Positions 1 to 33,632 of a stretch of 33,632 nt of DNA are shown piece by piece. The stretch is taken from contig CAIQNR010000025.1 of assembly GCA_903873255.1 (NCBI GenBank), forward strand, positions 1 to 33,632. Reading direction: 5' to 3'. The notes beneath the pieces are model-generated. The model searched no databases. It was not told where the DNA came from and saw nothing but the letters and a program-made list of their open reading frames with translations. Both the position numbers and the translations under genes were made by a program. Source of the stretch: an uncultured bacterium (GTDB lineage: Bacteria; Babelota; Babeliae; Babelales; CAIQNR01). Every line of letters starts with the position of its first letter. The stretch's first letter is position 1.

Positions 1-2165
1 GAATCTGAAACACTCCCTGCAGCAAGAGATAATGTTCCATTTACTAACTCTGTGCCCTGGACCACTAGATTGCCGTCAGTTTTTAGATTACCAGCACTGC
101 CTCTATAAAGATTGGTATCATCTTGCCAAATAAGCTTTGTGCCACCATTGTATGAACTTGGAAATTCTACTTCATTATTAAACCCATCAAGTTGCATTAC
201 TGTGTAGGAAGCAACTAATGATTTACCATCACCGGTATCATTATTCTGAAAAGAAAAGGTAAGAATTGCATCGCTGGTATCCTTTGCCATAGTCCAACTT
301 CTTACCGCAGTACCTGCGCCTAGTGTTCCTGTATCAGACTGTAAAACAAGAGCTGAATGATTATTTCTATTTTTACACGTAACAGAAGATACAGCATCTC
401 CAGAATTTTCTTCAGTTATTATTCCAAAACCAACACCTAAAGGACCATCAGAAGCAGTCTTATCATATATCAATGAATCATACCCATAAAAATTCGGTTG
501 ATACTTCAAACGAGGGAATGTAACGGATCCATTATTAACAAGAAGCAGATTTTGTTCACTATTACTTGCATTACCCACAGCCAGAGCAGCATTGTTATTC
601 AAATCGTATACTGTTAATTCAACATTAGTAGCATCATTAATAGTAATTTTAGATGCATCCACTGATGTTGCATTCACCTGCAATGTAGATTGCCCACCTT
701 GCGTAATATCAGAACTATTATTATTGATAGAGCAGTTTGAAATAATGGTTTTAGTATCAGAAGCATCATCCGCACTTCCTGCAATAATAGCTGTTGATAA
801 AAAATTAAGATGACTACTTAAAACCTCAACTGATCCTTGATGAGTCGCTTTTACACCAACCCCTACTGGCAATCCATCAATACTTCCATGGAACAATGAT
901 GATGTCACCATTACCTTACTACCGACTCCCTCTGAAAGTATATTTACAGAATCACTCGTATTTTGTATGAAATTGGTTCCAATAATTTCTATATCAGCTG
1001 CATCAGAACATACTATCCCATAGAGGGTTGATTCTATATTACTACCAACAACTCGAACTGTTGCATCATCTCCCGCAAAAATTGCTTTATTCATCAATCT
1101 AAAAGAACAACTCATAAGAGTTATGAAAGACTCGCTTCCTGTAACAGCTATGCCTATATGAGCAGCAGATCCAAGTAAATAAGGCCCTAGAAAAACAGAA
1201 TTTTTCATAAGCAAACGAGCACTGATAACATCTATACCAATACCATTTGCCATTGCTTGGAAATTACTTAAAACAACAATTGAAGATCCATCACTAGAAA
1301 TTTGAATTGCCTTAAAAAATCTCGTAGCAGCAACTGATTCTATTCTTACTATTCCAACGGATGAAGATGCATACACAATCCCACTTGCTTCTGATCCATC
1401 TCCTCCAGCATCAAGCCTTAAAAAGGAAAATTCTACCATAGGAACTGTCACATAAAACAAATCATTTGAACGATCAGATGGAACAATGGTGGTCCCTTCC
1501 ATCGATTCACCGACTAAACAAATCCCTTGTGCCGTAATTTCTAAAGGACTCCCAGAGTTATCTTCTACAAAAACACCTCCCCCAATTAAAATTGTTACAG
1601 GGGTTGTAAAAGAAGCTAATGTATTTGCAAGTTCAATTGCTTTTGCTACTGATGCATAAGGATTATTTAAACTGCCATCACCTACTACGTCATCACCAAT
1701 TTTAGAAACATAAATAGTTCTGGTAATACGAGGATTTCCACCTATTTGATTTTTAAGAGTATACCATTCAAATAATTCTGGATCGTCAGTTGAAGTCTTT
1801 AAGATTTGATTCACAAAAGGCTGTGAGCTCGGCAATGTTAACGTATAACTAGATTCAATATATTCAGGTGCTTGAATTCCAACATAATTTGACCCTGTAT
1901 CATAAAAATTAACAGCACTTTGATTTGCTAAATTTAAGCTGTCGGTCATTATGTCACCAGTCTTAAGGACATTTAATGAAGCAGCTCCATTAATATTCTT
2001 TGCTGTAACAAGTCCTTTTACCGTGAGAGCTCCATCTAAAACAGTATCCCCCAAATTTTTAAACCCATTGGTAATTATATTATTCATATATCTATACTGA
2101 TCTGTTCCAAAACTACTTTTACAAGTAAGAGCTATAAGGCACACTACTATTTTTGAAATATTCAT
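1..2165 (-). CDS. exported right-handed beta-helix surface protein (3' end beyond window)
   Basis: The minus strand is open from an ATG at 2165 to the window edge, at least 721 codons. The ORF track omits it because it has no stop inside the window. The start MNISKIVVCLIALTCKSSFG looks like a signal peptide. A short stretch (about residues 75-125, ending SSQPFVNQILK) resembles the neck of tail-fibre-like proteins. Around residues 150-182 comes YVSKIGDDVVGDGSLNNPYA, the N-cap of DUF1565/pectate-lyase-like beta-helices. Residues about 185-500 are short beta-rich repeats with many V/I/S/T/N and G turns, as expected for a parallel beta-helix. A different beta-rich tail begins near FPRLKYQPNFYGYD. 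I expect a cell-surface or secreted adhesin or glycan-binding protein. No catalytic residues could be assigned. The ribosome binding site is weak. Confidence 0.8.
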   Translation of the reverse strand, partial: MNISKIVVCLIALTCKSSFGTDQYRYMNNIITNGFKNLGDTVLDGALTVKGLVTAKNINGAASLNVLKTGDIMTDSLNLANQSAVNFYDTGSNYVGIQAPEYIESSYTLTLPSSQPFVNQILKTSTDDPELFEWYTLKNQIGGNPRITRTIYVSKIGDDVVGDGSLNNPYASVAKAIELANTLASFTTPVTILIGGGVFVEDNSGSPLEITAQGICLVGESMEGTTIVPSDRSNDLFYVTVPMVEFSFLRLDAGGDGSEASGIVYASSSVGIVRIESVAATRFFKAIQISSDGSSIVVLSNFQAMANGIGIDVISARLLMKNSVFLGPYLLGSAAHIGIAVTGSESFITLMSCSFRLMNKAIFAGDDATVRVVGSNIESTLYGIVCSDAADIEIIGTNFIQNTSDSVNILSEGVGSKVMVTSSLFHGSIDGLPVGVGVKATHQGSVEVLSSHLNFLSTAIIAGSADDASDTKTIISNCSINNNSSDITQGGQSTLQVNATSVDASKITINDATNVELTVYDLNNNAALAVGNASNSEQNLLLVNNGSVTFPRLKYQPNFYGYDSLIYDKTASDGPLGVGFGIITEENSGDAVSSVTCKNRNNHSALVLQSDTGTLGAGTAVRSWTMAKDTSDAILTFSFQNNDTGDGKSLVASYTVMQLDGFNNEVEFPSSYNGGTKLIWQDDTNLYRGSAGNLKTDGNLVVQGTELVNGTLSLAAGSVSD

Positions 2166-2302
2166 TTAAAAATCTTTCGAGATATATATTTAATTTTATA
2201 AGAATTCTGTGACATATTCACCTGAAAATCTTTTATATAAAGCAGTAGAAGAAAATCAACATTCTCCTTTACAGCCCCACCATGTACCCCATAAAAAGCC
2301 CA

Positions 2303-2331
2303 TTAACCCTTTTTTCTTTTTTTGCTATACT
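2303..2331 (+). promoter_or_regulatory. sigma70-type promoter for trhO-murB
   Basis: TTAACC (2303-2308), a 17-bp spacer and TATACT (2326-2331) lie about 40 bp upstream of the trhO start. The same TATACT -10 recurs at several other promoters in this window. Confidence 0.5.
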
Positions 2332-2372
2332 AAGAGAGAATTTCTTAAAAAATCATTGTCTAAGGGAAAAAT

Positions 2373-3311
2373 ATGGGAAAAATTCTCCTCTTTTATAAAT
2401 ATGTTAACGTCGAGCAACCAGAAGCTACTCAAGCATGGTTCAAAGAACTCTGTGGCAATCTTGGCCTTACTGGTCGGATTATTTTAGCTCATGAGGGTAT
2501 CAATGGTACTGTGGGCGGCTCGGATGAATCGGCAGCACAATTTATAGAAGCTATGAATGCTCATCCTTTATTTTTTGGCATGGACATTAAAGATGCTCCT
2601 GGTGATGAAAAATATTTCCCCCGCATGCGCATTGTCGTTAAAAATGAGATTGTTCACCTTGGCATTGACCCAAAAGAGCTTACCGTAGAAAATACAGGCA
2701 CCCATTTAACTCCTGCTCAAGCTCATGAATTGCTTAATTCAAAACCAGAAAATTTAGTCATTATTGATACCCGTAATAATTACGAAGCTCGCGTTGGAAC
2801 AATTCCCGGTTCCATGATCCCTGACAAACGATATTTTAGAGAATTTCCAGAATATATTGATGAACATCTTGATGAACTAAAAGACAAACAAGTTCTTATG
2901 TTCTGCTCTGGTGGTATCCGCTGCGAACGTGCTTCTGCTTATGTTAAAGAAAAAGGCGTATCGCAAGAAGTATACCAAATCGAAGGTGGCATTCACCGCT
3001 ATATTGAACAATTTCCAGATGGTCACTTTAAAGGAACATATTACGTTTTTGATGGTCGCATTGGCGTTAAAGTATCTGATGATATTTTAACAAACTGTGA
3101 TATCTGCTCTATTCCTTGTGACTTTTACGTAAACTGCATGAATGGCCGATGCAATAAACAATTTATTGCATGCCCTGAATGTATAGAAAAGCACCAAGAA
3201 TGCTGCTCAACAACCTGCAAAGAACTTGTTGAAACTGAAGCTGTTCCTGTACGCAAAAAACCAGTTATTGCCGTTGAAGAACGTTTTAAATTACTGGAAG
3301 CTCAGCAATAA
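2373..3311 (+). CDS. trhO: tRNA uridine(34) hydroxylase, rhodanese family (TrhO/YceA)
   Basis: This 312-residue protein matches the TrhO/YceA family, which hydroxylates U34 of certain tRNAs to 5-hydroxyuridine (ho5U), a wobble modification. The N-terminal acylphosphatase-like domain (about 1-95) carries AHEGINGTVGG. The rhodanese domain (about 115-225) has the active-site loop CSGGIRC with catalytic Cys178. The C-terminal Cys-rich tail (about 240-285, with CDICSIPC and CPECIEKHQECC) is typical of the family. An AAGGGA ribosome binding site lies 7 nt before the ATG. The stop overlaps the murB ATG by one base (TAATG), so the two genes are probably translationally coupled. The longer ORF at 2209 in another frame is not a gene. 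Confidence 0.93.
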   Translation: MGKILLFYKYVNVEQPEATQAWFKELCGNLGLTGRIILAHEGINGTVGGSDESAAQFIEAMNAHPLFFGMDIKDAPGDEKYFPRMRIVVKNEIVHLGIDPKELTVENTGTHLTPAQAHELLNSKPENLVIIDTRNNYEARVGTIPGSMIPDKRYFREFPEYIDEHLDELKDKQVLMFCSGGIRCERASAYVKEKGVSQEVYQIEGGIHRYIEQFPDGHFKGTYYVFDGRIGVKVSDDILTNCDICSIPCDFYVNCMNGRCNKQFIACPECIEKHQECCSTTCKELVETEAVPVRKKPVIAVEERFKLLEAQQ

Positions 3312-4243
3312 TGATTATTCAAGAGCATGTTCCTTTAGCTGATAAAAATTGGTTCGAAACCGGTGGTTCTGCGCGTTATTTTTGTCAGCCAAAAAATGGC
3401 CAAGAATTTAAGCAAGCACTTGAATTTGCAACGCTACATGCTCTTTCCGTTTTTGTACTAGGATCGGGCGCAAACATTGTCATTAGTGATGATGGTTTTG
3501 ATGGTCTCATTATACATCCACAATGCCTCGATCTTTTTGTACATGCTGAAAACACAGCACTGCTTACCGCAGGCGCTGGCGTCACTATGAACAATCTTAT
3601 TGAATACACACTTTCTCATAATCTTACCGGCCTTGAAGTGTTTAGTAATATCCCGGGCACTGTTGGTGGATCTGTTTATATAAATTTGCATTACTTTGAA
3701 TATTTTTTAAGCCACTTTCTTGTATCTGCACATGTTATCAACACAACAACATATGAAATTGAGAAAGTTGACCTTGCATGGTTTAATTTTGGCTACGATC
3801 AATCAACGCTCATGAACAAACAGTATTATTTGGTTGATGCAACTTTTAAACTTTCACCATCAACTGATACTGAAGTTGCCTATGCACGCGGACGTAGATT
3901 TGAAATTATCCGTCACCGCGTATCCCGTTACCCTAAAGCAAAAACATGCGGAAGTTTTTTTAGAAATTTTCATGATGATGAAGTGACATTATTATGGGAA
4001 GGTAAGAAAATGAAGTTTGTTGCATTTTATCTTGATAAAATTGGGGTTAAAGGCACTGAGCATGTCGGCGGCGCTTGGGTGTCATCGCAACATGCCAATA
4101 TGCTGGTCAATAAAGAAAATGCAACCTCGCACGATATTATAACGCTTGCACGTCGACTCCAAGAAAAAGTTCAAAAAGAGTTTGGCATTGTACCGCAACC
4201 AGAATGTATCTTTTTGGGATTTAAAGAGTATCCGCTGTTATAA
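3311..4243 (+). CDS. murB: UDP-N-acetylmuramate dehydrogenase (MurB), divergent form
   Basis: A 310-residue FAD enzyme of the MurB family, which reduces UDP-GlcNAc-enolpyruvate to UDP-MurNAc in the cytoplasmic stage of peptidoglycan synthesis. The FAD/PCMH domain shows VLGSGANIVISD (about 49-60) and NIPGTVGG (113-120). The C-terminal domain has the proton-donor serine in CGSFFRNF (Ser215) and a candidate catalytic Glu in PQPECIFLG (Glu298). Two departures stand out. The usual NAGA-type sequence after the GTVGG loop is replaced by INLHYFEYFLS. The usual YRxS motif, whose Arg contacts substrate, reads YDQS here (162-165). The gene starts on the trhO stop codon and is second in that operon. The divergence could mark a lineage-specific subfamily, and I still expect MurB activity. 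Confidence 0.88.
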   Translation: MIIQEHVPLADKNWFETGGSARYFCQPKNGQEFKQALEFATLHALSVFVLGSGANIVISDDGFDGLIIHPQCLDLFVHAENTALLTAGAGVTMNNLIEYTLSHNLTGLEVFSNIPGTVGGSVYINLHYFEYFLSHFLVSAHVINTTTYEIEKVDLAWFNFGYDQSTLMNKQYYLVDATFKLSPSTDTEVAYARGRRFEIIRHRVSRYPKAKTCGSFFRNFHDDEVTLLWEGKKMKFVAFYLDKIGVKGTEHVGGAWVSSQHANMLVNKENATSHDIITLARRLQEKVQKEFGIVPQPECIFLGFKEYPLL

Positions 4244-4249
4244 ACAAAA

Positions 4250-4732
4250 TTATTGCCGAGCAGGCAAACCAGTAACCTTAAAAATCAATCTCTTTTCACC
4301 ACGTATTAAATCTGTTTCCATGGTTGGATGTGATACAATAAAACCCTTTTCTTTAATTATTTTTTGCAAACAAAACATAACTACCCCCATATAATTTTCT
4401 CGTTCTTCAGAAATTTGATAAGGACAATAATTTAAACGAATATCTGATCGTATAATGTTAAAAACAACACCCCATGAATAAGGAATATTCATATTTTCAA
4501 TTTTTTCTCTAAAGAAAGGGGCTAGCTCTATGAGTTGATCATCAATAAGAGTTCCAAAATATATCGCATTTTTAGCCACTTCAGGATGATTACGGAATTT
4601 TTTTAGCTGATGGTACTCTGATACATCAATATCACTTTGTAGCATTCTTCCATATATTGATATACCCATACCTGGCTCCATTGCCTGAACTAACCCACTT
4701 ATAAAACAAAGCGCTAATATTAATTTTTTCAC
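4250..4732 (-). CDS. small exported protein, function unknown
   Basis: This 160-residue protein has a clear signal peptide (MKKLILALCFISGLVQA, then MEPGMG). The mature part of about 143 residues is mixed alpha/beta with no motif I recognise and no further membrane segment. The start is GTG at 4732. The choice is supported by GAGGG 6 nt upstream and by the signal peptide beginning there. The gene runs convergently into murB with 6 bp between the stops and no clear terminator in the gap. It is likely periplasmic or secreted. Confidence 0.75.
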   Translation of the reverse strand: MKKLILALCFISGLVQAMEPGMGISIYGRMLQSDIDVSEYHQLKKFRNHPEVAKNAIYFGTLIDDQLIELAPFFREKIENMNIPYSWGVVFNIIRSDIRLNYCPYQISEERENYMGVVMFCLQKIIKEKGFIVSHPTMETDLIRGEKRLIFKVTGLPARQ

Positions 4733-4769
4733 AGTAAACCCTCTATGAATTAGTGATGTAGTAACGATT

Positions 4770-4798
4770 TTTACAAAAACAGGATCTTAAAATATACT
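4770..4798 (+). promoter_or_regulatory. sigma70-type promoter for the transporter-tgt operon
   Basis: TTTACA (4770-4775), a 17-bp spacer and TATACT (4793-4798) give one of the best consensus matches in the window, about 48 bp upstream of the transporter start. Confidence 0.6.
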
Positions 4799-4845
4799 GC
4801 GTATGATACCGTAAATATTTTAAATTACTAAAAAATAGGTGCCTT

Positions 4846-5520
4846 ATGTTTAATGAGCTACTTTTTATAGCAGAGAGCTTTGTTGTCTCTTTATTTGCAT
4901 TAGGGTCACTCTTTTTTGGCAGTGCAGGTCTTTTTTCTTTTGTCTCCTTGTGCTGGGTAATTGGGAATGTATTTGTGCTTAAAGAAGCAACTTTTTTAGG
5001 CCTTTCTATTATTACCTCAGATGTTTTCGCCGTTGGTTGCGACCTTGGCATCACCTTACTGCGTGAATACTATGGACAAAAGGAAGCAAAACGAGCAATT
5101 GCCTTGGGCATGTTTAGCGCAGTATTTTTTTTAGTTGTTTCGCAATTTTTACTCTGGTATATCCCTAGCAATCATGATGCTTTTCACTTACACTTTTTTG
5201 CTCTATTCAGCGGCATGCCACGCATTATTCTGTCATCTTTGGGAGTAGCATTTTTAAGCAAATCACTTAATTTATTTTTATTTAATTTTTTCACACTTAT
5301 TTGGGGAGATAGAAATTTTCAGCTTAAAACAACACTCTCCTTATGCATCTCGCAATTTTTTGATACAACATTTTTTAGCTTTTTAGCACTGTATGGAACT
5401 GTTGCATCTGTATGGACCATTATTGGCTTTAGTTATGCAGTAAAATGTCTTGCTATCTTTATTTGTGTGCCATTTGTGATTACACTACATACTTTCATTC
5501 GTAAACGTCGGGGGATCTAA
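4846..5520 (+). CDS. yhhQ: queuosine precursor transporter, YhhQ/VUT family
   Basis: A 224-residue integral membrane protein with about six hydrophobic segments. It matches the YhhQ/VUT (DUF165) family, which imports queuosine precursors (preQ0, preQ1 or queuine). Family-type features are SIITSDVFAVGCDLGI with the following LREYYGQKEAKRAI, the central LNLFLFNFF, and the late ISQFFDTTFFSFLALYG. An AGGTG ribosome binding site precedes the ATG. tgt follows after 5 bp, with its ribosome binding site overlapping this stop codon, so the two form an operon. That context supports a role in supplying a 7-deazaguanine base to Tgt. Which base is carried cannot be read from the sequence alone. In chlamydiae the same pairing serves queuine salvage. 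Confidence 0.87.
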   Translation: MFNELLFIAESFVVSLFALGSLFFGSAGLFSFVSLCWVIGNVFVLKEATFLGLSIITSDVFAVGCDLGITLLREYYGQKEAKRAIALGMFSAVFFLVVSQFLLWYIPSNHDAFHLHFFALFSGMPRIILSSLGVAFLSKSLNLFLFNFFTLIWGDRNFQLKTTLSLCISQFFDTTFFSFLALYGTVASVWTIIGFSYAVKCLAIFICVPFVITLHTFIRKRRGI

Positions 5521-5525
5521 AGGCC

Positions 5526-6656
5526 ATGTCATATTTTTCTTTTGAAATTGTTCATACATCTAAAAAATCACGTGCTCGTGTTGGTAGAATCCATACACCC
5601 CATGGCATTATAGAAACTCCAAATTTTGTTCCCGTTGGCACCAATGGCGCGCTTAAAGCAATCGATAGCGTGCTTGTTGACAAGCTTGATGTGCAATTAA
5701 TGTTCTGCAATACCTACCATCTTATGCTCCAACCAGGACCAGATTTAATTCAATCAGCAGGCGGCTTGCATACCTTTATCAATAGAAAAAAGCCTATTAT
5801 TACCGATTCCGGTGGATTCCAAGTATTTAGCTTAATGTATGGCGGCATTACTGCAGAGCTTAAAAGTAGCGGCGCAAAAAAAGAAAATAATTCCGTTCTT
5901 AAAATTAATGAGGATGGTGTACTTTTTAGATCCTACCGTGATGGCAGCGAGATTCTTTTAACCCCAGAATCATCAGTTCAAGCTCAAAAAAAATTCGGTT
6001 CTGATATCATCATTCCGCTTGATGAACTTCCTCCTTTTAATATGAACCCCCGTAAACTTCTTAATTCTTTTGAACGCACTCACCGCTGGGAAAAACGTTC
6101 ACTTGAAGAACATCTTAAAACCCCAAATAATCAAGCAATGTATGCAGTAATTCATGGGGGCATTGACCCTGAACTACGTAAAAAAAGTGCTGAAATTGCA
6201 AATAATCAAGCATTTGATGGCCATGCAATTGGTGGTTCTATGGGAGAAAATCATGAACAAATGTTCACCATGCTTGATGGTCTGCTTCCTCATCTTGCTT
6301 ATGAACGGCCAATCCATCTTTTAGGGATCGGGGATCTAAAAGCAATCATGCCTTTTGTTCTTAAAGGTATTGATACCATGGACTCTTCCTATCCAACTAA
6401 ATGCGCACGCCATGGCGTTTTATTTACTACCCAAGGAACAGTTAAGCTCATGAACAGTAAATATCGTGATCTCCATGAGCCAATTGATAAAAACTGTCCA
6501 TGCCATACTTGTACCAATTATACCGTTTCCTATCTTCGTCATCTTTTTAAAGCACATGAACTCAGCGCCTATACACTTGCCAGCATTCATAATATTCATT
6601 TTATGATTAATTACATGGCAGAAATAAGGTCAAAAATCATGAATGATGAGATTTAA
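5526..6656 (+). CDS. tgt: tRNA-guanine transglycosylase (Tgt), probably queuine-using
   Basis: A 376-residue TIM-barrel enzyme that replaces G34 of GUN-anticodon tRNAs with a 7-deazaguanine base. The base-recognition Asp in DSGGFQVFS (Asp94), LDELPP (Asp166), the nucleophile in MDSSYPTK (Asp286) and the zinc ligands Cys324, Cys326, Cys329 and His355 (CPCHTC ... SIHNIHF) are all present. Two features differ from typical bacterial enzymes. There is an insertion of roughly 13-15 residues after DSGGFQVFSL (about 104-125). The substrate loop usually written GGLAVGE reads GGSMGE (236-241), one residue shorter in my alignment. That loop helps choose between preQ1 and queuine, and the gene directly follows a queuosine-precursor transporter. 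I infer direct queuine salvage from the host. Confidence 0.94.
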   Translation: MSYFSFEIVHTSKKSRARVGRIHTPHGIIETPNFVPVGTNGALKAIDSVLVDKLDVQLMFCNTYHLMLQPGPDLIQSAGGLHTFINRKKPIITDSGGFQVFSLMYGGITAELKSSGAKKENNSVLKINEDGVLFRSYRDGSEILLTPESSVQAQKKFGSDIIIPLDELPPFNMNPRKLLNSFERTHRWEKRSLEEHLKTPNNQAMYAVIHGGIDPELRKKSAEIANNQAFDGHAIGGSMGENHEQMFTMLDGLLPHLAYERPIHLLGIGDLKAIMPFVLKGIDTMDSSYPTKCARHGVLFTTQGTVKLMNSKYRDLHEPIDKNCPCHTCTNYTVSYLRHLFKAHELSAYTLASIHNIHFMINYMAEIRSKIMNDEI

Positions 6657-6678
6657 AAAAATTTTCTCACTCAAACTC

Positions 6679-6706
6679 TTGTAAAAAGCCTAACGCAGCA
6701 TATATC
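6679..6706 (+). promoter_or_regulatory. possible promoter for the exported-protein trio
   Basis: TTGTAA (6679-6684), a 16-bp spacer and TATATC (6701-6706) lie 32 bp upstream of the first of three exported-protein genes. The -10 match is imperfect. Confidence 0.35.
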
Positions 6707-6737
6707 CTTTAAATAAAGACGGCGATTGGAGGATAGA

Positions 6738-7103
6738 ATGAAACGATTGGGATACATACTCATGCTTTACATGCTTGGAAATAGCATTCCAGCTTATGGA
6801 AAAAACACAAAAACTATTCAACCAATAGTTTTTGTTGTAGAACCAGGGCAAACAATTAATTTTGATCTTGATTCTACAAGTCCCAATAACATTGCCATGC
6901 ATGATCAACACGAATGGCGCTATGTACATAAATTTTTATGCAAACAGCATGAAGATGATGCTACAAAATGCTCTTGTTCTTTAACCATCAAACATGAAGA
7001 TCATGAGCCAACAATGTTTAGTCTTTTTGAAAATAATGAAGAATCACAGCCAGAAATAAAGGCATATGTGAATGTTGTAAAAATAGAAGATGAAAATAGT
7101 TAG
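6738..7103 (+). CDS. small exported protein, function unknown
   Basis: The ORF track starts at a TTG (6726). The better start is ATG 6738, with a strong GGAGG 5 nt upstream and an immediate signal peptide (MKRLGYILMLYMLGNSIPAYG), giving 121 residues. The mature part begins with IQPIVFVVEPGQTINFDLD. This resembles the opening of the C-terminal domain of the third gene of the cluster (APVFTIKVGESYTFN), and both proteins end in a similar strand (AYVNVVKIED and ARVRVVKAS). I infer a small beta-sandwich-like domain. Two cysteines pair as CSC, and histidines are frequent. It is the first of three co-oriented exported genes and probably a surface or periplasmic component. Confidence 0.7.
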   Translation: MKRLGYILMLYMLGNSIPAYGKNTKTIQPIVFVVEPGQTINFDLDSTSPNNIAMHDQHEWRYVHKFLCKQHEDDATKCSCSLTIKHEDHEPTMFSLFENNEESQPEIKAYVNVVKIEDENS

Positions 7104-7131
7104 CTACGAGTAAAAAAAAAGGAGAATGATG

Positions 7132-7725
7132 ATGAAGAAAAATATACTATTAGTTGCCCTGACTACCGTGTTCGTGTCTACACAACTTAATGCTGCCGGT
7201 GCAATTTATTTTGCAATGAAAGGGCCAAGCATCCCTAAGGTTATGAAAGAAGGCCAAGTTTTTGAAAAGGTAGATAAACTAGACAGATCTATAGTGTCAG
7301 ACAATAATTCTGTTGTTTCAATTATAATTGAGCCTAAAGACTTCTCTGTCCGTGCACATAAACCCGGAAAAGCAAATCTTATCGTAACAAAAAAGAATAA
7401 GATTAAAGTACATGCCACGGTTATAGTTGCTTATAATGACCTCAACGAAATACCACAATTTGCTCAAGTAAAAACAAAAATATTTTTAGTTGCTGGTGAT
7501 CGAAAAAATGAAAATCTTCTTACCTGTTCAGACAAATCGATTCGTATTGTTAGACAGAAAATAGGTAATGAATATTTCTACGAAATTCAGTTTAAAAAGA
7601 CTGGAACAGCAGAGCTTAAGCAAAATGGTCATGTGAGAAAAATTCATATTGGTGAAAAAGCTTTGGATAAAAATGTTGTGAAAACAGTAAAAAAACATAT
7701 TCACAAAAAAAAATCACAGCAATAA
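7132..7725 (+). CDS. exported protein with BIG2/pilus-N-like beta domain
   Basis: Three consecutive in-frame ATGs occur (7126, 7129, 7132). AAGGAG at 7119-7124 best serves the third, 7 nt away, so I use 7132 (197 residues). A signal peptide (MKKNILLVALTTVFVSTQLNA) leads the protein. Residues about 40-100 (DRSIVSDNNSVVSIIIEP, then FSVRAHKPGKANLIVTK) fit the pattern 'state occurs in ... value ... generic gain through GxA xLxV', typical of BIG2-like and secretin/pilus N-terminal beta domains. The C-terminus is very basic (VVKTVKKHIHKKK). It sits 28 bp after the previous exported gene and 24 bp before the next. The domain match is a weak pattern resemblance. Confidence 0.72.
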   Translation: MKKNILLVALTTVFVSTQLNAAGAIYFAMKGPSIPKVMKEGQVFEKVDKLDRSIVSDNNSVVSIIIEPKDFSVRAHKPGKANLIVTKKNKIKVHATVIVAYNDLNEIPQFAQVKTKIFLVAGDRKNENLLTCSDKSIRIVRQKIGNEYFYEIQFKKTGTAELKQNGHVRKIHIGEKALDKNVVKTVKKHIHKKKSQQ

Positions 7726-7749
7726 AAAAAGCAAAATAGGGAAATTAAC

Positions 7750-8607
7750 ATGATTACTATTAAAAAAAATCAAATATTGGGCGTGTTATTACTAACACAC
7801 GCCCTATCTAATGCTGCAAACCAATCTACATCAGGAATAATAACTAATACTACAACTACACCAAGCACCCCTACTAATGGATTAATCACGGTAAATCCAA
7901 CACCTGTTGTAAATTCAGTAGTACCAACCACAAATATACCTCCCATTATGGCGACACCTACTACTATGACAATGCCAGTCATAATTAGCCCAAATTCTAC
8001 CCCAGCAGTCACTCCGCCTAATCCGATGGTTACTACACCAACAATAATAACAAATCCAGCTCCAGTGACACCAACCATAGTTACACCAAGCCCTACACCA
8101 GTAATAGCAGCTCCAGCAGTCACTCCACCTAGTCCAATGGTTATAACTCCAACAATAGTAACAAATCCAACTCCAGAGACACCAACCCCTACACCAGTAA
8201 TAACAACTCCAACAGTAGTAAACCCACCAATGGCTATACCTTCAAGTAACACTTCAACTTCTAATGTGCTTAATGCGGATCTAAAATCTAAAGAGATCAA
8301 CAATAATGCACCAGTTTTTACAATAAAAGTTGGTGAATCTTACACCTTTAATGGTCCTGCTGGTACAGAAATATTTCCTAAACAATCTGATTTAGATAGA
8401 AAAAAGAAAAAGGATAAACTCGATTCAACTGCTATTTTAGTAGAAATTTCAAACAATAGGACAACACTTACAGCAACCGGTGTAAGAGAATCAACTCCTA
8501 TGGAAGAGCCATACCCAATCTTGATCAAAAAAGAAATTCATGGAAATGATAAAAAACACGAAGACTTTATAACAATTGCTCGCGTAAGAGTTGTAAAAGC
8601 ATCATAA
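7750..8607 (+). CDS. exported Thr/Pro-rich protein with C-terminal beta domain
   Basis: This 285-residue protein has a signal peptide (MITIKKNQILGVLLLTHALSNA). A low-complexity Thr/Pro/Ala/Val stretch follows (about residues 25-165), built partly from two tandem units of about 37 codons containing AVTPPxPMV and NPxPxTP. The C-terminal domain of about 95 residues begins APVFTIKVGESYTFNGPAG and ends ARVRVVKAS. The layout is an extended mucin-like stalk carrying a small beta-rich head, usual for surface or wall-spanning proteins. AGGGAA 6 nt before ATG 7750 fixes the start. Codons 10-19 contain an 8-bp GC-rich stem (7779-7786 with 7797-7804) that could affect early translation. It is the last gene before the 8637-8675 terminator. 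Confidence 0.75.
   Translation: MITIKKNQILGVLLLTHALSNAANQSTSGIITNTTTTPSTPTNGLITVNPTPVVNSVVPTTNIPPIMATPTTMTMPVIISPNSTPAVTPPNPMVTTPTIITNPAPVTPTIVTPSPTPVIAAPAVTPPSPMVITPTIVTNPTPETPTPTPVITTPTVVNPPMAIPSSNTSTSNVLNADLKSKEINNNAPVFTIKVGESYTFNGPAGTEIFPKQSDLDRKKKKDKLDSTAILVEISNNRTTLTATGVRESTPMEEPYPILIKKEIHGNDKKHEDFITIARVRVVKAS
8002..8211 (+). repeat. tandem repeat encoding the Thr/Pro-rich stalk
   Basis: Two direct units, 8002-8112 (111 bp) and 8113-8211 (99 bp), each begin CCAGCAGTCACTCC. The second lacks 12 bp, exactly four codons, so the frame is kept. A degenerate partial third unit follows. In-frame length variation of the stalk is expected. Confidence 0.75.
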
Positions 8608-8636
8608 AACACGCAATCATTCATTTACAAAGAATC

Positions 8637-8675
8637 AAAGGACCCGTAGTATAACAGCTATAGGTCCTTTTTTTT
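8637..8675 (+). terminator. rho-independent terminator after the exported-protein trio
   Basis: AAAGGACC pairs with GGTCCTTT (8 bp) around an 18-nt loop, followed by an uninterrupted T-tract ending at 8675. It lies 30 bp after the stop of the Thr/Pro-rich gene and 15 bp before the methyltransferase start. Confidence 0.85.
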
Positions 8676-8690
8676 AGGGTAAAATTAGTT

Positions 8691-9452
8691 ATGAAAACGA
8701 TATGTTCTGTTCAAAATGAATCAATTAAAAAAATTGCAACACTTCAAACGTCCAAAGGGCGCCTTTTACACAACCAGTTCATTGCAGAAGGGTTAAGAAC
8801 TCTTGAGCGCTTTGCAGCCGCAGGTAAAACTCCCCTTGATCTTTATGTACTTGAAACACTTTTTACCGATGCACGTATACTGTTTGGCAATAGTGATCCT
8901 ATTATTGTCCCTGACCATGTTATGAAGCGCATCAGCCCTTCAGTAACTCCTCCTGGCATTTTAGGCATTTTTGACCTTGATGATTTTTCTAGCGACATTA
9001 CAACACTTTCTGCTGACAACGCAGGGCTTGTACTTGCTAATGTTACTGACCCGGGCAATATGGGAACGCTTATTAGATCAGCTACAGCATGCGGCTATAA
9101 AACTGTTATTGTAGTTGAAGGTGTTGATCCTTTTTCCCCTAAAGTAATTCAAGCAAGCGCAGGGGCAATCGCTCATGTTGCACTTATAGAATGTTCTTGG
9201 GGCGAGCTTATAAAAGCAAATAATCGCCCTGCTTTATGTGCTATGACAGTTGATGGTTCAAAAACTATTAATGATCTTACCTCCTGCCAAGTTCTGCTTG
9301 TTATTGGCAACGAAGCGCATGGACTTCCTACAGAGTGGGTTGCTCAATGTGAATCAACCATTACACTTCCTATGGATGGATCTACCGAAAGTTTTAATGC
9401 GGCTGTTGCTGGATCTATTGCACTTTATTTACTGAAAAATAATATTAAGTAA
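8691..9452 (+). CDS. TrmH/SpoU-family RNA 2'-O-methyltransferase
   Basis: A 253-residue protein with an N-terminal substrate-binding domain (about 1-95) and a C-terminal SPOUT trefoil-knot domain. The three SpoU motifs are visible: NVTDPGNMGTLIRSA (about 117-131), LVIGNEAHGL (about 203-212) and TLPMDGSTESFNAAVAGSIA (about 225-244). Enzymes of this type use SAM to methylate a ribose 2'-OH in rRNA or tRNA. The overall form is closest to RlmB/TsnR-like 23S rRNA enzymes, but the target cannot be read from the sequence. The start is the ATG just after the terminator, with AGGG 11 nt upstream, so the leader is short. Its own promoter probably lies in or before the terminator. Confidence 0.87.
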   Translation: MKTICSVQNESIKKIATLQTSKGRLLHNQFIAEGLRTLERFAAAGKTPLDLYVLETLFTDARILFGNSDPIIVPDHVMKRISPSVTPPGILGIFDLDDFSSDITTLSADNAGLVLANVTDPGNMGTLIRSATACGYKTVIVVEGVDPFSPKVIQASAGAIAHVALIECSWGELIKANNRPALCAMTVDGSKTINDLTSCQVLLVIGNEAHGLPTEWVAQCESTITLPMDGSTESFNAAVAGSIALYLLKNNIK

Positions 9453-9466
9453 TTATATTCTTTATG

Positions 9467-9612
9467 TCTCGATACATTTACCTAACGATAAACACTCGAC
9501 ACGAGCGGCGTAACTTTGGCCACAATCACTACAGCCCGCTCAGCTCGAGTGATTTGAGCAACCAGTCTTACTTTGCTAAAGCTATGAAGAACTAGCGAAA
9601 ATAGTATCGAGA
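9467..9612. repeat. nested inverted-repeat element (REP/MITE-like or structured RNA)
   Basis: Perfect 9-bp terminal inverted repeats (TCTCGATAC at 9467-9475, GTATCGAGA at 9604-9612) enclose 128 bp. Inside, CACTCGA-CAC-GAGCGG (from 9493) pairs with CCGCTC-AGC-TCGAGTG (ending 9551) as two helices of 6 and 7 bp around a symmetric 3-nt interior loop. A third weak hairpin (TTTGCTA with TAGCgAAA) lies near the right end. The interior is richer in G+C than its surroundings and has no convincing ORF. It fills the gap between the methyltransferase and permease genes. It has the look of a dispersed palindromic element, but no second copy is in this window. Confidence 0.6.
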
Positions 9613-9643
9613 GGTAAAATAAACTTTTTAGAGGAACTCTTAC

Positions 9644-10927
9644 ATGTCTAAACCAAAAAAACTTTCGCTTATCGAAGCAATCTTTATCAACACCAACATT
9701 ATGCTCGGCACAGGAACCTTTGTTAATACAGCAATGCTCGCTCAGACAGTGGGCGCTTTAGGCGGATTTTTATATCTTGGCGCAGGCTTTTTGATGCTTC
9801 CTCTTTCATTTTGTTTTGCACGTCTTGCAAATATTTGTCCTGGCGGAACATTTTATGCATTTGGATCTTCACTCGGTAGATATTGGGGATTTATTAGCAC
9901 TTGGAGCTATTTTTTTGGAAAACTTGCATCTGCTTCTTTAAGTATCCATGTCTTTATTACCTTTTTGCAACGAACGATTCCTGCACTGCAAATATTCCCT
10001 GTAATTGGGCTTGATTGCGCACTGATAAGCTTATTTATCAGCCTTAATTTACTCGATGTAAAAACAGGAGGGAAAATACAATACCTTTTCCTTTCAACCA
10101 AAATACTTCCAATTTTATTTGTTATTTTTTCTGGGCTTCATTATACCAACATTATCAATATTCAAGCGCCCCATTTACTCTGGGATGGCATTCCTGTAGC
10201 ACTTCCCCTTATGTTATTTTGCTTTTTAGGTTTTGAATCTTCATGCTCACTGAGCCGCGTAGTTGAACAACCAGAAAAGAATATCCCTCGCGCCATTATG
10301 ATCTCATTTTGTCTTGTACTTTCCTTTATTTTCTTATACCAAACAATCTTTTATTTAAGCATGGGAAGCGCGCTTGCAGGAGCAAAAAGCTATGTAGATA
10401 TTTTTCCACTACTACTTTCTAAAGTGCTACCAAACAGCGCTGAGCTCCTTGCACCTTTATTTTCTACCACCATCGGTATTGCTGCATTAGGTGGTGCATA
10501 TGGAATTTTATATAGTAATCCTTGGAACTTATATACGCTCGCTGAACAAAAAGCGATTCCAAAAGCTGCATGGTTTACACAGCTTAATCGCCATTCAATT
10601 CCTTATATCTGCGTCATTACCGAAGGTATTTTGTGCTGCGCTTATATTCTGTGGCTTAAAGGTGCGCAAGTTCCGCTCCAATACACTGCAACACTTTCTT
10701 GCATTGTCACATATACCATCAGCGTTCTTGGCCTAATGAAAATTCAACCATCAATTTTAAGCTTCTTAGGACTTATTACTTGTATGACTGCATTGTTCTT
10801 TTCCATCAGAGGGTTTCTATATACCAGTACCTTACCATTACTTGTTTTAGGACTTATTCTGCTCTTTGGAACAATCAATTATTTTATTATTCGCTCAACG
10901 CAACTTAATAGTCATAAGAGCAATTAA
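9644..10927 (+). CDS. APC-superfamily amino acid permease
   Basis: A 427-residue membrane protein with about 12 hydrophobic segments. TM1 carries the unwound substrate-site motif MLGTGTFVN (APC consensus G-S/T-G-I-F). An amphipathic loop reads FCFARLANICPGGTFYAFGSSLG, the usual (P)xxGGxYxY region. Another APC landmark is FLGFESSCSLSRVVEQPEKNIPRA (TM6 and the following loop, consensus F.GfE......E...P.+.iPrAi). Proteins of this family carry amino acids in symport or exchange. The substrate cannot be determined here. GAGGAA upstream supports ATG 9644. The 3' end overlaps the convergent mraY gene by 33 bp. For a host-dependent cell it is a plausible route for amino acid scavenging. Confidence 0.87.
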   Translation: MSKPKKLSLIEAIFINTNIMLGTGTFVNTAMLAQTVGALGGFLYLGAGFLMLPLSFCFARLANICPGGTFYAFGSSLGRYWGFISTWSYFFGKLASASLSIHVFITFLQRTIPALQIFPVIGLDCALISLFISLNLLDVKTGGKIQYLFLSTKILPILFVIFSGLHYTNIINIQAPHLLWDGIPVALPLMLFCFLGFESSCSLSRVVEQPEKNIPRAIMISFCLVLSFIFLYQTIFYLSMGSALAGAKSYVDIFPLLLSKVLPNSAELLAPLFSTTIGIAALGGAYGILYSNPWNLYTLAEQKAIPKAAWFTQLNRHSIPYICVITEGILCCAYILWLKGAQVPLQYTATLSCIVTYTISVLGLMKIQPSILSFLGLITCMTALFFSIRGFLYTSTLPLLVLGLILLFGTINYFIIRSTQLNSHKSN

Positions 10928-11959
10928 ACTAAGCACCAGAGAAATAATAGAAAAACGGGTCGTAATTTTTGACTCTTGCCATCCAACAAGCTCAAAATGA
11001 TGATGTATCGGTGCCATTCTAAACATACGACGCCCAAGATATCTGAGAGAAAGCACTTGCCCAATAACTGACAATGTTTCGATTACAAATAAACCTCCGA
11101 TAAGCGGAAGTAACAATTCTTGCTTGCTCATTAACGCCATAAGCCCAAGCACTGCTCCAAGTCCCAGCGAGCCTACATCACCCATAATAATTTGTGCCGG
11201 ATAGGTGTTATACCATAAAAAGCCCAAGGATGCCCCTACAAGCGCGGAACCTATAATACTCAGCTCTGAGCTACCTGCAAAAGGAATATGAAGGTATTCG
11301 GCCAATTTTTGATGTCCTGCGAGGTATGTAATCACTGAGAATGTCCCAAAGCTTACGATCAAAGAACCAATTGCAAGCCCATCAAGCCCATCCGTTAAAT
11401 TTACGGCATTACTGGTACCCACTAAAATAAAACCTGCCCATACAAAAAAGAGTAAGCCTAAGTTTGGTACATACTGCTTAAAAAAGGGAATGCAAAGCTC
11501 TGTCGACACACCACCAGAATACCACCACAAACCAAGCGTTATGGCCGAGGCAGTAAGCTGTAGAATAAATTTAGTTTTAGAATCAATCCCTTTTCGGCTT
11601 TTAATCTTAGTGACATCATCAAGCAGCCCTATACTCGCAAATGAAATCAGACAAAATAAGACTATCCACACTTGAGGATTTAAAAGGTTTGTCCATAAAA
11701 GGACAGAGGCAACCACAGTTGTTATGATAAAAATACCACCCATTGTTGGCATTTCATTGGTAGGTTGCTGAGATTTGGGCGTATATGCCCGCGCTTTTGA
11801 TCTAAAAAATTTGCCCGAAAGTGCTATAAACCATGGGCCCAACCAGAGCGATAAGCTTAATGAGGTTAAGAGCGCAGCCATCCCCCGAAAGCTTACATAA
11901 TGAACAACATTAAAAATAGGGGAAAAATGGCGCATCCATAAAGCGACATGGTATATCAT
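10895..11959 (-). CDS. mraY: phospho-N-acetylmuramoyl-pentapeptide-transferase (MraY)
   Basis: This 354-residue, roughly ten-helix membrane enzyme transfers phospho-MurNAc-pentapeptide to undecaprenyl phosphate to make lipid I. Family motifs are all present: EMPTMGG (69-75), GLLDDVTK (111-118, catalytic Asp114/Asp115), NAVNLTDGLDGLA (184-196), GDVGSLGLG, and MAPIHHHFELVGW with SKITTRFSI near the end. The length is normal. It stands alone here and is not in a division/cell-wall cluster. A TATAAT on the minus strand (11990-11995) about 30 bp upstream is a likely -10, with no good -35. Its 3' end overlaps the tail of the permease gene. With murB and lgt in the same window it argues for retained peptidoglycan and lipoprotein synthesis. 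Confidence 0.96.
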   Translation of the reverse strand: MIYHVALWMRHFSPIFNVVHYVSFRGMAALLTSLSLSLWLGPWFIALSGKFFRSKARAYTPKSQQPTNEMPTMGGIFIITTVVASVLLWTNLLNPQVWIVLFCLISFASIGLLDDVTKIKSRKGIDSKTKFILQLTASAITLGLWWYSGGVSTELCIPFFKQYVPNLGLLFFVWAGFILVGTSNAVNLTDGLDGLAIGSLIVSFGTFSVITYLAGHQKLAEYLHIPFAGSSELSIIGSALVGASLGFLWYNTYPAQIIMGDVGSLGLGAVLGLMALMSKQELLLPLIGGLFVIETLSVIGQVLSLRYLGRRMFRMAPIHHHFELVGWQESKITTRFSIISLVLSLIALMTIKLR

Positions 11960-12068
11960 AAGCTTAAAAACCTTTTATTTAACGAGAAAATTATAACCTT
12001 AGATCTTAAACGTATCGTTATTGCAAACTGAAATCAAGCCTTTTTTAAGCTGGCCCAAACCACCCCCT

Positions 12069-12097
12069 TTGACGACTCCATCAATGTTTTGTATGAT
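12069..12097 (+). promoter_or_regulatory. sigma70-type promoter for the 12159 gene
   Basis: TTGACG (12069-12074), a 17-bp spacer and TATGAT (12092-12097) form a near-consensus promoter, giving a leader of about 55 nt before the ATG at 12159. Confidence 0.6.
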
Positions 12098-12158
12098 AGT
12101 ACTTACCTGACAGAGCGACCTAGATACGAAATATAAGATTATGTAGAAAGGAAATACT

Positions 12159-12701
12159 ATGAAATATAATCTTGCACCAAGTAAAAAAGTGATGTTCTTA
12201 ATGGCAGCAATTCTTGTGTATAATGCACAAGCAAAAATAGAAGTAGAAGCACAAAATAAAAGTGCAGTAGTAGAAAGCGATCAAGACATTGTAAGCCAAG
12301 AGCTTACAGCAAAAGTTGTTACGGTTACGCAAGACCGCGTAACTCACGAACAAGAAAAGACAACTGATACCATGGTAATAACCGTGACTTCTGATCATGT
12401 AACGATCAGAGAAACAGAAACAGTTGAACCTTTTATAGCTCACCCAACAAGCATTGATCAACTCGCAAATATGATTAATGACGATGAAATCACAACTTTT
12501 GATCAACTGATAGAAGCTTGCAAGCATTTTCCCGAGCTGCAAGACACTGCCTACCGTTTTTTACAAGAAAAGATTACTGACACTTCAACTGCTCTTATGA
12601 AGTTTGGAACAGTCAAAAATCCAGTTGCAAAGAAATATATTATTTCTTTGGTTACTAAGGTAAAAAACAAAGAAAAGCTTTGGATTTTATTTAGAAATTA
12701 A
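12159..12701 (+). CDS. exported protein, function unknown
   Basis: This 180-residue protein has a signal peptide (MKYNLAPSKKVMFLMAAILVYNAQA). The first mature part is beta-prone and rich in T/V/E (AKVVTVTQDRVTHEQEK, then VTSDHVTIRETETVEP). A helical C-terminal part follows (about 95-180, with SIDQLANMINDDEITTFDQL). I do not recognise the family. AAGGAA precedes the ATG. It has its own promoter and is followed by a rho-independent terminator, so it is monocistronic. It is the first of a group of exported proteins extending to 15912. Confidence 0.75.
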   Translation: MKYNLAPSKKVMFLMAAILVYNAQAKIEVEAQNKSAVVESDQDIVSQELTAKVVTVTQDRVTHEQEKTTDTMVITVTSDHVTIRETETVEPFIAHPTSIDQLANMINDDEITTFDQLIEACKHFPELQDTAYRFLQEKITDTSTALMKFGTVKNPVAKKYIISLVTKVKNKEKLWILFRN

Positions 12702-12729
12702 AAAACTCATTATGAGTATTAGAAAGACT

Positions 12730-12756
12730 AAGGGGCGGTATATACGCCCCTTTATT
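12730..12756 (+). terminator. rho-independent terminator after the 12159 gene
   Basis: AAGGGGCG (12730-12737) pairs with CGCCCCTT (12745-12752) around a 7-nt loop, followed by TATTTTTT. It lies between convergent genes. The same stem core recurs at 15131-15161, as part of the duplication described below. Confidence 0.8.
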
Positions 12757-12758
12757 TT

Positions 12759-13397
12759 TTAACTTTTGTAAATCCCTAAGGCGCGAATTTCGTCGTCAGT
12801 ACAGTTCCTCAAATAATTTTCAATATCATCAGCAATATTTTGTTTATGCCATTCATAAGAAAATTCTATGGGCACTTCCTTAGCCTTTTGACTATCAACC
12901 TGTCTATCACTTTCTGAATAAGCAGTTACTGGCTGACCGGTTTCTGAATAGGTAACAGAATCGCTACTTGTTTGATTAATTAGATTTTTAGAATCCGCTT
13001 TTGCTTTTATACGCCCTTTAATCCAATTTTTAGGACGAGAATAAAGATTTTCTTTAAAACTTTTTACAGCCATTTTAACAGTAGAATCTTTTGTACGACC
13101 TTCTATTCCTGAAGATGAAATTACTTTAGCAGACTCACCAGGCTTTAATAACAACGGACGATCATAATCATCTGAATAATTTTCCATAAGCATTCGATTA
13201 GTGTCCTCCCTATTAGCCCTATCATCTGATGTCTCCAAATTTTTTCTTATGGTATCAATGCTAAAACGCGTTTTCAAACTACTTCCCGCATTTTTTACTT
13301 TTTGCCATCGAGTTGATTTTGCCTGAGTTTGAGGTTTAACTGACCCCTGCACACCACACACCAGTAAACTTGTCAGCACTACTAATAGTTTTTTCAT
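12759..13397 (-). CDS. exported protein, copy 1 of a duplicated pair
   Basis: The ORF track begins at 13460, but that reads through the promoter. The true start is ATG 13397, preceded by AAGGGATGAG and followed at once by the signal peptide MKKLLVVLTSLLVCGVQG, giving 212 residues. The protein is a close paralogue of 15172-15912. Shared blocks are KSTRWQKVKNAGSSLKTRFS, MAVKSFKENLY with RPKNWI and GRIKAK, and PVTAYSESDRQVDSQKA. Both end in a helical segment with ADDIENY. The middle (about 75-110) differs. The protein is hydrophilic and basic apart from the signal peptide, probably largely helical. No function is recognised. Its promoter has a G6 tract in the spacer. Confidence 0.78.
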   Translation of the reverse strand: MKKLLVVLTSLLVCGVQGSVKPQTQAKSTRWQKVKNAGSSLKTRFSIDTIRKNLETSDDRANREDTNRMLMENYSDDYDRPLLLKPGESAKVISSSGIEGRTKDSTVKMAVKSFKENLYSRPKNWIKGRIKAKADSKNLINQTSSDSVTYSETGQPVTAYSESDRQVDSQKAKEVPIEFSYEWHKQNIADDIENYLRNCTDDEIRALGIYKS

Positions 13398-13432
13398 CTC
13401 ATCCCTTTTTTTAAAAACTAAACTTAATTCAA

Positions 13433-13460
13433 AGCATACTTTACATGGGGGGCGTTTCAA
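13433..13460 (-). promoter_or_regulatory. promoter with G6 spacer tract (copy 1)
   Basis: On the minus strand TTGAAA (13455-13460) and TATGCT (13433-13438) are separated by 16 bp that include a run of six C (G on the plus strand, 13447-13452). The leader to ATG 13397 is about 29 nt. The same promoter in copy 2 has an 18-bp spacer. Confidence 0.6.
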
Positions 13461-13537
13461 TAATTATTTCATATTGAGATTATTTAAACAGACTTAGTGC
13501 CTTTTTTTTAATTTTTTGTATCCTTTAAATACAAACA

Positions 13538-13550
13538 TGCCAGCATGGCA
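13538..13550 (+). promoter_or_regulatory. possible operator upstream of the AAA-ATPase gene
   Basis: TGCCA-gca-TGGCA is a 13-bp inverted repeat flanked on both sides by CTTTAAATA (13523-13531 and 13551-13559), 30 bp before the ATG at 13581. The symmetry suggests a binding site, but a bare palindrome of this length is weak evidence. Confidence 0.25.
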
Positions 13551-13580
13551 CTTTAAATAAGATTATAAAGGTTAATCAGT

Positions 13581-15128
13581 ATGAAAAAACGTTTACCAAT
13601 AAGCATTAGTGAATTTAGAGAGATTAGAGAAGGCAACTATATTTACGTTGATAAAACAAAAATTTTATATGAGCTTACTCAAGGTAAGCAATACTTTTTA
13701 TCTCGTCCCCGCCGCTTTGGAAAAACACTCTTAATCTCTACCCTTGAGCAGCTTTTTTTAGGAAATAAAGAACTTTTTCAAGATACCTGGATTGCAACAT
13801 CAGATTATCAGTGGCAACACTATCCTGTCATTCGCCTCAACTTTTCTGGCATGAGTCACGATTCTGGTAAAAACTTTGAACATGATCTTCTCGGCAAGCT
13901 TATGAGAATAGGTGATGACCACAACATTAATCTTTCTGAACAACAAACTATTTCAGGAAGATTAACTGCTCTCATGGAGCAACTTTCTAAAGTAAATCCC
14001 GTTGTAATTCTTATTGATGAATATGATCATCCTCTTATTTCTAATGTTGCCGAAAAAGAACTTCCTATTGCACAAGAAATTCAACGCGTTATGCAAAGTT
14101 TTTTTGCAACAGTTAAGGCTACCGAACCGTACATGCGTTTTTGTTTTTTAACTGGCGTCAGCAGATTTTCTAAAACATCTATTTTTTCTGGCCTCAATAA
14201 TTTGCGAGATATCACCTTTAATCCACTAGCAGCTGATTTACTTGGCTACACACAACAAGAACTTGAACATTATTTTAATGACTATGTCATCGATTTAGCA
14301 CAGGATGAATCGGCATCTGTTGCTGATACCTATGCAAAACTCAAAACCTGGTATAACGGCTACCGGTTCTCAGATAAAACCATAAAAGTATACAATCCCT
14401 TTTCTATTATTAATGTGCTGGGCGATAAAAAATTTATCGATTATTGGTTTGGTAGTGGCACACCAGGATTTTTAATTAAATTGCTTCCAAACTATGGTCA
14501 AGAGCTCGAAAACCTTGCTACCACAACATTTGATGCCAACACACTTCGCTCATCATTTGAAGTTGGTAAACTCCGCCTTGACCTTCTCCTCTATCAAACA
14601 GGATATGTAACTATTTCAAATTATGATGATGACGTTTATTCTTTAGATTTTCCAAACCAAGAAGTGCGCACTGCCTTTAATCTGCATCTTTTAAGTTATT
14701 TGGCAGATAAAGATATCGTTGCAATTGGACAAATAGCGCGGCAGATAAAAAAAGCCTTAAAAATATGCGATCTACAAAAAGTTTTTGAACACCTCCAATC
14801 CCTTTTTGCTAATCTACCCTACCAACTACACAACAAACGTGAATCGTACTACCACAGCATGATTCACACATTCTTTTATACGCTCAACCTTAGCGTAACT
14901 TCAGAACATTCAACCAGCAGAGGCCGCTCTGATTTGGTGCTCGAAACGGCAAAATATATCTATATTTTTGAAGTTAAGCTGGATACATCCCCACAAGATG
15001 CGCTTGATCAAATAGAAACACAAAAATATTATGAACCCTTCTTGCAACTGAACAAAAAGATTGTTTTGGTTGGCATCAACTTCAGCTATTCAGATAAGCG
15101 ACTCGAAATTGAATACAAAAGTATGTAA
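13581..15128 (+). CDS. AAA-ATPase-like / PD-(D/E)XK nuclease superfamily protein
   Basis: This 515-residue protein has the standard two-domain layout of AAA-ATPase_like (PF09820) with a C-terminal DUF1703/PD-(D/E)XK domain. The N-terminus IREGNYIYVDKT is family-typical. Walker A is SRPRRFGKTLL (41-51) and Walker B VVILIDEYDHP (about 143-153). FLTGVSRFSKTSIFSGLNNL follows as the sensor region. The C-terminal nuclease-like core reads GRSDLVLETAKYIYIFEVKL (about 449-468), with the Asp and Glu-x-Lys of a PD-(D/E)XK site. Such genes are often multicopy in host-associated bacteria, and their function is unsettled (defence and mobile-element roles have been proposed). It sits exactly between two directly repeated blocks. 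AAAGG precedes the ATG. Confidence 0.9.
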   Translation: MKKRLPISISEFREIREGNYIYVDKTKILYELTQGKQYFLSRPRRFGKTLLISTLEQLFLGNKELFQDTWIATSDYQWQHYPVIRLNFSGMSHDSGKNFEHDLLGKLMRIGDDHNINLSEQQTISGRLTALMEQLSKVNPVVILIDEYDHPLISNVAEKELPIAQEIQRVMQSFFATVKATEPYMRFCFLTGVSRFSKTSIFSGLNNLRDITFNPLAADLLGYTQQELEHYFNDYVIDLAQDESASVADTYAKLKTWYNGYRFSDKTIKVYNPFSIINVLGDKKFIDYWFGSGTPGFLIKLLPNYGQELENLATTTFDANTLRSSFEVGKLRLDLLLYQTGYVTISNYDDDVYSLDFPNQEVRTAFNLHLLSYLADKDIVAIGQIARQIKKALKICDLQKVFEHLQSLFANLPYQLHNKRESYYHSMIHTFFYTLNLSVTSEHSTSRGRSDLVLETAKYIYIFEVKLDTSPQDALDQIETQKYYEPFLQLNKKIVLVGINFSYSDKRLEIEYKSM

Positions 15129-15130
15129 AT

Positions 15131-15161
15131 AAATAAAGGGGCGATATACGCCCCTTTATTT
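15131..15161. terminator. bidirectional rho-independent terminator
   Basis: AAATAAAGGGGCG (15131-15143) and CGCCCCTTTATTT (15149-15161) form a perfect 13-bp stem around ATATA. It sits between the converging AAA-ATPase gene and the 15172-15912 gene, with A/T tracts on both sides, so it can serve both strands. Confidence 0.85.
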
Positions 15162-15171
15162 TTATGCTTTC

Positions 15172-15912
15172 TTAAGCAATCTCCAGCTCTTTAACTTGAG
15201 CGTCAGTCAAGTCCTTACGATAATTTTCAATATCATCAGCCATTTTTTGTTTATACCATCGAAGAGAAAATTTTTGTTCTTCACTAAGTGAATCTTTTGC
15301 TTCTTTTTCCTTCAATATTCTTATTTGCTTCTGACTCTCTTTTATTTGATTAAAACCAAATTCAATAGCCTTTTGACTATCAACCTGTCTATCACTTTCT
15401 GAATAAGCAGTTACTGGCTTACCGGTTTCTTGATATTTGGCAGAAAGAGCATTGTTCTTAGAATTCAACGAAGAATTAGATCCTTCAGGCAAAATTTCAT
15501 CACTATTAAATCGCTTTTCACTAAAATTAGATAAATTTTGCTTTGCTTTTATACGCCCTTCAATCCAATTTTTAGGACGAGTATAAAGATTTTCTTTAAA
15601 ACTTTTTACAGCCATTTTAGCAGTAGATACAGGCTTATCTAGGTATGTTATATTACCCATTTTTTGACCTGGCTTTAATCGTGGATTATTATCGCGGATA
15701 AAATTTGAATCCTCCCTTGAACGCCTATCAGATGATGTCTCCAAATTTCTTCTTATGGTATCCATGCTAAAACGCGTTTTTAAACTACTTCCCGCATTTT
15801 TTACTTTTTGCCATCGAGTTGATTTTTCCTGAGGTTGAAGTTCAACCCGATGCTCCATTCCCTGCACACCACACACCAGCAAACTTGTCAGCACTACTAA
15901 TCGTTTTTTCAT
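15172..15912 (-). CDS. exported protein, copy 2 of a duplicated pair
   Basis: This 246-residue protein is paralogous to 12759-13397. It has the same signal peptide type (MKKRLVVLTSLLVCGVQG), the same KSTRWQKVKNAGSSLKTRFS block, MAVKSFKENLYTRPKNWIEG and PVTAYSESDRQVDSQKA. Compared with copy 1 it has an extra Asn/Ser-rich insert near residues 125-150 and an extra helical segment (IKESQKQIRILKEKEAKDSL) before the conserved end (MADDIENY). The start ATG 15912 has the same AAGGGGATGAG context as copy 1. I infer duplication followed by divergence of the middle and the C-terminal helix, with the N-terminal export region and promoter kept. The function is unknown. Confidence 0.8.
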   Translation of the reverse strand: MKKRLVVLTSLLVCGVQGMEHRVELQPQEKSTRWQKVKNAGSSLKTRFSMDTIRRNLETSSDRRSREDSNFIRDNNPRLKPGQKMGNITYLDKPVSTAKMAVKSFKENLYTRPKNWIEGRIKAKQNLSNFSEKRFNSDEILPEGSNSSLNSKNNALSAKYQETGKPVTAYSESDRQVDSQKAIEFGFNQIKESQKQIRILKEKEAKDSLSEEQKFSLRWYKQKMADDIENYRKDLTDAQVKELEIA

Positions 15913-15947
15913 CTCATCCCCTTTTTTAAAAACTAAACTTAATTCAA

Positions 15948-15977
15948 AGCATACTTTACATGGGGGGGGTGTTTCAA
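15948..15977 (-). promoter_or_regulatory. promoter with G8 spacer tract (copy 2)
   Basis: TTGAAA (15972-15977) and TATGCT (15948-15953) are separated by 18 bp including a run of eight C on the coding strand (G at 15962-15969). Copy 1 has six and a 16-bp spacer. The lengths fall on either side of the 17-bp optimum. Confidence 0.6.
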
Positions 15978-16001
15978 TAATTATTTCATATTGAGATTAT
16001 T

Positions 16002-16029
16002 ACTATTTAATATGCGCATATCAAATAGT
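16002..16029. repeat. 28-bp near-perfect palindrome
   Basis: A perfect 12-bp core, ATATGCGCATAT (16010-16021), is extended by ACTATTT and AAATAGT arms, with only one mismatched pair (16009/16022). It begins at the first base after the duplicated block and lies between the divergent promoters of the copy-2 gene and mnmG. It could be an operator or a recombination site. Confidence 0.6.
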
Positions 16030-16043
16030 GCCATAACTGCTGA

Positions 16044-16071
16044 TTGCTCGTTTTTACCCTTACTATATACT
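16044..16071 (+). promoter_or_regulatory. promoter for the mnmG-lgt-dnaG-rpoD operon
   Basis: TTGCTC (16044-16049), a 16-bp spacer and TATACT (16066-16071) would give a leader of about 60 nt before mnmG. Confidence 0.5.
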
Positions 16072-16136
16072 AAAAGGATCACAATACTGGGTGGAATACA
16101 GCACATAAATCAGGTTTTTTAAGGGTATTTAAGCAC

Positions 16137-17972
16137 ATGAAACAACAATTTTCTTATGACGTTATTGTAGTTGGCGCAGGCCATGCAGGAGTTGAAGCAG
16201 CCTATGCAGCGGCACGCCGTGGTTCTAAAACTGCACTTATTACCCTAACCAAAGATAAAATTGGCTATATGCCCTGCAACCCGGCAGTGGGCGGTATTGG
16301 CAAAGGACATATTGTTTTTGAAATTAGTGCCCTTGGAGGTTTGATGCCAAAACTCTGTACCCGAACCTACCTGCAAGTTCGCATGCTCAATACCAGTAAA
16401 GGACCGGCAGTCCATGGCCTACGCCTCCAAATAGATAAAAATGCTTACAGCAAAGCAGCACAAGAAGAACTTGCTGTAACAGAAAATCTAACGATTATCG
16501 AAGGCATGGTTAATGATGTTATCACCAATGAAGCGCAATCTGTTACGGGCATTACACTTGCCGATGGCACCATCATCAGCGCTCCCTGCGTTGTTCTTAC
16601 CACTGGCACTTTTTTAAATGGGCTTGTTCATATTGGACTCCATAACTATGCATCAGGACGAGAAGATGAAGAACCAGCGGTTAACCTTTCCACATCCCTG
16701 CGCACCTTAGGCCTTACCTTGGGAAGACTAAAAACAGGAACTCCTCCGCGACTACTGAGTTCAAGCATCGATTTTAGTCGTCTAGAAAAACAGCAATCGG
16801 ATAACCTTGACCATTTATTTGAATTTTATCCACATAACACAACCACCAAACGGGATTGTTACATCACTCACACTAATGAAAAAGTTCACCAAATTATTAA
16901 AGATAATGCACATCTTTCTCCTATACTGCGCAAAGAGATAACGGGAACTGGACCACGTTATTGCCCTTCTATCGAAGATAAAATTACACGATTCCCTCAT
17001 AAAAATGCGCATCAAATTTTTGTGGAACCAGAAAGCCTTTCAACTGAATGGATCTATCCAAACGGCCTTTCTACATCACTGCCGCTTGAAGTACAAAAAC
17101 AGTACATCAATGCAATTAAGGGCTTTGAAGAAGCAATTATTGTACGAGCAGGATACGCCATTGAGTATGATATGGTTATGCCCGACCAACTGTATCCAAC
17201 ACTTGAAACTAAAAAAATTCATGGTCTCTTTTTAGCAGGCCAAATTAATGGCACAACAGGGTACGAAGAAGCTGCAGGGCAAGGTATTATTGCGGGGATT
17301 AACGCATCACTTAAAGCAGAAAATAAACCACCTTTTGTATTAGACCGTAACGAAAGTTATATCGGCATTATGATTGATGATTTAACCACCATGAGCATTG
17401 ATGAACCGTACCGCATGTTTACATCCCGTGCTGAACGAAGACTTATTTTGCGTCAAGATAATTCATTCTTGCGCCTTACCGAAAAAGCTCATGCTATCGG
17501 CCTGATTGATGCACAAATGTATAAAGATTTTTCAGAAGAAAAAGATATTATTTATTCAACCATACAAGATTTACGCGCTGGCAATAATAACACCGATCTT
17601 TTACGCCTATTTGGTGACAATGCTGGTGCTTGCAAAGCAGTAACCGAAACAACAGGTAAAGTTTTAGGCGGCCGTGCATGTCAAACTATTCAAGCAGAGA
17701 TAAAATACGCTCCTTACATTGAACGGGAAGAGCTCGAATCTACACGACTTAAAAAACATCAAACTATGAAGTTCCCAGAAGAATTTGAATTTATGGGGAT
17801 GGAAGGTCTTTCAACCGAGCTTCAACAAAAATTAACACGCATTAAACCTGCAACACTTGCTCAAGCAGCGCTTATTCCTGGCATGACGCCCGCTGCACTC
17901 TCTTTATTAATGCTAAAAATAAATATGTTTCATAGAAAAAAATCGCATGTATCTGAAACGGAGAATTGCTGA
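16137..17972 (+). CDS. mnmG: tRNA uridine-5-carboxymethylaminomethyl modification enzyme MnmG (GidA)
   Basis: A 611-residue FAD enzyme that, with MnmE, installs the cmnm5 group on wobble U34. The N-terminal dinucleotide fold reads VVGAGHAGVEAA (11-22), followed by the MnmG signature MPCNPAVGGIGKGH. Other landmarks are LKTGTPPRL, GTGPRYCPSIEDKI (the conserved Cys region near residue 277), GLFLAGQINGTTGYEEAAGQG and the C-terminal helical MnmE/tRNA-binding domain with LGGR and EIKYAPYIERE. The length is normal. MnmE is not in the window. The stop codon overlaps the lgt start by one base. AAGGG precedes the ATG at a long spacing. Confidence 0.96.
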   Translation: MKQQFSYDVIVVGAGHAGVEAAYAAARRGSKTALITLTKDKIGYMPCNPAVGGIGKGHIVFEISALGGLMPKLCTRTYLQVRMLNTSKGPAVHGLRLQIDKNAYSKAAQEELAVTENLTIIEGMVNDVITNEAQSVTGITLADGTIISAPCVVLTTGTFLNGLVHIGLHNYASGREDEEPAVNLSTSLRTLGLTLGRLKTGTPPRLLSSSIDFSRLEKQQSDNLDHLFEFYPHNTTTKRDCYITHTNEKVHQIIKDNAHLSPILRKEITGTGPRYCPSIEDKITRFPHKNAHQIFVEPESLSTEWIYPNGLSTSLPLEVQKQYINAIKGFEEAIIVRAGYAIEYDMVMPDQLYPTLETKKIHGLFLAGQINGTTGYEEAAGQGIIAGINASLKAENKPPFVLDRNESYIGIMIDDLTTMSIDEPYRMFTSRAERRLILRQDNSFLRLTEKAHAIGLIDAQMYKDFSEEKDIIYSTIQDLRAGNNNTDLLRLFGDNAGACKAVTETTGKVLGGRACQTIQAEIKYAPYIEREELESTRLKKHQTMKFPEEFEFMGMEGLSTELQQKLTRIKPATLAQAALIPGMTPAALSLLMLKINMFHRKKSHVSETENC

Positions 17973-18763
17973 TGTACCCCATACTGCTGCATATTTGGGG
18001 ACCCTTTGCTGTGCATAGTTATGGCACCATGATTGCACTAGGAGCATTACTTTCTTTGCATCTTGGCATGCGTGACAAAAAATTAATGGGCCTTACTACG
18101 TATAACCAACTGATCAATCTGGTAACTGTTATGATTGTTTCGGGCGTGATTGGCGGCCGGCTTCTTTTTATTATAGAAAATTGGCACAATCTCCATTCTT
18201 TTTATGACATGATCAACATTACCGATGCAGGATTTTCTTTACTAGGAACTGTAACTGTCAGCTCATTTGCAGTAATTGCCTATTTAAAAATTCATAAATT
18301 AAATATTCTTTCTATTGCAGATCGCATTGGCATCTATATACCACTTCTTTATAGTATCTCACGCATTGGTTGTTTTTTGGCAGGCTGTTGCTATGGTATT
18401 CCCACAACATCCGCATGCACTCCATGGGCAATTACCTACACAAACACCGACGTATTTGCACCCTGCTTTGAGCCGCTTCATCCAACACAACTGTACAGTT
18501 CGCTCAATGCATTAGTTATATTTTTATTTATGTACTTTGCTCAAGAAAAATTATGTAAAAAAAGAGGGCAACTGATCGGTTGTTTTTTCTTTTTGATAGG
18601 TCTTGAACGCTTTTCTGTCGATTTTTTTCGTGCAAATCGCATCATGATTTCTATAATACTTTCGACATCTCAAATGATTGCGTTAGTATGTATAGGTGTT
18701 GGTGTAGCGCTTTTTGGAATAGCTACCTACACAACATGGTTTACTAACAGTGCAGAGAAATAA
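17972..18763 (+). CDS. lgt: prolipoprotein diacylglyceryl transferase (Lgt)
   Basis: The ORF track starts at a TTG (17966). ATG 17972 is better, since it is 8 nt after CGGAG and overlaps the mnmG stop as TGATG. This gives 263 residues with about seven membrane segments. Lgt transfers diacylglycerol from phosphatidylglycerol to the lipobox Cys of prolipoproteins. Family landmarks are the early HSYG, GGRLLFIIENW, SRIGCFLAGCCYGIPT (the Lgt signature, with Arg then Gly), HPTQLYSS, and a late Arg in LERFSVDFFRANR. The signature position usually occupied by Asn (RIGNF) is Cys here (RIGCF), a variant found in other phyla too. dnaG follows after 2 bp. Confidence 0.9.
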   Translation: MYPILLHIWGPFAVHSYGTMIALGALLSLHLGMRDKKLMGLTTYNQLINLVTVMIVSGVIGGRLLFIIENWHNLHSFYDMINITDAGFSLLGTVTVSSFAVIAYLKIHKLNILSIADRIGIYIPLLYSISRIGCFLAGCCYGIPTTSACTPWAITYTNTDVFAPCFEPLHPTQLYSSLNALVIFLFMYFAQEKLCKKRGQLIGCFFFLIGLERFSVDFFRANRIMISIILSTSQMIALVCIGVGVALFGIATYTTWFTNSAEK

Positions 18764-18765
18764 CG

Positions 18766-20505
18766 ATGAATGTTTTTAACGTCATAAAAACTAAAATACA
18801 AATTTTAGATCTTATCGGTCAGCATGTACTACTGAGAAAAGTGGGTAACTACTGGAAAGGCTCATGCCCATTTCATAGCGAAAAAACAGCATCATTTACC
18901 GTGAGCCCGCACCGAGAAATTTTTTATTGTTTTGGCTGCCAAGAAACAGGCGATGTTATTTCTTTTGTAAGTAAAATAGAAAATTGCACACAAATTGAAG
19001 CGGCAAAACTACTAGCAGAACGGTATGCCATTGAACTACCGGATAATTTTTCTTCTGAAACAACAGAAAGCTTTGATGAGAAAAAAAGATACTTTTCTCT
19101 GTGCTCCTTGGTTGCAAACTGGTGTCACGATCGCCTAATGGAAAATCCACAAATAATGGACTACGTACTTAAGCGTGGCATTAATCATGATGAAATTAAT
19201 CTTTTTAAAATTGGTTTTTTTCCCCATGGTCAACAACATACAAAGCACCTACTCCAAGCACTGCGTGAAGAAAACTTCCTTCTTAAAGACTTGATCGACG
19301 CTGGTATTGCAGGCGAGGGAAAAACGGTCTACTCGTCATTTGAGCAACGGATTATCTTTCCTATAAAAGACCATATGGGCCGTTACTGCGGATTTGGCGG
19401 ACGAGTTTTTAAACCTGGCGATGACCGCTCTAAATATTACAACTCTCCAGAAAATACTAATTTTCAAAAAGGATCTTTACTCTTTGGGCTTGATCTTGCA
19501 AAAAAAGAAATCCAAGCAAAAGGAACCGTTTTTTTGGTGGAAGGATATACTGACTGCATTGCGATGCACCAATATGGTTACAAAAATACCGTAGCAACTC
19601 TAGGCACTGCTTGCACCCTTGAACATTTAAAAACAATATCGCACCACGCCCACACCGTGTTAATTTTGTATGACGGAGATGCTGCAGGCCATAAAGCAAT
19701 GCTTCGCCTTGTTGAACTGTGTTGGCAAGTGAACCTTGAGCTCAAAGTGATTGTACTTCCTACAGGATTTGACCCTGCTTCATTTTTAACCAATAAACAA
19801 AATCTCCAACCGCTAATTGAACAAGCTCAAGAAATCTTTGATTTCTTTTTACACGACCTTGGAAAAGACTTTGGAACCGCGCCTTTACAGCAAAAATTAA
19901 CGGTTGCCCGCAACTTTTTGGATATCATTAAAAAACTAGATGATTCTCTTAAGCAGGACATTCTTCTGCAGAAGGCAGCTGAAACTTTTGGGCTCCCTTT
20001 GGCATCCCTTCAGCAAGAACTAAGAAAAAATGGTAGACAAGCTGCAGCCCCAAATAAGCCTAATGATCAAGCCATTCAAAAATATGAAATATCGACCTTA
20101 GAAAAAAAATTTATCTGTGCTATAGTATCTGATACGCAATTGCTAGAAAAAAGTTCAGTAATGAGACTTTTGAATTACTTACCAGATGAGCTCAAGGGGT
20201 TGATGGGAAAATTGGTTGACGCTCAACGCGCAACAGAATCGGAAACCTATGCAACATTTTTTGGGACTCTTGAGGAGCATGAGAAAAGCTTGGTAAATCA
20301 AATGTTAGTGACTGAACCTGATGGGCAAGAGGATTTTGAAAACATAGAAATGTTGCTAGAAAAAAAGTACTGGAAAATGATAGTTAATGACACAAAAACA
20401 CAGCTCGAAAACGCGCAATTGCATAATAACAACGAAGCTGTGCAAACAATTATCAGCTCATTTCTGGATCTTAAGAAAAAATTGTTACATAAGGGGCTTA
20501 TCTAA
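18766..20505 (+). CDS. dnaG: DNA primase DnaG
   Basis: This 579-residue protein makes RNA primers at the replication fork. The N-terminal CHC2 zinc finger is complete: Cys34, His37, Cys55, Cys58 ([11 protein letters not shown] ... FYCFGC). The RNA polymerase core has [17 protein letters not shown]. The TOPRIM domain shows [20 protein letters not shown] (about 257) and [12 protein letters not shown] (about 300). The C-terminal helicase-binding part (about 430-579) is present but weakly conserved. It starts 2 bp after lgt and its stop overlaps the rpoD ATG. The dnaG-rpoD order is the conserved core of the macromolecular-synthesis operon. rpsU is absent here, with mnmG-lgt in its place. Confidence 0.96.
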
Positions 20506-22883
20506 TGGTTATTAAAAGCATACTTACTAAAATCATAGGCAACTTCAAAAAGAATACTCCAAAAAAAGTAAGCACTAAGGCTGTCAAAAAGAACACTAAA
20601 AAAAGTACAAAGAACAGCCCCAAAAAAAATGTACAAAAAAGTAAAAAAGTTGTGATGAAGAACGTTAAAAAAACAGCTAAAAAAACAAAATCTGCTGGCA
20701 TGCCAACAAAAAAAACTTCATTAAAAACAAAAACCGTTGCAAAAGTTGCTGCTAAAAAAATGGCATCTCCTAAAAAAGCGATCATTAAAAAAACAGCTCC
20801 TGTAAAAATAGTTGCGCCAAAAAAAGTTGTAGCTAAAGCAATTATTAAAACAGCTAAAATTGCACCAGCTGCAGTAAAAAAAGCAGTTGTTACGCCAAAA
20901 GCGATTGTAAAAGAATCTGTAATTAAAAAAGCTCCTTTACAAGCGCAACCAACCAGCGCAGCAATAACAAAAACAACAAAAGCTGCTATTAAAAAAACAA
21001 ATGCTGGAAAACCAAAAATTCATAATGCAACTCCACCAACAAAAAAAGAACTTGATTTTAAAAAAGACCTGATGGATACCTTGCTCGAAAAAGGTAAGGA
21101 TACAGGGATTTTAACCTATGAAGAAATAATGATTCTTCATGACAAAGCTCATTTAACAGAAAAAGAAGCTAATGATTTTATGAAGCTTGTCGAAAAAGAG
21201 CACATAGAATTGATCATGGAAGAAGAGTTGCATGTACAAGATGGATCGCTTGATGACCACGACAAAGATGAGCTCGGCTCTCATGCAGAATTAAAAGACA
21301 AATTTACCTCAAGCTTGTCTGCAGATGAAGATGTTGCAGATGAGGAAGATGCTGATACAGAAGATGAAGAAGAAGAAGTTGTCGAACGGGCAGAAACATC
21401 ACATATTGCTGATGGTGTAAAATGTTACTTACGTGATATTGGAAAAATCCCTCTTCTTAATAAAACAACTGAAAAAGTTATTTCTGACAAAATTGCAACA
21501 AGCAAACGCTCTTGCATCGAAGCTATTTCTCACTTTCCTTTTGTACATAAAGAATTTTTGTCTATTGGGGAAAAGCTTCATAAGAATCCAATGATTCTTA
21601 AAGACGTTATTCAATTTGCTGAATATGATGATGAAAACTTACCTAAAATTGGCGAAGAACGTGATGCTTTCTTAAAGACGATTACGACGCTTGAAGATCT
21701 TATCAAAAATGAAGAGCGTATTTATGCTTCTTACCGCAACCAATTGACCTCTCAAGAAAAAAAACAAGAGATGCTCAAGAAGGTAAAAGAAAATAAACAA
21801 GCTATCAGCACCACCGTACAATCAATACGAATTGCAAATAAATTTATTCGTAAAATTGGCAAAAAAATTGAAAAACTTTTACTCAAAATCCAAGAAAAAC
21901 AACAAATCATTCGTGACGGTCAAAAGACAATCGACTTTATCAAAAAAGGTAAAGAGATCTCTGCTGACAATAAAATGATCTTGGAAGAAACTGAAGTAGA
22001 AGTAAGAATGGCTACCAAGTCGATTAAAAAGACTGAAGGTGAAGCCGGACTTCCACTTGATACTATTACCAAATATTATCGCCAACTTATTAAAAGCCAA
22101 AAAGATGATAAGTATGCAAAAGACGAACTTGCAAAAGCAAACTTACGTTTAGTTGTTAACATTGCTAAAAAATATGTTAACCGCGGACTTCACTTCTTAG
22201 ACCTCATCCAAGAAGGTAATATCGGCTTGATGAAAGCTGTGGAAAAATTTGAATTTGAACGTGGATATAAATTCTCTACCTATGCAACATGGTGGATCAG
22301 ACAGGCAATTACACGTGCTATTGCTGACCAATCACGAACAATCCGTGTCCCTGTTCACATGGTGGAAACACTCAACAAAATCAACAAAATTAAACGCTTA
22401 TTTATACAACAACATGGTCAAGAACCTTCCTATGCTGACTTGGCAAAAGAATTAAATCTTGATGAGAAAAAAGTTAAAAACATTATCAAAATCTCTAAAG
22501 AACCAATCTCGCTAGAAACCCCTGTTGGTGACAGTGAAGATGCATTCATTAAAGACTTTATAGAAAATGACAAAGACTTCTCTCCTGCTGAAACAGTTGC
22601 AAATTCTGATCTTAAAGAACGCGTGCGCGAAGTACTTAAAACACTTGCACCTCGTGAAGAAAAAGTTCTAAAAATGCGTTTCGGCATCGATGTTGCATCT
22701 GAGCATACTTTAGAAGAAGTTGGTAAAGACTTCTCTGTCACTAGAGAACGTATACGACAAATTGAAGTTAAAGCATTGCGCAAATTACGTCATCCATCTA
22801 GAAGTAAGAAACTACAGTCGTTCTTTGATAAAGAAATTAACATTGATGAAAATGATGATATTTCAAACGATACATTTGAATAA
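20505..22883 (+). CDS. rpoD: principal sigma factor RpoD with histone-like N-terminal extension
   Basis: This 792-residue primary sigma factor has an unusual front end. Residues 1 to about 180 are Lys/Ala/Thr-rich ([32 protein letters not shown]), resembling histone H1 or chlamydial Hc proteins, with no Asp or Glu before residue 137. A region 1.1-like segment (about 183-245) and an acidic stretch (about 248-297, [12 protein letters not shown]) follow. The normal regions come next: 1.2 ([16 protein letters not shown]), 2 ([50 protein letters not shown]), 3, and 4 ([20 protein letters not shown]). AAGGGG 8 nt before the ATG, which overlaps the dnaG stop, shows the extension is translated. It directs RNA polymerase to housekeeping promoters of the TTGACA/TATAAT type seen here. 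Confidence 0.95.
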
Positions 22884-22907
22884 AATAACGAAAGGCCATA
22901 GGCGTAT

Positions 22908-24215
22908 ATGAGTTCGGAACTTACTAATTCTTTACTTTCAATACAACTTGGATACTTTGCTTTGTCGCTTTTTTTCTGTGCACTTTTTTCATTTTTAGAG
23001 ACTGCAGTCACAGCGCTGCGTCTCTTTAATTTAAATGAAATAACAAAGAGCACTAAAGGCTATAAGCACCTGCTAACAACACTAGAAAAAGAACCGCAAA
23101 AAGTTCTTATTTCTATCTTAATAGCCAATAATATTGCTGATGTTATGGCTGCTGCACTTATTACCCGCATCATGGAAAACTTTTTTAAATCACTCGATCT
23201 TTCTGAAAGTCTTGGATTTACCTTAGGTATTGCAATTGCAACGGCGACAACTCTACTTATTGGTGAAGTAATTCCTAAAAATATTGCACAAGCGCATGGC
23301 CCTCAACTCTTTAAATCAACCTTATGGCTAACCAATATCACCTTTATTATAATGTCACCACTGGTAAGTGTGCTTTCTAAAATATCTAACTTTATTGTTA
23401 CGTTAGTTAAACATGGCGAAGAAGATAGCACCGAAACCTATACTTCTGAAAAAGAAATCCAATTTTTAATCGACTATATCAATAAAAAAGGAATGATGGA
23501 CACCGACAAAACACAGATGCTGCACAGCATTTTTGATCTTGGACATACCACCGTTAAGGAGATTATGATCCCAGAAACGGACATCATTACTGTTAATGTT
23601 ACTGCAACACTTCAAGAAGCTTTGGATCTTTTTTCTAAATACCATTTTTCTAGACTTCCTGTATATGAAGGTGAAGCTGACAATATTATCGGGATGGTTC
23701 ATCAAAAAGATGCTTATTTAGTTCTCCTTAAAAATGAACAAAAAAGTCTTCGGGAACTTGTACGCCCTATTTTATTTGTTCCAGAAAGCATGAAGGTTAA
23801 CCAATTATTGCGCCAATTTAAACAACAACGCCATCATATTGCTATGGTACTTAATGAATATGGCGGAATCATTGGACTTGTAACATTGGAAGATGCAATT
23901 GAAGAAATTGTTGGGGAAATTAATGATGAACATGAATCTGTCCCTGAAGCAATCGTAGCGCTTGAAGAAGGTGGATGGCTTGTTTACGCAGGTGTCGACC
24001 TTGATGAGCTTGAAAAACTTCTTAATATCCGTTTTGATTGCGAAGACGCTGTTACACTTGGTGGCTTTCTCACAGAAAAACTTCAACGATTACCAAAAAA
24101 AGGTGAACGCCTTTCTTATAACGGATATGTTTTCCAAGTACAAAAATCATCAGAAAAGCGAGTCTTTCAGGTGCTTATTTTTAAAAACAATATTCCAGAC
24201 TCTTTTATTATCTAA
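22908..24215 (+). CDS. CNNM/DUF21 - CBS - CorC_HlyC membrane protein
   Basis: A 435-residue protein of the hemolysin C/CorC group, now mostly viewed as Mg2+ or other cation transport or regulatory proteins. The N-terminal DUF21/CNNM membrane domain (about 1-180) has FSFLETAVTALRL and IANNIADVMAAALI with GEVIPKNIA. A linker with SEKEIQFLID follows. The paired CBS domains (about 205-330) include VKEIMIPETDIITV, FSRLPVYEG and NEYGGIIGLVTLEDAIEEIV. The C-terminal CorC_HlyC domain (about 345-425) has VYAGVDLDELEKLL and TLGGFLTE. It starts 24 bp after rpoD with AAAGG upstream and may be cotranscribed. 'Hemolysin' labels for this family should not be taken literally. Confidence 0.9.
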   Translation: MSSELTNSLLSIQLGYFALSLFFCALFSFLETAVTALRLFNLNEITKSTKGYKHLLTTLEKEPQKVLISILIANNIADVMAAALITRIMENFFKSLDLSESLGFTLGIAIATATTLLIGEVIPKNIAQAHGPQLFKSTLWLTNITFIIMSPLVSVLSKISNFIVTLVKHGEEDSTETYTSEKEIQFLIDYINKKGMMDTDKTQMLHSIFDLGHTTVKEIMIPETDIITVNVTATLQEALDLFSKYHFSRLPVYEGEADNIIGMVHQKDAYLVLLKNEQKSLRELVRPILFVPESMKVNQLLRQFKQQRHHIAMVLNEYGGIIGLVTLEDAIEEIVGEINDEHESVPEAIVALEEGGWLVYAGVDLDELEKLLNIRFDCEDAVTLGGFLTEKLQRLPKKGERLSYNGYVFQVQKSSEKRVFQVLIFKNNIPDSFII

Positions 24216-24230
24216 CAGTAGCATAGTACA

Positions 24231-24277
24231 CCTTTTATCTATGAAGTGATGCGGGATAGTCACGTTAAGATAAAAGG
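24231..24277 (+). promoter_or_regulatory. stem-loop that would cover the ribosome binding site of the 24286 gene
   Basis: CCTTTTATCT (24231-24240) is perfectly complementary to AGATAAAAGG (24268-24277). The right arm contains the AAAAGG ribosome binding site, 8 nt before ATG 24286. The 27-nt loop has its own short stem (GTGA/TCAC). No T-tract follows, so it is a better candidate for translational control than for termination. Confidence 0.5.
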
Positions 24278-24731
24278 AAATTCTTATGAAAATGTTTCGT
24301 ACTGTTGCTTTTTTATTGTTATTGTCTGTGCCATTCAATTGCCAACCAATTGTTATAGAAGAACCTCAACCTAACAATGCTGGAAAAATAGTTTCTTACT
24401 TTTTACGAGATATTTTAGGTGGAATAGTTGGGCTTAAAGCAAGCGAGGGCAACTCAAAGGAAGCCGCTGCTGCTCTTAAGCAAGTTCTACATGGAACAGC
24501 TGGCCTTGTAGAATCGGTACTGGAAGAACAACAAACACGTGGTCTTTTAGAAAATGCAGAAGAATTTGAAAAAGTCTTAATCTTTATACATGAACTACTT
24601 AATCATTCTTTAACAACAGAGCAAGGTAAAGAAGCCCTTCTTTTATTTCTTCAAGAATTAAAAAATATAGAACAAAACGCCAAATAGTCTAATAGAAATC
24701 GTATAATATTGAATCTATCCCGCAACTTCAT
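24241..24731. repeat. inverted repeat pair flanking the 24286 gene
   Basis: The sequence at 24241-24259 (ATGAAGTGATGCGGGATAG) and the reverse complement of 24715-24731 (ATGAAGTTGCGGGATAG) match except for a 2-base gap. The left copy is the loop of the ribosome-binding-site hairpin. The pair brackets one small exported gene. Confidence 0.5.
24286..24687 (+). CDS. small exported helical protein, function unknown
   Basis: This 133-residue protein starts with MKMFRTVAFLLLLSVPFNCQ, a signal peptide ending near a Cys. The residues before that Cys (PFN) do not fit a lipobox, so a lipoprotein is unlikely. The mature part looks almost entirely helical (KIVSYFLRDILGGIVGLKAS, EEQQTRGLLENAEEFEKVLI). No family is recognised. 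The ribosome binding site AAAAGG is inside a perfect 10-bp stem (see 24231-24277), so translation may be conditional. The gene is bracketed by a near-perfect inverted repeat. Confidence 0.7.
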   Translation: MKMFRTVAFLLLLSVPFNCQPIVIEEPQPNNAGKIVSYFLRDILGGIVGLKASEGNSKEAAAALKQVLHGTAGLVESVLEEQQTRGLLENAEEFEKVLIFIHELLNHSLTTEQGKEALLLFLQELKNIEQNAK

Positions 24732-24816
24732 TGTAAAAATCATAGTAATTACTTTAAACTACCTCTTACGCAGTGTATTAACCAATATTTTCATCCAATA
24801 CTAAGAGGAGTTTCTT

Positions 24817-24876
24817 ATGAGTATATATCATTATATTATTATGCTATGTCCAGTGATAATAATATCACTCACCTAA
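24817..24876 (+). CDS. possible 19-residue hydrophobic peptide
   Basis: A short ORF encodes MSIYHYIIMLCPVIIISLT, long enough to span a membrane once and hydrophobic throughout. It has a strong ribosome binding site, AGAGGAG (24804-24810), 6 nt before the ATG. TAAGAGG in that site is complementary to CCTCTTA at 24762-24768, so the site could be masked in a longer leader. A TATAAT at 24702-24707 is a possible -10. The 3' end of the ORF contains a 7-bp hairpin (AGTGATA/TATCACT, 24852-24869). Hydrophobic peptides of this size with masked ribosome binding sites resemble type I toxin or leader peptides. No antisense RNA promoter is evident, so the call is tentative. Confidence 0.3.
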   Translation: MSIYHYIIMLCPVIIISLT

Positions 24877-24884
24877 AGGAATTT

Positions 24885-26234
24885 TTAGGGGAAACAATAC
24901 CCCTGGATAAGAACCATTTCTTGAGGCTCAAGCCCAACAGATACAATCGCCACAGGAACGCCTGCAAGGCACTCAAGCTGCTTTAAAAAGATACGCGCCT
25001 CTTGAGGAAGATCCGAAAAAACTCGCGCATTTTTGGTCGATTTTTTCCATCCAGGAAACACAAGATAATGAGGAATCACACGCTTTTGATCTTCAATTGC
25101 AGGCGCAGGGTAATCAAGATGACGACCATCAAGATCATAATCCACGCACATTTTAATTTCATCTAAATCATCAAGCAACTGAAGCCCATTAAATGCTAAA
25201 CAATCAACGCCATTAATCATTACGGCCTGACGAATCATTACTAAATCAATCCAACCATATTGATGCTCTTTTTTATAGCGCTTTCCAAAGCTTGTTTTTA
25301 CTTTTTTAATAACATTTTCATCGATTATTTCTGTAACAATTTTTCCATCTCCAGGATAAATGGAATATGCATCAACAATTCCAACAACGCTCTTTATTCT
25401 TTTAAACCCTACCCCAGCAGATGCACATATACTCGAAGCAAGAGCGCTTACCCCTGATGTACAAGTATAAGTTCCATGGGTACTATCAAGATAAGTTCCA
25501 TAAGGACTATCAAACACTCCTATTTTCCCATGGCTCAACATTTGATTAAATTTAAGTTCAATACCATCACGCACATAAAATTTAAGAATTTTTCTGTACT
25601 TAGTAAATTTATTATAAACTTCTTTAAAATCGACTGGCTTTTCATTATACAACTTAACAATAACTTCATTGCCACGATCAACTGCTTCTTGTAGAAGTTC
25701 CTTATAATCTGAACTCATAAGATCAGCAAGTCTAAAGGCAACACCCATACATTTATCGGAACTAGCTGCTCCAACACCAACTCTAACACCTGCTCCAATA
25801 CGACACATTTTCTTTTTTCTACTGCATCTACCAATAATTATTTCATGAGGCATCAATATCTGAGCGCTTGCCGATATACGAATCCTTTTTTTTGTATCAA
25901 TACCTATTTTTATGAGATCTTCAACTTCTTTTACCAAAAGATCGAGATCTAATAATGTCCCAGGAGCTATGTATACTTTAATAATGTCTGATTGAAAAAT
26001 ACCGATTGGTATGTGATAGAAATTATAGGTTATATCATCAAAAACAATTTGATGTGGGACGGTAAATGGTGCTTTTGTCTGAACTAAAAAGTTAGCCCGG
26101 CTTGCAAACCAATCTGATATAACTGTTTGATAATCATTACACCAGCCGGTACCTATTGTAACTAGACCATACGCTCGTTTTGCTTCTACATTGCCTGCCA
26201 AAATGGCAGTTATCATAATAATAATTTTTTTCAT
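24885..26234 (-). CDS. exported adenylosuccinate synthetase-like protein lacking active-site motifs
   Basis: This 449-residue protein aligns with PurA over nearly its whole length but carries a signal peptide (MKKIIIMITAILAGNVEA). Retained scaffold segments include HIPIGIF (PurA HLIPSGIL), STHGTYTCTS (DIDHGTYPYVTS), YGWIDLVMIRQAV, LLDDLDEIKMCVDY, FPGWKKST, and LPQEARIFLKQLECLAGVPV. The functional motifs are gone. The P-loop GDEGKGK reads CNDYQTV (32-38), the NAGHT His is lost (KAPFT, 54-58), the TTGRxRR loop reads YKKEHQYGW, and the guanine-recognition TKLD reads NGLQ (349-352). An AAGGAG ribosome binding site supports ATG 26234. I infer an exported, catalytically dead PurA descendant with a new role, possibly binding outside the cytoplasm. 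Standard pipelines would probably mislabel it PurA. Confidence 0.85.
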   Translation of the reverse strand: MKKIIIMITAILAGNVEAKRAYGLVTIGTGWCNDYQTVISDWFASRANFLVQTKAPFTVPHQIVFDDITYNFYHIPIGIFQSDIIKVYIAPGTLLDLDLLVKEVEDLIKIGIDTKKRIRISASAQILMPHEIIIGRCSRKKKMCRIGAGVRVGVGAASSDKCMGVAFRLADLMSSDYKELLQEAVDRGNEVIVKLYNEKPVDFKEVYNKFTKYRKILKFYVRDGIELKFNQMLSHGKIGVFDSPYGTYLDSTHGTYTCTSGVSALASSICASAGVGFKRIKSVVGIVDAYSIYPGDGKIVTEIIDENVIKKVKTSFGKRYKKEHQYGWIDLVMIRQAVMINGVDCLAFNGLQLLDDLDEIKMCVDYDLDGRHLDYPAPAIEDQKRVIPHYLVFPGWKKSTKNARVFSDLPQEARIFLKQLECLAGVPVAIVSVGLEPQEMVLIQGYCFP

Positions 26235-26293
26235 TCTCTTCTCCTTACCATCAGTCGCTAGTCTGCACTAAAAGAAAAGATCTGTAAACTAGA

Positions 26294-26329
26294 CTCCCAT
26301 GGAGCAAAAATTTATCTGCACCATGGGAG
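26294..26329. repeat. strong stem-loop without T-tract
   Basis: CTCCCATGG (26294-26302) pairs perfectly with CCATGGGAG (26321-26329), extended inward by GCA/TGC past one mismatch. It lies between the SPFH gene and the PurA-like gene, both on the minus strand. With no T run on either side it may be a 3'-end processing or stability element or a leader structure. Confidence 0.5.
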
Positions 26330-26360
26330 AAATAATCTTACTATTATGAATGTGATATAC

Positions 26361-27368
26361 TTATTTTTTTTCGTATTCAAAAATTTGCTTCATAGTTGCC
26401 AAACTTCCCATAAGAGCACTTGCTTCATACGGAACTATAATCATCTTACCATTTTTGTCTTTAGTAATTTCTGGCAATGTTTTGATATATTCACGTGCAA
26501 TCATATAAGGAAGCGGATCTGCATCCGGTATTGATTTCTTAATTGCAATAATTGCATCAGCTTCAGCCTGTGCAACAATAATACGAGCATCACTAATACC
26601 TTTTGCTCGTAAAACACCCGATTCACGTTCCCCTTCTGCATCCAAAATTGCAGCTTCTTTAGCACCTTCTGCTCTTAATATTGCAGAACGTTTTTCACCC
26701 TCTGCTTCTAAAATTACAGCACGGCGATCACGCTCAGCACGCATTTGCTTTTCCATTGCTTGCTGAATATCACGAGGAGGATTTACTTCTTGCAGCTCAA
26801 CTCTATTAACCTTAACGCCCCATTTGTGTGTTGCATTATCAAGGATCACTTTTAATTTTTCATTAATTTTATCACGAGATACTAATGTTTCATCAAGATC
26901 AAGTGCACCAATTACATTTCTAAGTGTTGTTTGCGTTAAACGCTCAATTGCATCCGGCAAATTTGCAACTTGATATGCCGCATCCTTTGGATCATAAATT
27001 TGATAGTACATTAACGCACCAATTTCCATCGTGACGTTATCTTTAGTAATCACATTTTGTTTAGGAAAATTATCTACAATTTCTCGCAAATCAATACGTG
27101 AATGACTGCGATACGTGCGGTATATTTTACCCGTATCAAGCATTATAGAGCCTGACCAATTCCAAACATGAGGAGCATCTATAAAAGGAACAATCATATG
27201 AAGCCCAGGCATCAATGTTTTATTATATTTACCTAAACGCTCAATAATTATAACTTCTGCTTGTCTAACTATGTAAAAAGATTTTGCAAAAATAACAATT
27301 GTAAAAAGTACTGCCGTACACCCAAGAATAATAAATTCAGACGACAACATCATTGTATCAATACTCAT
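26361..27368 (-). CDS. SPFH/Band 7 stomatin-like membrane protein (QmcA-like)
   Basis: A 335-residue protein with one N-terminal membrane anchor (about 10-30, FIILGCTAVLFTIVIFAKSF). The SPFH domain (about 32-190) includes VIIIERLGKYNKTLMPGLHM and NVITKDNVTMEIGALMYYQI, followed by YQVANLPDAIERLTQTTLR. A coiled coil of EAEGE/RAEGA repeats follows (about 215-260), then a C-terminal PLPYMIAREYIKTLPEI typical of bacterial stomatins. Such proteins form large membrane-bound cages or microdomains and often associate with NfeD or FtsH-type proteases. No NfeD gene is adjacent. GAAAGG 7 nt before the ATG supports the start, and a promoter (TTGTGT-18-TATAAA) lies upstream, so it is likely expressed on its own. 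Confidence 0.93.
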   Translation of the reverse strand: MSIDTMMLSSEFIILGCTAVLFTIVIFAKSFYIVRQAEVIIIERLGKYNKTLMPGLHMIVPFIDAPHVWNWSGSIMLDTGKIYRTYRSHSRIDLREIVDNFPKQNVITKDNVTMEIGALMYYQIYDPKDAAYQVANLPDAIERLTQTTLRNVIGALDLDETLVSRDKINEKLKVILDNATHKWGVKVNRVELQEVNPPRDIQQAMEKQMRAERDRRAVILEAEGEKRSAILRAEGAKEAAILDAEGERESGVLRAKGISDARIIVAQAEADAIIAIKKSIPDADPLPYMIAREYIKTLPEITKDKNGKMIIVPYEASALMGSLATMKQIFEYEKK

Positions 27369-27395
27369 AATAAAACCTTTCTAGTTTTTATGTGT

Positions 27396-27425
27396 TTTAT
27401 ACTATCCACTATTATTTTAACACAA
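27396..27425 (-). promoter_or_regulatory. promoter for the SPFH gene
   Basis: On the minus strand, TTGTGT (27420-27425), an 18-bp spacer and TATAAA (27396-27401), with a leader of about 20-25 nt before ATG 27368. Confidence 0.45.
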
Positions 27426-27436
27426 TAGCAACAAAC

Positions 27437-27474
27437 AAAAAGGGCCACAAAGAAAACTTCTTCATGGCCCTTTT
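27437..27474 (-). terminator. rho-independent terminator of the transketolase transcript
   Basis: AAAAGGGCCA pairs with TGGCCCTTTT (10 bp) around a 17-nt loop. On the minus strand the stem is followed by TTTTTGTTTGTTG. It lies 25 bp beyond the small in-frame ORF that follows tkt. Confidence 0.75.
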
Positions 27475-27498
27475 GGATATCAAAAAATAAATCAAAAG

Positions 27499-27639
27499 TT
27501 ATTTTATACTTTGAATACCTTCAAGTACTACTGTTAACCCAAGACCTAATCCCATAGTGACAAGACCACTATTAACATTTGATGTCATAAAGTTTTTCAC
27601 CAAATAAGTGGTTGCAGCATAAAAAACAACAGCTATCTT
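27499..27639 (-). other. in-frame ORF directly after the transketolase stop (readthrough tail or small membrane protein)
   Basis: After the tkt TAG (27640-27642) the same frame stays open for 46 more codons to TAA (27499-27501), reading KIAVVFYAATTYLVKNFM..., then GLVTMGLGLGLTVVLEGIQ. The composition is protein-like and hydrophobic, and the ORF ends just before the terminator, so it is in the mRNA. Possible starts are TTG 27603, GTG 27600 and ATG 27588, none with a good ribosome binding site. Either TAG readthrough, a small protein with a weak start, or a decayed gene is possible. I cannot choose among them. Confidence 0.3.
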
Positions 27640-29511
27640 CTACCACTTTTTTACAGCCTTTACAATTGCATCTGCATCAATATGCAACCAAGCTCGCAAC
27701 TCTTCTGCTCTTCCTGAACGTGGCAATTGCTTAACTGCCAGCACCGTTACGGCAATTAGTTCATTGCTAACTGCATGTGCAACTGCTTCTCCAAGACCAC
27801 CTTCTTGGTAATGATCTTCTACAGTAATAATGCGATTATGGGATGATTGTGCAATAGTAACAATTGTTTTTACATCAAGAGGTTTAACACTGTAGGCATC
27901 AATAACTGCTACTTCTATCCCCTCACTTTTCAGTAGATCTGCCGCCATTATTGCTTCATGCACAGTAGCTCCTGCTGCAACAATAAGACCGCGCGCTTTT
28001 GGATAACTACGTAAAACTTTGCATCCACCAATTTTAAATTGCTCATTATTTGGGTAGATCTGATAACTTTCTTGACGCATTACGCGCATATAAGAAACGC
28101 CACCATAATACTGCCCTATAAGTTGCACACAGCGATAGGCACTTACACCATCGGCAGGAACTAAAACAACTGAATTCGGAATGGTTCTAAAAAATGAAAT
28201 ATCTTCAAGCGCCATTTGTGCCGGGCCATCTTGCCCAACTGAACACCCAGTATGTGAACCAATTACACGAACAGGAAGCCTACCAATACCGGCCATACGA
28301 AGTTGATCATGAGCACGAGCAAAAAATGATGCAAAGGTAGAAATAAAAGGAACAAATCCATCTGTTGCATAACCACATGCCATACCAACCATCGACTGCT
28401 CACCTATAAATGATTGTATAAATCGACTTGGAAAAGCTTCCTCAAAAAGTTCTGTATACGTAGAATTTTTAGTTTCACCATCAATCACTATCACCTGTTT
28501 ACAAAGCCTTCCTAGCTCAACAAGCGCTTGGCCCGAAGTTTTACGCGTTGTTATAGATTCTTTATACAATGGCTGAGGAAGTTCAGCTACACATTCAGGA
28601 AAACTACTCATACAATTTGCATGGTTTTGCTCAAGGCGATACCGCGAATGCCATGGTTTACCTTCGTAATGAGCCGCTTGAGGAAACATCTCTACAAGTT
28701 CTTTTTCTAATTCTGGTAGTTGATCTCCATCAAATGTTCTTCCATGCCAACCATTTTTACCCTGAATACTAGAAAGCCCATATCCTTTAGAGGTGTTTCC
28801 AATAATCACTGTTGGTTTGCCATTGCACTCACGAGCATCATCAAGCGCAGTAACAACTTCACTCATTACATTTCCATTACATAAAATAACATTCCATCCA
28901 AATGCCTTAAATTTTATACCGAGCGCATTAAGATCATGCCCATAGAGCGTTGCCGTTGATTGACCAAGGCCATTACAATCTACAATGGCAATCAAGTGTT
29001 CTGCATTATAATATGAGGCTAGCTGCGCCGCCTCCCACACAGAACCTTCCGCACATTCACCATCCCCCATTAAAACATAGGTAAATCGAGAAAAGCCTTC
29101 ATGCTTTGCCGCCAATACCTGTCCAAGTCCAATTGCAAGGCCACAACCAAGCGACCCGGTTGCCACAGCAACATGATCAAACCGGACCGAAGGGTGTCCT
29201 TCTAAAACAGAATCAAATTTACGAAGAGTTAATAATGTTTCTTCAGAAAGCACTCCCGCCTGCCACCACGCTGCATAAAGCACGGGAGATGCATGCCCTT
29301 TTGATAAAATGAAACTATCATTACAAGGATTTTTAAAATTATGAGAATCATAATTCATGGCATAAAAAAAGAGAGCCGCCACAAAATCAGCTGCCGATAA
29401 GGCTGAAGTCAGATGGCCAGACCCTGCAGCAGTAGTTGCACGCAATGAACCTAACCTTAACATATAGGCTTTATGCTCTAGAAGAGCCAATTGATCATTT
29501 TTCTTATTCAT
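27640..29511 (-). CDS. tkt: transketolase (single-chain, eukaryote-like TK)
   Basis: A thiamine-diphosphate enzyme of the pentose phosphate pathway. Two ATGs lie near the start. AAAAGG abuts the first (29517) but is 6 nt from the second (29511), which I use (623 residues). Visible motifs are AAGSGHLTSALS and SKGHASPVLYA (active-site His residues), the ThDP motif GDGECAEGSVWEAAQLA followed by VDCNGLGQS, the catalytic Glu in IGEQSMVGMACGYA, and SHTGCSVGQDGPAQMALEDI. The last segment and the length of about 620 residues resemble mammalian-type transketolases more than the E. coli TktA form (about 660). The C-terminal domain is complete. It gives a route to ribose-5-phosphate, relevant to nucleotide supply, and is divergent from the 29559 gene. 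Confidence 0.93.
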   Translation of the reverse strand: MNKKNDQLALLEHKAYMLRLGSLRATTAAGSGHLTSALSAADFVAALFFYAMNYDSHNFKNPCNDSFILSKGHASPVLYAAWWQAGVLSEETLLTLRKFDSVLEGHPSVRFDHVAVATGSLGCGLAIGLGQVLAAKHEGFSRFTYVLMGDGECAEGSVWEAAQLASYYNAEHLIAIVDCNGLGQSTATLYGHDLNALGIKFKAFGWNVILCNGNVMSEVVTALDDARECNGKPTVIIGNTSKGYGLSSIQGKNGWHGRTFDGDQLPELEKELVEMFPQAAHYEGKPWHSRYRLEQNHANCMSSFPECVAELPQPLYKESITTRKTSGQALVELGRLCKQVIVIDGETKNSTYTELFEEAFPSRFIQSFIGEQSMVGMACGYATDGFVPFISTFASFFARAHDQLRMAGIGRLPVRVIGSHTGCSVGQDGPAQMALEDISFFRTIPNSVVLVPADGVSAYRCVQLIGQYYGGVSYMRVMRQESYQIYPNNEQFKIGGCKVLRSYPKARGLIVAAGATVHEAIMAADLLKSEGIEVAVIDAYSVKPLDVKTIVTIAQSSHNRIITVEDHYQEGGLGEAVAHAVSNELIAVTVLAVKQLPRSGRAEELRAWLHIDADAIVKAVKKW

Positions 29512-29533
29512 ATTCATCCTTTTTAAAATCGAG

Positions 29534-29548
29534 ATTATACCGTATACT
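29534..29548. promoter_or_regulatory. back-to-back -10 elements of divergent promoters
   Basis: TATAAT on the minus strand (29534-29539, for tkt) and TATACT on the plus strand (29543-29548, for the 29559 gene) lie 3 bp apart in the 47-bp gap. Neither has a strong -35. The plus-strand transcript would start within a few bases of its ATG, making it almost leaderless. Confidence 0.4.
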
Positions 29549-29558
29549 TAAAGATATT

Positions 29559-30278
29559 ATGAAACGTTTTGTACAGAATTTTAAAAAAAATCTCCTGAAT
29601 TTTTTACAGATACAGTGTTTTCTTTCACTGGTATCGCTACCCATCATTGTTGCATGGGGACTTCCCTTTTCCATTATGACAGCTGTTGGTAACTTTATAT
29701 TCAGCCCCTTTATTACTGCATTTTTACTCTGCGCATCACTCATATTTTTTACTGAACTTTTCAGAATTCCTAATGGCTTTTTAATTATACTCCTTGAATG
29801 GATTACCCAAAGCTGGCTTTATGTTCTTTCTTTTGGATCAAAAACATGGCTTATTAGTCTGCCAGAAACACTTATTCCATTTTTATGCATCATCGCCCTA
29901 TGTGCATTTCTTGCACTTCAACACAAAAAATTGAGCTCCCCACTCTACTATATTGGATTTTCAACACTTCTTATTTTTGCTATTGCGCTGATAAACAAAC
30001 AGACCAAAAAAATGAAACATACTGATGTAATCTGCAATAAAAAACGTCTTTCCTTAATTAACAATAACGGAAAGCTCCATCTTATCGACCAAGGAGCTTT
30101 AGGAGAACGACACAACCCATCATCATGGATTTCTTACTCACTTCTACCAGAAATCTCAAAAAAGTTTGGATTCACCCATATTGATGAGCTCACCTATAGC
30201 GATAATAAGAAAACGACCCAAAAAGCAATTGATGCCCTTTGCAAAGAAATAATCGTAAAAAAAATTACAAAGAAATAA
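29559..30278 (+). CDS. membrane protein resembling a truncated ComEC/Rec2
   Basis: The ORF track starts at 29436, inside tkt. The likely start is ATG 29559 (MKRFVQNFKKNLLNFLQ), giving 239 residues. There are about four to five hydrophobic segments (residues 18-155; for example FLSLVSLPIIVAWGLPFSIM, then IFSPFITAFLLCASLIFFTE). A soluble C-terminal part (about 160-239) reads KKRLSLINNNGKLHLIDQGA, then SSWISYSLLPEISKKFGFTHIDELTYSD. This order resembles the end of the ComEC competence membrane domain followed by the start of its metallo-beta-lactamase-like domain (vDxG ... lxxxGixxID ... SH). The metal-binding HxHxDH is absent, and TYSDNKKT stands there. I infer a shortened, degenerate ComEC relative, with modest confidence. 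No good ribosome binding site is seen. Confidence 0.6.
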   Translation: MKRFVQNFKKNLLNFLQIQCFLSLVSLPIIVAWGLPFSIMTAVGNFIFSPFITAFLLCASLIFFTELFRIPNGFLIILLEWITQSWLYVLSFGSKTWLISLPETLIPFLCIIALCAFLALQHKKLSSPLYYIGFSTLLIFAIALINKQTKKMKHTDVICNKKRLSLINNNGKLHLIDQGALGERHNPSSWISYSLLPEISKKFGFTHIDELTYSDNKKTTQKAIDALCKEIIVKKITKK

Positions 30279-30361
30279 TAAAACTTGATTTGTCCTTATT
30301 CTATGCTAAAACTGTATATGAATCTATTAATTTAAAATACTCATTATAAGAAAGGTTTTAC

Positions 30362-30907
30362 ATGAAAAAACTATCATTCTTGGTATTCTTAGGAATTTTC
30401 TTTTTTACTATTAGCAGCAACAGCAACTCCCATTATTTGCCAAAAAAACATGGGATTTGTTTTAAAGGAGCTACACCACCTAAGAAGCAAGCAGTAAATC
30501 TAGTAGAAGAAAAAGAATTTGCTCTTAAAAAACAAAATCGTGAATCACAAAATTCTCGATCTCGATCTAAATCACTTTGTGTTGAAATTGATATTGATAT
30601 TGATAATTTTCACTTTCCATCGCTTGAAGAATCACGAACACTTACTCTCACACCTAACAATACACAACACACTCAAATTGATCATGCATGGGTAATAGAG
30701 CGAATGGAACATCACAGAAAAGTTGGGACTGGTTTTTTTATTGCACAACGCTATAAAAAATACAGAGAAACTGCCGAAGAAACAACCTCTAGAACACCAT
30801 CGCCTAACAAATGGAGTAGAACTTCTACGCCTCAAACTCCACACTTTAATTTTGAAGAGTTTCCTGCTCTTACTAGAAGACCGTCATCGGTTATAGAAAA
30901 AAAATAA
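30362..30907 (+). CDS. exported Ser/Arg/Thr-rich protein, function unknown
   Basis: This 181-residue protein has a signal peptide (MKKLSFLVFLGIFFFTISSNSNS). The mature part is mostly low complexity, with SRSRSKS (about 62-68), an acidic stretch VEIDIDIDNFHFPSL, a short helical segment (HAWVIERMEHHRKVGTGFFI) and a Thr/Pro/Arg-rich end (TSRTPSPNKWSRTSTPQTP). Such SR- and TP-rich sequence is unusual for a periplasmic enzyme and recalls exported effectors or disordered surface proteins. GAAAGG 7-8 nt before the ATG fixes the start. It ends at a strong bidirectional terminator. No family is recognised. Confidence 0.72.
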   Translation: MKKLSFLVFLGIFFFTISSNSNSHYLPKKHGICFKGATPPKKQAVNLVEEKEFALKKQNRESQNSRSRSKSLCVEIDIDIDNFHFPSLEESRTLTLTPNNTQHTQIDHAWVIERMEHHRKVGTGFFIAQRYKKYRETAEETTSRTPSPNKWSRTSTPQTPHFNFEEFPALTRRPSSVIEKK

Positions 30908-30933
30908 CCTAGCAATTCATTTTTAACGTAATA

Positions 30934-30969
30934 AATAATAAAGGGCAGAATCATCTGCCCTTTATTATT
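30934..30969. terminator. bidirectional rho-independent terminator
   Basis: A perfect 16-bp stem (AATAATAAAGGGCAGA, 30934-30949, with TCTGCCCTTTATTATT, 30954-30969) around a 4-nt loop lies between convergent genes. The A/T ends give T-tracts in both directions. Confidence 0.88.
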
Positions 30970-30972
30970 ATT

Positions 30973-31374
30973 TTAATCTCTTAAAGACTTTTCTCTTCTT
31001 ATTGCATTTTGCCATAATTTAACAGCAGTAAAAGTTGCCGTATTAAAGTGAGTAGTATTCATAAATTGATTACTCAAAATAAATAAATTTGTGTCAAAAA
31101 TATATGAATCAGGAGAATCATTTAAAATCTCAGAAACTCGATCCTGAATACTAGAAGGTCTTGATGTGGTATCTTTTTTTAAAGCACTTATTGCTTTATT
31201 TCTTTCAGCTGTTGCTAGTGCAAGAGCTGCAGTATGATCCAATTTTCTTTGAGCATACGCCTCAAACTGTTCCTCAGTTGGTGCCTGTGGTTCAATATAA
31301 GGACGTCGTGATGCTTGCAAAGATCCAACAGAAATCAATAACGTAATTGTTAAAGATTTTTTCATGTTTTTCAT
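30973..31374 (-). CDS. small exported helical protein, paralogue of 31482-31820
   Basis: This 133-residue protein starts MKNMKKSLTITLLISVGSLQAS (signal peptide). The mature part is predicted helical (HTAALALATAERNKAISALK) and ends FNTATFTAVKLWQNAIRREK. It shares this layout with the next gene: a helix rich in A/K and 'AxxALKxD', 'SR.S/CRSLE', then a 'TxxxxFSN..xxxxxFxxxTFxAVKxW' end. I infer gene duplication. AAAGGA lies 10 nt before the first ATG, which favours it over the second (31365). The stop is inside the shared terminator region. The function is unknown. Confidence 0.72.
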   Translation of the reverse strand: MKNMKKSLTITLLISVGSLQASRRPYIEPQAPTEEQFEAYAQRKLDHTAALALATAERNKAISALKKDTTSRPSSIQDRVSEILNDSPDSYIFDTNLFILSNQFMNTTHFNTATFTAVKLWQNAIRREKSLRD

Positions 31375-31481
31375 AGCGCACGTATCCTTTCAGTATCTAT
31401 AAACCTATATTCTACCAACGGAGTACTATAACTCTTTTTTCCAATAATACAAAAATAAAATAATGGATATCCCTAGAGTAT

Positions 31482-31820
31482 TTAATATTTATATGGTCTT
31501 ATCATTTTTCTTTGTGCTTCCCAATATTTAACAGCATCAAAAGTGCTTATCTTAAAGTCAGATCTATTCAAAACAGTATTACTAAAACTTGCTAAATAAG
31601 TATCAGACATACAAGGGTACTTAGCACAATTTTCTAAAAACTCATTTAGGTGTGCCTGAACTTCTAACGATCGACAGCTTTTATCATCTTTTAAAGCAGC
31701 AAGAGCTTGCTTTTTTTCTAGTGCTACTCTTGCAGCCTTATCAAATTTTTGAGCAGATGCTTGTAAACAACTACCAGAAAGTAACAACGCAACGACGAAA
31801 CATTTTTTTATATTATTCAT
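31482..31820 (-). CDS. small exported helical protein, paralogue of 30973-31374
   Basis: The ORF track begins at 31862, but ATG 31820 is preceded by AGAGG at 7 nt and is followed directly by the signal peptide MNNIKKCFVVALLLSGSCLQAS, giving 112 residues. The mature protein has KAARVALEKKQALAALKDDK and the shared C-terminal pattern FKISTFDAVKYWEAQRK. It also has Cys residues not found in its paralogue (DKSCRS, ENCAKYPCMS), which could form disulphides outside the cytoplasm. The two genes are 107 bp apart and co-oriented. The function is unknown. Confidence 0.72.
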   Translation of the reverse strand: MNNIKKCFVVALLLSGSCLQASAQKFDKAARVALEKKQALAALKDDKSCRSLEVQAHLNEFLENCAKYPCMSDTYLASFSNTVLNRSDFKISTFDAVKYWEAQRKMIRPYKY

Positions 31821-31922
31821 AAAAAAACCTCTTTTTATATATGTACCAATAGATTTTACCACATCAGTACTACAACTCTTTTTTAAGAATTTTTAAATTA
31901 ATATTTTTATGAATAAATAGGT

Positions 31923-31957
31923 AATAAAAAAGGGCAGAAAATTCTACCCTTTTTATT
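31923..31957 (-). terminator. terminator of the nrdAB transcript
   Basis: AATAAAAAAGGG-C-AGA and TCT-A-CCCTTTTTATT form a stem with one internal mismatch, 21 bp beyond the nrdB stop. On the minus strand it is followed by a short T-rich stretch. Confidence 0.65.
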
Positions 31958-31977
31958 ATAACAATTTTAGTAAAAGA

Positions 31978-32991
31978 TCACCACTCCAATGAACCCGCTG
32001 TTCTATATTCAGTAACGCGAGACTCGAAGAAATTCTTTTCTTTACTCAAATCTGTTGCTTGAGACATCCATGGAAATGGATTTTCTTGAAGGTACACTTT
32101 TGGAAGATCAATACGTTCAAGACGTCTGTCTGCAATATATTCAACATAATTTACAAATTGTTGTGTACTAATACCAAGAAGCCCTGTTGGACATGCATCA
32201 AATGCATATTGTGCTTCAAGCTTTACTGCTTTTTTAATCAACTCAATAACATCTGCTTGAAATTCTGGTGTCCATACTGATGGATTTTCTTTTTTAATGG
32301 TATTGATCAAATCACAACCAAATGCAAGATGAATACTTTCATCACGCATGATGTATTCAAACTGTTCACCAATTCCAATCATTTTGTTTTGACGCTTTAA
32401 AGCAAGCATCATTGCAAAACCAGCATAAAAGAAAATGCCTTCCATAATTACATAATACCCTATAAGGTCATGTAAAAATGCTTGTAATGTTTTTAAATCT
32501 TTAATTTCAAAATTTGGATCAAAAATTGATTTTGTCAGATTAATAACAAATTCATCTTTTGCAGAAATTGATGGAATAGTTGTGTACATGTTGTAAATTT
32601 CATCAGGATTCAACCCAAGAGAATCACAACAGTAAATAAAAGTATCGGTGTGCACAGCTTCTTCATATGCTTGGCGCAAAAGATACTGACGACATTCTGG
32701 GTTAGTAACATGACGGTACACAGCAAGCACCAAATTGTTTGCTGTTAAAGATTCCGCTGTTGCAAAAAAACCCATATTCCACAAAATCATATGTCGTTCG
32801 TCCTGAGTCAGTGAAAAAGAATCTTTCCATTGCTCAACATCTTTTTGCATAGACACTTCTTCTGGCGTCCAATTATTTGCCACACCATCTTTATAGTGAT
32901 TACGCGCCCACATATAGCGCATAGGCAAAATTTTATTGGGATCAGTTTTTGAGTTAGAAACTATCCCACTGGTATTTAATCGGCCTTCCAT
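31978..32991 (-). CDS. nrdB: ribonucleotide reductase beta subunit, class Ic (NrdB)
   Basis: This 337-residue ferritin-like protein generates the oxidant that starts nucleotide reduction in NrdA. All six metal ligands can be placed: Glu80 (ATAESLT), Glu111 and His114 (EEAVHTDTF), Glu184 (VIMEGIFF), Glu218 and His221 (RDESIHLAF). The first ligand is Glu, not Asp. The position of the radical Tyr (E. coli Tyr122) is Phe118. Every one of these residues is exactly nine positions earlier than in Chlamydia trachomatis R2 (Glu89, Glu120, His123, Phe127, Glu193, Glu227, His230, as I recall them), the type enzyme of the Mn/Fe class Ic. The C-terminus TEYRTAGSLEW has the Tyr of the radical-transfer tail. 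A ribosome binding site (AGAAGGAA) precedes ATG 32991. nrdA is 18 bp upstream. Confidence 0.94.
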   Translation of the reverse strand: MEGRLNTSGIVSNSKTDPNKILPMRYMWARNHYKDGVANNWTPEEVSMQKDVEQWKDSFSLTQDERHMILWNMGFFATAESLTANNLVLAVYRHVTNPECRQYLLRQAYEEAVHTDTFIYCCDSLGLNPDEIYNMYTTIPSISAKDEFVINLTKSIFDPNFEIKDLKTLQAFLHDLIGYYVIMEGIFFYAGFAMMLALKRQNKMIGIGEQFEYIMRDESIHLAFGCDLINTIKKENPSVWTPEFQADVIELIKKAVKLEAQYAFDACPTGLLGISTQQFVNYVEYIADRRLERIDLPKVYLQENPFPWMSQATDLSKEKNFFESRVTEYRTAGSLEW

Positions 32992-33009
32992 AACATTCCT
33001 TCTGATAAA

Positions 33010-33632
33010 TTATTGGCAAGTTTCACAATCTGGTTCAATTAAACTGCATGCTTTTACTGATGACATATCAGTTGCAGATTCCAATGAAAGTGTTGCTGCC
33101 TCTTCTATTTCTACTTTTTTATAATCACGTTTTTGAGTAAATCCAAACTTTTTTGCATCAAGGGTAGATTTTTCAATCTGAGTTGCACCAAGCGTACGTA
33201 AGTAATATCCAGTTTTAAGTCCAGATTTCCACATTCTCATATAGATTTCATCAAGTAACTTCCCTGAAACTCCCTTAACAAAAACATTATATGATTGTGC
33301 TTGGTCAATCCATTTACCACGAGATGCGGCAATATCAATTAAAAAGAGCGGATCAAGTTCGAATGCTTCTTTATATTTGTTACGAATATGTACGGGAATA
33401 TCAGTAATTTCTTGAATTGATCCGTCATAATACTTAATCATATCAAGCATAGTATAATCCCACATGCCGATTTCTTTAAGATCATTAACCAAATATTGAT
33501 TAATAACGGTAAATTCGCCGCCCATATTTGCTTTTACATAGAGATTTTTATAAATCGGTTCAATACAAGGAAAACTGCCAGAGATATTGGAAATGGTTGC
33601 TGTTGTAGCAATGGCCATAGTATTTGAATTAC
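33010..33632 (-). CDS. nrdA: ribonucleotide reductase alpha subunit, C-terminal part (NrdA)
   Basis: The open frame continues to the window edge, so the ATG at 33618 in the ORF track is internal. The visible 207 residues include the nucleotide-site strand TMAIATTATISNISGSFPCIEPIYKN (typically APTATIS.I.G..pSIEP), ASRGKWIDQAQSYNVFV and GLKTGYYLRTLGA. The C-terminal tail SLIEPDCETCQ carries the CxxC that relays electrons from thioredoxin or glutaredoxin. nrdB follows after 18 bp in the same direction, so the two subunits are cotranscribed. NrdA reduces ribonucleoside diphosphates using Cys residues that lie beyond the window. The chlamydia-like beta subunit suggests a class Ic pairing. Confidence 0.94.
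   Translation of the reverse strand, partial: NSNTMAIATTATISNISGSFPCIEPIYKNLYVKANMGGEFTVINQYLVNDLKEIGMWDYTMLDMIKYYDGSIQEITDIPVHIRNKYKEAFELDPLFLIDIAASRGKWIDQAQSYNVFVKGVSGKLLDEIYMRMWKSGLKTGYYLRTLGATQIEKSTLDAKKFGFTQKRDYKKVEIEEAATLSLESATDMSSVKACSLIEPDCETCQ

Follow-up and report, generated by a model that had tools for sequence, protein, structure and literature searches.

REPINs and BIMEs are built from GTAG-tagged REPs that go with RAYT (Bertels and Rainey 2011, PMC3116915; Nunvar 2010, PMC2817692). The best-described REPs without RAYT are the CGTC-tagged ones, which include Neisseria dRS3 and Rickettsia RPE (Di Nocera 2013, PMC3733652). They are reported to have no dedicated transposase, and in their families the stem, 8-9 bp long, opens with AT pairs, the loop is 4-5 nt and the tail is CCA.

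The element described here lies in a window of 33,632 nucleotides, the whole stretch of DNA that was analysed (contig CAIQNR010000025.1). Its host has a small Dependentiae (TM6) genome (G000; 898 kb, 97% complete, 45 contigs). We are nearly certain that the element is a REPIN-like dispersed doublet. Like REPINs and BIMEs it consists of short imperfect hairpins with many dispersed intergenic copies, arranged as inverted doublets that appear to be copied as one piece, and no consistent target-site duplication was found at the doublet ends of the genome copies. Unlike them it has a conserved tandem-GA internal loop and a second, inner hairpin, and it has neither a GTAG tag nor a linked Y1/RAYT. 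The alignment has no GTAG or near variant at the unit end, where the conserved sequence is CCGYTCR, and no Y1/RAYT gene flanked by the repeat was found in the same genome, in the order or in Solimonas. The resemblance to CGTC REPs lies in the inverted dimers, often heterodimers, in the spread over several phyla including intracellular bacteria, and in having no transposase linked. The units themselves are different. Their head is CCGYTCR and their base stem 4 bp, with a GAG/TCGA loop and a long inner hairpin; they do not show the combination of tag (CGTC, TGTC or CCTC), AT-led stem of 8-9 bp, loop of 4-5 nt and CCA tail by which CGTC REPs are defined. A small GIY-YIG protein is linked to the repeat in other genomes of the order, and not in the window genome.

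The doublet, about 150 bases long, occupies approximately 9463-9616, slightly beyond the 9467-9612 of the preliminary description, and is built from two inverted hairpin units. The features of the locus are as follows.

8691 to 9452, plus strand: SpoU-family RNA methyltransferase (Pfam PF00588), the upstream neighbour
9463 to 9616, no strand: whole element, a heads-in inverted doublet of L unit, spacer and R unit
9463 to 9509, minus strand: L unit (covariance-model match, 64.7 bits; alignment and pair counts)
9465 to 9468 with 9498 to 9501: base stem of the L unit, TGTC/GACA
9477 to 9492: inner hairpin of the L unit, which also has the GAG/TCGA internal loop
9502 to 9508: head of the L unit, CCGCTCG
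9510 to 9534, no strand: spacer separating the two heads
9535 to 9616, plus strand: R unit (covariance-model match, 59.1 bits)
9536 to 9542: head of the R unit, CCGCTCA
9543 to 9546 with 9611 to 9614: base stem of the R unit, GCTC/GAGG, its outermost pair a G.G mismatch
9552 to 9555 with 9599 to 9602: inner stem of the R unit, ATTT/AAAT, bearing a second GA/GA step
9575 to 9586, minus strand: core CATAGCTTTAGC of the small second palindrome that lies within the R hairpin tip
9644 to 10927, plus strand: amino-acid permease (Pfam PF13520), the downstream neighbour

An alignment of the genome copies gives the unit formula 5'-CCGCTCR-N4-GAGTG-(inner hairpin)-TGTATCGA-N4'. The preliminary description saw this stretch as a nested inverted-repeat element, and its stems are confirmed at the positions it gave. 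The perfect 9-bp inverted repeats are TCTCGATAC (9467-9475) and GTATCGAGA (9604-9612). The second stem pairs CACTCGA (9493-9499) with TCGAGTG (9545-9551) and GAGCGG (9503-9508) with CCGCTC (9536-9541). The element has no ORF of at least 80 aa, and its composition is distinct, with 44% GC against 32% in the other intergenic DNA of the window. A single perfect 9-bp inverted repeat means little here, since the window has 84 of them with arms at most 200 bp apart. Taken as a whole, the fold is nevertheless exceptional: z is -5.0 as RNA and -4.2 as DNA, and 0 shuffles were equally stable. The nesting comes from two inverted copies of one hairpin-forming unit that sit side by side.

It had been set beforehand that the element should be judged by a genome-wide search for other copies and by a covariance analysis for compensatory changes. 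Both were found. BLAST gives 12 further matches in the same genome, and a covariance model of the unit finds 35 units, one of them weak (E 0.4). Among 21 genome units there are 43 doubly changed (compensatory) cells, against 17 in shuffles. Among 124 distinct units, most of them found in other genomes of the order, there are 253 against 61, and 97.9% of cells are paired; fitting this alignment to the model biases it in the model's favour, but the paired share drops to 46-78% when it is slid. Energy folding favours a long stem across the two arms, which is the pairing seen in the preliminary description. We rejected it as the conserved structure. Base stems pair at 76 of 80 positions within units and at 45 of 80 across arms, in ten doublets whose stems were read by eye. 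The stems are thus upheld by covariation within each unit and not in the form first drawn. Conserved in the unit are the head CCGYTCR and the tandem-GA internal loop GAG/TCGA; the 4-bp base stem is variable, and an inner hairpin is usually present. Each unit is able to fold into a hairpin as single-stranded DNA or as RNA.

The 35 units fall into 15 close pairs and 5 singles, or about twenty dispersed copies in the genome, and they adjoin unrelated genes. All 15 close pairs are inverted (12 heads-in and 3 heads-out), for which the chance probability is 3e-5. Single units and R-L arrangements are also present. Nearly all doublets join an L subtype (TGTC/GACA stem) to an R subtype, mostly CCTC, CCCC or CCCT. 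The palindrome core CATAGCTTTAGC has four exact genome copies, each inside an R unit. Several doublets elsewhere in the genome have a common spacer of about 22 bp, and the window doublet is without this counterpart. Three R units have the same 31-bp insertion, with core CATAGC(T/G)TTAGC, at one point (G000 C22:13799-13885, C7:16637-16699 and C7:11530-11620). The insertion evidently entered once and was then copied along with the doublet. From the common spacers and the insert nested in three doublets it follows that doublets were copied whole.

Units are present in 46 of the 101 genomes of the order (Ca. Dependentiae), with up to 55 in each, and in none of the five other genomes of the window genome's own family. 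The named matches are mostly candidate division TM6 or Ca. Dependentiae, plus Solimonas, an alphaproteobacterial MAG and Sideroxydans; some other pattern matches beyond these are probably chance. Four Solimonas genomes (L121, L129, L178, L180), which are free-living gammaproteobacteria, have 20-70 units each. A pattern search of viral contigs found no unit, and BLAST against phages and plasmids found no match. A literature search for related repeat strings found no paper containing them.

A screen of ORFs bracketed by units gave a protein of about 95 aa in three different genomes, which matches the GIY-YIG family (PF01541). This screen was biased, as its loci were preselected for having units, and the gene was then sought independently in all 101 genomes. 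A high-scoring subfamily is present in 27 of them, cut by eye at 87 bits, at the drop from 88 to 66 in the best score of each genome. With one gene taken per genome, covariance-model units often stand directly before and after it in inverted orientation. A strict motif, separate from the covariance model but written after units at these loci had been seen, lies within 200 bp of the gene at 16 of the 27 loci and on both sides at 12. The background of 0.035 per kb gives an expectation of about 0.4 units. The same motif was found at 1 of 29 permease loci and at 0 of 20 Y1_Tnp loci. Several of the remaining GIY-YIG loci have related hairpins when their flanks are read by eye, such as CCGTTCG-N3-GAG..TCGA-N3'. 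One Dependentiae gene (L266) is flanked by CCGTTCGCCCTGAGTG...TGTATCGAAGGG. Genomes with the nuclease also tend to have the repeat: units are found in 23 of the 27 nuclease-bearing genomes and in 23 of the 74 others (p = 1.2e-6, uncorrected for shared ancestry). In several genomes the base stem of the pair flanking the nuclease often recurs in dispersed units of the same genome. The family, REP-like and without RAYT, occurs in proteobacteria as well as in a bacterial phylum of parasites; its ties to a small GIY-YIG nuclease lie in position, in co-occurrence and often in the base stem.

The GIY-YIG nuclease is the most likely engine of the spread of the hairpins, because they tightly bracket its gene in related genomes. 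We lean slightly towards it being, or having been, the mobiliser of the doublet. We think the full statement reasonably probable, namely that the window element is a mobile doublet, REPIN-like and non-autonomous, from a REP family tied to this nuclease rather than to a RAYT transposase. More tentatively, we propose an autonomous element in which the nuclease gene stands between two inverted tandem-GA hairpins, each nuclease lineage having a matching base-stem "code", with the gene-less doublets as its non-autonomous copies. Its form would be unit, GIY-YIG gene, inverted unit. We infer the rest of the route. The nuclease would recognise the unit hairpin and base stem in single-stranded DNA, the base stem being the specificity determinant, and would cut the single-stranded hairpin. 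Host repair or recombination would then copy the doublet to a new site. Gene-less doublets such as the window's would be acted on in trans. The nuclease linkage makes the question of the mobiliser directly testable. If the proposal is true, this class of bracketed nuclease supplies the missing mobiliser of some REPs without RAYT across several phyla.

There are possible relatives of such a nuclease to consider. A family called Ssn, from 2025, reportedly consists of site-specific single-strand GIY-YIG nucleases in Neisseria and others that act on repeats of this general sort. The Ssn family and the present one have in common a small one-domain GIY-YIG protein and a dispersed repeat as the presumed target. 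The phylum, the repeat sequence and the inverted bracketing of the gene come from the present analysis and are different. A possible kinship with Ssn is a lead to follow. The nearest solved structures to the linked nuclease are UPF0213 GIY-YIG proteins (PDB 1zg2 and 1ywl), whose entries state no function for them.

One can imagine a scenario where the linkage comes only from a nuclease cassette that inserts into REP-rich spots, or is held by them, while the repeats spread by another route. The nuclease gene might use REPs as insertion sites, and that would give linkage without mobilisation. Several unit-rich genomes fit this scenario, as 6 of the 11 unit-richest have no GIY-YIG nuclease, and base stems are not always matched: dispersed stems differ from the nuclease flanks in G064 and G055, and G078 matches only partly. 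However, the pairs that bracket the gene are often near-perfect inverted copies of each other a short distance from it, and in Bin_496 and OFTM129 nearly all sampled dispersed units have one common base stem. We consider the cassette scenario rather unlikely, though the most probable of the alternatives. Under the preferred reading, that the nuclease moves or moved the doublets, the copies of the window genome are probably orphans or relics, because that genome has no GIY-YIG nuclease (no match at E 1e-8, in 45 contigs that are 97% complete). It must be noted that the nuclease genes are mostly between heads-out units, and the gene-less doublets of the window genome are mostly heads-in.

The architecture would also suit a REPIN that a Y1 (HUH) transposase of the RAYT/IS200 type mobilises in trans, the arrangement described for GTAG-tagged REPs. 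The element is an inverted pair of imperfect hairpins, intergenic and without a consistent target-site duplication, and Y1_Tnp genes occur in 36 of the 101 genomes. We tested this candidate in the element's own genome, in the order and in Solimonas, and rejected it, as presence, association and adjacency all fail to support it. The window genome has no Y1_Tnp. Over the 101 genomes there is no association (Fisher p = 0.68, with 15 genomes having both), and the gene is missing from 9 of the 11 that are richest in units. None of the 20 Y1_Tnp loci of the order has a unit nearby. In Solimonas there is 1 unit near 17 Y1_Tnp loci, about what chance gives, and the RAYT there has GTAG REPs of its own, which serves as a positive control. 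A Y1 transposase is thus a very improbable mobiliser. The best Y1_Tnp locus of the order (L086) is an ordinary IS200/IS605 pair in which a tnpB-like ORF comes after tnpA.

The preliminary description also offered a structured RNA in the permease leader, that is, a cis-acting leader, riboswitch or attenuator of the permease gene. The element does lie between co-oriented, closely spaced genes and folds strongly, and one terminator-like site is called on the minus strand. Across the order, spoU and the permease gene are kept as a pair. The spacer between them is 8-146 bp long and has no unit in 14 relatives, and in the window genome it is 191 bp. Since the gene pair is conserved while the spacers of these relatives are without the element, the comparison of orthologous spacers marks it as an insertion and not a conserved leader RNA. 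The same element stands beside unrelated genes, and an Rfam search of the window matched no family. A leader RNA is scarcely believable on this evidence, although a secondary effect of the element on mRNA stability is possible. The reading as a mobile doublet explains about twenty structured intergenic insertions in a reduced genome of 0.9 Mb, which could be mistaken for riboswitches or leader RNAs. A distant relative of another family (G018) has a different doublet of the same repeat family in the orthologous spacer (L241, G018:C69, about 2794-2972). It seems to have inserted there independently, and it is the single permease locus counted above.

The remaining suggestion, a MITE derived by deletion from a DDE-type insertion sequence with terminal inverted repeats, shares with the element its short, non-coding, dispersed form and inverted ends, but it is the least credible of all, as there is no consistent target-site duplication, single units and R-L arrangements occur, and the arms are two different hairpin subtypes, not matched TIRs, with base stems that are not complementary to each other. 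Of the two kinds first proposed, REP or MITE-like, the first has held in the sense of a REPIN-like doublet that is present in many copies and shows compensatory changes, and the classical MITE is weak.

Two minor observations may be added. The window also encodes an AAA-ATPase-like / PDDEXK_9 protein (PF09820 and PF08011) at 13581-15128 on the plus strand. In the candidate division TM6 bacterium GW2011_GWE2_42_60 (L176, 1993-2345) five units form a direct tandem array (period 76 bp), in contrast to the window genome with its inverted pairs.

Follow-up and report, generated by a model that had tools for sequence, protein, structure and literature searches.

The stretch of DNA analysed here (the window, 33,632 nucleotides) comes from a 0.9-Mb, 97%-complete genome of a member of the TM6 phylum (Dependentiae/Babelota). 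An open reading frame on its minus strand (24885 to 26234) begins with an ATG that lies 6 bases downstream of the ribosome-binding site AAGGAG (26241 to 26246, minus strand, read from the sequence), and it encodes a protein of 449 amino acids that profile searches, phmmer, AlphaFold and Foldseek describe as a catalytically eroded adenylosuccinate synthetase (PurA) fold. Residues 1 to 18, MKKIIIMITAILAGNVEA, form a Sec-type signal sequence according to a home-made rule (26181 to 26234, minus strand); the next residue is a lysine, and cleavage is assumed to occur after A18. Upstream lies a gene for a Band 7/SPFH membrane protein (26361 to 27368, minus strand), and downstream follow, in convergent orientation, a small signal-bearing ORFan of 133 amino acids (24286 to 24687, plus strand) and a CNNM/CorC-type protein that serves as a marker of gene order (22908 to 24215, plus strand). 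A comparison of gene neighbourhoods showed that the Band 7 gene sits beside the PurA-like gene in each of the six genomes that make up the window's family; where the contig extends far enough, in five of them, the ORFan, CNNM, rpoD and dnaG adjoin as well. The ORFan has no match in Pfam or NCBIfam; four other genomes of the family have a counterpart in this position, with only 15-36% identity to it. In E. coli, a Band 7 gene is likewise close to purA (order hflC-yjeT-purA). Since the TM6 Band 7 protein matches hflK below the hflK cut-off, we leave this likeness as a remark: the arrangement may be a remnant of an E. coli-like order or chance. Elsewhere in the window, two minus-strand open reading frames (12759-13460 and 15172-15912) have the signal-like stretch LVVLTSLLVCGVQG in common and appear to encode secreted paralogues, with a plus-strand frame (13581-15128) between them.

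The end-to-end homology to PurA that had been proposed in a first-pass annotation is secure: PF00709 covers residues 26-440 of the protein with 273.5 bits (E 3.7e-81), and all motifs quoted in support of the homology are present. Of the 24 PDB sequences that a phmmer search matched to the protein with E<=0.01, almost all are PurA, and the PurA structures from E. coli, Yersinia and other organisms reach 1e-56 to 1e-59. The AlphaFold model, built from 32 aligned sequences (mean pLDDT 84.4, pTM 0.83), superposes on E. coli PurA (1ade, TM 0.85/0.88 in Foldseek), and all 43 significant (top) PDB matches of the model in Foldseek belong to the PurA/PurZ family. The parts of the body modelled with the lowest confidence include residues 251-262 and about 141-150, regions that form active-site loops in PurA. 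By full-length homology and by fold the protein is thus a PurA homologue, but one that stays below the cut-off of the NCBIfam PurA equivalog NF002223 (279.2 bits vs 402). PurZ was considered as an identity for the protein and rejected: the PurZ profile reaches 40.2 bits against a cut-off of 300 and matches residues 69-173 only.

We aligned the protein by HMMER and MAFFT and numbered its active-site residues by E. coli PurA, whose residues, apart from R303, we take to have the catalytic and binding roles usually assigned to them in the E. coli enzyme. R303 contacts the substrate aspartate and balances the IMP O2' (PMC8342488). Four motifs have been replaced, as the first-pass annotation had stated: (i) The former P-loop reads GTGWCNDYQTV for GTQWGDEGKGK (26121 to 26153, minus strand), so that WGDEGKGK has become WCNDYQTV with D13 changed to N and K16 to Q. 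(ii) The former IMP loop is GAGVRVGVGAA for GTTGRGIGPAY (25764 to 25796, minus strand), with the loss of T128 and T129, the latter replaced by V. (iii) The former aspartate loop is GKRYKKEHQY for the TTGRRRRTG region (25257 to 25286, minus strand); T300 and T301 are both replaced by K, and in the alignment with E. coli PurA no arginine is found at R303 or R305. A basic residue may have been displaced within this loop, since the stretch aligns with gaps. (iv) The former guanine-recognition motif is NGLQ for TKLD (25179 to 25190, minus strand), with K331 replaced by G and D333 by Q. The same annotation was mistaken about the catalytic histidine, because both alignments place a histidine at the His41 position (residue 61; 26052 to 26054, minus strand), though N38, G40 (now P) and T42 around it are gone. 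The protein therefore lacks the catalytic Asp13, the P-loop Lys16, T129 of the IMP loop and R303 and R305 of the aspartate loop that characterise PurA, and has kept His41 stripped of its local context. K16Q and R303L are, together with R143L, among the E. coli PurA mutants that have been crystallised (PDB titles). From these replacements we infer that the protein is catalytically dead; an enzyme may stay active after losing canonical residues, and this counts against the prediction. The suggested roles as a nucleotide sensor or scavenger find no support in the evidence.

Each of the six genomes of the window's family carries exactly one PF00709 gene, and no second, true purA, the possibility raised in the first-pass annotation, was found in the window's own genome. 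These relatives were retrieved with the family alignment as query on genome contigs; a single-protein scan of genome contigs found no relative, and a scan of viral contigs returned only three distant PurA relatives (28-32% identity). No family member has retained N38, T42, T129, T301, R303 or R305, and the number of active-site columns that have gone from all six is ten. Among 92 columns that are near-invariant in 32 other PurAs, the family retains on average 2.5 of six residues at the 32 columns on our list of active-site positions and 4.1 of six at the 60 others (Mann-Whitney p 0.0004). The loss thus falls preferentially on active-site positions, in a frame that has remained open. Two of the eroded proteins, those of G001 (L012) and G002 (L010), have lost their IMP and aspartate loops, with T129, R303 and R305 missing, and nevertheless pass the NCBIfam cut-off of 402 by a little (407.5 and 404.2 bits). 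Automatic annotation would label them adenylosuccinate synthase, which is a warning for annotators.

The gene might be a decaying relic: PurA would have become useless in a host-dependent ancestor, and the gene would be on its way out. The PurA-like proteins do evolve fast, with 35-62% identity among the family relatives as compared to 61-80% for Band 7 and 56-86% for CNNM; motif loss is graded, the window protein sits on the longest branch of the tree, and purA is missing from 93 of the 101 TM6 genomes searched. With dN at 0.31-0.70 and dS at 1.2-1.8 (the neighbour genes are slower), dN/dS is roughly 0.25-0.5, a value that is only a guide and leaves the strength of selection uncertain because dS is near saturation. 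Simulations of neutral evolution at 0.2-1.3 changes per site, however, always introduced stop codons, about 12 or more, and never left the frame open, so that selection acts on the frame, or did so until not long ago. Moreover, the frame is open in all six genomes, which represent five genera, the signal, the ribosome-binding site and the neighbour have been kept, and the other near-invariant columns are significantly better preserved than those of the active site. Taken together, we regard a relic as unlikely: catalytic residues have been lost from a protein that is still under selection of uncertain strength, as is expected for a pseudoenzyme. Late decay in the window's lineage alone is possible, because this protein has the longest branch and keeps only 29 of the 60 other near-invariant columns.

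An active enzyme of new specificity would offer another explanation for the altered pocket, which would have been rebuilt for another nucleotide and another nucleophile, just as PurZ arose from a PurA-like ancestor. PurZ, which is related to PurA and active with an altered pocket, is a precedent for such a re-purposing of the fold (PMC8342488), and the family has kept some of the residues: the His41 position and the pair K/R331 and D333 in five of six members each, and the P-loop lysine 16 in three of six. A shared new specificity should fix new residues, but at the lost positions the replacing residues differ among the relatives, which disfavours this explanation; columns that are invariant within the family and shared by a minority of sequences outside number only 17, and most of them lie away from the pocket. 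With a PurZ profile match that is weak and confined to 105 residues, a change of specificity is improbable. Guanine-nucleotide binding may nevertheless persist in the five relatives, as they keep the K/R331-D333 pair; it is less likely in the window protein, in which Lys16 and the guanine pair, both largely kept in the relatives, are lost.

Outside the window's family, PurA is present in only two of 95 TM6 genomes, G063 and G086. Both of these proteins pass the NCBIfam PurA cut-offs and keep 32/32 and 30/32, respectively, of the near-invariant active-site residues. In the tree, the eight TM6 PurAs form one clade (support 100/99) that includes the window's family (100/100); the branch of the window protein has a length of 1.95, and the placement of such long branches needs caution. 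Our signal rule asks for a stretch of 10 uncharged residues with a mean hydropathy of >=2.0 that follows a K or R, starts within the first 17 residues and precedes the domain: it is positive for all eight TM6 PurAs and for none of 77 PurAs of other bacteria. In the window protein, a positive n-region and a hydrophobic h-region that ends in small residues precede the domain, and we expect the protein to be exported. An N-terminus that acts as a membrane anchor, or a true start further downstream, would leave the protein unreleased, and cleavage and export are indeed predictions, and some TM6 adenylate kinases have lipoprotein-like or transmembrane rather than cleavable N-termini; however, most of the eight orthologues show a short positive n-region, an h-region of 10-15 residues and small residues at its end, their ribosome-binding sites are located at the ATG of the signal, and in G063 there is no alternative start up to residue 54, which makes this explanation unlikely. 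The signal peptide reported in the first-pass annotation was thus recovered, whereas to say that a dead enzyme acquired it tells only part of the story: the intact G063 and G086 enzymes carry it as well. The export signal appears to be common to the TM6 PurA clade and the catalytic loss limited to one family, and, since the eight signal-bearing proteins form one clade, the simplest view is that the signal was present in their ancestor and predates the catalytic loss. Secretins (PF00263), which may provide a route beyond the periplasm for proteins of the family, are encoded in five of the six family genomes with two or three copies each; in the genome of the window, itself 97% complete, none was found.

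The G086 enzyme is encoded in a purine cluster (purM, purA, purB, purC, guaB and guaA) in which signals are found on PurA, on the IMP dehydrogenase (clear N-terminal signal; L114, 8413-9918, G086:C41) and on the GMP synthase (likewise clear; L114, 10016-11668, G086:C41) and are lacking on PurB, PurC and PurM. Because of this mixture, nucleotide enzymes were searched across the phylum. IMP dehydrogenase/GMP reductase proteins occur in eight TM6 genomes and nearly all bear signals (L106, L107 and L115-L119): the start is readable in seven, the rule is positive for six, and the seventh, from G085, has a hydrophobic start without charge. Within the window's family, G001 has a signal-bearing GMP reductase (L107; 482 bits vs a cut-off of 397) and G004 a signal-bearing IMP dehydrogenase. 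The rule is also positive for one of three GMP synthases (GuaA) and for eight of 27 adenylate kinases. The latter form a second class with lipobox-like or transmembrane N-termini (L124, L125, L127, L130-L133 and L138; four have the lipobox-like motifs LTSC, LSGC, LSAC or FASC) alongside an ordinary cytosolic one. It is negative throughout for thymidylate kinase (0/30), which served as the control, and for PurB (0/3), PurM (0/2) and PurC (0/1). The thymidylate kinase and PurB results matter because the base rate of signals is high: in Chromulinavorax, which is reported to import ATP and to depend on purine salvage, 44% of the proteins carry signals (PMC6561590). Babela has three ATP/ADP translocases and a type II secretion system (PMC4378268). 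NTT nucleotide transporters are encoded in 98 of 101 TM6 genomes, mostly several per genome; five of them in the window's genome, together with its place in the TM6 phylum, agree with the host dependence assumed in the first-pass annotation.

Our preferred explanation, to which we give a probability of about 0.6, is that the gene encodes a predicted Sec-exported protein of the PurA fold that no longer makes adenylosuccinate and that descended vertically, within one TM6 family, from a signal-bearing PurA. The course of events that the data show starts with a TM6 PurA of the exported type; one family then lost the catalytic residues, with the protein, the signal and the gene order persisting. 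A non-catalytic binding role outside the cytoplasm, as a scaffold or as partner of an extracytoplasmic or host protein, fits best and is probably the job that was retained, since what has survived is the signal, the overall fold and the structural positions, and not the chemistry.

It is conceivable that this protein belongs to a larger picture. The signals suggest that part of the purine-nucleotide chemistry of TM6 bacteria takes place beyond their own cytoplasm: PurA, IMP dehydrogenase, GMP reductase and sometimes GMP synthase and adenylate kinase would be placed there to act on host nucleotides, converting host IMP, GMP and AMP ahead of uptake by the NTT transporters. The site would be the periplasm or the host, with the adenylate kinases lipoprotein-like or membrane-anchored. 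The window protein is then best read as an eroded branch of this exported set of enzymes around IMP, in a family that would have kept the exported PurA protein and dropped its chemistry. We put this scheme forward tentatively, at somewhat less than even odds. Its main difficulty is PurB, which bears no signal and was not found by genome search in the window's family or in G063, so that the step from adenylosuccinate to AMP would fall to a lyase of the host; the signal-less PurB and PurC beside the signal-bearing PurA of G086 are likewise awkward for a purely extracytoplasmic pathway. To our knowledge, purine interconversion is regarded as a purely cytosolic process, and searches of the open-licence literature turned up neither an exported PurA or PurA pseudoenzyme nor an obligate intracellular bacterium that combines an exported IMP dehydrogenase with a periplasmic adenylate kinase. 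The pattern across TM6, with signals on enzymes that act around IMP and none on thymidylate kinase and PurB, amounts to a testable claim on the use of host nucleotides by a parasitic phylum that is largely uncultured. The pseudoenzyme branch, for its part, suggests that an exported PurA protein can be worth keeping without its chemistry.

Among known systems, the window protein shares with PurA (PF00709, EC 6.3.4.4) the fold, the length, the end-to-end alignment and the structural glycine, tryptophan and proline positions, but it differs by its signal sequence, its score below the equivalog cut-off and the loss of the P-loop, the IMP and aspartate loops and the guanine motif. The PurAs of G063 and G086 belong to the same clade and have the same type of N-terminal signal, but their active sites are intact or nearly so. 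The phage 2-aminoadenylosuccinate synthetase PurZ/DgsS is likewise a PurA relative with a changed active site; it is found in phages, keeps a working pocket and resembles the window protein only weakly and in part by profile, and we know of no signal sequence on it. Finally, the exported effectors of Dependentiae, i.e. the ankyrin proteins of Babela and Chromulinavorax and the Ulp1-like peptidases of Babela, have a Sec signal and a host-dependent phylum in common with the window protein. Several of the secreted Babela peptidases look inactivated and thus set a precedent for an exported family with dead members (PMC4378268), but these effectors are built from interaction or hydrolase domains and not from a fold of purine biosynthesis.
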